Shown: one piece after another, positions 1 through 64,000 of the stretch
How positions within the stretch are numbered: position 1 is the first letter of the stretch
Layout: each line of letters starts with the position of its first letter
Source of the DNA: Aeriscardovia sp.
GTDB lineage: Bacteria; Actinomycetota; Actinomycetes; Actinomycetales; Bifidobacteriaceae
Direction of reading: 5' to 3'
DNA: 64,000 nt
Assembly (NCBI GenBank): GCA_017405305.1
Contig: JAFRAT010000001.1
Location: 1-64,000, forward strand
The notes under the pieces: model-generated
Told to the model about the DNA's origin: nothing
The model's database searches: none
Seen by the model: only the letters and a program-made list of their open reading frames with translations
Translations under genes and position numbers: made by a program

Positions 1-2219
1 CCGTCCGCGCCGGACTGGAAGACGCACACGGTCGCCGAACCCGGATGATCGGGAACGTTCCACGTCTTCTTGACGGTGATAGTGGACGGAGCGGTCTGGA
101 TGACCGGCATCGGATACGTCGAATCACTCGCCGCACCAGTCGTGGTTGTGGTGGTTGGCGTGGTGGAGCCGGCCGGCGTGGAGGTCACGGTGGTGGTGCG
201 GCTCCAATTGACGACAGTCGCTTTCTTGTTGTTGGAGTAGAAGCCTTTCTTTTCCGCCGAGGTGACGCCGGTGCCGGCGTCGCCGGTGTCCGGGTAGGCG
301 GCAGTCGTGTTCGCGCTTGGATACTCGGTGTCGTAGTCTTTTTGGACGGGCTGCACTTCGAAATTGATTGTGTAGGTCGCGCTGTCGGCCGGCACGAAGC
401 CCTTCCCGTTGTCGAAGGTAACTTTGATCGTGCGGGTTGTGGCGTCCCAATAGGCTTTGTAGTCGGGCGGCGTCGCGGAGTTCGACGCCGTCAGCGTGAC
501 GTATTTGGTGATGTCTTGGCTCGTGTTCTCGTTCCATTGCGTCGGCACTGGTTCATCATTGCCGGACAGGGCGTCGGTGATGGAGTACACGCGGTAGGCG
601 TTGGTGATCGTCGTGCCATCCGTCGTGTTCGTCAAGGTCTTGCCTGTGACGTCGAGATGGAGGTCGTACGTGCCGTCACTGTTCTTGCTGACGTATTTCG
701 CGTGGGCTGGCTCTGGCAGGTCCGTGTTGGCGATGTCGATGGTGCCGGCCTGACTCAGTAGGCCTTTAAGGTCGACCGCATTACTGGCAGCGACGCTCGA
801 GTAGTTCTCAGAAGGCAGTTCGCCGGTCAGCGCATTGGGCCAGCTAGTGGATGCGTTGGAGAAGTCGTCGATGGACGTGGCGACGTTCTGCACGCTGGCG
901 GAGTAGGTCGGCGTGTAGCCGACGATGGGCGCTTCGACGGCTGTGTAGACATGGCCTTGCGGGCCGGCCGGGACGTGGATGGTCTGCGTCCAGTCATTCG
1001 CCGCGTCAAGCGTTACCGTGTCGTAGTCGTTGTTCGTGCCGGACGCGGAACAGGTGCGGCTCGTGTTTGCCTCCGACGTCGATGAGGAGCTGCTCGAGCT
1101 GCCGGCAGTGGTGTTCGTGGCGCCGGTGCCATTGATGTTGGGCGCGTCTGGTGACGCGTTTTGGAACACGCAGACGGTAACGGAATCGGGCTTTGTTTCC
1201 GTGCTGTTCCAGGTTTTTTTGATGGTCAGGCTCGAGTCCCAAATCGGGTATGTGTCACTTGGCAAATAGACGAATTGGCTCTGGCTTCCCCAACCGCCAC
1301 CGCCGCTCTCACTAAACCCGGAGTCTAGTCCGATTACATAGATGCCGGGGGTGCCGTTGTACTGGAGGGTCTCACCCGCGAAGTAGTTACTACCATTCGG
1401 TCCGAGGCCGCCACCCGTGACGCTCGTGTAGGACGCGACCCGGTCCGCGCCGGGGTATCGCTCGTCATACTGCTGCTGTGTGGGAATGACTTCAAACCAC
1501 CACTTGTAGGCTTCGCCGCAGCTAAGAGCGAGGCCGCTCGTACCGTTTATGGTGATTGTCAGGAGCTGTTTGGAAGCGTCCCAGTAGGCGGTGTAGGACC
1601 GGACCGCGGATTGGCCGCTGGGCTTGCCGTATACTTGCCACTGAGGCTGAGGATGGATGTACTGCGTCACGTCCTGGCTGACGTTCCGGTTCCATTGGGC
1701 GGGAGCGTTATAGCCCCGCGGTAAGTAGAGGTCGATGCGCTTGAACAACGTGGTGTTGAACTGGCCTGATATCATGACATAGGACCACGGCGCGCCTTTC
1801 CATGTCGACCCGTTTAGACTCGTCGATTGAAGCAGTCCCGTTGCGTAAGGTACCTGGTAGGGGTTGCTCCATGGCTCGGCTGCGAAAGAACCCGTGAGCT
1901 GCCGGACGGACGCCCCTGCCCCGGTGCCCAGGGCGGAAGCCGTCCCCACTGTGGCGTTCATCGGTTCGAAGCTCGATGCCGTCACGATCTTGGCGGGCGT
2001 TCCATCAGCGGTGCGCGCTAGCACTTTGGCCGTAGGCTGACTGCCATTCGTGCTGACCTGCGCTGTCCTCTGGTCGGCGACTTGCGTGACGGAAGCCGCT
2101 CGCGCGACTGGAACCAGCCCGACCATCATTGCGACGGCTGCAGCACTGGCGGCAAGTATCGCAGGCCACCGTTTTCGAGCACGCACCCTGAGCCGCATGC
2201 CCCCCCTCATATGCGCCAT
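1..2219 (-). CDS. Cna_B-repeat surface protein precursor (partial, 3' end outside window)
   Basis: The minus frame stays open from the ATG at 2219 to the window edge (739 codons, no stop). The N-terminus is a secretion signal: a basic stretch (residues 9-18), a hydrophobic core (19-39) and an ARA|A cleavage site near residue 41. Two long repeat units follow, about 385 residues apart. Each begins with QWN-x-N-x-SQD (residues 175 and 561), continues with a Y-x-AYWDA segment, and leads into a Cna_B-type strand ending KKTWN (residues 338 and 721) then TVCVFQ. Such beta-sandwich modules are known in Gram-positive adhesins and pilins, often with isopeptide bonds. The cysteine in TVCVFQ is shared by both modules. 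A sortase motif would lie outside the window. Possible starts are ATG 2219, 2210 and 2198; a seven-G run separates the first two from the third. Adhesin or pilin function is inference. Confidence 0.8.
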   Translation of the reverse strand, partial: MAHMRGGMRLRVRARKRWPAILAASAAAVAMMVGLVPVARAASVTQVADQRTAQVSTNGSQPTAKVLARTADGTPAKIVTASSFEPMNATVGTASALGTGAGASVRQLTGSFAAEPWSNPYQVPYATGLLQSTSLNGSTWKGAPWSYVMISGQFNTTLFKRIDLYLPRGYNAPAQWNRNVSQDVTQYIHPQPQWQVYGKPSGQSAVRSYTAYWDASKQLLTITINGTSGLALSCGEAYKWWFEVIPTQQQYDERYPGADRVASYTSVTGGGLGPNGSNYFAGETLQYNGTPGIYVIGLDSGFSESGGGGWGSQSQFVYLPSDTYPIWDSSLTIKKTWNSTETKPDSVTVCVFQNASPDAPNINGTGATNTTAGSSSSSSSTSEANTSRTCSASGTNNDYDTVTLDAANDWTQTIHVPAGPQGHVYTAVEAPIVGYTPTYSASVQNVATSIDDFSNASTSWPNALTGELPSENYSSVAASNAVDLKGLLSQAGTIDIANTDLPEPAHAKYVSKNSDGTYDLHLDVTGKTLTNTTDGTTITNAYRVYSITDALSGNDEPVPTQWNENTSQDITKYVTLTASNSATPPDYKAYWDATTRTIKVTFDNGKGFVPADSATYTINFEVQPVQKDYDTEYPSANTTAAYPDTGDAGTGVTSAEKKGFYSNNKKATVVNWSRTTTVTSTPAGSTTPTTTTTTGAASDSTYPMPVIQTAPSTITVKKTWNVPDHPGSATVCVFQSGAD

Positions 2220-2280
2220 ACGCACAGCTCGCCCTCCCCCTCAGCTAAAGTTCGAGAGCCTGTGCGCCGTTTACTCCTAC

Positions 2281-2286
2281 AGTATA
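2281..2286 (-). promoter_or_regulatory. Candidate -10 element for the surface-protein gene
   Basis: On the minus strand the hexamer TATACT (5/6 to TATAAT) lies about 60 bases before the ATG at 2219. No good -35 match is seen 16-18 bases upstream. A GGGAGGG run at 2238-2232 could serve as ribosome-binding site for the 2219 start. Confidence 0.35.
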
Positions 2287-3749
2287 CTCCATTTACATTT
2301 ACAGCGGATCTGGAAAACCCGGTTCTAGGGAGCATGATACCTGGCACCGTCCGGCTGCTTCAAGCTTATCCATCTCTCTCGTCTCAGGCTTCCGTCAACG
2401 GGGTCCGCCGGCCGAGCACTCCCGTAGGTCCGCGCATGACGCTGTTTAGCCCGCTCCGCCTGATGTCTTCGAACGGAGTTTTTAGGTCGGCGGTGCTGGA
2501 TCATGCTGTTCGCGCGCCTCTGGACGAAGCTCGGGCCGGCGCATACACGGGGCCGGCCCGCCAGACGATTCTTGGCCATCAGGCGGCGGGCCATAGACGG
2601 TTATCCTGGCCGCCGACGGTTCGCGGCGGTCTTGCCGGGCATGAAGACGGCGGACAGGAGCCAGATCTTGCATTCCGCCGGCTCTGGCGGCCGGAACGTT
2701 TGCCCCCCCTCCCCCGATCGTCCGCAGGTTCCCATTCGCGCCTCGGCGCGGATGGGAACCCAAGAGACGAACCGGTTCGAGCGCATCGCCTGCGTGCGAT
2801 GGCTGCGCGCGGCGCGGAAAGCGGGACCCAAACAAGCAATTTGATCCATAGACCATGATTGCTATTTTGCGGGCGCGCTTCCACACCGCTTTGCGCTGAA
2901 GTCGAACGCATGGTTTTGGCGTTGTTTGCGGATCCGTGACGAACCTAGCGGATGCGGATTCGACCTTTAGTGTTACAAAGAGAACCACAACAGGTGCCAC
3001 AGAGCGCCAAAACCACTTCAACTGCGACTTTGCACCGATCATTGCCCGTAAGCAAGTACCGCATCACCTTTCACATACACGCAAAACGGATTCATGGCCT
3101 GGGCTAAAGCATGGCCTATCCGGATCTTCTGAAGTGCCAGACCGACTCTCGGACAAAAGTATCCAAAGCGCGCCGGACAGGCGGAAACCTGCTTCTATAC
3201 CGCGCATTGCGAGACGACGATTCGTTACAAAACGTGATGAAGATTCATCAAAATCCGTTTCGCTTGGAATTGAATCATGTTGTCCGGATCTCCGACTTAC
3301 CGTATTGCTTGGGTTTGCCTCAATGTTTCTCTCCTTGGCGGCCGCGAATTCATATAGGCACGTCCGAACCGGAAAACTGGGCCTAGGGGCCTAAAAATCG
3401 GGATCTATAGGGGCACGTGGCCACCAAGGTGCCTACGATGGGAGTTCCTCTGGCTGTTGGCCAGTTCCAGGGCACCGCGCCATGCCAGCCATGACTGGAG
3501 GGCAAGCGGCGGCGCCCAAGCTCCTGTGCACATGGCGTTTGGAGGAATCCGGAACGGGCATGCGAAGCCAGGTGCCGCTATTTAATGCAGGTCTCAGAAA
3601 TCTGGTGAGGAGTTTCGCCATGTGCGGAACAGCTGCGCTTCTGTTCGGTAACTCGGCTCTGCTACGTTTTCAGTACGCCCCGATAGACTCGGAGAAACAT
3701 TTCCCGCGCGCCGCACCTGTCGGCGCGTCTTCTCATCAAAGGACAGAAC
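2287..3749. other. 1.46 kb stretch without a supported gene
   Basis: Open frames on both strands here are short, overlap each other in several frames and give low-complexity Arg/Pro/Ala-rich translations typical of spurious frames in GC-rich DNA. The best-looking one (2482-3042, minus) has a hydrophobic N-terminus but then turns into such a sequence. The stretch holds a long hairpin at 2727-2760 and poly-C runs near 2703-2715. It must also hold the promoter of ettA, which I cannot place with confidence. Confidence 0.6.
2727..2760. repeat. Long GC-rich inverted repeat (16-bp stem)
   Basis: Two 16-base arms (2727-2742 and 2745-2760) pair with one G-T wobble, leaving a two-base centre, so the real loop would be about four to six bases. 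No T-run follows on either strand, so it is not a standard intrinsic terminator. It stands alone in gene-free DNA. Confidence 0.7.
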
Positions 3750-5429
3750 GTGGCAGAATTCATCTTCCAAATGTACAAGGCCCGCAAGGCTTTCGGAGAC
3801 CGCGTCATCCTCGACGACGTGAGCCTCAGCTTCCTGCCGGGAGCGAAGATTGGCGTGGTCGGCCCTAACGGCATGGGCAAGTCCACCCTCCTGCGCATCA
3901 TGGCAGGCCTCGAACCACTCAACAACGGCGAAGCGCGCCTGAGTCCGGGCTACACGGTCGACATCCTGCAGCAAGAGCCGCCGCTCGACGAATCCAAGAC
4001 CGTGATGGAAAACATCGCGGAAGCCGTCGGCCCAATCAAAGCCAAGCTCGACCGCTTTAATCAGATCGGCGAGGAGATGGCCAACCAGGACGCCGACTAC
4101 GACGCCCTTATGGAAGAGATGGGCCAGCTGCAGACGGAAATCGACGCCGCCGACGCCTGGGACCTCGACAACCAGCTCCAGCAGGCTATGGATGCGCTGC
4201 AATGCCCACCGCCGGATTCGCCCGTCACCACGCTTTCGGGCGGCGAGCGCCGCCGCGTGGCGTTGTGCAAGATTTTGCTCGAGGCGCCGGACCTGCTACT
4301 GCTCGATGAGCCGACCAACCACCTGGACGCCGAGTCCATCCTCTGGCTGGAGAACTTCCTGCATGGCTACAAGGGCACCGTCGTGGCTATTACTCATGAC
4401 CGCGCGTTCCTCGACTCCGTGGCTGAATGGATCTGCGAGGTTGACCGCGGCCAGCTCTACCCGTACCAGGGCAACTACACCACGTACCTGGAGACCAAGG
4501 CCAAGCGCCTGGAGGTGCAGGGCCAGAAGGACGTGAAGCTGCAGAAACGCCTCAAGGGGGAGATCGAGTGGGCGCACAGCTCTGTCAAGGCCCGTCAGGC
4601 CAAGAACCGCGCCCGTCTGGAACGCTACGAGCAGATGGAAGCGGAGGCCGCGAAGTCCAAGAAGCTCGACTTCTCCGAGATTCAGATTCCGCCGGGGCCG
4701 CGCCTGGGCACCACTGTGCTCGAAGTGGAGCACTTGCGCAAGCAGTTCGGCGACCGTGTGCTCATCGATGACCTGAGCTTCACTTTGCCACGCAACGGCA
4801 TCGTGGGCGTGGTCGGTCCTAACGGCGTGGGCAAGTCCACGCTCTTCAAGATGCTTGTCGGCAAGGAGCAGCCCACTGGCGGCAGCATCAAGATCGGCGA
4901 CACCGTGTCCATCAGCTATGTGGACCAGAACCGCGAAGGCATCGACCCGAACAAGACGTTGTGGGAGGTCGTGTCCGAGGGTTCGCAGTTCATTAACGTC
5001 AACGGCGTGGAAATCCCGTCGCGCGCGTACACGGCTAGCTTCGGCTTCAAGGGTTCTGACCAGCAGAAGCTCGCTGGCGTGCTCTCCGGCGGCGAACGCA
5101 ACCGTCTCAACCTGGCTCTGACACTCAAGCAGGGCGGCAACCTGCTGCTGCTCGACGAGCCGACCAATGACCTCGATGTGGAGACTCTTGACAGTCTCGA
5201 AAACGCGCTGCTGGAGTTCCCGGGCTGCGTGGTCATGATTTCGCACGACCGATGGTTCCTTGACCGTTTGGCCACTCATATTCTGGCGTGGGAGGGCACC
5301 GACGCCGATCCGGGCAACTGGTTTTGGTTCGAAGGCAACTTCCAGGCCTACCAGGACAATAAGATCGAGCGTCTGGGTGAGGAGGCCAGTAAACCGCACC
5401 GCCTGCACCGCAAGCTGACGAGGGGCTGA
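3750..5429 (+). CDS. ettA: EttA-type ABC-F translation factor
   Basis: 559 residues, the usual EttA length. Soluble ABC-F proteins carry two ATPase modules and no membrane domain; EttA acts at the ribosomal E site and gates early elongation according to energy state. Module 1 has Walker A GPNGMGKST (about residue 38) and an LSGGE signature followed by [12 protein letters not shown]; module 2 has GPNGVGKST and LSGGERNRL followed by LLLLDEPTNDLD. The linker between them holds the basic PtIM segment (WAHSSVKARQAKNRARLERY). The start is GTG with AAAGGA seven bases upstream. The thioesterase gene follows after seven bases and is probably co-transcribed. Confidence 0.93.
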   Translation: MAEFIFQMYKARKAFGDRVILDDVSLSFLPGAKIGVVGPNGMGKSTLLRIMAGLEPLNNGEARLSPGYTVDILQQEPPLDESKTVMENIAEAVGPIKAKLDRFNQIGEEMANQDADYDALMEEMGQLQTEIDAADAWDLDNQLQQAMDALQCPPPDSPVTTLSGGERRRVALCKILLEAPDLLLLDEPTNHLDAESILWLENFLHGYKGTVVAITHDRAFLDSVAEWICEVDRGQLYPYQGNYTTYLETKAKRLEVQGQKDVKLQKRLKGEIEWAHSSVKARQAKNRARLERYEQMEAEAAKSKKLDFSEIQIPPGPRLGTTVLEVEHLRKQFGDRVLIDDLSFTLPRNGIVGVVGPNGVGKSTLFKMLVGKEQPTGGSIKIGDTVSISYVDQNREGIDPNKTLWEVVSEGSQFINVNGVEIPSRAYTASFGFKGSDQQKLAGVLSGGERNRLNLALTLKQGGNLLLLDEPTNDLDVETLDSLENALLEFPGCVVMISHDRWFLDRLATHILAWEGTDADPGNWFWFEGNFQAYQDNKIERLGEEASKPHRLHRKLTRG

Positions 5430-5436
5430 TTCGGGC

Positions 5437-6432
5437 ATGACGGAGAACGCATCACGAAAAAAGATTCCCAGCCTCCGCATGGACGCTGGAGCCGCAAACA
5501 TGGGCGCGTCATGGAATGCGCTGGGCGGCTCTGCTGGCCTTCGGGAGGATCTTCTGAAGATCTTTAGTTTCACAGTCATCGACCGCACGGCGGACCGGCT
5601 GTGCCTCGACGGCGTATGCACCTACTTTCCCACTGGTCGCACTTACGGTGGGCAGCTGATGTCGCAGGCTATTGCCGCGGCGGGGCTGAGCGTGCCCGAA
5701 GGTCGCTTGCCGCATTCGGTGCACTGCTACTACATCACTCCAGGACGCCTGGACGAGCATATTCGGCTGGATGTGGACGTGCTGCGCGATGGCGGATCCT
5801 TCAGCCAGCGCGCCGTTACTATCTTGCAGGACGGCAACACGCTGCTGCGTGCCATGCTGAGTTTCCAGAAAGCCGGGCAGCAGGGAATCGACTATTCGAA
5901 CCCTGCCCCGGCGAACCTACCCGACCCGGAGAGCCTGGAGTCCTCCTTCGAACAGATGCGCCCGTACGAGAATGAGTCCGTGTTCGCGCGGTACTACTCG
6001 CGCGTTTCGGCTTTTGACATCCGGCATATCGGCGCACCAGCGCTCGTCAGCTTCGACAACGCCGACACGGCGGGAAGCGGCACGTCCGAATCGCGCCAGA
6101 TGGCTTGGGCTCGTCTCGTCGAGACGGACGCCGACCCGGGCGACCAGATTATGCAGCGGGCGCTGCTGGCCTATGGCTGTGACCAGATCATGCCGGAGCC
6201 TGCCATGCGTCGCAGCGGCATCAGCTTCACGACGCCGGGCCTGGCCGTGGCTACGCTTGACAGCTCGCTGTGGTTCTACCGCGACGTCGACGCGACGCGC
6301 TGGCATCTGTATGTCCAGGATTCGCCGGTCGCTGGCAACGGGCGCGCCTTCTGCCGCGGGCGCATTTACCAGGACAGCGCGCTGTGCGCGGAAATCGCTC
6401 AGGACGTGCTCATCCGCCTGCCGCGCAAGTGA
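5437..6432 (+). CDS. tesB: Acyl-CoA thioesterase II (TesB family)
   Basis: 331 residues with a double hot-dog fold pattern. The segment YGGQLMSQAIAAAG followed by PHSVHCYYITPG matches the first hot-dog domain of TesB thioesterases, which hydrolyse acyl-CoA to free acid and CoA in the cytoplasm. The second domain contains the usual segment with RQMAWARL and the later QDSPVAGNGRAFCRGRIY. The first 30 residues are not conserved-looking, so the true start could be a later Met (for example at 5479 or 5500). The gene lies seven bases after ettA and probably shares its transcript. The physiological substrate is unknown. Confidence 0.85.
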   Translation: MTENASRKKIPSLRMDAGAANMGASWNALGGSAGLREDLLKIFSFTVIDRTADRLCLDGVCTYFPTGRTYGGQLMSQAIAAAGLSVPEGRLPHSVHCYYITPGRLDEHIRLDVDVLRDGGSFSQRAVTILQDGNTLLRAMLSFQKAGQQGIDYSNPAPANLPDPESLESSFEQMRPYENESVFARYYSRVSAFDIRHIGAPALVSFDNADTAGSGTSESRQMAWARLVETDADPGDQIMQRALLAYGCDQIMPEPAMRRSGISFTTPGLAVATLDSSLWFYRDVDATRWHLYVQDSPVAGNGRAFCRGRIYQDSALCAEIAQDVLIRLPRK

Positions 6433-6452
6433 CCTGCAGTGAAAAGCAGGGG

Positions 6453-6503
6453 CCGCCCCGTCTTCTGTCGTGGAACACGCGAACGGAGACGGGGCGGGTT
6501 TGT
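6453..6503 (+). terminator. Weak intrinsic terminator after tesB
   Basis: Eleven-base arms at 6453-6463 and 6487-6497 are perfectly complementary (CCGCCCCGTCT and its complement), with a 23-base loop and a short tail GTTTGTCG. The loop is long and the tail poor, so efficiency is doubtful. Confidence 0.45.
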
Positions 6504-6966
6504 CGTCAGAGCGTTCTCAAGGACGCTTCCCGTGAAAACCGAGATCGAAAATCTCCGCAGCATTTCGGAACAGCTGATGGCGGCCTTGCCGGCCTGCTGC
6601 TCAACGGCTTTCAAACGGTCAATGGCCGCCGCCTCCGTCGGCTCTTGGCAAAGCATGGGGGTGGCTTGCGTGGCGGAATCCTTCTCCTCGGGTGCGTGGT
6701 GGGCGCCTTTGTCGACGTCACGCTCCTATCGATCAAGCATGGCATTCATGACGACGACTTCCGCCACGGGCCTTTCATTTGCCGGCCGTGTTCTTCCCCA
6801 TCATCGTTCTCTTCCTGAAAACACGTTCCATGGTCGCTCGCCCAGCACCGATGTTCTTGCGGGAATCGCGTCTGGGCGCGGTTGACGTGCTCGATGATCC
6901 AATCACCGTTTCCGGTAGCGCTGGCGGCCGTCTCCAGCAGCAGAGCTTGCCCCCCCCCAGCTTGAG
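6504..6966. other. Gene-free, apparently decayed stretch
   Basis: No frame can be supported. On the minus strand some short open segments read like ordinary protein (for example 6530-6720, which includes EKDSATQATPMLCQEPTE) but are separated by stops. They may continue the broken gene just upstream. A run of nine C bases lies at 6950-6958. Confidence 0.45.
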
Positions 6967-7387
6967 TTATCGGCGCGATGGCATTGTCTCAGGCGAGGGA
7001 ATCTCTAACAGCGGATGCTGGAGCGCGACACGGGGATATGTTCTCGCCGTGATCGCTCCTTTTGCACGCGAAAACGCGCCATTTCGCGTGCAAAAATCGG
7101 AGCGGGACGGAAGGCGCGCCCGGGACGATAGCATAGCGGCGCTGCCGCATGTGGCCTGCGCGCGGATCCAGGAAGCGAAGCTCTCGTTGTTGGGGAAGAC
7201 GAGCATGTTGGAGTCGTCCAGCAAGCGGGCGACCTCGCGGTGGAGCGGGAACTCGAGATTGGCCGCGATGTTCTTGCGTAAAACCTCGGCGGCCTTCTCG
7301 CCGCCGCCGGATTCCAGCAGCCGTCAGTCCATGGTAGGCGGTCACGGCGTCTTTCTGCTGGTCGGAGCGGTTGAACACGTCTGACAT
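6967..7387 (-). pseudogene. Broken unknown gene (frameshift near 7325)
   Basis: From ATG 7387 the frame reads MSDVFNRSDQQKDAVTAYHG, then within about three codons becomes Arg-rich nonsense. One frame over, from about 7325, an ordinary protein-like sequence resumes (ESGGGEKAAEVLRKNIAAN, later EVARLLDDSNMLVFPNNES) and runs to about 7140. After that it becomes unconvincing and stops at 6967. A single-base indel near 7325 best explains this. I do not recognise the family. It lies 38 bases after the unknown gene 7425-7889 and may have been its operon partner. Confidence 0.5.
7055..7103. repeat. Inverted repeat with 14-bp perfect core
   Basis: Arms 7060-7073 (TTTTGCACGCGAAA) and 7082-7095 are perfect complements around an eight-base loop, and GCTCC at 7055-7059 pairs with GGAGC at 7099-7103. 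The T bases are at the 5' end and the A bases at the 3' end of the stem on both strands, the reverse of an intrinsic terminator, so it may instead be a binding site or an element end. Confidence 0.65.
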
Positions 7388-7424
7388 ACCAGGCCTGCGG
7401 ATCGGCGGGCACGAGTGCGTTGGG

Positions 7425-7889
7425 CTAGTTTCTGTTCCAGTTGCGCGATTTGCGGACGTCGATGATGGGTCCGTCGTCTGGACGCACGACGGAAGTGAGC
7501 ACGTGGCGCGCAAGTTTGTTCCATGGATCGCGAGCGTCCTGGAAGCGGACCCCGATCCCGGTGCCGTCGGACGCGAGGCGCTGGGCGCGACGCGTCAGAG
7601 TGCGCAGGGTTATGGACGAGGCCTTGGCGGCTATCTGCGTCTCCTTGGCAGCGCCGACGGGTTCGCCCGCTGGACCGTAGCCGTCCATGAGGTCGAGGAC
7701 ATCGACGAAGAGGTTCGCCCCGTCGGCGTAATGGGTTTCCGACACCGGATACAGTTCGTCCTCGCGGCAGATTCGGACGGTCGTCTGGTCTGAGCGCAGG
7801 TCGGTCATCACCAGGGCGACGGTTCCAGCGGAACGGGATGCAGTCAGCCTGAAAGTCTTCACGGTTTCCGTTGTGCGCGGCCGGCACAA
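7425..7889 (-). CDS. Hypothetical protein
   Basis: 154 residues of unknown function. The sequence has mixed, protein-like composition rather than the Arg/Pro-rich pattern of shadow frames: an N-terminal segment KTFRLTASRSAGTVALVMTD, a middle part ELYPVSETHYADGANLFVDV, and a C-terminal part with DARDPWNKLARHV and PIIDVRKSRNWN. No signal peptide, membrane segment or catalytic motif is visible. It lies downstream of the DUF3180 gene (gap about 106 bases) in the same orientation. With the broken gene at 6967-7387 downstream, this end of the cluster looks partly decayed, so even this frame may be a remnant. The start at 7889 has no obvious ribosome-binding site. Confidence 0.5.
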   Translation of the reverse strand: MCRPRTTETVKTFRLTASRSAGTVALVMTDLRSDQTTVRICREDELYPVSETHYADGANLFVDVLDLMDGYGPAGEPVGAAKETQIAAKASSITLRTLTRRAQRLASDGTGIGVRFQDARDPWNKLARHVLTSVVRPDDGPIIDVRKSRNWNRN

Positions 7890-7995
7890 CGGTGTCTGTG
7901 TCCCGGAACTTCAATCAGACGAGACTGGACATGGCCATGGGCTGATCCGGAAGTCTGTTCAGAAGCCTTCAGCGGTCGGCTTTCCGGCCCGCTCC

Positions 7996-8523
7996 TTAGT
8001 CGGCTTCCTGGCCTGTCCGACGGCCCTGGCGCTGGTCGGCGAGCGCCTGCCGATTCTTCTCCGCGGGGTTCTCCGGACCGTCGATCGGCGGCAGTTCGCA
8101 CCAGTGCTCTGCGAGGACGCCGCACACGATGTCGAAGACGCTCGTCGCTGCGCAAACGGCGCATTGCAAGGCCACGCGCTTGAAGTAGTCGTCGTCCAGT
8201 TGCGGGGCGATGACGAGGATCTGTCCACCGTACCAGCCGACAAGCACGGAGCTGGCCAGCTCTAGGGATTTGGCGATGACGAGCGTGTTGTAGGCGCGGC
8301 GTGGCTCGATGTCCTTGAGTTCGCCGACGACGTATTTGTGCACGGTCCAGCCCAGCCACAATGTTGTCAGGCCAATGGCGAACAGCAGGACGGGCACGAT
8401 GATGGTGGTTCCCAGGATCAGGGCGTGCGAGGCCAACGCTTCCGCGGCGAGCCAAGCGCCGCCGGCGAGGCCGGCGAGAATCGCCAGGAGAAAATAGTAC
8501 CAGGGCGTGCGGCGGGCTTTCAT
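7996..8523 (-). CDS. DUF3180 family membrane protein
   Basis: 175 residues with four probable membrane segments: two near the N-terminus (about 9-28 and 33-58), one around 85-110 and one around 125-145. DUF3180 proteins are actinobacterial membrane proteins of unknown function, very often encoded directly after folK, which is the position here. The ATG overlaps the folB-folK stop by four bases, so translation is probably coupled. The C-terminal 30 residues are charged and likely cytoplasmic. Assignment rests on topology, length and position. Confidence 0.75.
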   Translation of the reverse strand: MKARRTPWYYFLLAILAGLAGGAWLAAEALASHALILGTTIIVPVLLFAIGLTTLWLGWTVHKYVVGELKDIEPRRAYNTLVIAKSLELASSVLVGWYGGQILVIAPQLDDDYFKRVALQCAVCAATSVFDIVCGVLAEHWCELPPIDGPENPAEKNRQALADQRQGRRTGQEAD

Positions 8524-9473
8524 GGCAGCGGTCTTTCTCCCAAGATCCAGGTGTCGGAGATGCGTTCGATGGCGTCCTTGTCTGGGCAGGCGTTCAGTAG
8601 GCTCGCCACGGAGCCGCCGTGTTCCCCTGACAGACGCGCGTCCGGGTCGAGGTCCAGCCAGGGGGCTAGGACGAAGGCGCGTTGCCAGGCGCGCGGATGC
8701 GGCAACGTCAGTTCCGGGTTGGCGCTCGTCAGGCCGCCGAAGTCGATGATGTCGATGTCGAGCGGGCGCGAACCCCAGTGGACCTTGCGGCTGCGGCCAT
8801 GCGCGATTTCGATGAGGTGGATCTCGTCTAGCAGCGCCATCGGGTCGACGACGGTGCTCAGCTGGACAACGGCGTTAAGGAAGTCGGGCGCGGACTCGTC
8901 CATGCCCCAGGGCACGGAGCGGTACAGCGGCGAGATGCCGGTGACCTGTGTGCCAGGGATGCTGTCGAGAGAGACGATCGCCTCGCGCATCGCCGTCGCC
9001 ACGTCGCCGAGGTTGCCGCCCAGAGACAGGACGACGGTGCGCACCGGGCGAGACGGGACGCGGCCGACAGCAGCGGGACCAGCGTCCGCGTCAACGGCAA
9101 GAGAGCCGCCGTCGGAACGGGAACGTTCGATGGTGGCGGCGACGTCGTCGAACGGAACAGTCAGCGGCGCTGACGGCTTGTGCACGGTGACGATGACGCG
9201 GCGCACGCGCGGATCGCGCAGGATGGCTTGCGCGATGCGCTCTGCCAAGGACTCGATGAGATCACAGTGCGGGCCTTCGACCACGCTGACGATGCGGTGG
9301 GCGATTTGCCCGTAGTCGACTGTGTCGGCTAGATCGTCGCTGCTGCCCGCGGTCGTCAGGTCCAGGAACAGGCGCGCATCGACGCTGAAATTCTGCGGCC
9401 GCGTGTGCTCGAAATCCAGGCAGCCGTGCGTGCCTTGCGCGCGGATCCCTATCAGCGTGATGCAGTCAGCCAT
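8520..9473 (-). CDS. folBK: Bifunctional dihydroneopterin aldolase / HPPK
   Basis: 317 residues carrying two consecutive folate enzymes. Residues 1-115 are FolB (ITLIGIRAQGTHGCLDFEH and VDYGQIAHRI), which cleaves 7,8-dihydroneopterin to 6-hydroxymethyl-dihydropterin. Residues about 145-300 are FolK (LSLGGNLGDVATAMREAI, then WGSRPLDIDIIDFG and LPHPRAWQRAFVLAP), which adds pyrophosphate from ATP. Fusion of two successive steps is common in actinobacteria. The start overlaps the folP end by eight bases and the stop overlaps the DUF3180 start, placing it in a tightly coupled operon. Confidence 0.93.
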   Translation of the reverse strand: MADCITLIGIRAQGTHGCLDFEHTRPQNFSVDARLFLDLTTAGSSDDLADTVDYGQIAHRIVSVVEGPHCDLIESLAERIAQAILRDPRVRRVIVTVHKPSAPLTVPFDDVAATIERSRSDGGSLAVDADAGPAAVGRVPSRPVRTVVLSLGGNLGDVATAMREAIVSLDSIPGTQVTGISPLYRSVPWGMDESAPDFLNAVVQLSTVVDPMALLDEIHLIEIAHGRSRKVHWGSRPLDIDIIDFGGLTSANPELTLPHPRAWQRAFVLAPWLDLDPDARLSGEHGGSVASLLNACPDKDAIERISDTWILGERPLP

Positions 9474-10443
9474 GCTTTTCCCTTTCTTCGTGTTTTCTCC
9501 ATTCTCGCGCGACCGCCAAGGCCGCCGCTGTCGCGGCGACGGCGTGGACCCGGACAGCCCACACGCCCTGCAACGCGCACAGCGCCGACGTGGCCGCCGT
9601 GGCCGCGTCGAGGTCGCGTTCAGCGCCCGCTTCGCTGCGCGGGCAGCCGGAGCGGGCGCTGTCCCGCCGCAGCGCGGCTTTCAGGAATCCTTTGCGGGAC
9701 GCGCCGACCAGAACCGGGTATCCGGTGCTGACAAACCGCTCTAGGCCGGCCAGCACCGTGAAATTGGTGTCGATGCCGGGCTTGGAGAACCCCAGGCCTG
9801 GATCGATGATGATGTTCTCCGCCGCGACGCCTTGTTTTCCCACAGCCTCGACCCGGCGCATCAGCTCGTCGCGGACATCTTCGATCACGCCCCCGGGGTA
9901 GGCGCAGTCTGCCTGCCCAGTTTCGGCGGCGCCGTCGGGACCCATCCAGCCGCGCCAGTGCTGGACGACGTACCGGCAGCCGGCCTCGGCCACGACGGGA
10001 GCCATGCGCGGATCGAGGAGTCCGCCGGACACGTCGTTGATGATGTCGGCGCCGGCGGCCAGGGCCGCGGCGGCCACTGACGCGCGCGTGGTGTCGACGG
10101 AGACGAGAAGGGACGCTCCGCAGGCGTTCTCTCCCAGCGCGGTCTGCTCCGAACGCCAGCGGACGATGTCGGAGACGGTCCGGACGACGCGTTCGCGCTC
10201 GGCTTCCTCGGGGACGCGGGCAGCGCCTGGCCGTGTGGATTCCGCGCCGACGTCGACGATACCGGCGCCCTCGCGTGCCATGGCCTGCGCGTGGGACAGC
10301 GCGAGCGCCGGGTCGAGCCAACGGCCACCGTCAGAGAAGGAGTCCGCGGTGACGTTGAGGATGCCCATGATCGCCGTGCCGGGCTTGTCCGACGAGCCGC
10401 CAGGCTGGCGCGCGTCCTCTGCGCGCGGCTGTTCCGCTGCCAT
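9466..10443 (-). CDS. folP: Dihydropteroate synthase
   Basis: 325 residues. The enzyme joins 6-hydroxymethyl-dihydropterin pyrophosphate to p-aminobenzoate and is the sulfonamide target. The two signature segments are present: MGILNVTADSFSDGGRW near residue 26 and GAGIVDVGAESTRPGA near 55. DPGLGFSKPGID and LVGASRKGFL later in the chain complete the TIM-barrel active site. A 25-residue non-conserved N-terminus precedes the domain. It starts one base after the folE stop and ends inside the folB-folK start. Confidence 0.93.
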   Translation of the reverse strand: MAAEQPRAEDARQPGGSSDKPGTAIMGILNVTADSFSDGGRWLDPALALSHAQAMAREGAGIVDVGAESTRPGAARVPEEAERERVVRTVSDIVRWRSEQTALGENACGASLLVSVDTTRASVAAAALAAGADIINDVSGGLLDPRMAPVVAEAGCRYVVQHWRGWMGPDGAAETGQADCAYPGGVIEDVRDELMRRVEAVGKQGVAAENIIIDPGLGFSKPGIDTNFTVLAGLERFVSTGYPVLVGASRKGFLKAALRRDSARSGCPRSEAGAERDLDAATAATSALCALQGVWAVRVHAVAATAAALAVAREWRKHEEREKHG

Positions 10444-10444
10444 C

Positions 10445-11062
10445 TCAGGCTTTGCTGTCGAGGATGAGCCGCATGGCTTCGGACCGGGTCGCGGGGTTGC
10501 GCATCATGCCGCGGATGGCGGACGTCACGGTCTTCGCCTCGGTCTTCTGCACGCCGCGCATGGTCATGCACATGTGCTGCGCCTCGAGCACGATGATGAC
10601 GCCACGGGCGCCAGCGTATTTCACCAGCGCGTCGGCGATCTGCTCGGTGAGCTGTTCCTGGATCTGCGGCCGGCGCGCGTACACCTCGACGAGACGGGCG
10701 AGTTTGCTGAGGCCCACGACTTTGCCTTTTTGCGGGATGTAGCCGATATGGGCCACACCGAAGAACGGCAGCAGATGGTGTTCGCACATCGAGTAGAAGT
10801 GGATGTCGCGCACGAGGACCATGTCGTCCGTGTCCACGTCGAAGCGCTTGGCGAGTGCCTCCTGCGGGTCCTTGCTCAGGCCTCCGAAGATCTCTTCGCA
10901 GGCGCGGGCGACGCGGTCGGGCGTTTCCTTGAGGCCGGGGCGGTCGGGATCGTCTCCGATAGACGCCAGAAACAGGCGGACCGCCGCCTTCACGCCGTCC
11001 TGGTCGATGGCGTGGCGAGCGGCGGTCTGCGTTGCAACATCCTGCTTGGCAGCTTCAGGCAT
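10445..11062 (-). CDS. folE: GTP cyclohydrolase I
   Basis: 205 residues. It converts GTP to 7,8-dihydroneopterin triphosphate, the first step of folate synthesis. The zinc site and catalytic core are clear: [19 protein letters not shown] in the middle, and the second zinc cysteine in [12 protein letters not shown]. The segment [20 protein letters not shown] is also typical. It overlaps ftsH by eight bases upstream and abuts folP downstream, so the folate steps E, P, B and K are encoded in a row, in pathway order except that P precedes B and K. Confidence 0.95.
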
Positions 11063-13154
11063 GAGCGCCTCCCTGCTGCTGGGAATCGGTGGGGGCGGCG
11101 CTCTCGCCGGTCACCGTCCTGCGCAGAGCCTCCGGAATCGGGACCGGCGGTATGTCCGGCAGCGGGCGGGCCGGGTTGGACAGCCATTCCTGGCGCACCG
11201 GCGCTTTGCGCACGCCGGCGAAGATCCGCTCGAGGTCGTGCTCGTCGAGGGTTTCCTTGACCAGCAGCTCGCGGACCATCTCGTCGAGAATGCCGCGGTT
11301 CTCGTTGATGACACGCCACGCCTCGGTGTGCGCGGTTTCCACTAGGTCGTGGACCTCGCGGTCGATTTCGGCCTGCGTTTCCTCGGAGTATTTGTGCGGA
11401 GCCAGGTCGGACTCGTCGTTGTTGGAGCCGGCGGTCCCCCATTTGACGGCGCCGAGCTTGGTCGAGAAGCCGTACTCCATCACCATCTGGCGGGCGATGT
11501 CGGTGGCTTTCTCGATGTCGTTGGACGCGCCGCTCGTCGGGTCGTGGAACACGATTTCCTCCGCGGTGCGCCCGCCCATGGCGTAGGCCATCTGGTCGAG
11601 CATCGCGTTGCGGGATTCGGAGTAGCGGTCGGACTGCGGCATGACGGCGGTGTAGCCCAGCGCGCGGCCGCGCGGCAGGATGGTGACCTTTGTCACCGGG
11701 TCGGTGTCGTGCATGGCGGCGGCGACAAGCGCGTGGCCGGATTCGTGGTACGCGGTGTTGCGCAGCTCGTCGAGGGCCATGCCCTTCCACTGGCGGCGCG
11801 GGCCGGCCATGACGCGGTCGATGGCCTCGTCGATGGCGCGGTTGTCGATAAGCTGGGCGTTGGAGCGGGCTGTCAGCAAAGCGGCCTCGTTGAGCACATT
11901 CGCCAGGTCGGCGCCGGTCATGCCTGGGGTACGGACAGCGATCATGTGCAGGTCGACATCCGGAACGAACGGCTTGCCCTTGGCATGAACCTTGAGGATG
12001 GCCTCGCGGCCGGCGAGGTCCGGGGCTTCGACGGCCACCTGGCGGTCGAAACGGCCTGGACGCAGCAGCGCGGAGTCGAGGACGTCCGGACGGTTCGTCG
12101 CCGCGATGACGATGATGCCGGTGTCGTTGTTGAAGCCGTCCATCTCGACGAGCAGCTGGTTGAGGGTCTGCTCGCGCTCGTCATGGCCGCCGGTCATGCC
12201 CGAGCCGCGCTTGCGTCCCACGGCATCGATCTCGTCGATGAAGATGATGGCTGGCGCGTGTTTCTTGGCTTCAGCGAACAGGTCGCGGACGCGAGAAGCG
12301 CCTAGGCCGACGAACATCTCGACGAAATCGGAGCCGGCCATGGCGTAGAACGGCACGCCTGCCTCGCCGGCGATAGCGCGGGCGAGCAGGGTCTTGCCCG
12401 TTCCCGGAGGGCCGTATAGCAGTACGCCGCGCGGGATGCGGGCCCCCAGACGGCGGTACTTGGCCGGGTCTTTGAGGAAGTCTTTGATCTCCTGAACTTC
12501 CTGGACCGCGGCCGGTTCGCCGGCGACGTCGGTGAAGCGCGTCTTGGGGATCTCGGAGTTCGGCAGGCGTTTGCCGCTCTTGCCGCCGAGACCCATGATG
12601 CCTCCGCCGCCCTGCAGACGGGACATGGCCCACCAGAAGACGCCGAGGACAATGAGGAACGGCAGCAGGCTGGTGACGACGTATTCCCACATGCTGTTGT
12701 TCGGCACGATGGAGTTGTACACATAGCCCGGACGCGAGGAGGCGTCTTCCACGGCCTTGACGACCTGCGGTCCTTGGGAAGCGACGTAGTAGAACTGGAC
12801 GTCCTTACCGTACTGGACCGTCTTGCCGTCGACTGTGTTGCTGTAGTCGCCTGTCAGCTGCAGCTGGACCTGCTGGGTCGGGCCATCGATCGTGGCCGAC
12901 TTCACTTGGACGGTTCCCTGCTGCTTGAGGAGGTTCAGGCCGTCCTGGGTGGTGATGGTTTTCGCGCCGCGGCCGGTGGTGAATTGGAACCCGATGAGGG
13001 CGATGATGATCAGCAGGATGATCCAGAACCACGGCTGCTTCCAGAAGGGCTGGCCCTTCTTGCCGCCGTCGAAGCCGCCGCCGTTCTGGTTGGATGGCGT
13101 CCTCGGCCTTTGAGGACTCGGCCCGTTTGGCCCTGAGGCCTGAGGCATGCTCAT
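11055..13154 (-). CDS. ftsH: ATP-dependent zinc metalloprotease FtsH
   Basis: 699 residues. A membrane-anchored AAA+ protease that degrades misfolded membrane proteins and some regulators. The chain shows a Gly/Pro/Gln-rich N-terminus, a first membrane segment (about 35-60), an extracytoplasmic domain, a second membrane segment (about 158-178), the AAA module with GPPGTGKT, the second region of homology ([20 protein letters not shown]) and the zinc site HESGH. It overlaps hpt by four bases (ATGA) and folE by eight. The hpt-ftsH-fol order is widespread in actinobacteria. Confidence 0.96.
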
Positions 13155-13732
13155 GCTTGATCTCCTTGCTGCGGCTTGACAACGACGATGGAATCCAGGT
13201 TACGGTAGCGCTCGTCGTAGTCAAGGCCGAAGCCGACGACGAACTCGTCCGGGATCTCGTACCCCGGATACTTTATGTCGATGTCGTACTTGCGGCGAGA
13301 GGGCTTTGTCAACAGCGGAAAAACCTCGACGGAGCGCGCGCCGCGCTGCTTGAGGTTGTTGGCGAGCCAATGCAGGGTGTAGCCCGAATCGACGACGTCC
13401 TCGACGATGAGAATGTCCCTGTCCTTGATGCGGGCCGTCAGGTCGGCGCGGACGGTCACTGTGCCGGTGGACTCGCGCATGCCCACGCCGTAGGAGGACA
13501 GGGACATGAAGTCCATCTCCGCGGTGCTGTGCATATGGCTGTTGAGTCCGACCATCGTGTTGATAGCGCCCTTGAGAACAGCCACCATGAGCAGGTCTTT
13601 GCCCCGGTAGTCCTCGTCGATCTTCCGGGCGACCTCCTCAAGCTTCGCTTCGATCTGCTCGTGTGTCAGGAGAACGCGCTCAACTTCGACATCGTCATAA
13701 TTCTGAACGTCAGATACTTCCATAACGGTCAT
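13151..13732 (-). CDS. hpt: Hypoxanthine phosphoribosyltransferase
   Basis: 193 residues from ATG 13732. Purine salvage: hypoxanthine or guanine plus PRPP gives IMP or GMP. The PRPP-binding motif is ILIVEDVVDSGYTL, preceded by the flexible-loop region MSLSSYGVGMRESTG. The frame is open upstream to 14041, but that part is antisense-like to nothing and overlaps tilS, so it was rejected. The chosen start lies 23 bases inside the tilS end; ATG 13723 is an alternative. Coupled to ftsH by a four-base overlap. Confidence 0.92.
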   Translation of the reverse strand: MTVMEVSDVQNYDDVEVERVLLTHEQIEAKLEEVARKIDEDYRGKDLLMVAVLKGAINTMVGLNSHMHSTAEMDFMSLSSYGVGMRESTGTVTVRADLTARIKDRDILIVEDVVDSGYTLHWLANNLKQRGARSVEVFPLLTKPSRRKYDIDIKYPGYEIPDEFVVGFGLDYDERYRNLDSIVVVKPQQGDQA

Positions 13733-14855
13733 TCTGGCACAGCTCAATGACGTGGCCCCGCCGGGCGACCGTCGTGGCGCAGGAAACGCGAACGTCGCCA
13801 GCACCCCGGGCGCGCACGACGAGGTGCTCCAGTTGATCCGCCTGGCGCTCCAGCTGCGCCCGGTGGTCGGAGCCGTCAGCCGCCGCGGCGGCCTCGACCA
13901 CCAGGCCGCACACGCGCCGCCGGATCGCCGGCGGCAGGGATCGCAGGCGCGCGGCGTCCCAACGGGATGGAGCAACGCCTTCGTCCACAGGATCGGCTTC
14001 CGGCACGGCGCAGCGGCGAAACTCCCGCCGGGCGACCGCATCCAGGTATTCCTGGTCCTGGCGCTGACGGGCGGCGAACCGCGCCAGATGGTCGCGCGCC
14101 GCCAGGCCGCCGACGGCCTCGAGAGCCGGCATCACCGACTGACGGACCCGCGAGCGCAGCGGCAGCGAGCCGCGCTCTCCCTCCGGGACGTTGTCGCCGT
14201 TGGTCGGATCGTCCCACCAGTCCACGCCCAGCCTCCGGCAGATCGCCGTGGTGGCTGACCGGGGGACGTCGAGGAAGGGCCGCAGGTAGAGCACGCCGGA
14301 GGAGTCGCAGTGCAGGGCCGGCATGCCGGCGAACGCCGCGGGAGATGGGCTGCGCAGCGCGCCCAGCAGGACGGTCTCCGCCTGGTCGTCGCGCGTGTGG
14401 GCCAGGCAGACGGCCGCGGCGCCGGTTTCTTCGGCCGCGGCGGCGAAGGCCGTGTACCGGGCTGTCCGGGCGGCGGCTTCCGTACCGACGCGGGCGATGT
14501 CGGCTTCCGGCACGCGCACGGTCCTGACGAAGGCGCGCTCAGCACCTAGGGATTCGCAGATCCGGGCGGCCTGCGCCGCTACGGCGGCGGAGCCTGGCTG
14601 CAGCTGGTGGTCCACGATGATCGTGGCGAGGCGCAGGCCGTTCATGCCGGCGACAAGAGCCGCGACGGCTGTCAGAGCCAGGGAGTCGCGTCCGCCGGAG
14701 CAGGCGACGAGGACCAGCGGCGCGTCCGGCGCCGGCCGGTGGGTGCCATGCTCGTTGTGGCGGGCCAGGGCGTCCGGCTGCGGCCCCAGTCCGGCTTGCT
14801 CGAAGCAGCCGCGGACGGCGCCGATGGCGGTTTTCAAGGAGGGCGAGGAGACCAT
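13710..14855 (-). CDS. tilS: tRNA(Ile)-lysidine synthetase
   Basis: 381 residues from ATG 14855, preceded by GGAG at a five-base spacing. The longer frame to 14924 would run into dacB. TilS modifies C34 of the minor tRNA(Ile)(CAU) to lysidine, which makes it read AUA. The N-type ATP pyrophosphatase loop is SGGRDS (residues about 51-56). LAHTRDDQAETVLLGALR and the segment with RPFLDVPRS are also family-typical. The region between dacB and hpt is the usual location in actinobacteria, where tilS-hpt-ftsH are linked. Confidence 0.92.
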   Translation of the reverse strand: MVSSPSLKTAIGAVRGCFEQAGLGPQPDALARHNEHGTHRPAPDAPLVLVACSGGRDSLALTAVAALVAGMNGLRLATIIVDHQLQPGSAAVAAQAARICESLGAERAFVRTVRVPEADIARVGTEAAARTARYTAFAAAAEETGAAAVCLAHTRDDQAETVLLGALRSPSPAAFAGMPALHCDSSGVLYLRPFLDVPRSATTAICRRLGVDWWDDPTNGDNVPEGERGSLPLRSRVRQSVMPALEAVGGLAARDHLARFAARQRQDQEYLDAVARREFRRCAVPEADPVDEGVAPSRWDAARLRSLPPAIRRRVCGLVVEAAAAADGSDHRAQLERQADQLEHLVVRARGAGDVRVSCATTVARRGHVIELCQNDRYGSI

Positions 14856-14865
14856 AGTGCTCCGA

Positions 14866-16344
14866 TCAGGCGTTTGCCAGGGCCGACACGAAGTTGTCGA
14901 TGGCTTGCTCTGCACCGGCTTCACTGGTGGGGTTGTTGACGATGACGGAGAAGTACAGCAACCCGCCCTTGAGGGGCAGGACCGTGCCGGACTGGGCGGT
15001 GACGTTGCCGAGGGTGCCGGTTTTCAAGCGCGCCAGGCCATAGATGTCCGGCGCAAAGTCATGCTCCTGCGCGGTGCCGGAGAAGCCGGCGACGCCTAGG
15101 CCTTCCAGCGCGGCGGCGTCGGCGCTCTCGTAGTACTGGCGTTCCACCTGCACAAGGGCTGCGACGGTGGCTGTTGACCCGTTGGACAGGCCGGAGCAGT
15201 CGGCCATGTGCACGCCGTTCATGTCGATGCCCAAGTCCGAGTCGATCTTGACGATGGAGCTGGTGGCGCCGGCCGTGGAGTTGGCGGCCCCGACCTTCAG
15301 GGCCAGCAAGCGGCCCAACAGCTCGATGAGCGTGTTGTCGGACTGCTGGAGCGTCAGGCGCAGGATCTCCCATAGCGGCGCGGAATGGATGACTCCCAGC
15401 TGGTTGCCGGCCGTTTCCGCCTTCATCTGGACGGCCGACGCGGTCCCCCGCTGCGGCGAGACGGTGATGCCGTCTTTGGCCAGCAGCTGGGCGAATACGG
15501 CGGACACGGCCCCGGCGGGGTCGGTCTGACGCGGCAGGTACGCGTTCTTGATGTCGTCGGGGTTGGAGCTGAGCGAGCCGATCCTGCCTTCGTCGATGGC
15601 CATGGAGGACATCGGCGTGTAGTCGCCCATCGCCTCGATGCCGGGGATCATGGTCGGCGGCGTGGTCTCGGAACCGAACAGCGAGTTGTCGATGTCCAGC
15701 GTCACAGACGTGATCTTCCTGGCTTTCAGGGCGGCGGCGGTCTCCTGCGCCAGCGATGCCAGGCCAGCCCGGCCGACCACATGGCCGGGGTCGTTGTAGC
15801 CTGTGCCCAGCAGCATGTCGCCGTGGCCCTTGAGGACGACGGTGCCCGCGGAGCCGGACCGGGAGACAAGGTAGGTGTCGGTGGCTAGCGTCGAACCCAT
15901 GTTCAGCGTGTGGACGACCGCGAGCGCTGTCAGGGTTTTGAGGTTGGAAGCCGGGATACGCGGGACTGTCGGGTCGAGTGACGCGAGAGTCTTGCCGTCG
16001 GAGTTCTCGACGAGCACGGAGTTGTCGGTCCCCAGCGACGGGTTGGATTCGAAGGTTTTCAACGCCTGATCGATCACGGACTGGTTGATGGGCGTGGGCC
16101 GGTCGGTTGCTTCCCCGACGAGGCTTTTGGCTGCGACGGTTCTGGCCGCGGCGGGTGCTCCTGGCACGGTTGCGACGGCGCCTGCTGACGGTGACGAACC
16201 CGGCCGCAGGCCGAAACGGTTCCCATAGAAGCACGCCGCGCACAGCGCGCAGGCGGCGAGCGCCGCGATGGAAATGGTGGTGGTCCGGCGTTGTCGGGCG
16301 GAACGCGGGGCGCGATGGGCTCCTTGATGTTTCTTTTGTGACAT
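14866..16344 (-). CDS. dacB: D-alanyl-D-alanine carboxypeptidase, PBP4/S13 type
   Basis: 492 residues. Trims or cleaves peptide cross-links in peptidoglycan outside the membrane. A basic N-terminus and one membrane/signal segment (about 24-42) are followed by the three penicillin-binding motifs: SxxK in PASNLKTL, SxN in QQSDNTL, and KTG in LKTGTLG. The spacing is that of the S13 family, with the long insertion between the first two motifs. AAAAGGAAC before the ATG is a good ribosome-binding site. It lies 27 bases after the GT2 gene and 10 before tilS. Confidence 0.92.
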   Translation of the reverse strand: MSQKKHQGAHRAPRSARQRRTTTISIAALAACALCAACFYGNRFGLRPGSSPSAGAVATVPGAPAAARTVAAKSLVGEATDRPTPINQSVIDQALKTFESNPSLGTDNSVLVENSDGKTLASLDPTVPRIPASNLKTLTALAVVHTLNMGSTLATDTYLVSRSGSAGTVVLKGHGDMLLGTGYNDPGHVVGRAGLASLAQETAAALKARKITSVTLDIDNSLFGSETTPPTMIPGIEAMGDYTPMSSMAIDEGRIGSLSSNPDDIKNAYLPRQTDPAGAVSAVFAQLLAKDGITVSPQRGTASAVQMKAETAGNQLGVIHSAPLWEILRLTLQQSDNTLIELLGRLLALKVGAANSTAGATSSIVKIDSDLGIDMNGVHMADCSGLSNGSTATVAALVQVERQYYESADAAALEGLGVAGFSGTAQEHDFAPDIYGLARLKTGTLGNVTAQSGTVLPLKGGLLYFSVIVNNPTSEAGAEQAIDNFVSALANA

Positions 16345-16371
16345 GTTCCTTTTCGTGCTTCCCGCTGTTCC

Positions 16372-17643
16372 CTACTGCTGCCGGCGTTCCGCGCTCTCCG
16401 GCGGCCTGTTTCCGGTCCTGTCCTGCCCGTTGTGCGTAATCGGTTTCCATTCCGGCTTGGAGAACAGCGCTACGAAAGCGATGGGGATGTAGCTCAGCAT
16501 GTACAGCGGGAAGCTGAGCACGTAGGCAACCAGTTCGCGGTTCGTCGCGCCGATGCGCTGCCGTTCCGCCATCACTGTCAGCGCGGCGATGGCCATCATT
16601 CCCAGCATACTCCAACCCGTTCCGTACACCCACGCCCAGAGATTGTCCAGTTGCGATTGCCAGGTGACGAAACCGCAGGCGGCGAACAGGAAGCCCAGCA
16701 ACTCGCGCACGGCCCAGAAAACCGTCAGCGGGCAGATCATGAGCATCATGTCGATGGACGAGAAGTCGCCTTCGGCGAAGGCGCGGCGCACGAGGTCGGG
16801 CCCGTAGTAGCGGAAGACCTGCAGGAAGCCCTTCGACCAGCGCACGCGCTGGCGCCAGCTCTGCGCGAAGGTCACCGGCTGCTCGTCGTAGAGCATGGCG
16901 TCGCCCACGTAGCCGATGCGCTCGCCGTGGAGGATGGAGTCCAGCGTGAACTCCATGTCCTCGGTCATGAGGTGGAACTTCCAGCCGTCGTTGCGTTCCA
17001 TGATCTCGCGGGAGAAGAGAAACCCGGTTCCGCCGACGTGGCAGCTCGAGTGAAGGAACATGCGGGTGCTGTTGAGGAAGCGCGACTCGCGCACGAACCA
17101 CAGGGCAGCGCCGGCGGACACCCAGTTGTCGATGTTCTTGGAGTTGCGGTAGCTCGTCAGGATGCGGAAACCGGCGTGGAAACCCTTGTTCATCTCGCTG
17201 ATGTACCGCTCGTCGAGCAGGTTGTCGGCGTCGAAGACGAAGAAGGCGTCGTAGCGCTGCGCCGCTCCCTGGAGCGTCATCCGGTTGAGCAGGTACGTCA
17301 GCGCGTAGCCCTTGCCGACGTGGTCCGCGTCGTGCCGTTCGTCCACGTGCTCGCCCAGGCCTCGCACCAGCTGTGCGGTATGGTCTGTGCAGTTGTCGGC
17401 CACCAGCCAGATGTCGACAAGGTCCTGCGGGTAATCGTTCGCCCGGATCGAGGCGACGAGGTTGCCAATGACTTTCTCCTCGTTGCGAGCGCTGATGAGC
17501 ACGGCGTAGCGCTTGTCGGCGGGCGCGTCCGGGAAGACGAGCGGCTTGGCGAACAGGCCCACGGCGATGTAGAAGACCTGGTAGACAACCATGATCCCGC
17601 TGATGATGGCTAGCACCCAGTCCAGAAAAGTCAGCAAAGCCAC
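16372..17643 (-). CDS. Membrane-bound processive glycosyltransferase, family GT2
   Basis: 423 residues. N-terminal membrane segment (about 5-30), a GT-A catalytic domain, then three or four membrane segments (about 285-390). The catalytic motifs of processive GT2 enzymes are visible: the nucleotide-binding NEE (SARNEEKVIG), DAD (VFDADNLLDE), TED (HLMTEDMEFT) and QRVRW. This architecture is that of cellulose/hyaluronan synthase-like and related polysaccharide polymerases. The sugar and product cannot be told from sequence. The GTG start has AAGGAG ten bases upstream, located in the end of the preceding permease gene. Confidence 0.85.
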   Translation of the reverse strand: MALLTFLDWVLAIISGIMVVYQVFYIAVGLFAKPLVFPDAPADKRYAVLISARNEEKVIGNLVASIRANDYPQDLVDIWLVADNCTDHTAQLVRGLGEHVDERHDADHVGKGYALTYLLNRMTLQGAAQRYDAFFVFDADNLLDERYISEMNKGFHAGFRILTSYRNSKNIDNWVSAGAALWFVRESRFLNSTRMFLHSSCHVGGTGFLFSREIMERNDGWKFHLMTEDMEFTLDSILHGERIGYVGDAMLYDEQPVTFAQSWRQRVRWSKGFLQVFRYYGPDLVRRAFAEGDFSSIDMMLMICPLTVFWAVRELLGFLFAACGFVTWQSQLDNLWAWVYGTGWSMLGMMAIAALTVMAERQRIGATNRELVAYVLSFPLYMLSYIPIAFVALFSKPEWKPITHNGQDRTGNRPPESAERRQQ

Positions 17644-17649
17644 GCTCAG

Positions 17650-19350
17650 TTACTCCTTGGTCGCTCGAGGCGCGGAATCGGACGGATCAGCCGCTTCGGA
17701 GGGGTCCGAAACCGGAGCGGCAGCCGGCGCGGTGGCCGATGACGCGGTTCCGGCCAATCCACCGGAAGCCGGATCGGCCGGTTCGGCTTCTCGCTTCCAC
17801 AGACGGCGCCTGGAACCGTTTTGGCCAAAGCCGGACGCTGCGGGCGCGGCCGAGCCGGCCAGGTTCTCCAGGCGTTCGCCGCGCGGTTTGGGGCCGCTGT
17901 TCCCGTCGACGGCTCTCTTGGGGATGGCCACGGTCCGCGACGCGTCCAGCGTCGTCCCGGGAACGTATCCTTCAACGGCGCGGGCGGCCTCGCGCAGCTG
18001 CTCCTCCGTCGACATCACGCGCACAGTGGAGCCGCGCACGGCGCGCGGCAGCTTGACGGGCAGATGGACGTTCGTTATCTTGATGCTCTCCCCCGCTGCC
18101 GCCAGACGGGATTTGCTCTTGGGTTCCGGGTCACTCAGCAGTGGCGAGTCGACAAGGTCCTGGCGTTTGACGTAGGCGTCGAAGATCACCTGGATGCTGG
18201 CGGTCGCCGGCAGCGCGAGGAACATGCCCAGCGCGCCGAACAGCGCGCCGAAGACGAAGACTGACAGCAGGCCGATGGCCGCGTTGACGGACATAGTGCG
18301 CTGCTGGACGAGCGGAGCGATGAGGTTGTTCTCCAGCTGCTGGTAGACGACGATGTAGATGCCCAGGAACAGCGCGCCCCGGAAGCCCTGGTTGGACCAG
18401 GCCACCACAATCGGCAGGATCGCGCCAATGCCAGCGCCGACCATCGGGATGAACTGGGAGATGATCGCGTACAGCAGGCACAGCGGCAGCCAGTACGGCA
18501 CGCGCATGACGAGCATGTACACGGACATGCACGCCACCGAGATGAGACCCAGGATGACGCGCGAACTGAGGAAGCTCGACACCTGGCCCTGCACCACCGT
18601 CCAGACAACGAGGAAGCGCTTCTGCTTCTCCGGCCTGAGCCAGGAGCACATGACGCGTCGCATCGCCGGGCCGCTGGCCATCACGTAGTAGGTGACGAAC
18701 AGCACCAGCAGCAGGGAGATGACGAAGGTGGCGGCGGACTCCATGCTCGACAGGGCCGTGCCGGCGAAGTTGGCGAACCAGGAGCTCTGCAGATTGCGCA
18801 TGAACAGCGGCCCCAGGTCGGCGATGCGTGGCATGCGGTACGACGTGTGGGAGTCGACGAACCGCGCCAGCCCCTCGTAGAGCCGCGGCGCGTTGTCGAC
18901 GAGGCCGGAGACCTGCATGACGAACATCTGGCCGAACATCCAGACGAGTCCGCCGGAAACGAGCAGCACGATGATCCAGCTGGCGGCAGCGGCCGGGCCG
19001 CGCTTCCAGCCGTGGCGGATGAACCACTGCACCATCGGCTCCATGGCCAGGCTCAGGAAGACGCAGATGATGAGGTCGACGACGATCCAGCTGACCTTGC
19101 TCCAGGAGTTCCAAATGAAAATGAAGACGAAAACAGCGGCGCCCGCCATGACCAGCGCGCGGGGCAGCCATTCGGGAGGACGGCGCGGATCGCCTTTGCC
19201 GGGAATGAGGGACCCCAGGTCGTACTGGGACATCCTTCCGGCGCCGGCCTGCCGTTCGGCCTTGCGGGCCTGCGCCTCCATCCGCCGTTCGGCGCTCGAT
19301 CCTTCCCCGCCGTTGGCGGGGAAGACGACGTTCTTCTCCTCCTTGCTCAT
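17650..19350 (-). CDS. AI-2E family (PerM-like) transporter
   Basis: 566 residues from ATG 19350; the frame is open to 19458 but that extension is low-complexity. Hydrophilic residues 1-68 precede about eight membrane segments (two between 70 and 115, one near 125-150, one near 205-230, then a block from 265 to 410). The segment PMVGAGIGAILPIVVAW in the C-terminal half is typical of the AI-2E/PerM family, whose members export diverse small solutes; the name does not prove autoinducer transport. The C-terminal ~150 residues are hydrophilic and Ala/Pro-rich, longer than usual. It begins the cell-wall/folate cluster and is divergent from the GT2 gene at 19488. Confidence 0.82.
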   Translation of the reverse strand: MSKEEKNVVFPANGGEGSSAERRMEAQARKAERQAGAGRMSQYDLGSLIPGKGDPRRPPEWLPRALVMAGAAVFVFIFIWNSWSKVSWIVVDLIICVFLSLAMEPMVQWFIRHGWKRGPAAAASWIIVLLVSGGLVWMFGQMFVMQVSGLVDNAPRLYEGLARFVDSHTSYRMPRIADLGPLFMRNLQSSWFANFAGTALSSMESAATFVISLLLVLFVTYYVMASGPAMRRVMCSWLRPEKQKRFLVVWTVVQGQVSSFLSSRVILGLISVACMSVYMLVMRVPYWLPLCLLYAIISQFIPMVGAGIGAILPIVVAWSNQGFRGALFLGIYIVVYQQLENNLIAPLVQQRTMSVNAAIGLLSVFVFGALFGALGMFLALPATASIQVIFDAYVKRQDLVDSPLLSDPEPKSKSRLAAAGESIKITNVHLPVKLPRAVRGSTVRVMSTEEQLREAARAVEGYVPGTTLDASRTVAIPKRAVDGNSGPKPRGERLENLAGSAAPAASGFGQNGSRRRLWKREAEPADPASGGLAGTASSATAPAAAPVSDPSEAADPSDSAPRATKE

Positions 19351-19474
19351 ACGCCCATTATTCCGGCGAAACCTGACAACGAGCACAGCGGCAGCTGACA
19401 GCGCCGGCGCGCCGGAAGCGTCCGGACGGCCCGGCGGAGCGCAAGCAACCCGAGCCATGTCAATGCTTGGCTTC

Positions 19475-19480
19475 TATTGT
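19475..19480 (+). promoter_or_regulatory. -10 element of a probable leaderless transcript
   Basis: TATTGT lies exactly seven bases before the ATG at 19488, so transcription would start at or next to the A of the start codon. The GAGGG in the spacer is too close to the ATG to be a normal ribosome-binding site. Confidence 0.5.
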
Positions 19481-19487
19481 TGAGGGT

Positions 19488-20411
19488 ATGAAGTCAGTAT
19501 CGATCATCATCCCGGCCTGGAACGAGGCCGAGCACATCGCCGACTGTCTCATGAACGCGACGCGCCAGACGATGGCCGCCAAGGAGATCCTCGTCGTCAA
19601 CAACAACTCAACGGACGACACCGCCGCCATCGTCCGCCGGTTCGTCGCCGAGAACCCCGGCTGCCACGTCAGACTGCTCGACCAGGACAAGGAACAAGGC
19701 CTGATCCCGACGCGCAACTACGGCTTCGATCACGCCACCGGCGACGTTCTGGGACGGGTGGACGCCGACTGCATGCTCCGCCCCGACTGGGTCGAGCAGG
19801 TCTCCCGCACCTTCACCCGCGACCACGCGGCGATGGGCGTCACCGGCCCGGTTACCTACTACGATATGCCCGCGGCCGGCGTCAGCCTCGCCGGAGACAA
19901 CCAGATCCGCAAGCACGTGTACCGGGCGGACGGCGGACGAACGCTGTTGTTCGGATCGAACATGGCCATCCGCGCCAAGGCCTGGAGGGTCATCCGCACG
20001 CAGGTGTGCCGCGACCGCGAGGACGTCATGCACGAGGACATCGACGTTTCCCTGCACCTCATCGCCAATGGCCTCAAAACCGTCTACAACCCCAAGATGG
20101 TCGTGGGCGTCAGCGCCCGGCGCATCGACACGTCCCCGCGCAGCTTCCGCACGTACCTCAAGCGCTTCAAGACCACGTTCAACGCGCATCCGGAGCACAC
20201 GCGCACGACCAAACCGGAGTATGTCTTCACCGCTCTCTACCCGATCCTGCACCTGTGGTACCCGGCATACCAGAAGCAGCTGCGGGAGAAGAACGTCAAC
20301 CCCGCTAGGCGCATCTGGCTGCACAAGCAGATGCGCCTAGCGCGCCGCCGCGAACTGCAGTCCTACACCACGTACGAAGACTTCGAGAAGCGCACGCGCC
20401 GTAACGGTTGA
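19488..20411 (+). CDS. Glycosyltransferase family 2
   Basis: 307 residues. GT-A fold: SIIIPAWNEAEHIADCL at the start, VNNNSTDDTAAIVRRF, then the DxD motif in GRVDADCMLRPDW and a later EDID acid/base segment (HEDIDVSLHL). No clear membrane segment, so probably a cytoplasmic or peripheral transferase adding a single sugar. The ATG at 19488 was chosen over a TTG at 19467 because the family begins here and a -10 element sits seven bases upstream. A 14-bp perfect inverted repeat occurs near its 3' end (20304-20341). Confidence 0.85.
   Translation: MKSVSIIIPAWNEAEHIADCLMNATRQTMAAKEILVVNNNSTDDTAAIVRRFVAENPGCHVRLLDQDKEQGLIPTRNYGFDHATGDVLGRVDADCMLRPDWVEQVSRTFTRDHAAMGVTGPVTYYDMPAAGVSLAGDNQIRKHVYRADGGRTLLFGSNMAIRAKAWRVIRTQVCRDREDVMHEDIDVSLHLIANGLKTVYNPKMVVGVSARRIDTSPRSFRTYLKRFKTTFNAHPEHTRTTKPEYVFTALYPILHLWYPAYQKQLREKNVNPARRIWLHKQMRLARRRELQSYTTYEDFEKRTRRNG
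20304..20341. repeat. Perfect 14-bp inverted repeat inside the GT2 gene
   Basis: Arms 20304-20317 and 20328-20341 are exact complements with a ten-base loop. It is within coding sequence (the encoded residues read ARRIWLHKQMRLAR), about 70 bases before the stop codon. Confidence 0.75.
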
Positions 20412-20454
20412 GCGGGAACGGGAAGGACGGTGCGGCAGGCCGGCCGGAGCGACG

Positions 20455-21465
20455 TCAGTCGGCCTGCTTCCAGTTCTCGACGTCGATGCGGTGCGCAGGG
20501 TTCGCCTGCCAGGCGTTCCACGCGGACTCCACGATCTCCTTGACGCCGTACTTCGCGTGCCAGCCCATGACCTCGTTGATGCGCTTCGGGGAGCCTATGA
20601 GCTTCGGCGGGTCGCCCGCGCGGCGCGCTTCGATTTTGGCGGTGAATGGCAGCCCGGAGACGGACTTGATTTCGTCGACGATCTCCTTGACGGACGTGCC
20701 GGTGCCGGTGCCTACGTTGAAGGCGCTAAACTCGCGGTCGTCGCGGCCGAGGTACTTCAACGCGGCCAGGTGCGCGTCGGCCAGGTCGACCACATGAATA
20801 TAGTCGCGGATGCAGGTGCCGTCCGGGGTCGGGTAGTCGTCGCCGAAGATGGCGGGCGCCTTGCCGGCCTTGAGGTTGCGCAGCACCATCGGGATGAGGT
20901 TGAGCGTGGCCGGGTCCTCCAGTTCGACCGGGCCGCAGCCGGCGACGTTGAAGTAGCGCAGCGCGCAGAAGCGGATCCCGAAGGCCTTGGCAGCGGCGTT
21001 GCCCATCCACTCGTCGAAGAGTTTGGTCTGGCCGTAGGGGTTGATCGGAAGCATCGGGACGACGTCCTCGGGCACCACGTCGACCGGCGGCTCGCCGTAG
21101 GTGGCGGCGGAGCTGGAGAAGACGAGCTTGCTGACGCCGGAGTCCTTCATTGCCTGCAGCACGTTGAGCATGCCGTCGACGTTCTGCTGGTAGTACCATA
21201 GCGGCTTCTCGACGGACTCGCCCACCTGCTTGCGGGCTGCGAAGTGGATGACGGCGTCGACGCCATACTGCTCCATCGCGTCGGCGAGCACCTTGTCGGC
21301 ACCCGGAGCGGACACGTCCTGGACGATCAGCGGGGCGCCGCCGATGCGGTTTTTTTCGCCGTAGCTGAGGTCGTCGACGACGACGACCTTCTCGCCCTGC
21401 TCGTGAAGCGCATGGATGACGTGCGCGCCGATGTAGCCGCACCCGCCGGTAACGAGAACTGTCAT
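20455..21465 (-). CDS. galE: UDP-glucose 4-epimerase
   Basis: 336 residues from ATG 21465, with AAAGGA six bases upstream; the frame extends to 21495 without support. Interconverts UDP-glucose and UDP-galactose, last step of the Leloir pathway and the source of UDP-galactose for glycans. Rossmann motif VTGGCGYIGAHVI at the N-terminus, the catalytic YxxxK as YGQTK with the preceding Ser in FSSSAATYG, and the substrate-binding RYFNVAGC. Convergent with the GT2 gene at 19488, 43 bases apart. Confidence 0.95.
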   Translation of the reverse strand: MTVLVTGGCGYIGAHVIHALHEQGEKVVVVDDLSYGEKNRIGGAPLIVQDVSAPGADKVLADAMEQYGVDAVIHFAARKQVGESVEKPLWYYQQNVDGMLNVLQAMKDSGVSKLVFSSSAATYGEPPVDVVPEDVVPMLPINPYGQTKLFDEWMGNAAAKAFGIRFCALRYFNVAGCGPVELEDPATLNLIPMVLRNLKAGKAPAIFGDDYPTPDGTCIRDYIHVVDLADAHLAALKYLGRDDREFSAFNVGTGTGTSVKEIVDEIKSVSGLPFTAKIEARRAGDPPKLIGSPKRINEVMGWHAKYGVKEIVESAWNAWQANPAHRIDVENWKQAD

Positions 21466-21537
21466 AACGGTCCTTTCGTCTCGTTTTGAACGCACGGGGA
21501 CCCGTGCCCGGTCTTCAGGGTAATCTTCGGCTGGCTT

Positions 21538-22206
21538 TCAGAACAGCCGCGCCTGGATATCTTCAAGCAATGCGCGCATGGCTTTGCCGCGGTGGGAGAC
21601 GGCGTTCTTCTGCTCCGCCGTCAGCTCAGCGCAGGTCAGCGGACGGGCATCCCCCGCTGCCGGGAGACCTGGCTGTTCGTCGGGCACGAAAACCGAGTCG
21701 TAGCCGAAGCCGTTGGTTCCCCGCGGCGCGCGGACGATGCGGCCCGTCATCTTGCCGGAACGCACGATTTCCACGGGTTTCGCGCCGTCATAGCCCTGCG
21801 GGACGACGAGCGCCGCCCGGCATTCGAAGCGAGCCGTCCGCTTGCCGTCGGGGATGTCCTCGAGCTGCGCCAGCAGCAGACGGCGGTTCGCCGCGTCGTC
21901 GCCGTGGACGCCGGCCCATCGCGCCGAGAGGACGCCCGGCGCGGCGCCCATGACGTCCACCACGAGGCCGGAATCGTCGGCGATGCACGGCAGTCCGGTC
22001 CGCCGCGCGACGAAGCGGGCCTTGAGCAGCGCGTTCTCCTCGAAAGTCATGCCGTCCTCCACCGGGTCCGGCAATCCCAGATCGGCTGCGGAGACGAGCT
22101 TGCAGCGCGCGGCGCCCCGGCCTGACAACCGTTCCCCCAGCATCCGCCATATCTCGGCGACCTTGCCCTGGTTGTGCGTCGCCAGGACGATCCTCATGGT
22201 TCGCAT
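21538..22206 (-). CDS. rdgB: Non-canonical purine NTP pyrophosphatase (RdgB/HAM1)
   Basis: 222 residues. Hydrolyses XTP, ITP and dITP to monophosphates, keeping deaminated purines out of nucleic acids. Starts with RIVLATHNQGKVAEI (the family opening), followed by TFEENALLKARFVARRTGLP, ADDSGLVVDVMGAAPGV and, near the end, GTNGFGYDSVFVPDEQ. GGAGGG lies six bases upstream of ATG 22206. It follows rph by 38 bases in the same direction, a common pairing. Confidence 0.95.
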   Translation of the reverse strand: MRTMRIVLATHNQGKVAEIWRMLGERLSGRGAARCKLVSAADLGLPDPVEDGMTFEENALLKARFVARRTGLPCIADDSGLVVDVMGAAPGVLSARWAGVHGDDAANRRLLLAQLEDIPDGKRTARFECRAALVVPQGYDGAKPVEIVRSGKMTGRIVRAPRGTNGFGYDSVFVPDEQPGLPAAGDARPLTCAELTAEQKNAVSHRGKAMRALLEDIQARLF

Positions 22207-22244
22207 CGCGTTCCCTCCATCCGATCCGCTCTCGGCCTTCCCGG

Positions 22245-23027
22245 TCAGTCTCCCTGCGGCAGCGGCTGCGCGAGCGCCCGGCGCTGGGTTTCCTGCAGTT
22301 CACGGTTGCCTTTGGCTGCCAGGTCCAGCAGCGTGTCGAGCTCGCTACGGCCGAACGGGCCATGTTCGGCGGTGCCTTGGATCTCGATGAACTTGCCGGA
22401 ACCGGTCATCACCACGTTCATGTCGGTGCCGGCATTGGAATCCTCCGGGTAGGGCAGATCGAGCATCGGATGGCCCTGTATGACGCCCGCGGACACGGCG
22501 GACACCTGGTCGGTCAGGACCTTCGCGTCCTTGGCGAGCAAGTGATGACGCTTGGCCCAGGCGACCGCGTCGGCGAGCGCCACGTAGGCGCCGGTGACGG
22601 AGGCGGTGCGTGTTCCTCCGTCGGCCTGGAGCACGTCGCAGTCGATGAGGATCTGGTTCTCGCCGAGGGCCGCGAAGTCGACGATGCCGCGCAGCGAGCG
22701 GCCGATGAGGCGGCTGATCTCCTGTGTGCGGCCGCTGAGTTTGCCCTTGACGGATTCGCGCTTGTTGCGCTCGTTGGTGGCGCGCGGGAGCATGGCGTAT
22801 TCGGCGGTTACCCAGCCGAGGCCGGAGTCCTTGCGCCAGCGCGGCACGCCGGTTTCCCAGGACGCCGTGCACATGACGCGGGTGTTGCCGCAGGTGATGA
22901 GCACGGACCCTTCGGGGTTGCTCGTCCAGCCGCGTTGGATGGTCACCGGTCGCAGTTCGTCCATGGCGCGCCCGTCCAGGCGCACGGTCTCGCCGTCAAC
23001 GGTTTTCGTCAGGCTTGTTCCCGTCAT
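22245..23027 (-). CDS. rph: Ribonuclease PH
   Basis: 260 residues from ATG 23027, where AGAGGAA gives a ribosome-binding site; the frame extends to 23078. RNase PH is a phosphorolytic 3'-5' exoribonuclease that trims tRNA 3' ends. Diagnostic segments: [18 protein letters not shown] near the N-terminus, [20 protein letters not shown]-like region, and the active-site block [16 protein letters not shown]. Divergent from the membrane-protein gene at 23216. Confidence 0.95.
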
Positions 23028-23180
23028 TCCGTTCCTCTTTCCTTGTCGCCGGAATCGTTCTTCACGAAATCCGCACACATGATCCCCTCGGACTTACGGT
23101 TTCGTAACTTTTCAACGTTCCTCGGCTCCGGACGCGGAGCCGGCGCCGCGGCGCGCCGTCAGGCTGGACGGGTTCTCGTC

Positions 23181-23208
23181 TTGAAACCGCTCCGGCCGCC
23201 GCTAATCT
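23181..23208 (+). promoter_or_regulatory. Promoter of a probable leaderless transcript
   Basis: -35 TTGAAA at 23181-23186, 16-base spacer, -10 TAATCT at 23203-23208, then seven bases to the ATG at 23216. No ribosome-binding site precedes the ATG. Confidence 0.6.
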
Positions 23209-23215
23209 AAACTTT

Positions 23216-24010
23216 ATGCGTACCAGAAGAATCATCGTATCCCTCGTCGAACTGCTCATCTGCGTCCTCGCCTGGGCCGGGATCTCCCAGTCCTACTGCC
23301 AGGGCCAGTGGGAGGAGTTCACGTACTTCACCTACCAGAGCAACTTCGTAGTCGGCGTCGTCTACCTGTGGGCCTCCATCGCCACCATCACTGGCGGCAA
23401 GCAGCCCTGGGCTTGGCTGCGCGGCGGCGTGCTCCTGTACATCTTCACCACCGGCCTTGTGGCGAACTTCATCCTGCCCGCCCCCGACTACGCGACCGAG
23501 TACCGCGCCTTCGGCTTCATCCCCAACTCGCTGCTCGTGCACATCAGCGTGCCGATCCTCTGCCTGCTCGATTACGTCCTCTTCGAACGCCACAAGCACT
23601 ACAAGTGGTGGTACCCGCTGACCTGGCCGCTGTACATCTACTGCTGGTTCGTCTTCGTCATCATCCGCGCCTCGGCTTTCCCGCACGCCGGCGTCGATCC
23701 GGGCAGCCACGACCCGTATCCGTACTTCTTCATCAACATCCCGAAAGTCGGCTGGGGCAGCATCCTCAAGACCTTCATCCTCTTCACCATCTTCTTCCTG
23801 GTCCTGGGCTACATCCTCTACGGCATCGACAAAGCTCTGCCGCGCACGGCCGTCGTGCCGACCACGACCCTGCAGGACCTGCGCGAACGCGCCCAACGGT
23901 CGAAGGACCGCCGCATCGCCCGCATCGAAAACCAGTGGCCACGCGAAAACCTGTCGCTGGACGCGTCGGCCGTCCCCGTCCAGGACGGCGCTCCGCACGG
24001 CCTGGACTGA
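23216..24010 (+). CDS. Pr6Pr-like multi-pass membrane protein
   Basis: 264 residues with about six membrane segments between residues 8 and 205 and a hydrophilic C-terminal tail of about 55 residues rich in Arg. Charged/aromatic motifs such as FTYFTYQSNFVVGVVYLW and the P-x-WPLYIY-CWF region fit the Pr6Pr family of predicted membrane proteins. The biochemical function of that family is not established. Divergent from rph; pncB follows 350 bases downstream. The seven-base gap from -10 to ATG suggests a leaderless mRNA. Confidence 0.72.
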   Translation: MRTRRIIVSLVELLICVLAWAGISQSYCQGQWEEFTYFTYQSNFVVGVVYLWASIATITGGKQPWAWLRGGVLLYIFTTGLVANFILPAPDYATEYRAFGFIPNSLLVHISVPILCLLDYVLFERHKHYKWWYPLTWPLYIYCWFVFVIIRASAFPHAGVDPGSHDPYPYFFINIPKVGWGSILKTFILFTIFFLVLGYILYGIDKALPRTAVVPTTTLQDLRERAQRSKDRRIARIENQWPRENLSLDASAVPVQDGAPHGLD

Positions 24011-24360
24011 GTCCGCGCCCGAAACGCGCCGGTAGCGGCCTGTGAGCAAGCCGGACCCGCATACCGCCGACCGTCCCCGGCTTCGTCGTCGATGCCCGCC
24101 ATCAAGAATGCTTCTGATGGCACTCCAGCCTGACCTGCTATACCTTGCTCTGCTCGGTTCCCCCGCCGTCGTGCGAGCCATCCTGCGGCGGCCATGGACG
24201 GGGCACACGGCCCCTGGGCCTGTCCCTCCGCGCCGGTCCTGGGCTATGCGCATGCCGCTGGCCGACTGCGCGGCGTTCCCGCGCTGAACAGCCGGCGAAA
24301 CACGGTTCCTCCTGCACCGGTGTGCATAATGAAGAAAACACCGTCCGCAAGGAGGCGCCT
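24011..24360. other. Intergenic stretch before pncB
   Basis: 350 bases without a supportable gene. Near its end CATAAT at 24325-24330, preceded by TGTG, is a possible extended -10 for pncB. No clear terminator for the upstream gene is visible. Confidence 0.4.
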
Positions 24361-25755
24361 ATGGCAGATCCCGTTCCCGCGTACCTCGACCCCAGCGTGT
24401 CGACGCCCGCGTTCTTCACCGACGTATACGAGTACACCATGCTCGAGGCGGCCCGCCGCGACGGCACCGCCGACCGCCGTTGCGTGTTCGAGGTCTACGC
24501 GCGCCATCTGCCCGCAGGCCGCCGCTACGGCATCGTCGCCGGCTTGGGCCGCGTCCTGGACGCCGTCAAGCACTTCCGCGCCAACGAGGAACAGAGCCGC
24601 TTCCTCCTCGACCGTGGCATCGTCGGCCGATCAACGGCGCAGTGGCTGGAGCACTACCGGTTCCATGGCTCTATCCGCGCCTACCGCGAAGGCGAGGTCT
24701 ACTTCCCCAATTCGCCGGTCCTGCAGGTGGAGTCCACTTTCGCCGAGGGCACCCTGCTGGAAACGATCATCCTCTCGATCCTCAACTATGACTCCGCCGT
24801 GGCGTCGGCCGCATCGCGCATCACGTCGGCCGCCGGCGACCGGCCCTGCGTCGACATGGGCGCCCGGCGCATGAACGAATGGGCTTCCATGGCCGCCGCG
24901 CGCGCCGCCATCGTGGGAGGCTTCGCCGGCACGTCCAATCTCGCCGCCGCCATGAAGTACGATCTGCCCGCCATCGGTACCGCCGCGCATGCGTTCACGC
25001 TCCTGCACGACTCGGAGGAAGATGCCTTCCGTTCCCAAGTCGAGGCCTACGGTCCTGGCACCACGCTGCTGACGGACACCTACAACGTCAAAGACGCCAT
25101 CCGGACCGCGGTCGAAATCGCCGGCAGCGGACTCGGCTGCGTGCGCATCGACTCGGGCGATCTGGGCCAGATGGCGCGGATGGTGCGCGCCGAACTCGAT
25201 TCCTTGGGCGCGACGAGGACAAAGATCACCGTGACCAATGATCTCGACGAGTATTCCATCGCCGCGCTGCAGAACGCGCCCGTCGACTCCTACGGTGTGG
25301 GCACGCGTCTGGTGACCGGCTCGGGCAGCCCGACTTGCGAGATGGTTTACAAGCTCGTCGAGCGCGAAGGGTGCGACGGCGCCATGCATCCGGTCGCCAA
25401 GAAATCCTTCGGCAAACAGACCATCGGCTGGCGCAAGAACGCTTACCGCGTCTACGATGACCATGCCGACAAGGAGGCAGGAGACGGATCGGCCGTCCTG
25501 GAACTCGTCCTCGCCGGCTCGCGGGAGAAACTGGATTCCGTCTCGCTTGATGGCATCGTCGGCCCGATGGAGGACGCGCGCGGCCTGCTCGTCACCGCCG
25601 TGGACCACGGCGACGTCAACGAGGAGCTGTGCAGTCACCAGACGCTGCTCGCCGCCCGCGGCTGGCACAGCCACCAGCTGCGCGAGTTGCCGATGGCGGC
25701 CTTGAGCCTGTCGGCCGACGATCCGGCCCTGCCCACGCAGATCGTGGAACTCTGA
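24361..25755 (+). CDS. pncB: Nicotinate phosphoribosyltransferase
   Basis: 464 residues from ATG 24361, with AAGGAGG six bases upstream; the open frame begins earlier but without signals. Condenses nicotinate with PRPP to nicotinate mononucleotide, the entry of the Preiss-Handler NAD salvage path. The N-terminal TDVYEYTMLEAARRDG, the central DMGARRMNEWASM block, the catalytic loop region GTAAHAFTLLHDSEEDAF and the LLTDTYNVKDAI and RIDSGDLG segments are typical. Stands alone, followed by a minus-strand gene. Confidence 0.94.
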   Translation: MADPVPAYLDPSVSTPAFFTDVYEYTMLEAARRDGTADRRCVFEVYARHLPAGRRYGIVAGLGRVLDAVKHFRANEEQSRFLLDRGIVGRSTAQWLEHYRFHGSIRAYREGEVYFPNSPVLQVESTFAEGTLLETIILSILNYDSAVASAASRITSAAGDRPCVDMGARRMNEWASMAAARAAIVGGFAGTSNLAAAMKYDLPAIGTAAHAFTLLHDSEEDAFRSQVEAYGPGTTLLTDTYNVKDAIRTAVEIAGSGLGCVRIDSGDLGQMARMVRAELDSLGATRTKITVTNDLDEYSIAALQNAPVDSYGVGTRLVTGSGSPTCEMVYKLVEREGCDGAMHPVAKKSFGKQTIGWRKNAYRVYDDHADKEAGDGSAVLELVLAGSREKLDSVSLDGIVGPMEDARGLLVTAVDHGDVNEELCSHQTLLAARGWHSHQLRELPMAALSLSADDPALPTQIVEL

Positions 25756-25887
25756 GGACGCGGGGTTCGCGCTGAGAACGTGAGTGGCGGTCGCGCCGTC
25801 CGCTCCTTCGGGAAAGCGGCCGCCGCCCCCGTATCGCTTTCGCGTTGCGCCGCACAACGCGGCTGGATCAGGCGGCGCCCGGCCTTT

Positions 25888-26316
25888 TTACTTCAGGTTC
25901 AGCCGCAGCAAGTCGGCGGCGCTGTCCTTGGTGAGCTCGTAGTTGAGCATGTTGACGTTGCTGTCCAGGCGATCGAAGTCGGCGCGGCGGACTCCGCTGA
26001 GCGCTCCGCGGACGTGCGTGTCGTGGACGGCGGGGTTGACGTCGACGAACTCGACGAAGCCGTCGCCAGTGAAGATCATCCGCTCGAGCTTGCCGTTTGC
26101 GCTGTCGATGGTCTCTTCGGCTATGTTGGCGTCGGCGACATCAGGGATGAACGCTTCGATGACGTCCTGGCCGACCATGATGATCTGGTTCTTGCTCAGA
26201 TCTGTAAGCATGACGCTGTTGTAGGTCACACCGCTGACGCGCACGTGGAGCCAATCGGAGAACTCGCTGATGGCAATGGTGCCGGTGCGGCCGATCCAGA
26301 TACCGATGTCTTTCAT
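25888..26316 (-). CDS. Hypothetical protein
   Basis: 142 residues from ATG 26316, with AAAGGG about eight bases upstream. Unrecognised. The composition is that of a small soluble beta-rich protein: alternating hydrophobics (IGIWIGRTGTIAISEFSDWL, IIMVGQDVIEAFIPD), no signal peptide and no membrane segment. It has a low share of Ala and Gly for this genome and is rich in Asp, Asn and Ile. It lies between pncB (convergent) and the APC permease terminator and is probably monocistronic. Confidence 0.7.
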   Translation of the reverse strand: MKDIGIWIGRTGTIAISEFSDWLHVRVSGVTYNSVMLTDLSKNQIIMVGQDVIEAFIPDVADANIAEETIDSANGKLERMIFTGDGFVEFVDVNPAVHDTHVRGALSGVRRADFDRLDSNVNMLNYELTKDSAADLLRLNLK

Positions 26317-26399
26317 GGCAATCACCCTTTCACGCCTGCGCGCGCGGACCGCCTCCAGCAGCCCCGTTGCGACAGGAAAAGCGTTAGCTACAAGTATAG

Positions 26400-26450
26400 T
26401 CCGGAAACGAAGGAACCGCGGATCCGCTCCGCGGTTCCTTCGTTTCCGGA
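26400..26450. terminator. Bidirectional terminator, perfect 23-bp inverted repeat
   Basis: Arms 26400-26422 and 26428-26450 are exact complements with a five-base loop. The inner GC-rich stem is followed on both strands by TTCGTTT, so it can act as an intrinsic terminator in either direction. On the minus strand it ends the APC permease transcript, 35 bases after that stop. Confidence 0.75.
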
Positions 26451-26484
26451 GAAAACCGCCGGCCCGAGGGACCGGCGAAGCGCA

Positions 26485-28008
26485 TCACTTGGCGGCTTGG
26501 GCGTCGTCGGCGGCGACGTCGTCGGCGTCACCGCTCTGCACGTCGGAGACGGCCGACGAGGCCAGCGGGACGACCTTGCGACCTTCCTTCTTATAGGCCT
26601 TGACGACTTCGGACAGCGTGCTGCCCCTGCCTTTGAGCTCGTTCTTGTAGGCTTTGATGGCCTTCGGGTCTTCGATGTCGACGCCGGCGGTCTGGAGGAC
26701 GGCGACCGTGCGTTTGCTCGGCCTGTTGATGTAGTACACAACGCCGGCGATGACGGCGACGCACACGCCGATGGCGAAGGTCTCCAGCGTGAACTGGAAC
26801 ATCATGTATGCGGAAACGATGAGCGCGAGAATCGGGAAGGTGTAGCCGCCAGGCAGCTTGAAGCCGTTGCCAGGGCATTTTCCGGTGTGCTTGAAATAGA
26901 TCACCGAAATGATGCTCGGCACGTACTGGACGAAGGAGGCGAACACGAGCATGTTGACCAGGGTGTCGTAGCTCTGGGTGGCTAGGCAGCAGGCCACGAT
27001 GATGGTGATGGCGACCGCGGCCCACGGGGAGCCGTACTTGTTGGTCTTGGTCAGGCCGTTCGGCAGGAAGCGGTGCGGGCGGGCCGCGAGGGAAGCCAGG
27101 TTCAGCGGGGAGCTGAAGCTGATGGAGAAGCCGACGCCGAAGATGGAGACGAGCATGCCCAGGGCGATGACGACGTAGCCCCACTCGCCCACGGCATCCT
27201 TGAAGGCAATGGCGACCGGCAGATCGTAGTTGACGATGCTCGAGCCGACGATGCCGATGGCGAAGAGGGCCATCAGGGAGTACAGCGCCGTGCAGGTGAT
27301 CATGACGGCGATGAGGACCTTCGGGACGTTCTTCTCGGGGTGGTTCATCTTGGAAGCCATGATCGGGATGAAGTTGAAGCCGGTGTACATGTAGAAGACG
27401 TCGGCGAATGCCTCGCCGAAGTGGTGGAAGAACCCGCCGGCGCTGGTGGCCGCGGCCGGGATGACCGGGCTGAAGTTCTGCTTGTGCAGGAAGAACGCGC
27501 CCACGATGATGAAGAGCACGATGATGGCGATCTTCGCGGTGGAAGAGATGTTGTTGACCCAGGTGACCAGGGTGTCGCCGAAGAGGTTGATGATACCGAA
27601 GAGGACAATCAGCGTGATGGCTGACCACACGGCGACCCTGTGATCGCGGAAGACCGGGAAGAAGCCGCCGAGCGTGATGAAGAACGCGACCGACTCGGCC
27701 GCGATGGTGCAGGTGCCGAGGAACCAAATGAAAATGCCGACCTCGTAGCCGGTGAGATTGCCGAAGGCCTTCGCCGAGGAGAGCCAGGCGGCATCAGGGC
27801 CGGTGAAGCGGGACGCCAGATCAGCGAAGCACAACGCGACCATCGTGACGGCCACCGCCGCGGCGATGATCACCAAAACGGATGTCAGATCCATGAACCC
27901 GTAAATCGTCTGAATCAAAAGAAAAGCACCGGAACCGATCACGCTGTTGACGCCCAAAAGGAACACGGACCCAAAACTTAACTTTTTCGTATCTGCATCG
28001 GAAGCCAT
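26485..28008 (-). CDS. APC-family amino acid permease
   Basis: 507 residues from ATG 28008; AGGAGGGT precedes it at the usual spacing, so the frame extension to 28026 is dismissed. About twelve membrane segments with the APC opening SVFLLGVNSVIGSGAFLL (helix 1 with the broken GSGAF centre). Members exchange or import amino acids or amines across the membrane; the substrate cannot be read here. A hydrophilic C-terminal tail of about 70 residues follows the last helix. Monocistronic by position, with its own terminator. Confidence 0.87.
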   Translation of the reverse strand: MASDADTKKLSFGSVFLLGVNSVIGSGAFLLIQTIYGFMDLTSVLVIIAAAVAVTMVALCFADLASRFTGPDAAWLSSAKAFGNLTGYEVGIFIWFLGTCTIAAESVAFFITLGGFFPVFRDHRVAVWSAITLIVLFGIINLFGDTLVTWVNNISSTAKIAIIVLFIIVGAFFLHKQNFSPVIPAAATSAGGFFHHFGEAFADVFYMYTGFNFIPIMASKMNHPEKNVPKVLIAVMITCTALYSLMALFAIGIVGSSIVNYDLPVAIAFKDAVGEWGYVVIALGMLVSIFGVGFSISFSSPLNLASLAARPHRFLPNGLTKTNKYGSPWAAVAITIIVACCLATQSYDTLVNMLVFASFVQYVPSIISVIYFKHTGKCPGNGFKLPGGYTFPILALIVSAYMMFQFTLETFAIGVCVAVIAGVVYYINRPSKRTVAVLQTAGVDIEDPKAIKAYKNELKGRGSTLSEVVKAYKKEGRKVVPLASSAVSDVQSGDADDVAADDAQAAK

Positions 28009-28173
28009 GCTACCCTCCTTTTCCATGCAGTGCGGTCGTCCTTGACCGCACCCGTCCCATCATAGGTTCACGGCGGCAAGAAACAACCGTCGAACCCGCC
28101 AGGGCCTCGCCCCGCCTGATCGGGGCGCGCGGGAGGACGCGCGCGCTTCACTTATTCACCTCTCCGACTGCTT

Positions 28174-28485
28174 TCAACCCTTCATTTGCTCGTAGATGCG
28201 CCTGCATTCGGGGCACAGCGGGTAATCCTTCGGATTGTGCTTGGGCACCCACACCTTGCCGCACAGCGCAACGACCGGACGTCCGGTCAGGCGCGACTGC
28301 AGCATCTTGTCGCGGGACACGTAGTGCGAGTAACGGTCGGCACCGCCGTCGTCCTTGAGCGGGACGGCCTTCTCCTCCGGTTTGTCGAGCACGGCGGCGG
28401 AGCCATCCGGCTTGCGGCCGACGTCCGCGTCATCAAAAACGTCCACTCCTGGCCTCCGAACCTCCGAACGATACTTCCCATTCAC
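28174..28485 (-). CDS. DUF3039 domain protein (zinc-ribbon-like)
   Basis: 103 residues from GTG 28485. The C-terminal half carries a putative metal-binding pair, C in VALCGKVW and CPEC near the end, with the conserved RYSHYVSRDKML and TGRPVVALCGK segments of DUF3039, an actinobacterial family of unknown function. The N-terminal 45 residues look disordered. GTG was chosen because a perfect -10 TATAAT lies exactly seven bases upstream, suggesting a leaderless mRNA. Divergent from the coiled-coil gene at 28587. Confidence 0.75.
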   Translation of the reverse strand: MNGKYRSEVRRPGVDVFDDADVGRKPDGSAAVLDKPEEKAVPLKDDGGADRYSHYVSRDKMLQSRLTGRPVVALCGKVWVPKHNPKDYPLCPECRRIYEQMKG

Positions 28486-28492
28486 GCTCCTT

Positions 28493-28498
28493 ATTATA
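28493..28498 (-). promoter_or_regulatory. -10 element of a probable leaderless transcript
   Basis: Perfect TATAAT on the minus strand, seven bases before the GTG at 28485. The spacer AAGGAGC resembles a ribosome-binding site but is one base from the start codon, too close for the usual role. The -35 region is weak. Confidence 0.55.
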
Positions 28499-28586
28499 AG
28501 CGAAGAAGCCATCGTCGCGAAAGACTGCGATACTGAAAGAAAGAACAGGAAGACGGTTCGTCGGTTTTCGATAGACGGGAGTCAGC

Positions 28587-29216
28587 ATGAGCACCACGGG
28601 CGAAGCGAGGATTTCGAATTTCAGCGCGACGGCGGGCGGCGCGGAGAAGAAGCAGGGCGACCGACCCGCTCCCCAGGCCGAGTTCACGACGGCCTTCGAC
28701 CTCATCGACGACATGCAGCGGATGCTGGACGACTCCAAGCCGGTCGTCTTCTCGCCGAACCTCGTCAAGGTGGACCGCGGCGAGTTCGCCGACTACCTCG
28801 ACGAACTGAAGAAGGTCCTGCCGGTCCAGCTCGAGCGCGCCTCCGCCTTGATGCGCGAATCGGAGCACCGCCTGCAGCAGGCCAACGACAAATCCGATTC
28901 CATTCTGCGCAACGCGCGCGCGCAGGCCGACCAGATCATCCAGAAGGCCAACGAGCAGGCGGACTTCCTGGCGGGCCACCAGAACGTCATCGCCATCGCC
29001 ACCGAGAAGGCGCAGGGCATCGTGGAGACCGCGCAGGCCCAGGCGGACAAGATCACCGCCGGAGCCAATGAGTACTCGGCCACGATGCTCACAGGCCTGG
29101 GCGAGGAACTGAGCAAGCTCCAGCGCGACGTCAACGGCGGCCTCACCGTCCTGCAGAGCCGCCAGCAGGAAGCAACGGCCCGCCTGCGCGGCGCCGACGG
29201 CGGATCGGCCGACTGA
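28587..29216 (+). CDS. DivIVA-like coiled-coil cell-division/septum protein
   Basis: 209 residues, acidic and almost entirely helical after residue 35. A long coiled coil (about 70-195) is rich in Ala, Gln and Glu with heptad-like repeats (ANDKSDSILRNARAQADQII, later EKAQGIVETAQAQADKI). No membrane segment. Proteins of this type upstream of DUF177-rpmF-rnc in actinobacteria resemble DivIVA/SepIVA, cytoplasmic scaffolds for septal or polar wall growth. GGGAG five bases upstream supports the start. Its stop overlaps a possible start of the DUF177 frame. Confidence 0.72.
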   Translation: MSTTGEARISNFSATAGGAEKKQGDRPAPQAEFTTAFDLIDDMQRMLDDSKPVVFSPNLVKVDRGEFADYLDELKKVLPVQLERASALMRESEHRLQQANDKSDSILRNARAQADQIIQKANEQADFLAGHQNVIAIATEKAQGIVETAQAQADKITAGANEYSATMLTGLGEELSKLQRDVNGGLTVLQSRQQEATARLRGADGGSAD

Positions 29217-29302
29217 TGGCGAACGCAGGCGGCCCGACAGAAGCGGCGGGAACGACCAGGCCGCAGGCGCGCGGCGGAACAAACGACAAGAAAGGCGAAA
29301 CA

Positions 29303-29941
29303 ATGAGCACGACACAGGACAAGCACCCCGGCCGGTCGCGATGGGCGGTCTCCGTCGCCCAGACGGTGGGCCGGCCCGGCGAGACGCAGGAGTTGGACGC
29401 CGTCTTCCCCGCGCCCAGCGGCGTCGGCGACGACTTCTACGGCCTGCCCGAGGATTCCGATGTCCATGTCGTGGGCGCTTTGGATTCGCTTGTCGACGGG
29501 CTGATGTTCCAGGGCACGGCCAGCGCGCGGATCGTCGGCCGGTGCGCGCGCTGTCTCAAGGACGTTTCCCATGACGCCATGATCGATCTGTCGGCATTCA
29601 TGCCGGTGGCCGTCTCAAGGGCCGCGGAAAACGATCGGCTGGGCCGCGGTTCCAAGGCCAGCGAGACGCTCGTCGACGAGATGGACGAGGCCGAGGACGT
29701 CTATCCGCTGACGGGCGGCGGCGAGTTCGCCGATTTCGAGGCGCTGCTGCGCGACGCTTTCATCCAGGCCCTGCCCTTCACGCCCCTGTGCTCGCCGGAC
29801 TGCAAGGGCCTGTGCCCGCAGTGCGGAATCGACCTCAACAAGAACCCGGATCATCGCCATGAGGCGCATGACACACGCTGGGACGCCTTGGAAAGCCTCA
29901 GGGAGCGGTTGGAAAGACAGGCCGGCGCCACAGGCGAATGA
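29303..29941 (+). CDS. DUF177/YceD family protein
   Basis: 212 residues from ATG 29303 (AAAGGC upstream); the frame is open back to ATG 29216, which overlaps the previous stop, so a longer coupled form is possible. The signature is the cysteine-rich end: CSPDCKGLCPQCGIDLN, four cysteines that likely bind zinc, preceded by an acidic FEALLRDAFIQALPF segment. YceD proteins are linked to large-subunit rRNA metabolism (23S precursor) and are typically encoded before rpmF, exactly as here. Confidence 0.85.
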   Translation: MSTTQDKHPGRSRWAVSVAQTVGRPGETQELDAVFPAPSGVGDDFYGLPEDSDVHVVGALDSLVDGLMFQGTASARIVGRCARCLKDVSHDAMIDLSAFMPVAVSRAAENDRLGRGSKASETLVDEMDEAEDVYPLTGGGEFADFEALLRDAFIQALPFTPLCSPDCKGLCPQCGIDLNKNPDHRHEAHDTRWDALESLRERLERQAGATGE

Positions 29942-29966
29942 CAAATTCCAGCGGCTGCGCTAGACT
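29938..29966 (+). promoter_or_regulatory. Promoter for rpmF-rnc
   Basis: -35 ATGACA (29938-29943, 5/6 to consensus), 17-base spacer, -10 TAGACT (29961-29966). The -35 overlaps the DUF177 stop codon, giving rpmF an internal promoter about 40 bases upstream of its start. Confidence 0.5.
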
Positions 29967-30011
29967 GGCGGAGGCTTAAGCTACCACATCGATCGAGATA
30001 GAGGGCATATC

Positions 30012-30206
30012 ATGGCACTGCCAAAGTACAAGACGTCGCGCGCCAACACTCATACGCGCCGTTCGGCATGGAAGGCATCGGCCGCTCAGACCGTTGTCTG
30101 CCCGAACTGCGGAGCCGCAATGCTTCCGCATCTGGCTTGCCCAAGCTGCGGGGCATGGCGCGGCCATGTGTACGCCAAGGCCGTCAAGCCGGGCATGCGC
30201 AACTGA
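30012..30206 (+). CDS. rpmF: 50S ribosomal protein L32
   Basis: 64 residues, the family length. Basic N-terminus ([20 protein letters not shown]) and two CxxC knuckles, CPNCG and CPSCG, so this is the zinc-binding form of L32 rather than the zinc-free paralogue. GAGGG precedes the ATG by seven bases. A strong terminator follows, so rnc downstream depends on read-through or its own start signals. Confidence 0.96.
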
Positions 30207-30233
30207 CCGCCGTCCGCTGGACCGCGTCACCGA

Positions 30234-30266
30234 CCCTGCCATCGACGGGTGGCGGGGTTTTTTATT
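30234..30266 (+). terminator. Intrinsic terminator after rpmF
   Basis: Eight-base stem (30234-30241 with 30250-30257, one G-T pair), eight-base loop, then six T bases and TATT. Good rho-independent terminator. Confidence 0.8.
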
Positions 30267-30331
30267 ACCTTTCCGCAACCGATTTTTCGCCGCCCGGGGG
30301 CATCCCGCCGAGGCGGCCGACAAGGAACGCC

Positions 30332-31207
30332 ATGGCACATAGCACCGATCGACAGAGCCTCGAACATCTGAGGCGGCAGCAGGCCGCCCCCATCGAACCG
30401 GAGAGGAGGCGCAAGCGGCGCCGCCGCAAGGACAACAAAAGCAACCATTACGGTTTCGTCATGGACAACGGCGACGCGCTGTTGGCCGCGCTGGGAACGG
30501 ACCTCGAGCCGGGGCTGCTCGTCCACGCGCTCACCCACCGCTCCTTCGCGCACGAGAACCCCGGGTTGCCTAACAACGAGCGGTTGGAATTCCTCGGCGA
30601 TGCGGTGCTCGAATTCGTCGTCACCGAGACCATGTACGAACAGTACCCGGACTGGCCGGAAGGGCATCTGGCGAAGATGCGGGCCAAAGCCGTCTCGGAA
30701 GGCTCCTTGGCAGCCATCGGCCGCTCGAAGCTCCATCTGGGGCCTTACATCCTGCTGGGCAATGGCGAAGCCAAAGACAGCGGCCGGGACAAGGATTCAC
30801 TGCTGTGCGACACGGTGGAGGCCCTCATCGGCGCGGCCTTCGTGGCGCATGGCATCGACGGGGCGCGTCCGGTCGTCCACCGCCTCCTGGACGACACCCT
30901 CGCGAAGGTCGCCAAGGAAGGCCCGGCGCTCGACTGGAAAACGTCGCTCGTCGTTCTCAGCCACCAGCTCGACATCGCCGAGCCGACGTACCGCATGGAG
31001 GTTGATGGCGACCTGACAGCGCCGACGTTCACCGCCCACGTGCTGCTCGACACCGGCACCGACCGGCAGCGCGAAGTAGCCAGCGCCACGGGCCCCAGCA
31101 AGCGCAAAGCGCAGTTGGCGGCGGCCAGGGAAGCCTACCTGCTCCTGTCCAAAGACAAGGACGCCGACAAGCAGGCCGACGATTCCGCGGCCTGCGGCAA
31201 GCAGTAA
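30332..31207 (+). CDS. rnc: Ribonuclease III
   Basis: 291 residues from ATG 30332 with AAGGAACG upstream; the frame is open further 5' over rpmF but without meaning. Cleaves double-stranded RNA in rRNA precursors. The catalytic signature NERLEFLGDAVLEF is intact, with the second acidic segment in DTVEALIGAAFVAHG, and a C-terminal dsRNA-binding domain with GPSKRKAQLAAAREAY. The first 45 residues are a very basic extension (RRRKRRRRKDNK) longer than in E. coli. Convergent with the ABC-F gene. Confidence 0.94.
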   Translation: MAHSTDRQSLEHLRRQQAAPIEPERRRKRRRRKDNKSNHYGFVMDNGDALLAALGTDLEPGLLVHALTHRSFAHENPGLPNNERLEFLGDAVLEFVVTETMYEQYPDWPEGHLAKMRAKAVSEGSLAAIGRSKLHLGPYILLGNGEAKDSGRDKDSLLCDTVEALIGAAFVAHGIDGARPVVHRLLDDTLAKVAKEGPALDWKTSLVVLSHQLDIAEPTYRMEVDGDLTAPTFTAHVLLDTGTDRQREVASATGPSKRKAQLAAAREAYLLLSKDKDADKQADDSAACGKQ

Positions 31208-31299
31208 ACAGCGGCAATAGTTCCCGCCGAGCATCCCGCGCGTCCGTCCCCGGAGAAGGACGCCGGGCGTGGAGCCGGCTATAGAGCCTTGCACGCTGA

Positions 31300-33213
31300 T
31301 CAGCTCTCGAGGAACTCCCCCAGTTCGATCCATTCGGACTCGAGGCTTTCGGACTGCGCGTCGACGTCCTGCAGCTCGGCCGTAATCCGGCCCAGCTCCT
31401 CGTAGTCGTTCTTCTCCGCCTGCGCGGCCATTCGGCTTTCCAGGTCCCGTTTCCGGTCGCGGAGCTTGGCCAGCTTGCGCTCGATAGCCGTGACGCGTTT
31501 GCGGGCGGCGTACTTGCGCCGGCGCGTCTCCTTGCCATCGTCAGCCATGGCCGGAGCAGACGCCCCGAGAATCGCGTTCGCGGACTGCCCGGGCCTCCCG
31601 CCTGCCGCGGCCAGCAGGTTGGCGACGCCGATGCCCGTCTGGCCTGGTTCAGGAACGCCTTCGGCCGCGCGGAAACCCTCGTGCTTGCGGCGGGCGGCCA
31701 CGAGGCCGAGGTACTCGTCCACGCCGCCAGGCAAATGGCGGATCTTGCCGTCCATCAGGGCGAACTGCTGATCGGTGACGCGCTCCAGCAAGTAGCGGTC
31801 GTGGGACACGACGATGAGCGTGCCGGCCCAGCTGTCGAGCAGATCCTCCATGACGCCGAGCATGTCGATGTCGAAATCATTGCCCGGCTCGTCGAGGACG
31901 AGCACGTTCGGTTCACTCAGCAAGACGAGCATGAGCTGCATCCTCCGCTTCTGGCCGCCGGACAGGTCGCGCACGGGCGTCATCATCTGCGCCGGATCAA
32001 AGCCCAGACGCTCGAGCAGAGCGGCCGGCGAATAGTCTTTGCCGTCGATGGTGTACGAGGAATGGTAGCGCGTCAACACTTCGGCGACTTTGGCGTCGCC
32101 CAAGGCTTCCACCTCGTCCAGCCGCTGGGAGAGCACAGCGAAATGCACCGTCTTGCCGATCTTCACGCGGCCGGACGTCGGCTGGACGGACCCGTCGATA
32201 AGGCCCAGGAGCGTGGACTTGCCGGCGCCATTGGCACCCACGATGCCGAAACGGTCGCCCGGGCCGATGATCCAGTCGAGATGGTCGATGACCATGCGTT
32301 TCAGACCGGTGTCGCCGATCCCGTACTCCTTCGTGACATCCTTCAGGCGCACCACGTCCTTTCCTAGACGGGAAGCGGCCATAGCCTTGAGCTCCAACGA
32401 TTCGCGCACCGGCGGCACGTCGGCGATGAGGGCCTTCGCCTCCTTGACGTGGAACTTCTGCTTAGTGGCCCGAGCGCGGGCGCCGCGCGTCAGCCAAGCG
32501 AGCTCCTTGCGCGCCAAATTGCGCCGCCGCTCCTCGGTGATGCGCGCCTGCCGATCACGCTCGACACGCTGCATGATGTACGCGGAATAACCACCCTCGA
32601 ACGGGTCGATGACGCCGTCGTGGACCTCCCACATACTGGTGCACACCTCGTCGAGAAACCAACGGTCATGCGTGACGACCAGCAGAGCGCCGGAACCGGC
32701 GGCCCAGCGGTTCTCCAAATGTTCGGCGAGCCAGTGGATAGTGGCGACGTCGAGATGGTTGGTCGGCTCGTCAAGAGCGAGGATATCCCAATCCTGCAGC
32801 AGCAGACGCGCAAGGTCGGCGCGGCGGCGCTGGCCGCCCGACAAGTCGCAAATCTTCGAATCCAAGGGAACATCGGCCAGCAAAGTCTGGACGATATCCC
32901 GCGAGCGCGGGTCGGACGCCCACTCGTGATCCTCTCGGCTCTCCAAGGCCTCCTGGCGAACGGTCGCGTCGCCGTCCAGTTGGTCGCGCTGGCCCAGCAC
33001 GCCCATCGTCAGTCCGCCTCGACGGTTGACACGGCCGTCATCCGGCGCCATCCGCCCCGACAGCAGCTTGAGAAGCGTGGACTTGCCACCGCCGTTGCGG
33101 CCAACAATGCCGATGCGGTCGCCCTCCGACACGCCCTGCGTCACATCAGTGAAAACGGTTTTCGTCGCATAGGACAACGACAGGTGCTCGCACCCCAGAT
33201 CGAAAACAGGCAT
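31300..33213 (-). CDS. ABC-F family ATPase (Uup-like)
   Basis: 637 residues from ATG 33213; a GTG at 33225 directly after GGGAGGA is an alternative. Two ABC modules without membrane domain: Walker [10 protein letters not shown] and [16 protein letters not shown] with [11 protein letters not shown] in the first, GANGAGKST and [16 protein letters not shown] with [11 protein letters not shown] in the second. The usual T of DEPTN is G in module 2. The C-terminus (about 560-637) is a charged coiled coil ([18 protein letters not shown]), as in Uup, which binds DNA or ribosomes. Ribosome-linked function is inference from the family. It is the second ABC-F gene in this window, after ettA. Confidence 0.88.
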
Positions 33214-33310
33214 ACGGCTTCCCACTCCTCCCTTTTCGCACCTTCTTTTCCTCCCCGCCCCTCGACTCTACCGCCGTGGCCTGTCCCAAACGTTTTATAG
33301 GCTCGCAGGC

Positions 33311-34891
33311 ATGGAAAGCATCATGCCACCGGAATCCCTCCATAGCCTCGCGTCCCGGCTGAGCCTCTACGACTCCGCCACGCGCTCGCAGACGCCGTTC
33401 GTCCCCCTCGTCCCCGGCGAAGTGAGCATGTACGTCTGCGGCGCCACCGTCCAGAGTTCCCCGCACATCGGGCACATGCGCGCGGCCGTCGCCTTCGACG
33501 TGCTGCGCCGATGGATGGAGAAACTCGGCTACCGAGTCTTTTTCGTGCGCAACGTGACCGACATCGACGACAAAATCCTGGCCAAGGCCAAGGAAGCCGG
33601 CCAGAAGTGGTGGGCACGCGCCTATCACTACGAATGCGAGTTCACCAGCGCCTACGAAACTTTGGGCGTCCTGCCGCCCACCTACGAACCACGCGCCACG
33701 GGCCACATGATCGACATGATCCAGCTCGTCCAGCGGCTCATCGACCGCGGGCACGCCTACGTCATCGAGAACCCCGACGGCACGCCCAGCGGCAACGTGT
33801 ATTTCGACGTCAGCTCCTGGCCGGAGTACGGCGAACTAACACACCAGAAGACCGGCACCCTGCCAGACGATGCCGACGAAGCGGCCGCGCGCAAGGTGGC
33901 CCCGTCCATCGACGGCGCCGCAACCGGAAAGACCGACAGGTACAACCCCGCCGACGAGGATGCCGCTGGTAAGAGGGACCCGCGCGACTTCGCCCTGTGG
34001 AAAGCCGCCAAGCCCACCGAGCCCGACGACGCAAACTGGCCAGCGCCCTTCGGCAAAGGCCGCCCGGGCTGGCACCTGGAGTGCTCCGCCATGAGCCACC
34101 GCTACCTCGGCGACGACTTCGATATCCACGGCGGCGGCCTCGACCTGCGCTTCCCGCACCACGAGAACGAGATGGCGCAGTCCCGCGCAGCCGGATGGGG
34201 TTTCGCCCACCGCTGGATGCACTCCGCCTGGGTCACCCAGAAGGGCGAAAAAATGAGCAAGTCCCTGGGCAACGGCCTGTCCGTGGGCCAGGTGCTCGCT
34301 AACCATTCCGCCTGGGTCGCCCGCTACGCGCTCGCCAGCGTGCACTACCGCTCGATGCTCGAGTGGAGCGCCGATTCCCTCGACGAAGCCGAGGCCGCGA
34401 GCGCTCGCGTGCGCAACTTCCTGGCGTCTGCGGAGCGGTTCGCCGGCGGCCAGCCGTCGCGCGAGGAAGTCGTTTCCTTCCCCGCCGTCGAGCTGCCGGC
34501 TGCTTTCAGCGACGCCATGAACGACGACGTCAACGTGTCCGGAGCGTTGGCAGCCGTGTTCGGCGCTATTCGCGACGGCAACTCCCTTATTGCCGACGAC
34601 AGGCTGTCCGATGCGCCGGCTGTGGCTCGGATTCTGCTGCAGACGCGCGCTATGCTCGACGTCTTCGGCCTCGATCCGCTTGACCCGCGGTGGGCTGGCG
34701 TCGAGTCCGGTTCCCGCGGCTCCGCCGAGCGCGACGCTCTGGACGCGCTCGTCTCCCGTCGGCTCGAAGCCCGCGCGCGGGCCCGCCGCGACCATGACTT
34801 CGCCACGGCCGATGCTATCCGCGGCGAACTCGCCGGCTCGGGTATCGCCATCAAGGACGGCGATACCGGCTCCACGTGGGAACTGAAGTAA
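33311..34891 (+). CDS. cysS: Cysteinyl-tRNA synthetase
   Basis: 526 residues. Class I synthetase: HIGH-type motif as PHIGHM, KMSKS in [11 protein letters not shown], the zinc-site cysteine in YVCGATVQ, and the WHLECSAM and [14 protein letters not shown] blocks. Length is slightly above the usual because of an insertion around residues 180-215 (acidic/Ala-rich). It was checked against MshC, the related mycothiol ligase, which is much shorter. A strong terminator follows. Divergent from the ABC-F gene. Confidence 0.95.
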
Positions 34892-34911
34892 GACGCCGGC
34901 GGTCTCAGCAC

Positions 34912-34953
34912 AAAAGGCGCGCTTTCGCACTGAAACGGGAGCGCGCCTTTTTG
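34912..34953 (+). terminator. Intrinsic terminator after cysS
   Basis: Twelve-base arms (34912-34923 and 34940-34951), AAAAGGCGCGCT with its exact complement, a 16-base loop, and a T-run that continues the second arm. Because the arms begin in A and end in T it can work in both directions. Confidence 0.85.
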
Positions 34954-36757
34954 GTTCTTTACCAACCTGTCAGGAAGGGAACGGTGTCTTATAACCGGTC
35001 CTAGGCGTTGCTTGCAAAACTGTAAGGAACGACGGAATCAGCAGGAGGCGGCCTGGCTCGTGTTCCCTTGGGGATGCGGTCAACCGCGGAAAGAGCGCCT
35101 AAGCATCCCGGCTGCGGCCATGCGCGATGAAGAAGAACGGCGAAAGGAATGCTGGCCGCCAGATAGTGATGCCCGTCCTGCGGGCGGAGCCGGCCAGAAG
35201 AATCCGGAAGGCCACGCGGCCGAAGGAGCGAACGCCTGGCTGTTCTGGCTGTTGGGGCTAAGGGGAGCAGGACCCGGAGCCGAAAGCGTAGGCCGCTGGT
35301 TTCCATGAGCGGACGAGGAGCGAGACGCGGAACCTGGTTTGTCTGCCGGAATCCGGGCGGACGCTCGGAAGGCATGGCCGGCACCGCTTTTGAAGCGCGT
35401 CATACAGGCGCGCCGCGCTGGGCACGGAGCGCAGAACGAGGATGCCGGAATAGACTCTGCCGCATGGGAGGCCCGAAGCCCGACCCGACGAGGATCAGGG
35501 CCGAATCGGGATTCCAAAGACACCGTTTTTTTTGCCATGGTTCTCTTTACCAACTCCAATAGGCAGCAAACGCAATGAAAATGTTTATATTTCTCCTGTG
35601 GAAAAGTCGATGAAAGGCCAAGAAAGCGTGCATACCCTGTTGCCGACTTTGCACGGAAGGAAGCGATCTACCATGCTGGCCGTATGCATAAACCAATGGA
35701 TGATCATCAAACCTATAATCGGCTGCAGGCGGACCTGCTGACCCGCTAATGACGGTAAAGCGCCTGCAGCATATACCGAGTACGTAGGGGTTCCCAATGC
35801 TACGCGCATCCGGTGTGGCATGCACGCAACCAGTCGAGGACGGATTCATCATCGGTCCTGGTTCACGCCAACAAATCGTTTCAACCGCTCCCGGGAAAGA
35901 GCATGTTCGCATCCTGCATTGGTTCCTCACAGCACGAACAGGACGGGAGACGGCAAGGACAATCCGCAATGGGGAAACGAGCCGCTAATCGGTGACGGTT
36001 TTAGAGACATGGGCATGGCCTTGATCATCGGCGTGGCGTTCCATACGAAAGCAACCGGCTATATGCCGCAAACGTCTGGCGAGACAAACGAGGAAACGCA
36101 CAGAGACCAAGCCGCTCCGGCATCGCTCCCCGGCCGGCTCGAGGAAACCGTCTCGCAGCCGGCCATTCGCCTCTGGACAAACAGGCCCGCCGCATTCCCG
36201 CGCTGTTAGCCGTGCCGCAAATATTCTTCCAAACGCATTGCCAATCCTGGCAAACGTATTCTTTGGCACGTGGATGGGACGAACGTTGACCGGGCAAGCC
36301 GTATGCCGTTTTCAGCCCGTTTCCATCGGGGTTAGCTTCATCACGGCGAAATAAATTAAACGTTTATTGGTGCCAAAAGCTGCTATCGCAATCATCGCTT
36401 TGCTTCTCGCTTGCAGCGTGTTTTGCTTTTCTCGCCGATGCGAACCTATGGCCGCCGGTTATTTCGTTTTCGTGGCGCTTTTGCGGATTGTCGTAAACAC
36501 GGCAGACGCTCGTTTTTCGTTCCAACGCCACGGAAAAGCTTCGAGCACGCTGGTGTCGGCGACTTCATCATTCCCGCGTCTAGAGCAGCATGGGAAATCA
36601 ACACGCTCCTTTTGCACACGCTATCAATCACGATGACGGTTCCGCTGCGTTTCAGCTTCGCACACTGGCAGTCGCCATAATTCTCCTTGCATCCGGCCAA
36701 TCACGCCGTAGCGCGACTCTCCTCTCAAAATAAACCGTTGGCGATAGACTGAAGGGC
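34954..36757. other. 1.8 kb stretch without a supported gene
   Basis: No convincing coding frame. Base composition is visibly less GC-rich from about 35530 on than in the flanking genes. Short protein-like islands occur in different frames (for example 35655-35750, reading ADFARKEAIYHAGRMHKPMD up to a stop; 36367-36480, a hydrophobic start KAAIAIIALLLACSVFCF), which suggests decayed genes, but none could be assigned. The end contains the ffh -10 element. Confidence 0.5.
36745..36750 (+). promoter_or_regulatory. -10 element of a probable leaderless ffh transcript
   Basis: TAGACT lies exactly seven bases before the ffh ATG. GAAGGG within the spacer is near the start codon and may act as a weak ribosome-binding site if transcription begins earlier. 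No clear -35 is seen. Confidence 0.5.
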
Positions 36758-38365
36758 ATGGCTTTTAGTTCTTTGACTGACAGACTGTCTAATGCCTTCA
36801 AGCATCTGCGTTCGAAAGGCAAACTGTCCGAAACCGATATCGACGGCACAATCCGCGAGATCCGCCGCGCGCTCCTCGACGCCGACGTGGCTCTGCCCGT
36901 CGTCCGCCGGTTTTGCGCGCAGGTGCGCGAGCGCTGCCTGGGCATCGAGGTCTCAAAAGCCCTGAACCCGGCGCAGCAGGTCGTCAAAATCGTCAACGAC
37001 GAGCTGACCGACATCCTCGGCGCTGGAGTCGATCGTCCGCTGAGTTTTGCGAAGAAACCGCCGACCATCATTATGCTCGTCGGCCTCCAGGGTGCCGGCA
37101 AGACCACCCTGGCCGGCAAGCTTGGCTACTGGTTCAAGGATTCGGGTCACACTCCGCTGCTCGTCGCGGCGGATCTGCAGCGCCCGAATGCCGTCACCCA
37201 GCTGAAGGTCGTCGGCGAGCGCGCCGGCGTGCCGGTCTTCGCGCCGGAACCGGGCGTGACTGACGAGACGGGCGGGGCCGTCGCCCCGGCGCAGTCCACT
37301 GGGGATCCGGTGGACGTGGCGCGTCGTTCCGTCGAGTTCGCCCGTCAGAAGCTTTACGATACGGTCATCATCGATACCGCCGGTCGTTTGGGCGTGGACG
37401 AGGAGCTGATGCGTCAGGCGCGCGACATCCGCGATGCTGTCCAGCCGGACGAGGTGCTCTTCGTCATCGACGCCATGATTGGCCAGGACGCCGTCCAAAC
37501 CGCGCAGGCATTTAACGAAGGTGTCGGCTTCACTGGTGTGGTGCTCACCAAGCTCGACGGCGACGCTCGCGGCGGCGCGGCCCTGTCGGTGGTGTCCGTC
37601 ACCCACGAGCCGATCCTCTTCGACTCCACTGGCGAAGGCCTCAAGGACTTCGAGGTCTTCCACCCGGATCGCATGGCCGGCCGCATCCTCGACATGGGCG
37701 ACGTGCTTACCCTCATCGAACGGGCTCAGAAGCAGTTCGACGAAAAGGAGGCCATGGAGGCCGCGCAGAAGATCCACGAGGGCAACTTCGGCCTCGACGA
37801 TTTCATGGCCGAGCTGAAACAGGTCCGCCAGCTGGGTCCGATGAAGAAGCTCCTCATGATGATCCCGGGTATGGCCCAGTATCGCACCCAGCTCGAGAAT
37901 TTCGATGAGTCCAAGGTTGACCAGACCGAGGCGATCATCAAGTCGATGACGCCGGCCGAGCGCCGCGACCCGAGCATCATCGACGGTTCCCGCCGCGCTC
38001 GCATCGCCCTGGGTTCGGGCGTGACTGTCGCCGATGTCAACGGGCTCATCACCCGTTTCAACCAGGCTGCCAAGATGATGAAGCGCGTCAGCAACAAGAT
38101 GGGTGTGGGCGGCATGGCTGGCTATAGCGGCCCCAAGAAGAAGGGCGGCAAGAAAAAGAAGAAAGGCAGCAAGTCCGGCAATCCGGCGAAGCGCGAGGCC
38201 GAGGAGAAGGCTCTGCGCGAACGCCTAGCCGGCAAGCGCGACGCTCCGGCGGGTTCGTCCTTCATGAAGCAGCCGTCGAATCCGACGATCGAGGACATCA
38301 AAGCGCAGATGGCCAGCGGGAATATGCCGGACCTGTCCAGTCTCGGCGGGATGCTCGGCCGCTAA
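36758..38365 (+). CDS. ffh: Signal recognition particle GTPase
   Basis: 535 residues. Binds SRP RNA and signal peptides and docks nascent membrane proteins to FtsY. N domain (1-90), G domain with GLQGAGKTTLAGKLG, DTAGRLGVDEELM and LTKLDGDARGGAALS, then the Met-rich M domain (about 335-455: MKKLLMMIPGMAQY and MMKRVSNKMGVGGM). Two unusual points: an insertion of about 20 residues after VPVFAPEPG in the G domain, and a Lys-rich stretch (GPKKKGGKKKKKGSKSG) followed by a 60-residue C-terminal tail. Confidence 0.95.
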   Translation: MAFSSLTDRLSNAFKHLRSKGKLSETDIDGTIREIRRALLDADVALPVVRRFCAQVRERCLGIEVSKALNPAQQVVKIVNDELTDILGAGVDRPLSFAKKPPTIIMLVGLQGAGKTTLAGKLGYWFKDSGHTPLLVAADLQRPNAVTQLKVVGERAGVPVFAPEPGVTDETGGAVAPAQSTGDPVDVARRSVEFARQKLYDTVIIDTAGRLGVDEELMRQARDIRDAVQPDEVLFVIDAMIGQDAVQTAQAFNEGVGFTGVVLTKLDGDARGGAALSVVSVTHEPILFDSTGEGLKDFEVFHPDRMAGRILDMGDVLTLIERAQKQFDEKEAMEAAQKIHEGNFGLDDFMAELKQVRQLGPMKKLLMMIPGMAQYRTQLENFDESKVDQTEAIIKSMTPAERRDPSIIDGSRRARIALGSGVTVADVNGLITRFNQAAKMMKRVSNKMGVGGMAGYSGPKKKGGKKKKKGSKSGNPAKREAEEKALRERLAGKRDAPAGSSFMKQPSNPTIEDIKAQMASGNMPDLSSLGGMLGR

Positions 38366-38443
38366 CGCGAACCGCGGAACCGCCCACTCCGCTGCCCTGG
38401 TGCGTCGTCGCCGGGTCGCTTCTGAAAGGAGACTTCTTTTCTC

Positions 38444-39778
38444 ATGGCATGGCTGTGGATTCTCACCATTCTCATTGGCCTGTGGATGTGCTTGCGCTAC
38501 CTGCCGGCGGGGTTCGACGCGAAACGCCCGGTCGGGGAGCTCATCGCGCTGACGCCTCTGCTGTGCATCCCGCTGGTCGTGCTCGTCGTCGTGTCCGCGT
38601 GCATGGACGCCTGGTGGCCGTTCGCTATCGGACTGTTCCTGCTGGCTTGCGAAGTCTGGTTCCGCCGCGGGTACTTTTTCGGCGCTAAGCCAAAGGGCGC
38701 TGGTCTGACCCGGAACAACAGCTCGACGACCGGCACGAACAAAAGCAAGGTGGGCAAGGACAAGGCCGCCGCGCGCAACGACGCGCAAAGTGATGCCGCG
38801 ACTGATGCCGCTGAACTGGAACAGTCCGGCCGCAGTATCCTGGACGTCCTCCTCGTCGAGAACGGCGGCGACGAGGACAAGACGGAATCCACGCCGAACG
38901 CGTTCCTCCTCAACACCTTGGGTGAGGAAGCCGCTGCAAGGGCGACCGACCAGAGCGAAGAACAGGAGCTGACGAACGCCATGGCTGCGCCTGCCCATGC
39001 CACAGAGCAGGAGAAGCCAACGGGCCTAACGGTCATGACACTCAACTGCCGCTACGGTCGCGCCGACCCGACCGCCATCATCGACGCAGTCCGCCGCTAT
39101 CACGTGGACGTGCTCGCCCTGCAGGAAACCAGCGCAGAGCTGGAGCAGTCCCTTATCGACGCCCGCCTCATCCTCGACCTGCCTTATCACGCCGCCGGCG
39201 CGCCGACGAAGAACGACAACGGTGGTTTCAACATGATCTGGACCCGCGACGTGCCGACCACGCTCAAACCGAACACCATCGACCTTGAGGCGGCCGCGGC
39301 GCCGGGTGCCGTCGTCAAGGTCGGTGACCAGAGCGTGCTCGTGGCCAGCGCGCATCCGAAGTCCCCGCACCGCGGCGGCCAGTACTGGGGCTATGGCATC
39401 GCGCACCTGTCCGAGTTCCTTGGCTATACGGGCCTGACAAAGCCAGCGATCCCGGAGCACGTCCCCGCTGCAGTCGACCCCATCACGCCGCGGCCGGACG
39501 AGCACATCGCCGACTCCGTCGTCGTCATGGGCGACCTCAACTCCAGCCTCGACATCCCGTCCTTCCGCTCACTGCTCAACGCCGGCTTCATCGACTCTTC
39601 CCTGGAAACGCACAGCGGCATGCACCTGACCTTTCCGGCCTCCTGGCCTGTCGTCCCGCGCGTTCTCGAACTCGACCACGTACTCCACTCCCGCGGACTG
39701 GCCGCCACGGAGATCACCGCGTTCAAGGTGCCGGGCACCGACCACGCAGCCCTCGTCGCCCACCTCGTGGAAGCCTAA
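38444..39778 (+). CDS. Membrane-anchored endonuclease/exonuclease/phosphatase (EEP) protein
   Basis: 444 residues. Three hydrophobic segments in the first 90 residues (about 3-22, 32-52, 55-75), a low-complexity charged linker (about 85-185), then an EEP domain: VMTLNCRYGRADPT, LALQETSAEL (catalytic Glu), VMGDLNSS (catalytic Asp/Asn), and LDHVL and DHAALVAHL (catalytic His). The fold covers DNases, phosphodiesterases and sphingomyelinase-like enzymes; the domain probably faces outward or inward depending on an odd number of helices. Substrate unknown. AAAGGAG about eleven bases upstream. Confidence 0.85.
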   Translation: MAWLWILTILIGLWMCLRYLPAGFDAKRPVGELIALTPLLCIPLVVLVVVSACMDAWWPFAIGLFLLACEVWFRRGYFFGAKPKGAGLTRNNSSTTGTNKSKVGKDKAAARNDAQSDAATDAAELEQSGRSILDVLLVENGGDEDKTESTPNAFLLNTLGEEAAARATDQSEEQELTNAMAAPAHATEQEKPTGLTVMTLNCRYGRADPTAIIDAVRRYHVDVLALQETSAELEQSLIDARLILDLPYHAAGAPTKNDNGGFNMIWTRDVPTTLKPNTIDLEAAAAPGAVVKVGDQSVLVASAHPKSPHRGGQYWGYGIAHLSEFLGYTGLTKPAIPEHVPAAVDPITPRPDEHIADSVVVMGDLNSSLDIPSFRSLLNAGFIDSSLETHSGMHLTFPASWPVVPRVLELDHVLHSRGLAATEITAFKVPGTDHAALVAHLVEA

Positions 39779-39855
39779 ACCGTCAGCCTCCCCAAAAACG
39801 AACCCGAAACAGCGCCGACCCGCGGCCGGACGTTCTTTTGACGACCGGTCGTCCC

Positions 39856-39861
39856 TATAAT
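39856..39861 (+). promoter_or_regulatory. -10 element upstream of rpsP
   Basis: Perfect TATAAT about 118 bases before the rpsP start. A TTGACG lies only 12 bases upstream, too close to be its -35; the properly spaced -35 position has no good match. Confidence 0.45.
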
Positions 39862-39978
39862 AGTGGAGTTATCCGTCCGCGGGAGCCCTCACAACCCGCG
39901 CCACGGGGAGCATGCCAAGCCAAAGGCCATCCCCACATGGCCCGCAGCGAAGCGACCTGAAACAACAAGGAGATCCTT

Positions 39979-40422
39979 TTGTCCACTAGGATTCGTCTCA
40001 AGCGCATGGGCAAGATCCACTACGCTTACTACCGCGTCGTCGTCGTCGATCAGCACAAAAAGCGCGATGGCCGCGTCATCGAAGAAGTGGGAACCTACAA
40101 CCCGAACACCCAGCCGTCCGACATCCACATCAAGTCGGACCGCGTCCAGTATTGGCTCGGCGTCGGCGCCCAGCCGTCCGACGCTGCTCTCGTGCTCCTC
40201 AAGCTCACTGGCGATTGGCAGAAGTTCAAAGGTCTGCCGGGCGCCGAAGGCAGTCTGAAGGCCGTCGAGAACGCTAAGGACACCGAAGCCGCTGTCGCCA
40301 AGGTCGCCAACGAGGCCCAGAAGCTCAAGGCCGACAAGTCGGCCAAGGAGGAAAAGGCCAAGAAGGATGCCGAAGCCGCTGAAACCGCGGAGGCCGAGGA
40401 GACGGAAGAGAAAGCCGAGTAA
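39979..40422 (+). CDS. rpsP: 30S ribosomal protein S16
   Basis: 147 residues, with the S16 core RIRLKRMGKIHYAYYRVVV at the start and IEEVGTYNPNTQP after it. TTG is the start codon, supported by AAGGAGA at a proper distance and by the family N-terminus. The C-terminal 55 residues are an Ala/Glu/Lys-rich extension beyond the core, usual in bifidobacterial and other actinobacterial S16. First gene of rpsP-khpA-rimM-x-trmD. Confidence 0.95.
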   Translation: MSTRIRLKRMGKIHYAYYRVVVVDQHKKRDGRVIEEVGTYNPNTQPSDIHIKSDRVQYWLGVGAQPSDAALVLLKLTGDWQKFKGLPGAEGSLKAVENAKDTEAAVAKVANEAQKLKADKSAKEEKAKKDAEAAETAEAEETEEKAE

Positions 40423-40426
40423 AACC

Positions 40427-40660
40427 ATGCTCGCTGAAGCGCTGAAACATCTGATCAGCACCATCGTTGACTTTCCGGAGGACGTCTCCGTCAAGTCGTA
40501 CGACAACAGCCACGGCGAACTGCTGCGCGTGCGCGTGAACCCGGAGGACATCGGGCGCGTTATCGGCCGCTGCGGGCGCACCGCGAACGCCCTGCGGTCC
40601 GTCATACAGGCGGTGTCGGACCATCGTGTTCGTATTGACATCATGGACATGCGCCGATGA
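40427..40660 (+). CDS. khpA: KH-domain RNA-binding protein KhpA
   Basis: 77 residues from ATG 40427, four bases after the rpsP stop. Single KH fold with the GxxG loop in IGRVIGRCGRTANALRSV. KhpA (with KhpB) binds small RNAs and affects division and wall growth in Gram-positives. Between rpsP and rimM is its standard position. Confidence 0.93.
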   Translation: MLAEALKHLISTIVDFPEDVSVKSYDNSHGELLRVRVNPEDIGRVIGRCGRTANALRSVIQAVSDHRVRIDIMDMRR

Positions 40661-41217
40661 GCAGCGCTTCACACGCTTGCGCCGACCCTCAGCAGCCGCG
40701 GTTGCTGAGGGTCTGTCGTATCGGCCGCGCGCAGGGCCTCAAAGGCGAAGTCAACGTCTATAGCTACACCGACGACCCCGAGGACCGGTACGCCGCCGGC
40801 TCGCGGCTCGTCGCCCGCGCGAAGGATGGTTCCGCTGGCCGCTGGTTCACCGTCGTGTCGGCGCGGCGCTTCAAACAGCGCTGGATTCTCCGCTTCTCCG
40901 GCGTTGCCGACCGCACTTCGGCCGAAGCTCTTTCAGGCGTCGAGCTGTTTTGCGAACCGGGCCCCAAAAATGGCGGCGAGGACGACGACATCTACCTGGA
41001 GGACCTCGTCGGCCTGCGCGCGCAGCTGAAAGACGGCACGCCGCTAGGCAAAGTCACGGACGCCATTGACAGCCCCGGCCAGACACTGCTGGAAGTGACG
41101 GAACCGCGCGGTTCCGTCAGCCTAGTCCCCTACGTGGAGGAAATCGTGCCGGACATGGACCTCGAGGCCGGCGTCGTCGTGCTCAACCCGCCTGTCGGTC
41201 TCCTGCAGGAGCTGTGA
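40657..41217 (+). CDS. rimM: 16S rRNA processing protein RimM
   Basis: 186 residues. Assists assembly of the 30S head and binds S19. N-terminal RimM domain opening VCRIGRAQGLKGEVNVYSYT, and a C-terminal PRC-barrel (DIYLEDLVGLRAQLKDGTPL through LVPYVEEIVPDMDLE). ATG overlaps the khpA stop by four bases. A 14-residue non-conserved leader precedes the domain. Confidence 0.93.
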   Translation: MSSASHACADPQQPRLLRVCRIGRAQGLKGEVNVYSYTDDPEDRYAAGSRLVARAKDGSAGRWFTVVSARRFKQRWILRFSGVADRTSAEALSGVELFCEPGPKNGGEDDDIYLEDLVGLRAQLKDGTPLGKVTDAIDSPGQTLLEVTEPRGSVSLVPYVEEIVPDMDLEAGVVVLNPPVGLLQEL

Positions 41218-41299
41218 GCGGCCGAAGCGGCGACGCAGATCACCATCGCAGCGCAATGAATCGCAAACAACACACAGGGCAAACCCAAGAAGGGCATAA

Positions 41300-41797
41300 A
41301 TGATTCTCAGCACTCATTTCGGACTGCCTCGCAAAGCCGGCGAATATTGGCTCGACGCCGTCAGCATCCTGCTCGGTCTTATCTGCGCCCAAAGCGCCCG
41401 CGCCGTCGGACAAGACTGGGCTGTTTGGGTTTTCGAGCTATCGGTCTTCTGCCAGGTGCTGTACTACATCGTCGACGAGGCCGCGCGCCTGCGCATCTGG
41501 AAGCTGGGGCCGCAGGTCATCCAACGCCTGCAGCAAGGACTGCCCGTCGACACGCCCGATTTCCACAGCGTTCCCCAGGATCAGACGCTGCAGCAATGGC
41601 CCTCAAGCACGAATCAAGGCCTCGCCGGCCCGAACCGCAACGGCATCGGCGGGTTCTTCCCCAGCCAGATGCCGCAGCAGCCGTCGACCATGTTCATCGC
41701 CACGGGCCGCCTCAAGACCCTGATCACGTGGCGCACGCTGCTGATGGCGGCAACTACGGTGCTGCTCATTGTCGGCTTGTTCGGCACGCTGTTCTAA
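41300..41797 (+). CDS. Hypothetical membrane protein between rimM and trmD
   Basis: 165 residues, unrecognised. Hydrophobic segments around residues 15-33, 42-60 and 146-163, with a hydrophilic Gln/Pro/Asn-rich central part (about 85-130), so likely two or three membrane passes. GAAGGGC lies just before the ATG. Its place inside the otherwise conserved rpsP-khpA-rimM-trmD operon is notable; rimM ends 82 bases before it and trmD starts 75 bases after it, all in one direction. Confidence 0.75.
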   Translation: MILSTHFGLPRKAGEYWLDAVSILLGLICAQSARAVGQDWAVWVFELSVFCQVLYYIVDEAARLRIWKLGPQVIQRLQQGLPVDTPDFHSVPQDQTLQQWPSSTNQGLAGPNRNGIGGFFPSQMPQQPSTMFIATGRLKTLITWRTLLMAATTVLLIVGLFGTLF

Positions 41798-41871
41798 TTC
41801 CGGTCTCCGATTTCCCTACCATCCGCTTCCCGGCCGCCGCGTCGGCCGCCCGTGGCTTCGAAGGTCCATCC

Positions 41872-42744
41872 ATGCGCATCGATATCGTTTCCGTTTTCCC
41901 CGACTACTTCCGCGTCCTCAACCTTGGCCTGCTCGGCAAAGCCCAGAAGCGCGGGATTGTCTCTATCGCCACGTACGACCTGCGCGACTGGACGCACGAC
42001 ATCCACCACTCCGTGGACGACACCCCGGTCGGCGGCGGCGCCGGCATGGTCATGAAGCCGGAAATCTGGGCGGAGTGCCTCGACGAGGTGCTCGGCGACA
42101 ATGAGGACGCCAACGCAAGCACCGCCGATGCCAGCGGTTCGACCGTCGACGTGCCCATCCTTATCTTCCCAAACCCGTCCGCCCCCCTATTCACCCAGGA
42201 GACGGCCACCGAACTGAGCTGCTCGTCCCGCCGCCTCGTCTTCGGCTGCGGCCGCTACGAAGGCATCGACGCGCGCGTGCCCGAATATTACCGCACCGTC
42301 GGCAGGCCGCTCACCGCTGACCACGGCGAGAACGCTCCGCGCCAGCCAATCGAGGTGCGCGAATACTCCATCGGCGACTACGTGCTCAACGGCGGCGAAG
42401 TAGCCGCTTGTGCCATGATCGAGGCCATCACGCGTCTGCTGCCCGGATTCATGGGCAACCCCGACTCCATCGTCAAGGAGTCCTATACGAGCGAGCCTTT
42501 GCTCGAATACCCGCAGTACACGCGCCCAACCACCTGGCGGGGCCTGGCCGTGCCCGAGATTCTTATGTCCGGCGACCATGGCAGGGTGGATCGCTTCCGC
42601 CGAGACCAGTCGCTCGCCAAAACCGCTGTTATCCGCCCCGACCTGCTGGGGCAGCTCGAGTGCGCGAAGCTCAGCAAGCAAGACCGCAAGACCCTCATCG
42701 CCCTGGGCTGGACCGTTAACGGCCAGCACCCGCGCAAAGCGTGA
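41872..42744 (+). CDS. trmD: tRNA (guanine-N1)-methyltransferase
   Basis: 290 residues from ATG 41872; the frame extends far upstream over the previous gene without support. Methylates G37 of tRNAs with CNN-type anticodons using SAM, through a trefoil-knot fold. The opening RIDIVSVFPDYFRVL, GGGAGMVMKPEIW, the knot region RLVFGCGRYEGIDARV and EYSIGDYVLNGGEVA are clear, as is GDHGRVDRFRRDQSL near the end. An insertion of about 20 residues follows the DEVLGDNED segment. Confidence 0.95.
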   Translation: MRIDIVSVFPDYFRVLNLGLLGKAQKRGIVSIATYDLRDWTHDIHHSVDDTPVGGGAGMVMKPEIWAECLDEVLGDNEDANASTADASGSTVDVPILIFPNPSAPLFTQETATELSCSSRRLVFGCGRYEGIDARVPEYYRTVGRPLTADHGENAPRQPIEVREYSIGDYVLNGGEVAACAMIEAITRLLPGFMGNPDSIVKESYTSEPLLEYPQYTRPTTWRGLAVPEILMSGDHGRVDRFRRDQSLAKTAVIRPDLLGQLECAKLSKQDRKTLIALGWTVNGQHPRKA

Positions 42745-43379
42745 AAGCCATAGGGTGGAAAGGCGCGGGACATTCGCTTTTTCCTCACAGCCTTCGCCCG
42801 CGTTCCATTCGGGGCGCTTCTGCAGAATCCTCAGACAGCGGGACACAGGACTTCGCTCCAACGCTTCGGAAGCGAGGAGACGCCATGTCACGCCCACCCA
42901 GGAAATGAAGAATCTGTCCGCCCGCCAGCCCGCTTCTGCATCGCCATGTCAGCGAACTAGCCGGCCCGAAGATGCCGACGCACGCAACGGACAATCCGCA
43001 CCTCGCTTGCCACGGACGCACCGCCGGCCAGGAGTACCGCACCACAACCTGCTCGCCAACGGCAAACTCGTCATCGCCGCTATCGTTCGCCGACAAAAGG
43101 GGCTGCGTCTTCCGTAGGCCGGTCGTGCTGCACAAGAACGACGCCATTCACAGCAACGCCGCAGCCACGCCGACAAGCCGGTCGGACAGTGGGACGATAA
43201 GCAGCTTACACAACGAGGCAGCCATCCCACGCCCCATAGCGTCTACGCGTAGAGGATGCTGCTTCTCCTTTTCAAGAGGACAACAGGACTCTCTACACAT
43301 AGCTTAGAGACTAGGAATTGGGTATAGCCGGGCGCCAGCTCAGAGCTTGATATCATGCCGACAATCCGGCCGCTCTTGC
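42745..43379. other. 635-base gap without a supported gene
   Basis: Short overlapping frames only. The C-terminal 45 residues that a shifted reading of the nitroreductase-like gene would encode fall here, but they are frame-shift nonsense. No terminator for trmD with a good T-run was found. Confidence 0.5.
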
Positions 43380-44097
43380 TCACGCCTGCGAGCCGAACAC
43401 GCGAACGCGCTGCTCGAGAGGCGTGTCCGCACGCGGATCGGCCGGCTTCTCGACGCTGCCGAACGGCATCTGGGCCGCTAGCCGCCAGGAATCGGGCAGA
43501 TGGAACCGTCGATCGCACATTCTCGTCGATGAGCGGGTTGTAGTGCTGCAGAGACGCGCCAAAGCCCAGTTCCGTCAGCTCGAGCCATTCAGCGTACTCC
43601 AGCATTCCTAGCGACGCATTCGCCCAGTTGGTGAAGTTATCGGCGTACAGAGGCATTTTCTTGGCCAGCCCGTCGGTGACATCGACGTCGTCGAATAGCA
43701 GCAGCGTACCGTGCCCGGCGGCGAAGCGGTGGATCTTCTCCTGCGTGCGCGGCCAACGTTCGCCGGATGTAACCTTATGCAGCGCAGCCAAGGTGATTTC
43801 ATTCCACAGTCTGCGGTGCGCGTCGCCCAGGAGGATGACCATCCGTTGGGACTGGGAGTTCCAGCCACTGGGAACCTCGTGCAGCACGTCCTCCAGCGCG
43901 GCGATCAACTGCTCGTCCGGCAGGCCGCAGGAGTCGCCGATCGTGTAGATGGAACGACGGCGGCGCATCACGTCCAACACAGGGTCGGCAGCCGGCATCG
44001 CTGGCGCAGCGCTCGACAAAGCCCCGGCCGTCAGATCAGTGGTCGCCACGCTCGGCTTGCCGCTCATCGCGACGTTTCCCTCGTCGTTCTCGTTCAT
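43380..44097 (-). pseudogene. Nitroreductase-family gene with frameshift near 43515
   Basis: From ATG 44097 (AAGGA upstream) the frame reads as an FMN-dependent nitroreductase of the small Frm2-like group: MRRRRSIYTIGDSCGLPDEQ, VPSGWNSQSQRMVILLG, LLLFDDVDVTDGL and GFGASLQHYNPLIDENVR. After that point the original frame turns into Arg/Ser-rich nonsense, while the next frame continues perfectly as RRFHLPDSWRLAAQMPFGSV to a stop at 43380. The interval is one base more than a multiple of three, fitting a one-base insertion. About 40 extra N-terminal residues precede the domain. Either a real inactivation or a sequencing error. Confidence 0.85.
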
Positions 44098-44303
44098 CGC
44101 ACCATCCTTCATCGCATCATCGGATTTCGTCCTGGCTTCCCGCCAACTGGACTCCAACGCTCACCGGGCACGCTACCAGACCCGCGTGAAGCTTTCAAGG
44201 CCTGCAACTCTGTCGGCGAACACGCTCCCACGGCGTCTGTCCGCCATCGGAGCGCGCAGCTGCGAACACCGCCATGAGACCGGATGCCGCCGCGACCCCG
44301 CTT

Positions 44304-44963
44304 TCATTCGGCTGCGGAAAGATAGCTGATGACTGTCTCCCCGTAGGAGCGAGTCATCTCGGTTTCCCAGCCCGCGGGCGGTGCCGGCTGCGCCGACCGG
44401 CTCGACCGCTCTACCACCATCACGCAGCTGTCCTCCAGCGCGCCTGACGACGCGACCGCCGCAAGCAGACCGTTGAAACCAGCGTCGGAGAAAGCGTACG
44501 GCGGGTCGAGGAACACGACGGAGAACCTCGGCCCCGCCGCTGCTAGTGCGCCGCTCCCCTCGTCGGCTTTCTGTTCGGCGTTCTTCGCTTCGCCGCTATG
44601 AGCCTTCGTCAGCTTGGCGATGTACGACTGCGCCGTGCCACGCACGATCAGCGCTGACAGGCCATCCTCGTTCCAGGAGCGGTTCTTGCGCGCCGTGGCC
44701 AATGACCGGCGCAGGCAGGCAACGGCTCCGGCCGATGCATCGACGAACACCGCTTGGTCGGCGCCGCGGGACAGCGCTTCGAAACCCAGTGCGCCCGATC
44801 CGGCGAACAGATCGAGGACCGCGCCGCCGTCGAGCGCGCCGATAGATTCCAGATGCGAGAATACCGCTTCCTTGGTTCGATCGGTCGTCGGACGCGTGCC
44901 GGACTTCGGCGCGTCGAGAGGCATGTTCTTGAGACGTCCTGCGATGATACGCATGGTTTTCAC
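44304..44963 (-). CDS. rsmD: 16S rRNA (guanine(966)-N2)-methyltransferase
   Basis: 219 residues. SAM-dependent Rossmann methyltransferase: RIIAGRLKNMPLDAPKSGTR, AVLDLFAGSGALGFEALSRG, and the catalytic DPPY in FLDPPYAFS. An Ala/Glu-rich insertion (about 115-140) is longer than in E. coli. Starts one base after the recG stop, in the usual actinobacterial recG-rsmD order. Confidence 0.93.
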   Translation of the reverse strand: MKTMRIIAGRLKNMPLDAPKSGTRPTTDRTKEAVFSHLESIGALDGGAVLDLFAGSGALGFEALSRGADQAVFVDASAGAVACLRRSLATARKNRSWNEDGLSALIVRGTAQSYIAKLTKAHSGEAKNAEQKADEGSGALAAAGPRFSVVFLDPPYAFSDAGFNGLLAAVASSGALEDSCVMVVERSSRSAQPAPPAGWETEMTRSYGETVISYLSAAE

Positions 44964-44964
44964 C

Positions 44965-47292
44965 TTACGACCGCGTGAGGAATTTCTCGTTGCCGCGCAG
45001 GAAGTCCAGCACGGCCCCCGCTAACTGCGACTCCGATGCCAGCTCCGGGTCCGCGCCCAGCACTTGCGCGGCATCGTCGCGGGCCTGCAAGATCACCGGA
45101 GCGTCCTTGACAACGCGCAGCAGCTTGAAGGAGGACTTGCCGCCCGCCTGGGCGTCGCCCAGCACGTCGCCCACGCCGCGCAGCTCGAGGTCAGCTTGGG
45201 CGATGTCGGCCCCGTCTGACGACGTGCGCACGACCTCCAGCCGCCGCGCCGCCAAAGACCCCGGCTCCGCATTCGACACAAGGAACGCCCACGCGTCCGT
45301 GCCTCCGCGCCCTACGCGCCCGCGCAGCTGGTGCAACTGCGTCAGTCCGAAGCGGTCGGCGTTGAAAACGACGATGCAGCTCGCCTGCGGCACGTCCACA
45401 CCAACCTCGATGACGGTCGTCGCCACCAGCACCGGGGTCGTCCCGTCGGCGAAGCCCCGCATAACGCGCGCCTTGGCGGCGGCGTCGTCCCGGCCCGTTA
45501 GACGGGCGAAGCCCACACCGGCAAACTGCGGCAGGCGCGGCAGCCGTTCCGACATCTCCTCCACCGAGTGCAGCGCCGGCGCGGCGAAACCGTCGGTCCG
45601 GGACGCGTCCAGTTCCGAATGGTTCTCGAACAGGTCCATGTCCGGATCGACGGCTGTGCCTACGGCGTTACCGTCCTCGTCCTCTGTTTCGATGGCCGGG
45701 CAGACGATGTAGACGCGCTCGCCCGCGTTAATCCGCTGGCGGCAGTGGACGAACATCCGAGCCATCGACCGTGCGTCGGCCTCAGGGATGACGGAGGTCC
45801 GCACCGGTTTGCGGCCGCCGGGCAAGCCCTCCAGTTCGGAAAGGTCCAAATCGCCGAACCACGTCATGGCGGCCGTGCGGGGAATCGGCGTCGCCGTCAT
45901 GACTAACAGATGTGGCGTGCGGTCTGACTTGTCCAACAAGGAGTCGCGCTGCTCGACGCCGAAACGATGCTGTTCGTCAATGACGGCGAGCGCCATCTTC
46001 GGGGCCTGGAACTTCTTGGAGAACGCCGTATGTGTAGCCACCACTAGGCAGGGTTCGCCGTTGGCTATGGTTGCGAGCGCGGTCCGCCGGTCGTGCAGCC
46101 GTAGCGTGCCTGTCAGCAGGATGACGCGCGGGGCGGTCTCGCCTAAAGCCGCTTCCAGTTGTCTCGTGATGGTCGCGTAGTGTTGTTCGGCCAGCACCTG
46201 CGTAGGCGCGACGAGAACGGCTTGGTATCCGGCTTGGACCGCCTGCAGCATGGCAATCAGCGCGACGATCGTCTTGCCTGAGCCAACTTCGCCTTGCAGC
46301 AGCCGGCGCATTGGGCGGCTGTGTGTCATGTCCTGTCCGATGCGCGCGATCACGTCTTTTTGGCCGTCCGTCAGTTCGAAAGGCAGACGTTCGATGAGCC
46401 GGGACGCCAGCCCGCCGTCGCCGGGCGCGGGCCGAGCGCACGGGAACGCTGTCTCGTCTTGGCTGGCGCGCCGGGCCTGCAGCAGCGCCATCTGCGAGAG
46501 GAACGCTTCCTCGTAGCGCATCGAGCGGATGCCATCCTGGAATTGCTTCACGGACTGCGGGTTGTGGATGGCTTCGAGCGCCTCGAGCCGGCTCATCAGG
46601 TGGTTCGCCTCGCGTACGGATGCGGGCACGACGGTGGGCACGATGGCTTCGGGGTTGTCGCTGGCTTGGATCGCACGCAGCAAGCCGACGATGGTCTCGT
46701 GAATGCGGTCGGACGAGAGACTGGCTGTCGCGTGGTACACCGGCCGCGGCACGGTCAGTGCCTGGAACGCCTCGTCGGCGGAGGCGCAGTCCCGACCCAC
46801 GACCTGCACATCCGGATGGGCGAGTTGCAGGGATCCGTTGTACAGGCTCGGCTCGCCGCAGACGACTGCCGTTGCGCCTGCCGGTAGACGTTCCGACATC
46901 CAGGAAAGGTACTGGCGTTTGTAAGAAAAAAACACCAGCCGCGCACGGGCGGGAGGTGCCGCGAACGGCAAGGGACTCTTACTCGCGGCACCAGCCTTGC
47001 CGTTGCCGGAAAAGCCGGCGCTGCCGGCATCAACATCCTCGACGAGACTCAGGGCGCGCGCCTTTCCCCTCGCCATCGGCGTGACGCGGGTGTTGAGCAC
47101 GCGGACGAGGAACGCCGTTTTCCGGCCGAGCGTCGCCTGCCGCAGCGTGCCTCGCGGGATGGAAGGGGTGACGCGGAACGGATAATACGTCAACGCGCCG
47201 CCGACTGTCAGGACGCCTAGCCGTTTGAGGCTCGATGCCCGCCGTTTATCGCTTAAAACCGCTGTCAGCAGACTGTCCATGGAAAGAGCCAT
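44965..47292 (-). CDS. recG: ATP-dependent DNA helicase RecG
   Basis: 775 residues from ATG 47292 (GAGGG just upstream; ATG 47295 and the open frame to 47355 are alternatives). Remodels stalled replication forks and Holliday junctions. N-terminal wedge/OB domain, then SF2 helicase motifs: GEVGSGKTIVALIAM (motif I), DEQHRFG (motif II, the RecG form of DEAH), TATPIPRT (III), and GRVGRGGTDAWAFL (VI) followed by the TRG-type LELRGVGDVLG. A low-complexity insertion (about 95-115) lies in the wedge domain. Confidence 0.95.
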   Translation of the reverse strand: MALSMDSLLTAVLSDKRRASSLKRLGVLTVGGALTYYPFRVTPSIPRGTLRQATLGRKTAFLVRVLNTRVTPMARGKARALSLVEDVDAGSAGFSGNGKAGAASKSPLPFAAPPARARLVFFSYKRQYLSWMSERLPAGATAVVCGEPSLYNGSLQLAHPDVQVVGRDCASADEAFQALTVPRPVYHATASLSSDRIHETIVGLLRAIQASDNPEAIVPTVVPASVREANHLMSRLEALEAIHNPQSVKQFQDGIRSMRYEEAFLSQMALLQARRASQDETAFPCARPAPGDGGLASRLIERLPFELTDGQKDVIARIGQDMTHSRPMRRLLQGEVGSGKTIVALIAMLQAVQAGYQAVLVAPTQVLAEQHYATITRQLEAALGETAPRVILLTGTLRLHDRRTALATIANGEPCLVVATHTAFSKKFQAPKMALAVIDEQHRFGVEQRDSLLDKSDRTPHLLVMTATPIPRTAAMTWFGDLDLSELEGLPGGRKPVRTSVIPEADARSMARMFVHCRQRINAGERVYIVCPAIETEDEDGNAVGTAVDPDMDLFENHSELDASRTDGFAAPALHSVEEMSERLPRLPQFAGVGFARLTGRDDAAAKARVMRGFADGTTPVLVATTVIEVGVDVPQASCIVVFNADRFGLTQLHQLRGRVGRGGTDAWAFLVSNAEPGSLAARRLEVVRTSSDGADIAQADLELRGVGDVLGDAQAGGKSSFKLLRVVKDAPVILQARDDAAQVLGADPELASESQLAGAVLDFLRGNEKFLTRS

Positions 47293-47353
47293 CATCCCTC
47301 TATTCCTGTGTCCGAAGGCTGATGCCGGCACGCGCGTCGGCCTCCGGATACGC

Positions 47354-47378
47354 AAAAGCCCGGGACGAATCCCGGGCT
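47354..47378 (-). terminator. Intrinsic terminator after rpmB
   Basis: On the minus strand nine-base perfect arms (47378-47370 and 47365-47357) surround a TTCG tetraloop and are followed by TTT and GCG; the last arm base is T. It lies between rpmB and recG. Confidence 0.8.
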
Positions 47379-47487
47379 CCCTCGCACTGGTCGCGCGAAT
47401 CCGCCGCGTTCGTGGCCATCGTCTGCCGGACTCCGGTCGCCGGCGTTTCTCAGCGATGCCCCGCGCGACGATGCCGTGCGTTCCGCT

Positions 47488-47685
47488 TCAGCGGGCAGCG
47501 CGCTGGACCTTGCCGGCCTTGATGCAGCTGACGCACACGCGCAGGCGGATGGTGCCGCCCATGCCGTCGGAAACGCGGACCGGCTGCAGGTTCGGCAGCA
47601 GGCGACGCTTGGTGCGACGGTGGGAGTGGGACACGTTCATGCCGACCTGCGGACCCTTGCCGCAAATGTCACAACGATAAGACAT
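47488..47685 (-). CDS. rpmB: 50S ribosomal protein L28
   Basis: 65 residues from ATG 47685 (GAGGAGC eight bases upstream). Carries the L28 opening [20 protein letters not shown] with the CxxC and a second pair-forming cysteine in [11 protein letters not shown], i.e. the zinc-binding four-cysteine form. [18 protein letters not shown] is typical. Confidence 0.95.
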
Positions 47686-47801
47686 AGCAAATGCTCCTCT
47701 GAATACGTCCTTGCGACCGGTTGACAAACACGACCGGCACATAGTCCTAACAGGATAGCCGGGCGACTGGACTCAGTCAACGGCACAGCCGCCCAGAGCG
47801 G

Positions 47802-49019
47802 TCACCGGGCCACGCTGTCGATCAGCTCGGTGATGACCTTCTGGTACTCGATGCCGGACGCCGCCCAGGCCTTTGGATACATGGAGATCGAGGTGAAACC
47901 CGGCATGGTGTTGATTTCGTTGACCATTACGGTGCCGTCCTCCTGCACGAAGGTGTCGACGCGCATGAGCCCGGCGCCGTCGACAGCCTTGAACGCGCGC
48001 GCGGCCACGTCGCGGACCTTCTGCAGCATCTCGGTCGGCAGTTTGGCCGGCACTTCCACGTGGGAGGCGCTCGAGTCGATGTATTTGGCGTCGAAGTCGT
48101 AGAACTCGTCGCCCTCGGACCGCTTATGGTCCAGCACGATCTCGCCCGGCCAAGCGGTGCGCGGCTCGGCCAGCGGGTTAGTCGACAGCACGGCGCACTC
48201 GATTTCGCGGCCTTCGATGCCCTGCTCGACGAGAATCCTCCAGCTGTACGGATACGCGGCGTACACGGCGGCGACGAGGTCCTCCTGACGCTCGACTTTG
48301 GTGACGCCGAAGCTGGAGCCGCCCCACGCCGGCTTGACGAAGAGCGGATAGCGCAGGCCAGCCGCGGCAACGGCACCGAGAATCTCGCCAGCGTTCGCTT
48401 CGAAACGGCTGGACTGGTCGAACGGGCGTGCGTCGAAAGTGACGCCCGGGGTGACGGCGATGCCCGCCGCCCGCAGCAGAATCTTCGTGAAGTGTTTGTC
48501 CATACATACGGCCGACGCCAGGACGCCGCACCCGACGTATGGAACGCCGAGGGTCTCCAGCAGGCCTTGGACGGCGCCGTCCTCGCCGTACTCACCGTGC
48601 AGCACCGGGAAAACGGCATCGATATGGCCGAGCCACTCGCAGTCAGTGTCCTCCACGTCGCCGGCTGTCATGTCGCCAGACACGCCCACGCCGATGGCGG
48701 CGGAGCCGGCCTTGTTGTCGCCCGGAAGCAGGGCGAAAAAGCCGTCGGCGCCCTTGGCCATGTCGATCATGACCGGGCGGGACCCGTCGGTCATGTTGAC
48801 TTCCGGCATCACACCATCACCAAGGTTCCACTCGCATGGATCGACGTCAGGAAGGACCCACTGGCCCTCCTTGGCGATGGCGACCGGGACGGGTTCGAAA
48901 CGGTCGCGGTCGATGGCGCGCAGCAGGCTTCCCGCGGAAATGCAGGAAATCGAATGCTCGTCGGCACGGCCGCCGAACAGGACAATGACGCGTTTTTTGT
49001 TCTTCGGATTCTCGCTCAT
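47802..49019 (-). CDS. ddl: D-alanine--D-alanine ligase
   Basis: 405 residues. ATP-grasp enzyme that makes the D-Ala-D-Ala dipeptide for peptidoglycan precursors. VIVLFGGRADEHSISCISA at the start, VFPVLHGEYGEDGAVQGLLE, the ATP-grasp lid FVKPAWGGSSFGVTKV, and the C-terminal MRVDTFVQEDGTVMVNEINT. Its ATG overlaps the gpsA stop by four bases (ATGA). The residue pair around the D-Ala site was not enough to judge ligase specificity beyond D-Ala-D-Ala. Confidence 0.94.
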   Translation of the reverse strand: MSENPKNKKRVIVLFGGRADEHSISCISAGSLLRAIDRDRFEPVPVAIAKEGQWVLPDVDPCEWNLGDGVMPEVNMTDGSRPVMIDMAKGADGFFALLPGDNKAGSAAIGVGVSGDMTAGDVEDTDCEWLGHIDAVFPVLHGEYGEDGAVQGLLETLGVPYVGCGVLASAVCMDKHFTKILLRAAGIAVTPGVTFDARPFDQSSRFEANAGEILGAVAAAGLRYPLFVKPAWGGSSFGVTKVERQEDLVAAVYAAYPYSWRILVEQGIEGREIECAVLSTNPLAEPRTAWPGEIVLDHKRSEGDEFYDFDAKYIDSSASHVEVPAKLPTEMLQKVRDVAARAFKAVDGAGLMRVDTFVQEDGTVMVNEINTMPGFTSISMYPKAWAASGIEYQKVITELIDSVAR

Positions 49020-50023
49020 TCCGCTGCAATCTCCCTGCTTGTCAGACGGACGAACAGTTCGTCGAAGCCGCTGCCGTCCGTCAACACCGCGTTCACACCT
49101 TCAGCCAGCGGCATCGGCACTCCCAACCTTCCGGCGAGTTCCAGGGCTGCCGAGGTGGTCGCCACGCCTTCCGCCACGCCGTTGCTGGCCTTCGTCGCTT
49201 CCTCTATGCTCATGCCCGTGCCGAGGTTGTAGCCGAACGTGTAGTTGCGGCTCAGCGGCGACGTGCATGTGCAGATGAGATCGCCGAAGCCGGCCAGGCC
49301 CGCGAAGGTCTCCGCTTTCGCTCCAGCGGAGACGCCCAAACGGGCCATCTCCTTCATGCCGAGCGTCATGACGACGGACGCTGTGTTCTCGCCGAAACCG
49401 GCGCCGTGGCCCATGCCGACGGCGAGCGCGACAATGTTCTTCAACGAGCCACACAACTCCAGACCGATGACATCGTCGGAGAGGTACGGTTTGAAGTACG
49501 GCGTGGAGCATGCCCGCGCCACGGTTCGCGCCGCTTCAGGCGATTCGGACCCGACAACGGTGGCCGTCGGCTGGCGCTGCGCCACCTGCGCGGACAGGTT
49601 CGGGCCGGAGACGGCGACGAAACGGGTGCGCGGCAAGTCCAACGCCTCGCAAACGACCTGATCCATGCGCTTGCCGGTGCCCTTTTCGATGCCCTTCATC
49701 ACGGACACCACGAGGCAGTCCTGCGGCAGGAAGCCCCTGAAGGATTCCAGCGCGCCGCGCGCGGACTGGGAGGCAATTGCCACGACGACGATCTGCGCGT
49801 CGGCGACCGCCGTTCGCCGGTCGGCCTCGACGGTCATGGTGTCCGGCAGGATTCCGGCGAGCGGCAGGCGCGCGCTGTTGCGGCGGTTGACGCGGATATC
49901 CTCCAGAACGGCCGGAACGATGTCCCACATCGTCACGTCGTTGCCGGCGTCCGCGAGGACGCGACCGAAACCCGTGCCCCACGCCCCGGCACCCAGAACG
50001 GTAATTCTAGCCATAACCGGCAT
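49016..50023 (-). CDS. gpsA: Glycerol-3-phosphate dehydrogenase [NAD(P)+]
   Basis: 335 residues from ATG 50023 (50014 is possible; the open frame to 50131 has no support). Supplies sn-glycerol-3-phosphate for phospholipids. Dinucleotide fold ITVLGAGAWGTGFGRVLAD, VSVMKGIEKGTGKRMDQV, VSGPNLSAQVAQRQPTA and the catalytic-Lys block ELCGSLKNIVALAVGMGHG. Upstream neighbour is a PlsC-type acyltransferase, which uses the next product of this pathway. Confidence 0.93.
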   Translation of the reverse strand: MPVMARITVLGAGAWGTGFGRVLADAGNDVTMWDIVPAVLEDIRVNRRNSARLPLAGILPDTMTVEADRRTAVADAQIVVVAIASQSARGALESFRGFLPQDCLVVSVMKGIEKGTGKRMDQVVCEALDLPRTRFVAVSGPNLSAQVAQRQPTATVVGSESPEAARTVARACSTPYFKPYLSDDVIGLELCGSLKNIVALAVGMGHGAGFGENTASVVMTLGMKEMARLGVSAGAKAETFAGLAGFGDLICTCTSPLSRNYTFGYNLGTGMSIEEATKASNGVAEGVATTSAALELAGRLGVPMPLAEGVNAVLTDGSGFDELFVRLTSREIAAE

Positions 50024-50188
50024 TCTACTGTGTACCTGTGTACCGCGGGCAGCTGCGGAGGCAACCGCGACCTTCACATCACGCGGCCAGCAGGCTGGTG
50101 CGGGGTCTGAAGAAACCTTCGCCTGGCCCATCTACTCCGGCTGCAAGCGGACCCCGCCGCCCACCGCCGATCTACTGACGCCGCTGGT

Positions 50189-51157
50189 TCACGGGCACCG
50201 CCAGCTCAGCGGCGGGCGCGGAACTCGAGACTCGGTGCGGTAGTCCCACATGCCGGCCGCCGGCGGGCGCTCCCCGCGCGCTTCGGCCTCGAGGTCCTCC
50301 ATCTTCTGACGGACGCGGTACCCTAGTTCCTCGACGGCAGCCATCGCTGGCCAGCCGGACGAGACGGACGAATCACGCGAATCAACGGAACCGGCGGAAG
50401 CGTCGACGCCCTGCCATGTGGCCGGATCACCCAGCAAATCGCCGTAGCGGACAGGCTCGCCGAAGGCCAGCAACAGATGCGGCCGCGGCCACGGCTTCCA
50501 CCAGTGAACGTTCGTGCCGCCCCAGGTCACCGATGGAACCAGCGGGATTTCGTAGCCCACGCGTCGCGACGCCGCCAAGGCGATCTCCGCCATGCCATGC
50601 TTGAAGCTCATCGGCCATTTGAGTGGGTCGCGCGTCAGTGTGCCCTCCGGCCAGATCACCAGCGGATGGCCGTCCTGCAGGGTGCGCACGGACTCCTCCT
50701 CGATGCGCAGCGCCTGCCCTGATCGGCGGTCGGCCGGCTGCATGCCCAGGGCCTTGAGCCACGGCCCCACCAACGGCACCCTCGCCAGCTCGCCTTTGGC
50801 CACGAACCGCGGACGGCGGCCCAAATGGTGAACGGCTACCATGGGCACGAACACGTCCAACTGCGCGATGTGGCTGCACGCCAGGATGAACAGGCCTTCC
50901 TGAGGGATGTTCTCCATGCCCCACGCCGAAGCCTTGACACGCGCCCGTGTCACCGCCGAAGCGGCCGCCACCAGCCTGGCCTCGAGACGCGGGCTCATGC
51001 CCGCCACTTCCGGCCAGTTTGGCTGGCGGACGAAGCCGTAGCCGCACAGCTCCCGGGTCGGGTCGACGAGGCGATGCCTCTGCGACAGCCGCGCGACCTG
51101 GCGGGAGCTGGGCGGCGAGACGGACCAAAACGGGGAGATCTTTCCTGGAGATGACAT
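50189..51157 (-). CDS. plsC: 1-acyl-sn-glycerol-3-phosphate acyltransferase (PlsC family)
   Basis: 322 residues. Adds a second acyl chain to lysophosphatidate. The HxxxxD motif is HIAQLD, and the substrate motif PEGT is present in VIWPEGTLTRD; FVAKGELARVPLVGPW is also conserved. About 60 N-terminal residues precede the domain and about 50 follow; no strong membrane helix is evident. Next to gpsA it forms a small phospholipid group, between murA and ddl. Confidence 0.85.
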   Translation of the reverse strand: MSSPGKISPFWSVSPPSSRQVARLSQRHRLVDPTRELCGYGFVRQPNWPEVAGMSPRLEARLVAAASAVTRARVKASAWGMENIPQEGLFILACSHIAQLDVFVPMVAVHHLGRRPRFVAKGELARVPLVGPWLKALGMQPADRRSGQALRIEEESVRTLQDGHPLVIWPEGTLTRDPLKWPMSFKHGMAEIALAASRRVGYEIPLVPSVTWGGTNVHWWKPWPRPHLLLAFGEPVRYGDLLGDPATWQGVDASAGSVDSRDSSVSSGWPAMAAVEELGYRVRQKMEDLEAEARGERPPAAGMWDYRTESRVPRPPLSWRCP

Positions 51158-51201
51158 GGCCCCAGTCTACATACGCGCGCTGAAAACCGCTCGCTCCCGG
51201 C

Positions 51202-52545
51202 TCACTCCTGCGGCTCCTCGATCTCCGCGCCCAGCGCGCGCAGCTTGCCGTAAAAGAACTCGTAGCCGCGGTTGATGAGTGAGATGCCGTGGACGCGGGA
51301 CTCGCCTTCGGCAGCGAGCGCGCCGATGATGTGGCTGAAGCCGCCGCGGATATCCGGCACGTCGATGTCGGCGCCGTGCAGCGGCGTGGGCCCGAAAATA
51401 ACGGCGGAATGCACGAAGTTCTTCTCGCGGAAGCGGCACGGCAGGGAGCCGAGGCACTCCTTGTAGAGCTGGATGTTCGCGCCCATCCTGATGAGGGAGC
51501 CGACGAAGCCGAAGCGGTTCTCGTACACGGTCTCATGCACGATCGACAGGCCTTTGGCCTGGGTCAGTGCGCAGACAAGCGGCTGCTGCCAGTCTGTCAT
51601 GAAGCCAGGATGCACGTCGGTCTCGAGGGCGATTGGATGCAGGTCGCCGCCCGGATGCCAGAAACGGATGCCGTCGTCGGTGATGTCGAACTGGCCGCCG
51701 ATCTTGCGGAACACGTTGAGGTAAGTGGTCATGGTGGACTGCTGAGCGCCCTGCACGAAGATGTCGCCCTTGGTGGCCAGCGCCGCCGACGCCCAGGACG
51801 CGACCTCGATGCGATCGGTCAGTGCGGTGTGCGTGAAGCCGTGCAGCTCCGGGACGCCTTCGATGTGGATGGTGCGGTCGACGTCCACGGAGATGATGGC
51901 TCCCATCTTCTGCAGCACGTTGATGAGGTCCATGATTTCGGGCTCGATGGCGGCGCCGGTCAGCTCCGTCTTGCCGTCGGCTTGGACGGCCGCGAGCAGC
52001 GTCTGCTCGGTGGCGCCCACGGACGGGTACGGCAAATGGATCTGCGCGCCGTGAAGGCCATGCGAGGCGGTCAGGTCGACGCTGCCGTCGTGCAGTTCCT
52101 CGATGTGGGCGCCCAGCTCGCGCAGCGTGTTCAGATGGAAGTTGATAGGGCGGTGGCCGATCTCGTCGCCGCCGAGGGACGGAATGAAGGCTTCTCCCAG
52201 GCGGTGCAGCAGCGGGCCGGAGAAAAGGATCGGGATGCGGGAGCTGCCGGCCAGAGTGTGCACGTCGGCAATGTTGGCCAGCTCGACGTTGCTGGCGTCG
52301 ACGGCGACGACTCCAGCCTGCGTGTCGACATCGACATCCACGCCGTGCAGGCGCAGCAAGTTGGAGACGACCTTGACATCGCGGATCGCCGGCACATTGC
52401 GCAGCACAGACTTGCCCGGAGCCAGCAGGGACGCGACCATCGCCTTGCTGACGAAGTTTTTCGCGCCGCGGACAAGCACGGCACCGCGCAGGGGCTTGCC
52501 GCCCCACACCTTCAGAACATCGCTTTCTTTTTCTGCCATAGTCAT
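51202..52545 (-). CDS. murA: UDP-N-acetylglucosamine 1-carboxyvinyltransferase (Asp-type active site)
   Basis: 447 residues from ATG 52545 (52539 possible). Transfers enolpyruvate to UDP-GlcNAc, the first committed peptidoglycan step. The substrate-binding KN pair is at residues 29-30 (VRGAKNFVSKAM). The loop that carries Cys115 in E. coli reads LGGDEIGHRP here, with Asp127 (codon 52167-52165) in the cysteine position. MurA enzymes with Asp there (as in mycobacteria) are active but not alkylated by fosfomycin. The rest of the fold (YPSVGATEQTLLAAV, GAAIEPEIMDL) is normal. Confidence 0.93.
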   Translation of the reverse strand: MTMAEKESDVLKVWGGKPLRGAVLVRGAKNFVSKAMVASLLAPGKSVLRNVPAIRDVKVVSNLLRLHGVDVDVDTQAGVVAVDASNVELANIADVHTLAGSSRIPILFSGPLLHRLGEAFIPSLGGDEIGHRPINFHLNTLRELGAHIEELHDGSVDLTASHGLHGAQIHLPYPSVGATEQTLLAAVQADGKTELTGAAIEPEIMDLINVLQKMGAIISVDVDRTIHIEGVPELHGFTHTALTDRIEVASWASAALATKGDIFVQGAQQSTMTTYLNVFRKIGGQFDITDDGIRFWHPGGDLHPIALETDVHPGFMTDWQQPLVCALTQAKGLSIVHETVYENRFGFVGSLIRMGANIQLYKECLGSLPCRFREKNFVHSAVIFGPTPLHGADIDVPDIRGGFSHIIGALAAEGESRVHGISLINRGYEFFYGKLRALGAEIEEPQE

Positions 52546-52611
52546 AGTTTCGCATCGGCGATGATGGAGATGACGTGAAGGCTGTGGCGGTTCCACGAAA
52601 GTTCATGCGCT

Positions 52612-54102
52612 TCACTTGCCCGTCCGCGATCCGCGCCTGCGGCGGCGTTTGGTGTCCAACGAGTCCGACAGCGTGGCCAGGAGCTCGGCCATTAGCGTGA
52701 GCCGCGGCACGTCCTGTTGCTCGGCGGCGGCTTCGCTGCGGCCGACGGCGTCGATCCGGCGTCCGCCGACCTTCGTCGGGAAGTCAACGCTCCGCGCCGG
52801 CGGCGCGCCTTCCGACGGGGGCATACGGCTCATGGCGAACGTGTACACGGACCGCGAGCTGGCGTGCCCGGCGATGTCGCCGAACTCCAGCAGGACCGTC
52901 CGCGGCTTGTCGGGGTGGCGCTGATCGAACTCGAAGTACCGCACCGCGCGCTGGGACGCGGGCAGCCCGTAGGAGCCAAACCCGGACGTGGGCGTGGCGC
53001 CCAGCATGAGGCCCTGCTCCAGGCCGACGTAGGCGTTGCGGTGGTCATGGGCCGCGACGACGCCGATGTAGCCGCCGGAGTCGCGCAACGCGGCGAACTC
53101 GCCGACGTCCTCGTCGGGGCAGCTGACGCCCTCGCCCAGGTAGCCGCCGGGCTGCGTCTTATCCGCATCGAGGACGTACCAGTGCCGGTCGAACGAGCGG
53201 TAACCCTGGATGGCGTACGCCGTGCCGGCCGGGACCTCGCGCATCAGCCGGTACATCTGCGGCATCGGGAAATGCTGGAAGACAAGCGATTTGGCCGCCA
53301 TCGCAGACGGCAGACGGCGCAGCCACTCCACCGCTTTCGTCGACGGTGACCCGTAGCCGCCGCCGGGAGCGTAGTCGCCCGAATCCAACAGCACGAGGCC
53401 GGCAGCCGTTTCCTTGCCGTCCTCCGAAGCCACCGGCAATGCGAAGGTGCCCGGCTCGCAGGGATACGCGATCTGCCTATCCAAGCCGACGACGGGCACA
53501 GCTTCCGGAATCGGAGCGGAGGCCGCGTTGGACAAATCCGGCGCGATCGCCCCGCCCGTCACGCCCGCCGCTATCGGCGTAGCCGGGTTGAGGCAGCCCG
53601 GGAAGCTCCGATAGATCCCGTCCAGCTCTGCCGTGTCCAGCCCACATTGGAAGTCGTGGTTGCCATACGTGATAGCGAAAGGAATCCTCCGGTCGATCAG
53701 CGGCTGAAGGAACTGGCGGGCCTGCTTGACCACCAGCGCCCGCGTGCGCGCGACGAGAATCCGATCGCCGCCGTCTGCTTCCCGGGAGACGACGCGCCAG
53801 CCGTCGCCGCTGGGCACGTACACTCCGTCCTGCGGCGCAGCCCAGCGGCGACGCCGGTAAGTTGCCTCAAACTCAGGCGCGTAGCCGGCGATCTGGTTGC
53901 CCGTGAACACGACCAGGTCCGGCCGGACGGCGTCACAAGCGGCGGCGATCAGCGCGACCGTGTCCTTCGAGATCTTCACCCCGTCCTGGATGTCCGCAAC
54001 CTGCATGACACGGAATTTGCCCGACCGATGGAACTGCAGACGGCCCAGCCGCTGCGAGATGGACACCGGCGCTGACGTGGCCCGGTTGCTATGCGCGCTC
54101 AT
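52612..54102 (-). CDS. Calcineurin-like metallophosphoesterase
   Basis: 496 residues. Metal-site motifs are recognisable but two are altered: the first reads ADIQDG (DxH has Gln for His), the second VFTGNQIAG (the usual GD is GN), the third is a normal YGNHDF, then a His in FQHFPM and a final AAHDHRNAY. No signal peptide. The C-terminus is a charged tail with RRRRRGSRTGK. A phosphodiesterase or phosphatase role is inferred; the substitutions leave metal-binding in doubt. It precedes murA in the same direction by 66 bases. Confidence 0.82.
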   Translation of the reverse strand: MSAHSNRATSAPVSISQRLGRLQFHRSGKFRVMQVADIQDGVKISKDTVALIAAACDAVRPDLVVFTGNQIAGYAPEFEATYRRRRWAAPQDGVYVPSGDGWRVVSREADGGDRILVARTRALVVKQARQFLQPLIDRRIPFAITYGNHDFQCGLDTAELDGIYRSFPGCLNPATPIAAGVTGGAIAPDLSNAASAPIPEAVPVVGLDRQIAYPCEPGTFALPVASEDGKETAAGLVLLDSGDYAPGGGYGSPSTKAVEWLRRLPSAMAAKSLVFQHFPMPQMYRLMREVPAGTAYAIQGYRSFDRHWYVLDADKTQPGGYLGEGVSCPDEDVGEFAALRDSGGYIGVVAAHDHRNAYVGLEQGLMLGATPTSGFGSYGLPASQRAVRYFEFDQRHPDKPRTVLLEFGDIAGHASSRSVYTFAMSRMPPSEGAPPARSVDFPTKVGGRRIDAVGRSEAAAEQQDVPRLTLMAELLATLSDSLDTKRRRRRGSRTGK

Positions 54103-54274
54103 GGTTCCAGACTAGTGTCCACCGGAGAAATCGCCAGCGGAGCCGAACACGCGACACGCTTCATTTCGGTCCTCCCCCCTCCCCGGACTCGCGGTAGAAC
54201 CACGTCCAACGCGCTGGCCATGCCATCCGAGCCGCGTGTTGACGCGCTGGGTGCCAGCATCCCATACCGAGGAC

Positions 54275-54304
54275 AAAAAAGCCCCAAGCTCATCGCTTGA
54301 GGCT
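54275..54304 (-). terminator. Intrinsic terminator after tRNA-Gln
   Basis: On the minus strand ten-base arms (54304-54295 and 54289-54280, one G-T pair) with a five-base loop are followed by a T-run. It lies six bases after the encoded CCA of tRNA-Gln and ends the tRNA transcript. Confidence 0.8.
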
Positions 54305-54309
54305 CCTGC

Positions 54310-54384
54310 TGGCTGGGGTACCTGGACTCGAACCAAGAATGGATGAACCAGAATCACCTGTGTTGCCAATTACACCATACCCCA
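54310..54384 (-). tRNA. tRNA-Gln (CTG)
   Basis: 75 nt with CCA encoded. Acceptor arms TGGGGTA and TACCCCA, D-loop with TGGTGTAATTGGCA, anticodon loop TTCTGGT on a five-base stem, and T-loop GGTTCGAGTCC. The first base pair is T-A, as expected for glutamine tRNA. Confidence 0.95.
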
Positions 54385-54430
54385 ATGGACAACGCTGGCA
54401 CCACACACTACTCAGCCAGATTGCCATCCG

Positions 54431-54503
54431 TACCCCCGACCAGATTTGAACCGGTGTTACCGCCGTGAGAGGGCGATGTCCTAGACCGCTAGACGACAGG
54501 GGC
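54431..54503 (-). tRNA. tRNA-Glu (CTC)
   Basis: 73 nt, CCA not encoded. Acceptor arms GCCCCTG and CGGGGGT pair with two G-T wobbles; anticodon CTC sits in CGCCCTCTCACGG, and the T-loop is TTCAAAT. Lies 46 bases upstream of tRNA-Gln in the same direction and 47 downstream of gltX, whose product charges tRNA-Glu. Confidence 0.93.
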
Positions 54504-54550
54504 TTTAGTTTTCCGTCGCGCTCCCGCGCGACAAGGAAGACTGTACAGGA

Positions 54551-56077
54551 TCAAATGCGTTTACGCAACTCGGCGAGTCGCGCCATCACGACGGGTTTGC
54601 CGATGATCTCCATGGACTCGAAAAGCGGCGGGGAAACACGGCGTCCGGAGATAGCCACGCGGATCGGGCCGAAAGCCAGACGCGGCTTAATGCCGTCCTT
54701 CTCGACGAGCTCGTCGTCGAGGACCTGGTGGAGCGTGTCAGTCTTCCAATCGGCCTCGTCCACGCCTTCGAGCACGGCGATCGCTTTGTCGAGGACCTCG
54801 TCGGAACCGGCCTTCAGCTGCTTACGGGCGTCCGGCGCCGGCTCGAGGTAGGTCTCGGTGCTCAGCAGGGAGCCGACCATGCCGGAGACTTCACCCAGCA
54901 GGCGCACGCGGGTCTGGACCAGTGGCACGGCCTTGACGAGGACGTCCTTCTCACGGTCGGTCAGATCACTCCAGTCCTTGGCGGATACGACGCCGTCACG
55001 GAACAGGTACGGTGTGGAGCGGCGCAGGAAATCGTCCGGATCAAGGCGACGGATGTGCTCGGCGTTGATGGAAATGGCTTTCTTGATGTCGAAGTGGGCT
55101 GGGTTCGCCTTGACATCGCGCACGTCGAACTTCTCGATGAATTGCTCCATGCTGAACACGTCCTCCGTGGCGGAGAAGGACCAGCCGAGCAGCGCGAGGT
55201 AGTTGAGCAAGCCTTCGCGGATGAAGCCCTGGTCGCGCAACAGGAACAGGTTGGACTGCGGGTCGCGCTTGGAGAGCTTCTTGTTGCCCTCGCCCATCAC
55301 GTACGGCAAGTGGCCGAACAGCGGCGCGGCCTTGGCGATTCCCAGCTTGGCCAGGTAGCGGTAGAGCACGATCTGGCGCGGGGTGGACGGCAACAGGTCC
55401 TCGCCGCGCAACACGACGTTGACGCCGGTGACGGCGTCGTCGACTGGGTTGGTCAACGTATACAGGGCCTCGCCGTTCGGGCGGACGATGACATAGTCCG
55501 GGAAGGAGCCGGCCTTGAAAGTGATCGGGCCGCGGATGAGGTCGTTCCAGGTGATGTCCTCGTCCGGCACACGCAGACGCAGAGCTGGCTTGCGGCCCTG
55601 GGCGCAAAACTCGGCCTTCTGCTCCTCGGTCAGGGTGCGGTCATAGCCGTCGTAGCCGAAAGTCTCCGGGCGGCCAGCGGCGCGGTTGCGGGCGGCGGTC
55701 TCCTCGGCAGTGGAATAGGACTCATAGGCATAGCCGGCGTCCAGCAGCTGCCGGGCGACCTTGGCGTACACGTCGGCACGCTTGGACTGGAAATAAAGTT
55801 CGTCCGGACCCTTGCCAATGCCCTCATCCCAATCGATGCCCATCCAGTGCAGCGCCTCGATGATCATATCGAGGCTCTCCTGCGTGTCGCGCTTGCTATC
55901 GGTGTCTTCCATGCGGAAGATCAGCGTGCCGCCGGTGTGGCGCGCCTCGGCCCAGTTGTAGAGGGCCGTGTGGATCATGCCGACGTGTGGGATGCCGGTC
56001 GGGGACGGGCAGAAACGCAAACGAACATGCTCAGGAAGCTCAGGCCTCCCAGCTTTCGCTTTATTTTCAATGTTCAT
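54551..56077 (-). CDS. gltX: Glutamyl-tRNA synthetase
   Basis: 508 residues from ATG 56077, chosen because GAAGGA lies at a proper distance; ATG 56083 and 56092 are in frame. Class I: RFCPSPTGIPHVGM carries the HIGH-type motif, and KMSKS appears as KKLSKRDP. FRMEDTDSKRDTQES and the C-terminal helical anticodon-binding region are typical. Located directly upstream of tRNA-Glu and tRNA-Gln. Confidence 0.94.
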   Translation of the reverse strand: MNIENKAKAGRPELPEHVRLRFCPSPTGIPHVGMIHTALYNWAEARHTGGTLIFRMEDTDSKRDTQESLDMIIEALHWMGIDWDEGIGKGPDELYFQSKRADVYAKVARQLLDAGYAYESYSTAEETAARNRAAGRPETFGYDGYDRTLTEEQKAEFCAQGRKPALRLRVPDEDITWNDLIRGPITFKAGSFPDYVIVRPNGEALYTLTNPVDDAVTGVNVVLRGEDLLPSTPRQIVLYRYLAKLGIAKAAPLFGHLPYVMGEGNKKLSKRDPQSNLFLLRDQGFIREGLLNYLALLGWSFSATEDVFSMEQFIEKFDVRDVKANPAHFDIKKAISINAEHIRRLDPDDFLRRSTPYLFRDGVVSAKDWSDLTDREKDVLVKAVPLVQTRVRLLGEVSGMVGSLLSTETYLEPAPDARKQLKAGSDEVLDKAIAVLEGVDEADWKTDTLHQVLDDELVEKDGIKPRLAFGPIRVAISGRRVSPPLFESMEIIGKPVVMARLAELRKRI

Positions 56078-56189
56078 GCTCATGTCCTTCATTATGCACC
56101 GCGAAGACGACGCGCCAGAAGAAGAACCGCGGAGCACGCAACACGAAGAAAAACGGACATCCGAAATTCAAATGGGAACATTTGCAATG

Positions 56190-57000
56190 GAATCGGATAC
56201 GACCGGCGAAAAGGAGCCGCGTCTGCAGCAAAGCGCCTGCGTCAGCTGATGGCCACACGCAGCGTATCCCAGTCCACGCTAGCCAATAGGGCCGGAACGA
56301 GCCAAAGTTCCGTTCAAAGTGCCTTGCCGGCCGCTGCAAGCCTGGCACCGAAAAACTCGCTGGCATCGCCGTGGTTCTCAGTGCAACTCCGGAATACCTT
56401 CCTGGAAAGGAAGGACGAACAACAGCCGCGCCATACGGCATCATGATGAACGCTTGCACCCAGCATGGCCCGAATCTTAACGATCAGCAAATCAACGAAG
56501 TCATCCCAATGCTTCTGAAAGCCCATTTGGGGAAGGCAATGGCAGCAGCGAGATCAGATGATGATGATGATGCCGACGATCGCGGAACTGGCGGTGGAGC
56601 AGCATTTGAAGTCTTGGCTGCGTGCCGATTCCGACGAACCCTGCTTCCCTGGAACGGAATGCAAAGCTTGAATCGTTCTTTCTCCGTTCGTCTCCGAACC
56701 TGAAATGGCTTCAAGCAACGCGCCCGCGATCATGCACCAACGACCTCAGTTTTCCGCAGAGCGGACAAACGCGAGTGGTACCACGCGCCGCCGAAGAATC
56801 GCAGCCGTCAATGATGCGGAGCCAAAGGGCGTACACGTTTCAGCGCGATGCACGAAATCGGCCATTCGTTCCTTGGACATCGCCAACCAAGCGTGATCGA
56901 CGAAGCCGACTTCTTCGCACGGATCGCAGTGCCCCCATCGTGGACTTGTTTCACCCGGAATCCCAACGATATGTCCTGAATCTTCCAGGCCTCGGGTTTC
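56190..57000 (+). pseudogene. Relic of an XRE regulator / ImmA-IrrE metallopeptidase gene or gene pair
   Basis: Not an open gene. One frame at 56232-56320 reads like an XRE helix-turn-helix (LRQLMATRSVSQSTLANRAG, then TSQSSV). Further on, from about 56563, a Met-rich start leads into AELAVEQHLKSWLRADSDEP and stops. At 56836-56980 another frame gives RFSAMHEIGHSFLGHRQPS followed by EADFFARIAVPPSW: the HExxH zinc site and the downstream Glu/Phe/Ala/Pro block of ImmA/IrrE peptidases. These usually follow an XRE domain and control mobile elements by cleaving its repressor. Stops and frame changes separate the pieces. Confidence 0.5.
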
Positions 57001-57215
57001 CTGTGCCGAACATGTCATGAACGCTTATGTCCGATGGTGTCCCACAACGGCGCGTCCATGACATCGAGATGGTGAAATTGGCGCGCCGAATCATCGGTAT
57101 GCAAATCCCTCCGCAGCCATCGCAGGAAATGCCGGCAACGCAAACCGCGGAATGGTGGCATTATCCCCCAGTCACCAGTGGCCAGTATCGCCCCGGCCCT
57201 AAAACCTTCCGACAG

Positions 57216-57840
57216 GAAGGAAGGCTGCTATACGGCTATAAACAATACGACCGTCCCACGTGCAAAGACGTTTTTACGCACGACTTGTGGCGAGTGTCCG
57301 ATGCGACGGATCATTAGGATTTCCTTGGCTTGATTCGTTCAATTCGACGCCGAACAAGGCAATTTTCCCTATTTGAAAGCGGAAAGCACCCACGACTGCG
57401 ACCAATGGACCCATCTCTACGAAAACGTCTCTGTCCGCGATAGTGTTGGGGATAAATGCGAAACCACCATGGAATTTCTGCGGCGGCTCAACGCGTCATC
57501 ACTCCAGATTTCTCGATGTATCGCGATATGCCGCTCATCGAACGGCAATGCAACAATTACCGATCCGATGCCATCGGACATTCCTAGCAGCAAAACAGCC
57601 TGATCGCCATGCCGGATGTGCGGTGGGACGCCGACGAACTTTCGAGGCAGCTTGTTACGGAGTGCCGCGGTGCTCAACCATCGCCATCAGAGCGCTCGTT
57701 TGTCTCAAAAACACGGCAAATGGGGAAGTCTTCGCATCAGCCTTACATATCATCATCGAGAAGCTTCCGCCGGCCGGAACGGCTGCTCTCAGATTCTCCG
57801 TCGGCCGCAAACAAGGAGACGCGCGGCCATCAACAGAACG
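57216..57840 (+). pseudogene. Relic of a DUF4417-like gene broken in several frames
   Basis: Consecutive pieces in different frames give a plausible DUF4417 protein: PTCKDVFTHDLWRVS (from 57231), then GFPWLDSFNSTPNKAIFP, then YLKAESTHDCDQWTHLYENV (57367-57430), then RVITPDFSMYRDMPLIERQC and NNYRSDAIG (57492-57580), then DVRWDADEL, then RTFEAACYGVPRCSTIAIRA and NGEVFASALHIIIEKLPPAG to about 57785. The PDFSxYxDMPL block and order of segments are characteristic as I remember the family. At least three frameshifts and two stops make it non-functional. DUF4417 is of unknown function and is often found on phages and other mobile DNA. Assignment by eye. Confidence 0.6.
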
Positions 57841-58074
57841 GTCCGCGCAATCGCCTGAAGACGCGGTCTGCCTTGGACAGGCGCATCGGTTTTTCAGACA
57901 GGAAACTACACTGAGAACCGTTCGCGCGGCTGGAGCACCGGCCGCGTCCCCGTCAGGGGGTGCCGGCGGTTCGTTCCGGCATCGGAGAATCCGGCTGACG
58001 CGCGCGCGGGCTCCTCACCTTCCCGCTGCCGGGCGCAGCCTCGAAGCACATTCCGTGCGGAAAGCAAGGTGATT
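57841..58074. other. Upstream region of the ABC transporter genes
   Basis: GC-rich, with several self-complementary segments (for example GCCGGC/GCCGGC pairs at 57960-57990), but no riboswitch could be recognised. AAGG at 58066-58069 is the ribosome-binding site of the next gene. Confidence 0.4.
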
Positions 58075-59205
58075 ATGCGGAGCTATCGCATCTCATCGAC
58101 CTGGGCGAAAATCGCCCGCCGTTCCATCGCCGCCATCGCGGGCATCGCAACCCTGTTCGGCGTCGCCGCCTGCGGCAATACGGCCGGCCCGTCCAGCTCC
58201 CCGAGCAGCGCGTCCGGCGATCTGCCGACAGTCAACGTCATGCTCGACTGGACGCCGAACACCAACCACACCGGCCTGTACGTGGCTCAGAAGCTCGGCT
58301 ACTACAGAGCCGAGGGCATCAAAGTCAACATCCTGCCGGTATCGTCCGCCGGCGCGGAGACCTCCGTCGAAACCGGCGTGGCGAACATCGGCTTTTCCAC
58401 GCTCAGCAACGTCGCCGCCGTCGACGCGCAGGGCTCGCACTTGCAATTCATCTTCGACCTGACGCAGCAGCCGGTCTCCATGTGGTGTGCACTAGCGTCC
58501 AACAAGTCCATCAAGACGCCGAAGGACTTCGACAATGGCACCATGGTCACCTTTGGTTCCGCCGAGCAGAAGGCCATCGTACGCGAGATGATCAAGGACG
58601 CTGGCGGCACGGGCGATTTCAAGACCGTCACCGTCGGCACCTCCACGTTCCAGACGCTCACTAGCGGCAAGGGCACCTTTGGCGGGTTCTACAAGACCTG
58701 GGAGGGCATCGAATCCAAGCTCTACGGCCCGAAGCTCACCTGTTTCGACCCGACTCAGTGGGGTGTGCCAGGCAACCCGACGCAACTGGGCTACGCGGTG
58801 AATACAAAGTGGGAAGCCACCCATCAGAAGGAGATCCAGGCCTTCGTCAACGCCACCGCCCGCGGTTACGCCTACGCGCTAGCCGATCCGGACAAGGCTT
58901 CCCAGATCCTCGTCGAGCAGGCCAGGGCCGCCGACCTCAAGCCGGCTCTCGTCAAGGCGTCCATGCAGTACATCGTCGACAACGATATCTGGGGCGATTC
59001 GAAGGCCATCGCCGCTGCTTATAACAAGACCGCGAAGGACAAGACCGTCACAGCCGCGCAGCTGGGCATCGGCAAGACCAACCTGCAGAAAGGCCAGTCC
59101 TACCTCGACTTCCTCTACAGGAACAAGGTCTACGCCACCAAGGACAACTCCATGGGCACCAAGCCGGTGGCCGGCAAGCTGGCCACCAACCAGTACGTCG
59201 ACTGA
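58075..59205 (+). CDS. ABC transporter substrate-binding lipoprotein (NMT1/ThiY-like)
   Basis: 376 residues from ATG 58075. Lipoprotein signal: basic N-terminus, hydrophobic segment and lipobox GVAAC (Cys about residue 33), then a Ser-rich linker. The mature part opens VNVMLDWTPNTNHTGLYVAQ, followed by LGYYRAEGIKVNILP, the pattern of NMT1/THI5-type binding proteins for hydroxymethylpyrimidine, riboflavin or sulfonate-like ligands. No thiamine riboswitch was found upstream, so the ligand is open. The permease gene follows by 32 bases. Confidence 0.85.
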   Translation: MRSYRISSTWAKIARRSIAAIAGIATLFGVAACGNTAGPSSSPSSASGDLPTVNVMLDWTPNTNHTGLYVAQKLGYYRAEGIKVNILPVSSAGAETSVETGVANIGFSTLSNVAAVDAQGSHLQFIFDLTQQPVSMWCALASNKSIKTPKDFDNGTMVTFGSAEQKAIVREMIKDAGGTGDFKTVTVGTSTFQTLTSGKGTFGGFYKTWEGIESKLYGPKLTCFDPTQWGVPGNPTQLGYAVNTKWEATHQKEIQAFVNATARGYAYALADPDKASQILVEQARAADLKPALVKASMQYIVDNDIWGDSKAIAAAYNKTAKDKTVTAAQLGIGKTNLQKGQSYLDFLYRNKVYATKDNSMGTKPVAGKLATNQYVD

Positions 59206-59237
59206 CGCGACGAGTCGGATCGAACGCGAGGAGCGCG

Positions 59238-60170
59238 ATGACGAAGAAAACAACGACAACACCGGCGCCAACGATGGACGTCGCCGCGACGCCTGCCACG
59301 GCGGCGGCTACGGCCGTTGCCGTTTCGACGCAACCGGCAACGCGAACAGCGGCCCAACGCACGCCCGCGCCCGACCCGAAGCGTGCCAAACGCGCCGCTG
59401 ACCGGCGGTTCCGCTGGATTGTGGGCACGGTCACTATCATCGTTCTGCTCGTCGTATGGCAGGTCGTCGTCAGCAGCGGAAACCTATCCCCGCGCGTAAT
59501 GAGCTCGCCGTCCATGATCGTGGAGGCGTTCGAGGAGGACTGGAGCCAGATTCTGGCTCCAGCCACCGTCATCACCGGAACGGAGGGCATGGTTGGTTTC
59601 GTCGCCGCCGTTCCCATTGGCATTCTCTTCGGCGTCATGCTGTCCGTGTCGCGGCTGTTCTCGGCTGCGCTCTACCCGTTGCTGGCCATCGCCCAGATGC
59701 TGCCACTCATCACCATCGCGCCGCTGTTCATCATCTGGTTTGGCTTCGAGCCGCTCGGCAAGATTGCGATGGTGGCGGTCTTCTCGGTCTTCCCCATCGC
59801 CGTGCAAACCTATCGCGGGCTGCAGGCCGTGCCCAGCTACTACACGGATGTCGCCCTGACCTGCGGGGCTGGGCGCGTCTACATACTGTTCCACATCAAG
59901 CTCCGCGTGGCCGCCGGACAGATTTTCGGCGGCATGAAGATTGCCTCGGTCTATGTGTTCGCCACCGCCGCGACGGCCGAGTACCTGGGCGCCCGCAACG
60001 GCTTGGGCATCGTGCTGCAGTCGGCGTTCGATTCCTTCGAGACGCCGCTCATCTTCGCCGCGACCGTCCTCATCGTCGTCATGACGGGCCTGCTGTGGTG
60101 GATCCTGTCGGCCATTGAGAAGATCTGGTTCCCCGACGACGCTGCAGGGATGTCAGAGGACGGCCGGTGA
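59238..60170 (+). CDS. ABC transporter permease (BPD family)
   Basis: 310 residues. A Thr/Ala/Pro-rich hydrophilic N-terminus of about 55 residues precedes six membrane segments. The ATPase-docking EAA-type loop is ALTCGAGRVYILFHIKLRVA, degenerate but in the right place. It pairs with the substrate-binding protein upstream. No ATPase gene follows: a terminator and a minus-strand gene come next, so the ATPase must be shared or encoded elsewhere. Confidence 0.87.
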   Translation: MTKKTTTTPAPTMDVAATPATAAATAVAVSTQPATRTAAQRTPAPDPKRAKRAADRRFRWIVGTVTIIVLLVVWQVVVSSGNLSPRVMSSPSMIVEAFEEDWSQILAPATVITGTEGMVGFVAAVPIGILFGVMLSVSRLFSAALYPLLAIAQMLPLITIAPLFIIWFGFEPLGKIAMVAVFSVFPIAVQTYRGLQAVPSYYTDVALTCGAGRVYILFHIKLRVAAGQIFGGMKIASVYVFATAATAEYLGARNGLGIVLQSAFDSFETPLIFAATVLIVVMTGLLWWILSAIEKIWFPDDAAGMSEDGR

Positions 60171-60225
60171 TGGTCCGACGCTGAGACAAGCGGAGACGGC
60201 GGCCATCAGACCGCCATTGGAAAAA

Positions 60226-60267
60226 GGCTCCGGTCTGGGACACCGCGCTCTGGGCCGGAGTCTTTTC
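60226..60267 (+). terminator. Intrinsic terminator after the ABC permease
   Basis: Ten-base arms (60226-60235 and 60253-60262, with G-T wobbles) and the tail TTTTC. It closes the two-gene transporter operon. Confidence 0.7.
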
Positions 60268-60284
60268 GTCGGAAGCATTCCTCG

Positions 60285-60956
60285 TCAGTTGGCGATCCCC
60301 TCGGAAGGGTCTTTGTAGCACACGCCGACCAGCCGATGGGTTCCCGCTTCGAGCGACAGCGCCGTCACCGACGCCAAGGCTGTCTTGCGCGTCAGCACGT
60401 TCGTCGCGGCGCGGCCGGTTTCCAGGTAGTGGCGCAGTGTCCAGATCGGAGACTCGTGGGAGACGACGATAACGCTGCCGCCGACGAACTCGTCGGCCTT
60501 CTCGAACGCGAAATCGGCCATCCGGGCGGCGATGCTGTCGTAAGGTTCGCCCCAGCCCGGCGTGCGCAGGTCGAGGAAGCGCAGCAGGTTACCGTTGCGG
60601 AAGAGGCTCGCTTCCCCGTGGCCGAGTCGCTGGCCTTTGTAGCGGTTGCGCGCCTCCAGCAGCCGCTCGTCCGTGACAATGGACAGCGGGGCAAGGTTCT
60701 CCTTCGCGCGCTGATGGTTCACGGCCTCTAGCACATAGCCAGCCGTCTCCATCGTCCTGTCCAGCGGGGAGCTGAAGAACGCCGAGGCCCGGACCGCCTC
60801 CGGCCGCGTCGCCAAGAAGGATGCCGAGCGTTTCACCTGGACCCGTCCGACGTCGGAGAGCGGGAAGCCTGGAAGCCTCTCGTAGACGACTTTCCCGGGA
60901 TTGTTCACTTCCCCATGCCGCACGAAGCACAGCGTGGTAACAGACTGGGACGCCAT
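60285..60956 (-). CDS. Histidine phosphatase (phosphoglycerate-mutase-like)
   Basis: 223 residues. Phospho-His motif RHGE in FVRHGEVNNP at residue 13, the phosphate-binding Arg in SSPLDRTMETA, and the second catalytic His in VVSHESPIWTL. The superfamily spans true cofactor-dependent mutases and assorted phosphatases; the lack of the mutase insertion favours a phosphatase. Follows the GtrA-like gene by 19 bases. Confidence 0.85.
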   Translation of the reverse strand: MASQSVTTLCFVRHGEVNNPGKVVYERLPGFPLSDVGRVQVKRSASFLATRPEAVRASAFFSSPLDRTMETAGYVLEAVNHQRAKENLAPLSIVTDERLLEARNRYKGQRLGHGEASLFRNGNLLRFLDLRTPGWGEPYDSIAARMADFAFEKADEFVGGSVIVVSHESPIWTLRHYLETGRAATNVLTRKTALASVTALSLEAGTHRLVGVCYKDPSEGIAN

Positions 60957-60975
60957 TGTTCCGGCCTTTCCGCCC

Positions 60976-61473
60976 TCAGTTCCATCCTTGGCGGCTGTGC
61001 TGCGCGGCCCACAGGCCGACGCGACGCGCCAGCGTGTTGTCGTTCTCGTGGCCCGGGGCAGGCTTGTCCAGGAGGATCTTGCGGACCAGGAAATTCCACA
61101 CGGCTACGATGACCGTCGCCACCAGCATGCCGATGTTGGAGAACAGCTTGTACTTGCCGCTGCCCGACGGAACGCCGGAGATCATGACGCTCGTGAAGAT
61201 CCAGATGATAAGGTCGTTGATGAGCAAGCCGATGACGGAACTCACCACGAAGATGAGCATCTCCATCCAGCGGGGCATGTCCTCGCGGTGGGCGAACACG
61301 TGCTGCATGGACGCCACGTAGTTGTAGACGAGTGAAATGACGAAACCAACTGTCGAAGCGAGAACGGCGGAGCAATGCATCAGCAGCATTGCGTTCATGA
61401 TCGCCCAGTTGACGAAAAAGGCGACGGCACCGACAACAGCGAATTTGGCGAACTGTTCGATCAGATGTTTCAC
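60976..61473 (-). CDS. GtrA-family membrane protein
   Basis: 165 residues with four membrane segments (about 10-30, 38-58, 70-92, 108-132). The opening FAKFAVVGAVAFFVNWAIMN and SLVYNYVASMQHVF (the conserved FxxN-x-x-W-F-like segment) are those of GtrA proteins, which are thought to flip or help transfer lipid-linked sugars in wall polysaccharide synthesis. The C-terminal 30 residues are hydrophilic. Between an L,D-transpeptidase and a phosphatase gene on the same strand. Confidence 0.85.
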   Translation of the reverse strand: MKHLIEQFAKFAVVGAVAFFVNWAIMNAMLLMHCSAVLASTVGFVISLVYNYVASMQHVFAHREDMPRWMEMLIFVVSSVIGLLINDLIIWIFTSVMISGVPSGSGKYKLFSNIGMLVATVIVAVWNFLVRKILLDKPAPGHENDNTLARRVGLWAAQHSRQGWN

Positions 61474-61540
61474 GGTGTTCCATTGTCGCCGGAAGGGACG
61501 ACGAGCGTTCCGCCGCGCGGAACCGTTTCAGCACGTGCCC

Positions 61541-62995
61541 TCAGCGCACCGCTCCGGACGGGGTGGTGCCGATGACGACGACCTTGGTGCCCAGCGGCGC
61601 GAAGTCGTAGATCCATTGCGCGTTGGAGACGGTCATGTTGGCGCAGCCATGCGAGCGCGGCGTGCCGGTCGCGATGCCGGTGAGGTTCCACGGAGCTCCG
61701 TGGAAAGCGTCGCCGTCATTGAAGTAGGAGACCCACTTGACGTCCGGCGTCACGTAGCCCGGGCCGCGCATCGTCTGGCTCAGGTACTTCTCGTAGACGT
61801 AGAACGTGCCGTTGGCAGTGTAGTGCCCCGCGCGGCCGGTGGAAACGTTGAAGGTGGCGACCTGCGTGGTGCCACGGTAGGCGGTGACCGTCTGGGTGCT
61901 GAGGTCGAGCTGGAGCCAGGGGCTGCCGTTGGCGACACCAAAGTTGTTCGGCACTGGCTTGTCATCGACCGTGAAATCCACGGTCTTCATCGGGGCGACC
62001 GTCGTCAGCGACCGGCCGGATTCCAATGCCTGGTAGACCTTCTCCGCCACGGCGGACGGCTGCGAGACCTGCAGGCCGTCGACGCCGGGAACGTCCGGGA
62101 TCCTGCCGCCGCTGGGGGTGACGAGGATGACCTCGTTCTGCTTACCCTGGTTGAGCTTCGAAGGCAGCATGGAGGCCATGTAGGAGTCGAGGGCCTTCCG
62201 GTCGACCGTCACGTTGACCGTTCCCGCTGCTTCGTCGGGCTCGGCGCTTACCCAGGACGCGACGGCGGACGCTGGGACGTCGAAAGTCTTCGTGGACCCG
62301 TTCGAGATCACGTACCGGCAAGACAGCATTCTGTTGGCCTTGCGAGCGGCCTGTTCGGCGGCCTCATTGGAAATCGGCGGCTGCGCGGGCGAGACCGTCA
62401 CCGGCACGACGGCCGTGCCCGCTGGTTGGGAGAAGGTAGCCTCCACGGAGGACTCCACGTCTGTCAAGGAGATGGACTGGCCAGAGCGGCCCGGCGTGAC
62501 GATGAACTCGCCGCGCGCGGCGTCGTACACCACTGACGGATCCTTCATCGAAACGTCGTCGCCGACGAGCGCGCTGTCGATGGCCCGGCGCAGCGACGTC
62601 GCGTCGACGCTGGCCTGCAGCGGGATATTCGTTTTTTGCAGGAAGTCCGCTTTGGCGAACGGGTTGTTCCCCTTAGCGCCCATGATGGCGTCGACGGTGC
62701 GCTGCTCGTCGGCCGTTACGCCCAAGGTCCGGTAGTCCATCGTGGCGGTTTTGCCGTTGCCCGTGAGCAGGATTTTTGACGACGCGATCTTCTCGGCGAC
62801 GAGTCGCCTCACCTGGGCGCGCGTGTCGCCGGCGACCGATTGCCCTACGAAGGAGGTGCCCAGCGGCGCGCGGTCCTTAAGATAGAACCCGCCGACGCAC
62901 CCGTCGGAGATCGTGGCCGCGACCGCCACGCCCAGAACAATCCACAGGGCGATCCATCCGCCCTTCTTCTTCGCTTTCGTACCTTCCACTGCCAT
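61541..62995 (-). CDS. L,D-transpeptidase (YkuD) with peptidoglycan-binding region
   Basis: 484 residues. One N-terminal membrane anchor (about 13-35). The middle (about 45-330) has two related halves typical of the PG_binding_4/YoaR-type region that precedes YkuD domains. The C-terminal YkuD domain (about 355-480) has the HG segment (AFHGAPWN) and the catalytic SHGCANM. These enzymes form 3-3 cross-links in peptidoglycan or attach proteins, and are resistant to most beta-lactams except carbapenems. Confidence 0.9.
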   Translation of the reverse strand: MAVEGTKAKKKGGWIALWIVLGVAVAATISDGCVGGFYLKDRAPLGTSFVGQSVAGDTRAQVRRLVAEKIASSKILLTGNGKTATMDYRTLGVTADEQRTVDAIMGAKGNNPFAKADFLQKTNIPLQASVDATSLRRAIDSALVGDDVSMKDPSVVYDAARGEFIVTPGRSGQSISLTDVESSVEATFSQPAGTAVVPVTVSPAQPPISNEAAEQAARKANRMLSCRYVISNGSTKTFDVPASAVASWVSAEPDEAAGTVNVTVDRKALDSYMASMLPSKLNQGKQNEVILVTPSGGRIPDVPGVDGLQVSQPSAVAEKVYQALESGRSLTTVAPMKTVDFTVDDKPVPNNFGVANGSPWLQLDLSTQTVTAYRGTTQVATFNVSTGRAGHYTANGTFYVYEKYLSQTMRGPGYVTPDVKWVSYFNDGDAFHGAPWNLTGIATGTPRSHGCANMTVSNAQWIYDFAPLGTKVVVIGTTPSGAVR

Positions 62996-63155
62996 GCGAC
63001 GAAAGCCACCCTTCAGAACAACTTCATCAACCGTAACTGGAATTTCCGTGCTTCGTTATACCTCTTTTTCGCCAGGACGCCTACCCTGCGCCAGTGTCCG
63101 ACGCGGGACCGCCATCGCCTTGTCGCCGAGCCGTTTCCGATGGCTCCCAGGCAGC

Positions 63156-63193
63156 AAAAACCCCGCGGACGCGGATGGCGTCACGCGGGGTTT
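63156..63193 (-). terminator. Intrinsic terminator after rplI
   Basis: On the minus strand arms AACCCCGCG and CGCGGGGTT (63192-63184 and 63167-63159) flank a 16-base loop and are followed by TTT. It begins about 20 bases after the rplI stop. Confidence 0.8.
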
Positions 63194-63211
63194 CCTCGGG
63201 AAGCGGAAAGC

Positions 63212-63667
63212 TCACTCCGCCACGACGGACACGACGAACCGCGCGGTGATCTCCGGGTGGAGCTGCGCCTTGACGGAGAAGTCGCCGGTCTTGCGGATCG
63301 GGTCGAAAGAAAGCATCTTGGCGTTGACTTTGATGTCCTTCTTGGCGAGCTCGTCGGCGATGCGCCCGGCGGAGATGCCGCCGAACAGCTTGCCCGACTC
63401 GGACACCTTGGCGGAAATCGTCAGCGTCAGACCTTCGAGCTGGCTCTTGATGGCGACGGCGTCCTCTCGGGTAGCGAGCTCCTCGGCGCGGCGGGCGCGC
63501 CGCATGGCCTGGATCTGGTTCTCGGCGCTCTTGTTCCACGTGAAAGCAAGGCCCTGCGGGATGAGGTAGTTGCGCGCGTAACCGGAGGCGACGGTGACGA
63601 CGTCCCCGCGGTTTCCGAGCTTGGAGACCGGTTCGCGGAGGATGACTTTAGCCTGCTTGTTGGTCAT
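63212..63667 (-). CDS. rplI: 50S ribosomal protein L9
   Basis: 151 residues, family length. The L9 signature [24 protein letters not shown] near the N-terminus, a central helix, and the C-terminal domain with KDIKVNAKM and [12 protein letters not shown]. Follows rpsR on the minus strand by 19 bases. Confidence 0.95.
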
Positions 63668-63686
63668 AGCTTTATCCCCTCTCGGT

Positions 63687-63935
63687 TCAGCGGCCGTTGG
63701 ACGAATAGGGCAGCAGCGCCATTTCGCGGGCGTTCTTGATGGCGCGGGACAGCGCGCGCTGCTCCTGGATGCTCACGCCGGTGATGCGGCGGGAACGGAT
63801 CTTGCCGCGGTCGGAGATGAACTTGCGCAGCAGCGCGACATCCTTGTAATCGATCTCTTTGACTTTGGCTGCCTTCAGTGGGTCCGGCTTTTTCTTGAAC
63901 GGTTTGACCGGCGGCTGTGGCCTCTTGCGTGACAT
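63687..63935 (-). CDS. rpsR: 30S ribosomal protein S18
   Basis: 82 residues. [20 protein letters not shown] and [20 protein letters not shown] are the S18 signature. Proline/lysine-rich N-terminus without CxxC, i.e. the zinc-free form. AAGGAG eight bases upstream of ATG 63935. In the rpsF-ssb-rpsR-rplI order. Confidence 0.95.
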
Positions 63936-63978
63936 ATGCGTATCTCCTTGTGTTTACTCGAATCTCGTCGGCGCTGGA

Positions 63979-64000
63979 TCAGAATCCTGGATCGTCGGAC
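63979..64000 (-). CDS. ssb: C-terminal end of a probable single-stranded DNA-binding protein (partial)
   Basis: Only seven codons are in the window: the last read SDDPGF and a stop at 63979-63981. The acidic tip ending in Phe and the position directly upstream of rpsR fit SSB, whose tail recruits repair and replication proteins. The tip differs from the common DDDIPF. Identification rests on context plus six residues. Confidence 0.55.

Follow-up and report, generated by a model that had tools for sequence, protein, structure and literature searches.

A run of seven guanines (G7) lies in the translation-initiation region of a gene for a secreted, probably LPMTG-anchored adhesin in an Aeriscardovia species from the gut, and its candidacy as a phase switch is weak at best. 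We consider it somewhat more probable than not that the tract is a short and probably slow or inert run rather than an efficient phase switch. The analysis concerned a window consisting of the first 64 kb of contig C8 from a genome of 1.1 Mb in 20 contigs (G000), which was compared with two sister genomes (G001 and G002). The comparison set comprised three genomes of the genus, one per species. The features on which the argument depends are listed in Table 1.

Table 1. Features of the adhesin start region and other homopolymeric tracts in the source genome
Feature	Contig	Position	Strand	Description or basis
5' part (741 codons) of secreted surface-protein gene running off the contig	C8	1..2225	-	Translation
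Exact match to the first 141 bp of C15, within the paralogue	C8	1..141	-	Sequence identity over 141 bp
Signal-peptide-like segment MRLRVRARKRWPAILAASAAAVAMMVGLVPVARA	C8	2097..2198	-	Translation, judged by eye
In-frame ATG immediately 3' of the tract	C8	2196..2198	-	SD would be the G tract, at 2 nt, -10.7 kcal/mol
G7 tract (C7 on the plus strand)	C8	2200..2206	-	Codons 7 to 9 (AGG GGG GGC) from GTG2225; direct sequence
In-frame ATG immediately 5' of the tract	C8	2208..2210	-	Without its own SD (-2.9 kcal/mol)
ATG, in-frame alternative start	C8	2217..2219	-	SD spacing of 12 nt
GTG, probable main start codon	C8	2223..2225	-	SD GGGGAGGG at 6 nt, -10.9 kcal/mol
Shine-Dalgarno-like GGGGAGGG	C8	2232..2239	-	Serves GTG2225 at 6 nt and ATG2219 at 12 nt
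Possible -10 element TATACT	C8	2281..2286	-	Sequence only, without a good -35
Second promoter-like match, weak consensus (TTGAAG-18-TATCAT)	C8	2363-2334	-	Sequence match
G9	C3	26088-26096		Type ISP restriction-modification gene; tract a short distance before its called start
G10	C10	6008-6017		2 nt before a TTG preceding a signal peptide; LPMTG protein with InlB-type repeats
G10	C10	31420-31429		5' part of a gene, before an N6_N4_Mtase DNA-methylase domain
G11	C11	192609-192619		MmeI-type (type IIL) restriction-modification gene; joins frames of 318 and 694 codons, assembled out of frame
C9 (coding strand)	C15	2506-2514		vWA-like surface paralogue; called start about 115 nt downstream of the run
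G11	C18	7117-7127		Near a sortase; called start of a SpaA-like LPXTG pilin gene follows 153 nt downstream
G7	C20	82778-82784		Separated by 6 nt from the downstream ATG of a lipoprotein-like gene; within the end of the preceding frame

Start codons and reading frame around the G7 tract

Read on the minus strand, the sequence around the starts is GTG(2225) CGT ATG(2219) GCG CAT ATG(2210) AGG GGG GGC ATG(2198), and all four potential start codons are in frame with the signal-peptide-like sequence. The tract and the three in-frame ATGs that an earlier note on this DNA had described are borne out by the direct sequence. That list of starts omitted GTG2225, however, which has the best-spaced Shine-Dalgarno (SD) sequence. 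SD sites were scored as duplex energies against a generic anti-SD (ACCUCCUUUC), and the spacing reference was a set of 160 predicted genes in which the SD is clear. The commonest spacing in this reference was 4 to 6 nt; a spacing of 2 nt was found in 11 of the 160 genes. By this test, GTG2225 is the best start and probably the main one. The case for it is tempered by the predicted fold of the leader, in which a hairpin (z of about -2) overlaps part of the 2225 site and may partly mask its SD. ATG2198 had been described as lacking a spaced ribosome-binding site. The spacing is indeed poor, but the tract itself is SD-like, and its distance from ATG2198 would lengthen with the tract, from 2 nt at G7 to 4 to 6 nt at G9 to G11. 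Either of the two promoter-like elements farther upstream would possibly place the transcript start 5' of all four start codons.

At G7, each of the three upstream starts opens a frame that reaches the contig end after 736 to 741 codons, and the assembled state is therefore ON (in frame). Computed tract changes of -2, -1, +1, and +2 left products of only 27 to 73 codons from starts 2225, 2219, and 2210, as anticipated by the earlier claim that the gain or loss of one G would silence the gene from 2219 or 2210. The companion claim, that a start at 2198 is immune to such shifts, also holds; frame closure by a change in tract length does not apply to ATG2198. Because a slipped G would truncate a product translated from GTG2225 or ATG2219, the site is frame-sensitive in principle.

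The adhesin gene and its broken locus

The assembled part of the adhesin shows a surface-domain pattern that repeats and includes KKTWN motifs, and it is related to the vWA-like paralogue on C15; it had no match in Pfam, NCBIfam, or PDB. The contig breaks at the start of C8 because of the 141 bp shared with that paralogue. At the right end of C15, the minus strand encodes ...VVYGLPMTGGSTARCRAVLWAGAALALVAAGAYALWKRRNSDK followed by a stop, that is, an LPMTGG tail carrying an LPMTG sortase signal. A segment homologous to the end of the adhesin as assembled on C8 runs unbroken into an LPMTGG tail on contig C54 of G002, where the tail region matches a streptococcal pilin isopeptide-linkage domain. 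Gene order points the same way: in G001, pepO is directly followed by an ABC-F gene, and in the source genome, pepO lies on C15 and the ABC-F gene adjoins the adhesin on C8. On the basis of the tail, the continuity in G002, and the order of pepO and the ABC-F gene, the right end of C15 is likely, but not proven, to be the 3' end of the adhesin gene, and the protein is likely to be sortase-anchored through LPMTG.

The middle of the gene is absent from the assembly. The two sortase (PF04203) genes of the genome are located on C14 and C18, and neither is on C8 or C15; part of the adhesin locus is missing from the assembly. A homologue search with the N-terminal part of the adhesin matched its own genome only, and the matches in G002 were confined to the shared 3' domains. 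No surface gene was found between pepO and the ABC-F gene in G001. When named genomes were searched, the adhesin query found no relative, and the query with the C15 paralogue matched a contig of an Aeriscardovia sp. metagenome-assembled genome (MAG).

Tract length and the competing readings

Pattern searches combined with the reading of selected stretches gave genome-wide counts of 9 exact G7/C7 runs (the adhesin tract being one of them), 6 G8, 9 G9, 7 G10, 4 G11, and 1 G12 run, so that tracts of G9 to G12 totaled 21. These counts were set beside a 298-kb sample (C11:1-220000 and C8:1-78000), for which expectations were derived from Markov models of orders 2 to 4. In the sample, G/C runs with lengths of 5, 6, 7, 8, 9, and 11 were observed 155, 7, 3, 0, 4, and 1 times, respectively; the expected numbers were 153 to 165, 16 to 29, 2 to 4.5, 0.8, 0 to 0.5, and 0. 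G7 runs occur at about chance frequency, and a clear excess is seen only for G9 and longer. Because the G7 count is close to the Markov expectation, the length of the tract alone is unremarkable. More surprising is its location within a start region (zones of candidate starts make up about 0.5 to 1% of positions), but this was judged post hoc.

The composition of coding sequences gives a different impression. None of 476 Gly-Gly pairs in the sampled genes contained a run of G6 or longer, and synonymous codon choice would be expected to encode Arg-Gly-Gly with a G7 in only about 2.5% of cases. Given this avoidance, a translated G7 is mildly unexpected here. It may represent a slippage site that is tolerated or kept, or the run may be untranslated, with ATG2198 as the start. 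The idea that G runs are the usual SD in this genome was rejected, since G5 runs showed no enrichment immediately 5' of starts (1 of 155).

Comparison with characterized systems bears mainly on length. Replication slippage switches two sortase-pilus clusters of Bifidobacterium breve UCC2003, in each case at a G tract close to the beginning of the first gene in the cluster (Penno et al. 2022, PMC9187656). Bifidobacterial pilus tracts, proven or predicted, range from G8 to G13 (PMC9187656). The adhesin, which belongs to the same bacterial family, resembles bbr_0113 and bbr_1889 of that strain in that a secreted sortase substrate (here a probable one) is encoded by a gene with a G tract close to its start, a start codon precedes the tract, and the frame decides whether a full-length product is made (PMC9187656). 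It differs in that the B. breve tracts are G10/G11 at the two tested loci, are assembled out of frame, and have length variation proven in cells, whereas the adhesin tract is G7, is in frame, is known from one assembled sequence, and has an in-frame ATG directly 3' of it. In addition, no sortase gene was found beside the adhesin, the locus being broken at the contig end. The closest match in length is siaD of Neisseria meningitidis, likewise a surface-related gene with a seven-base G/C tract at which slippage can shift the frame (PMC5953494). Gene and organism are unrelated to ours. Switching at the siaD G7 was observed, but at a reported <10^-5 that is judged too slow for efficient phase variation, and the tract was considered a chance run (PMC5953494). 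A Campylobacter survey used a cutoff of at least 7 and noted demonstrated switching at G8 and longer, with shorter tracts possibly inefficient (PMC6321876); a Neisseria survey used a cutoff of at least 9 (PMC5953494), which leaves the adhesin tract at or below both cutoffs. In meningococcal deep sequencing, variable homopolymers were mostly of length 8 or more (PMC5084427).

Several of these observations favor the reading of the tract as a short, slow or inert run: G7 is at chance level (9 runs) in a genome where G9 and longer tracts far exceed the Markov expectation, the tracts reported to vary in bifidobacteria, Campylobacter, and meningococci are longer, the siaD G7 is slow, and GTG2225 combines an ideal SD spacing with a frame that is open as assembled. 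The tract would then be a short homopolymer in the initiation region of the gene for an adhesin that bears a signal peptide and probably an LPMTG anchor. Translation from GTG2225 or ATG2219 would be favored, and a slipped G would truncate the product, but with seven G's the slippage rate is presumably low and such mutations would be rare. This reading has to accommodate the coding G7, which codon usage makes unexpected, the hairpin that may cover the 2225 site, and the longer tracts that the genome keeps at surface and restriction genes. In a frame-shifting phase switch, slipped-strand replication would alter the number of G's, and translation from GTG2225 or ATG2219 would lose the frame ahead of the signal peptide; the adhesin would be turned ON or OFF in a subset of cells, G7 being the short end of a strain-variable tract. 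We regard such a switch as unlikely. It accords with the early stops of every variant from the upstream starts, with a secreted and probably sortase-anchored product, with the poly-G control of sortase pili, which the earlier note had rightly called known in bifidobacteria and which is shown in B. breve (PMC9187656), with the 21 tracts of G9 and longer, some of them at the 5' ends of or inside restriction and LPXTG genes, and with the avoidance of runs of G6 and longer in ordinary coding sequence. The tract, however, has only seven G's, a length that is not over-represented and is known from a single assembled strain, and ATG2198 could maintain some expression at every tract length. The proposal of a candidate switch was soundly reasoned with regard to geometry and product; what counts against it is a length below G8 to G13, at chance frequency, and judged too slow at siaD.

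A start at ATG2198 would make the G run an untranslated leader and a poorly spaced SD. The frame would be irrelevant, and tract length would tune the spacing, so that the tract would act as a dimmer and not as a switch. The strong SD-like pairing of the tract, a spacing that grows with tract length, and the avoidance of long G runs in coding sequences are consistent with such an arrangement, as are other G runs shortly before starts (C10:6008, G10 plus 2 nt plus TTG; C18:2790, G8 plus 2 nt plus ATG; C20:82778, G7 plus 6 nt plus ATG). At the corresponding place of the C10 orthologue in G001, moreover, there is no tract but a plain SD with an ATG. We nevertheless find a start at ATG2198 doubtful, given the rarity of 2-nt spacing among the reference genes, the better SD/start pair at 2225, and the lack of G5 enrichment before starts. 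The two devices might also be combined: slippage would abolish the product of the upstream starts, and ATG2198, with the tract as its SD, would keep a low output that rises toward G9 to G11. The result would be a leaky, graded phase switch instead of an ON/OFF one. The LPMTG gene at C10:6008 has a similar arrangement, but we give this combination very little credence.

Longer tracts elsewhere in the genome

Stronger candidate contingency loci are located elsewhere, namely, the MmeI-type restriction gene (G11), the DNA-methylase gene on C10 (G10), and the LPMTG gene with InlB-type repeats (G10). At the first of these, the 694-codon frame comprises MmeI methylase, TRD, and C-terminal domains, and the tract is a strong candidate for phase-variable restriction. 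At C10:6008, a frame from an upstream ATG (MDPKALVGLAPSPTGGGS) stops just after the tract. The G7 run on C20 is apparently used as a normal SD.

Two further tracts were considered as parallels to the adhesin and set aside. The G11 run on C18 is a candidate only, since a separate start for the pilin lies about 150 nt beyond it and the orthologues in G001 and G002 have no comparable run. The C9 run on C15, which reads as C on the coding strand, is equally long in G002, where the flanks differ by small indels, and no variation was seen.

If the adhesin tract does switch, the poly-G control of sortase-anchored surface proteins known from Bifidobacterium would also apply to Aeriscardovia and would work with as few as seven G's. 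A more robust result is the tract list of the genome, with 21 runs of G9 to G12 in 1.1 Mb, several of them at restriction-modification and LPXTG genes. For tests at the level of reads, these longer tracts are preferable to the adhesin G7. The window itself contains a second C7 run (2703-2709), which is intergenic and lies about 500 bp 5' of the start of the adhesin gene, and a C9 run (6950-6958) outside the called genes.
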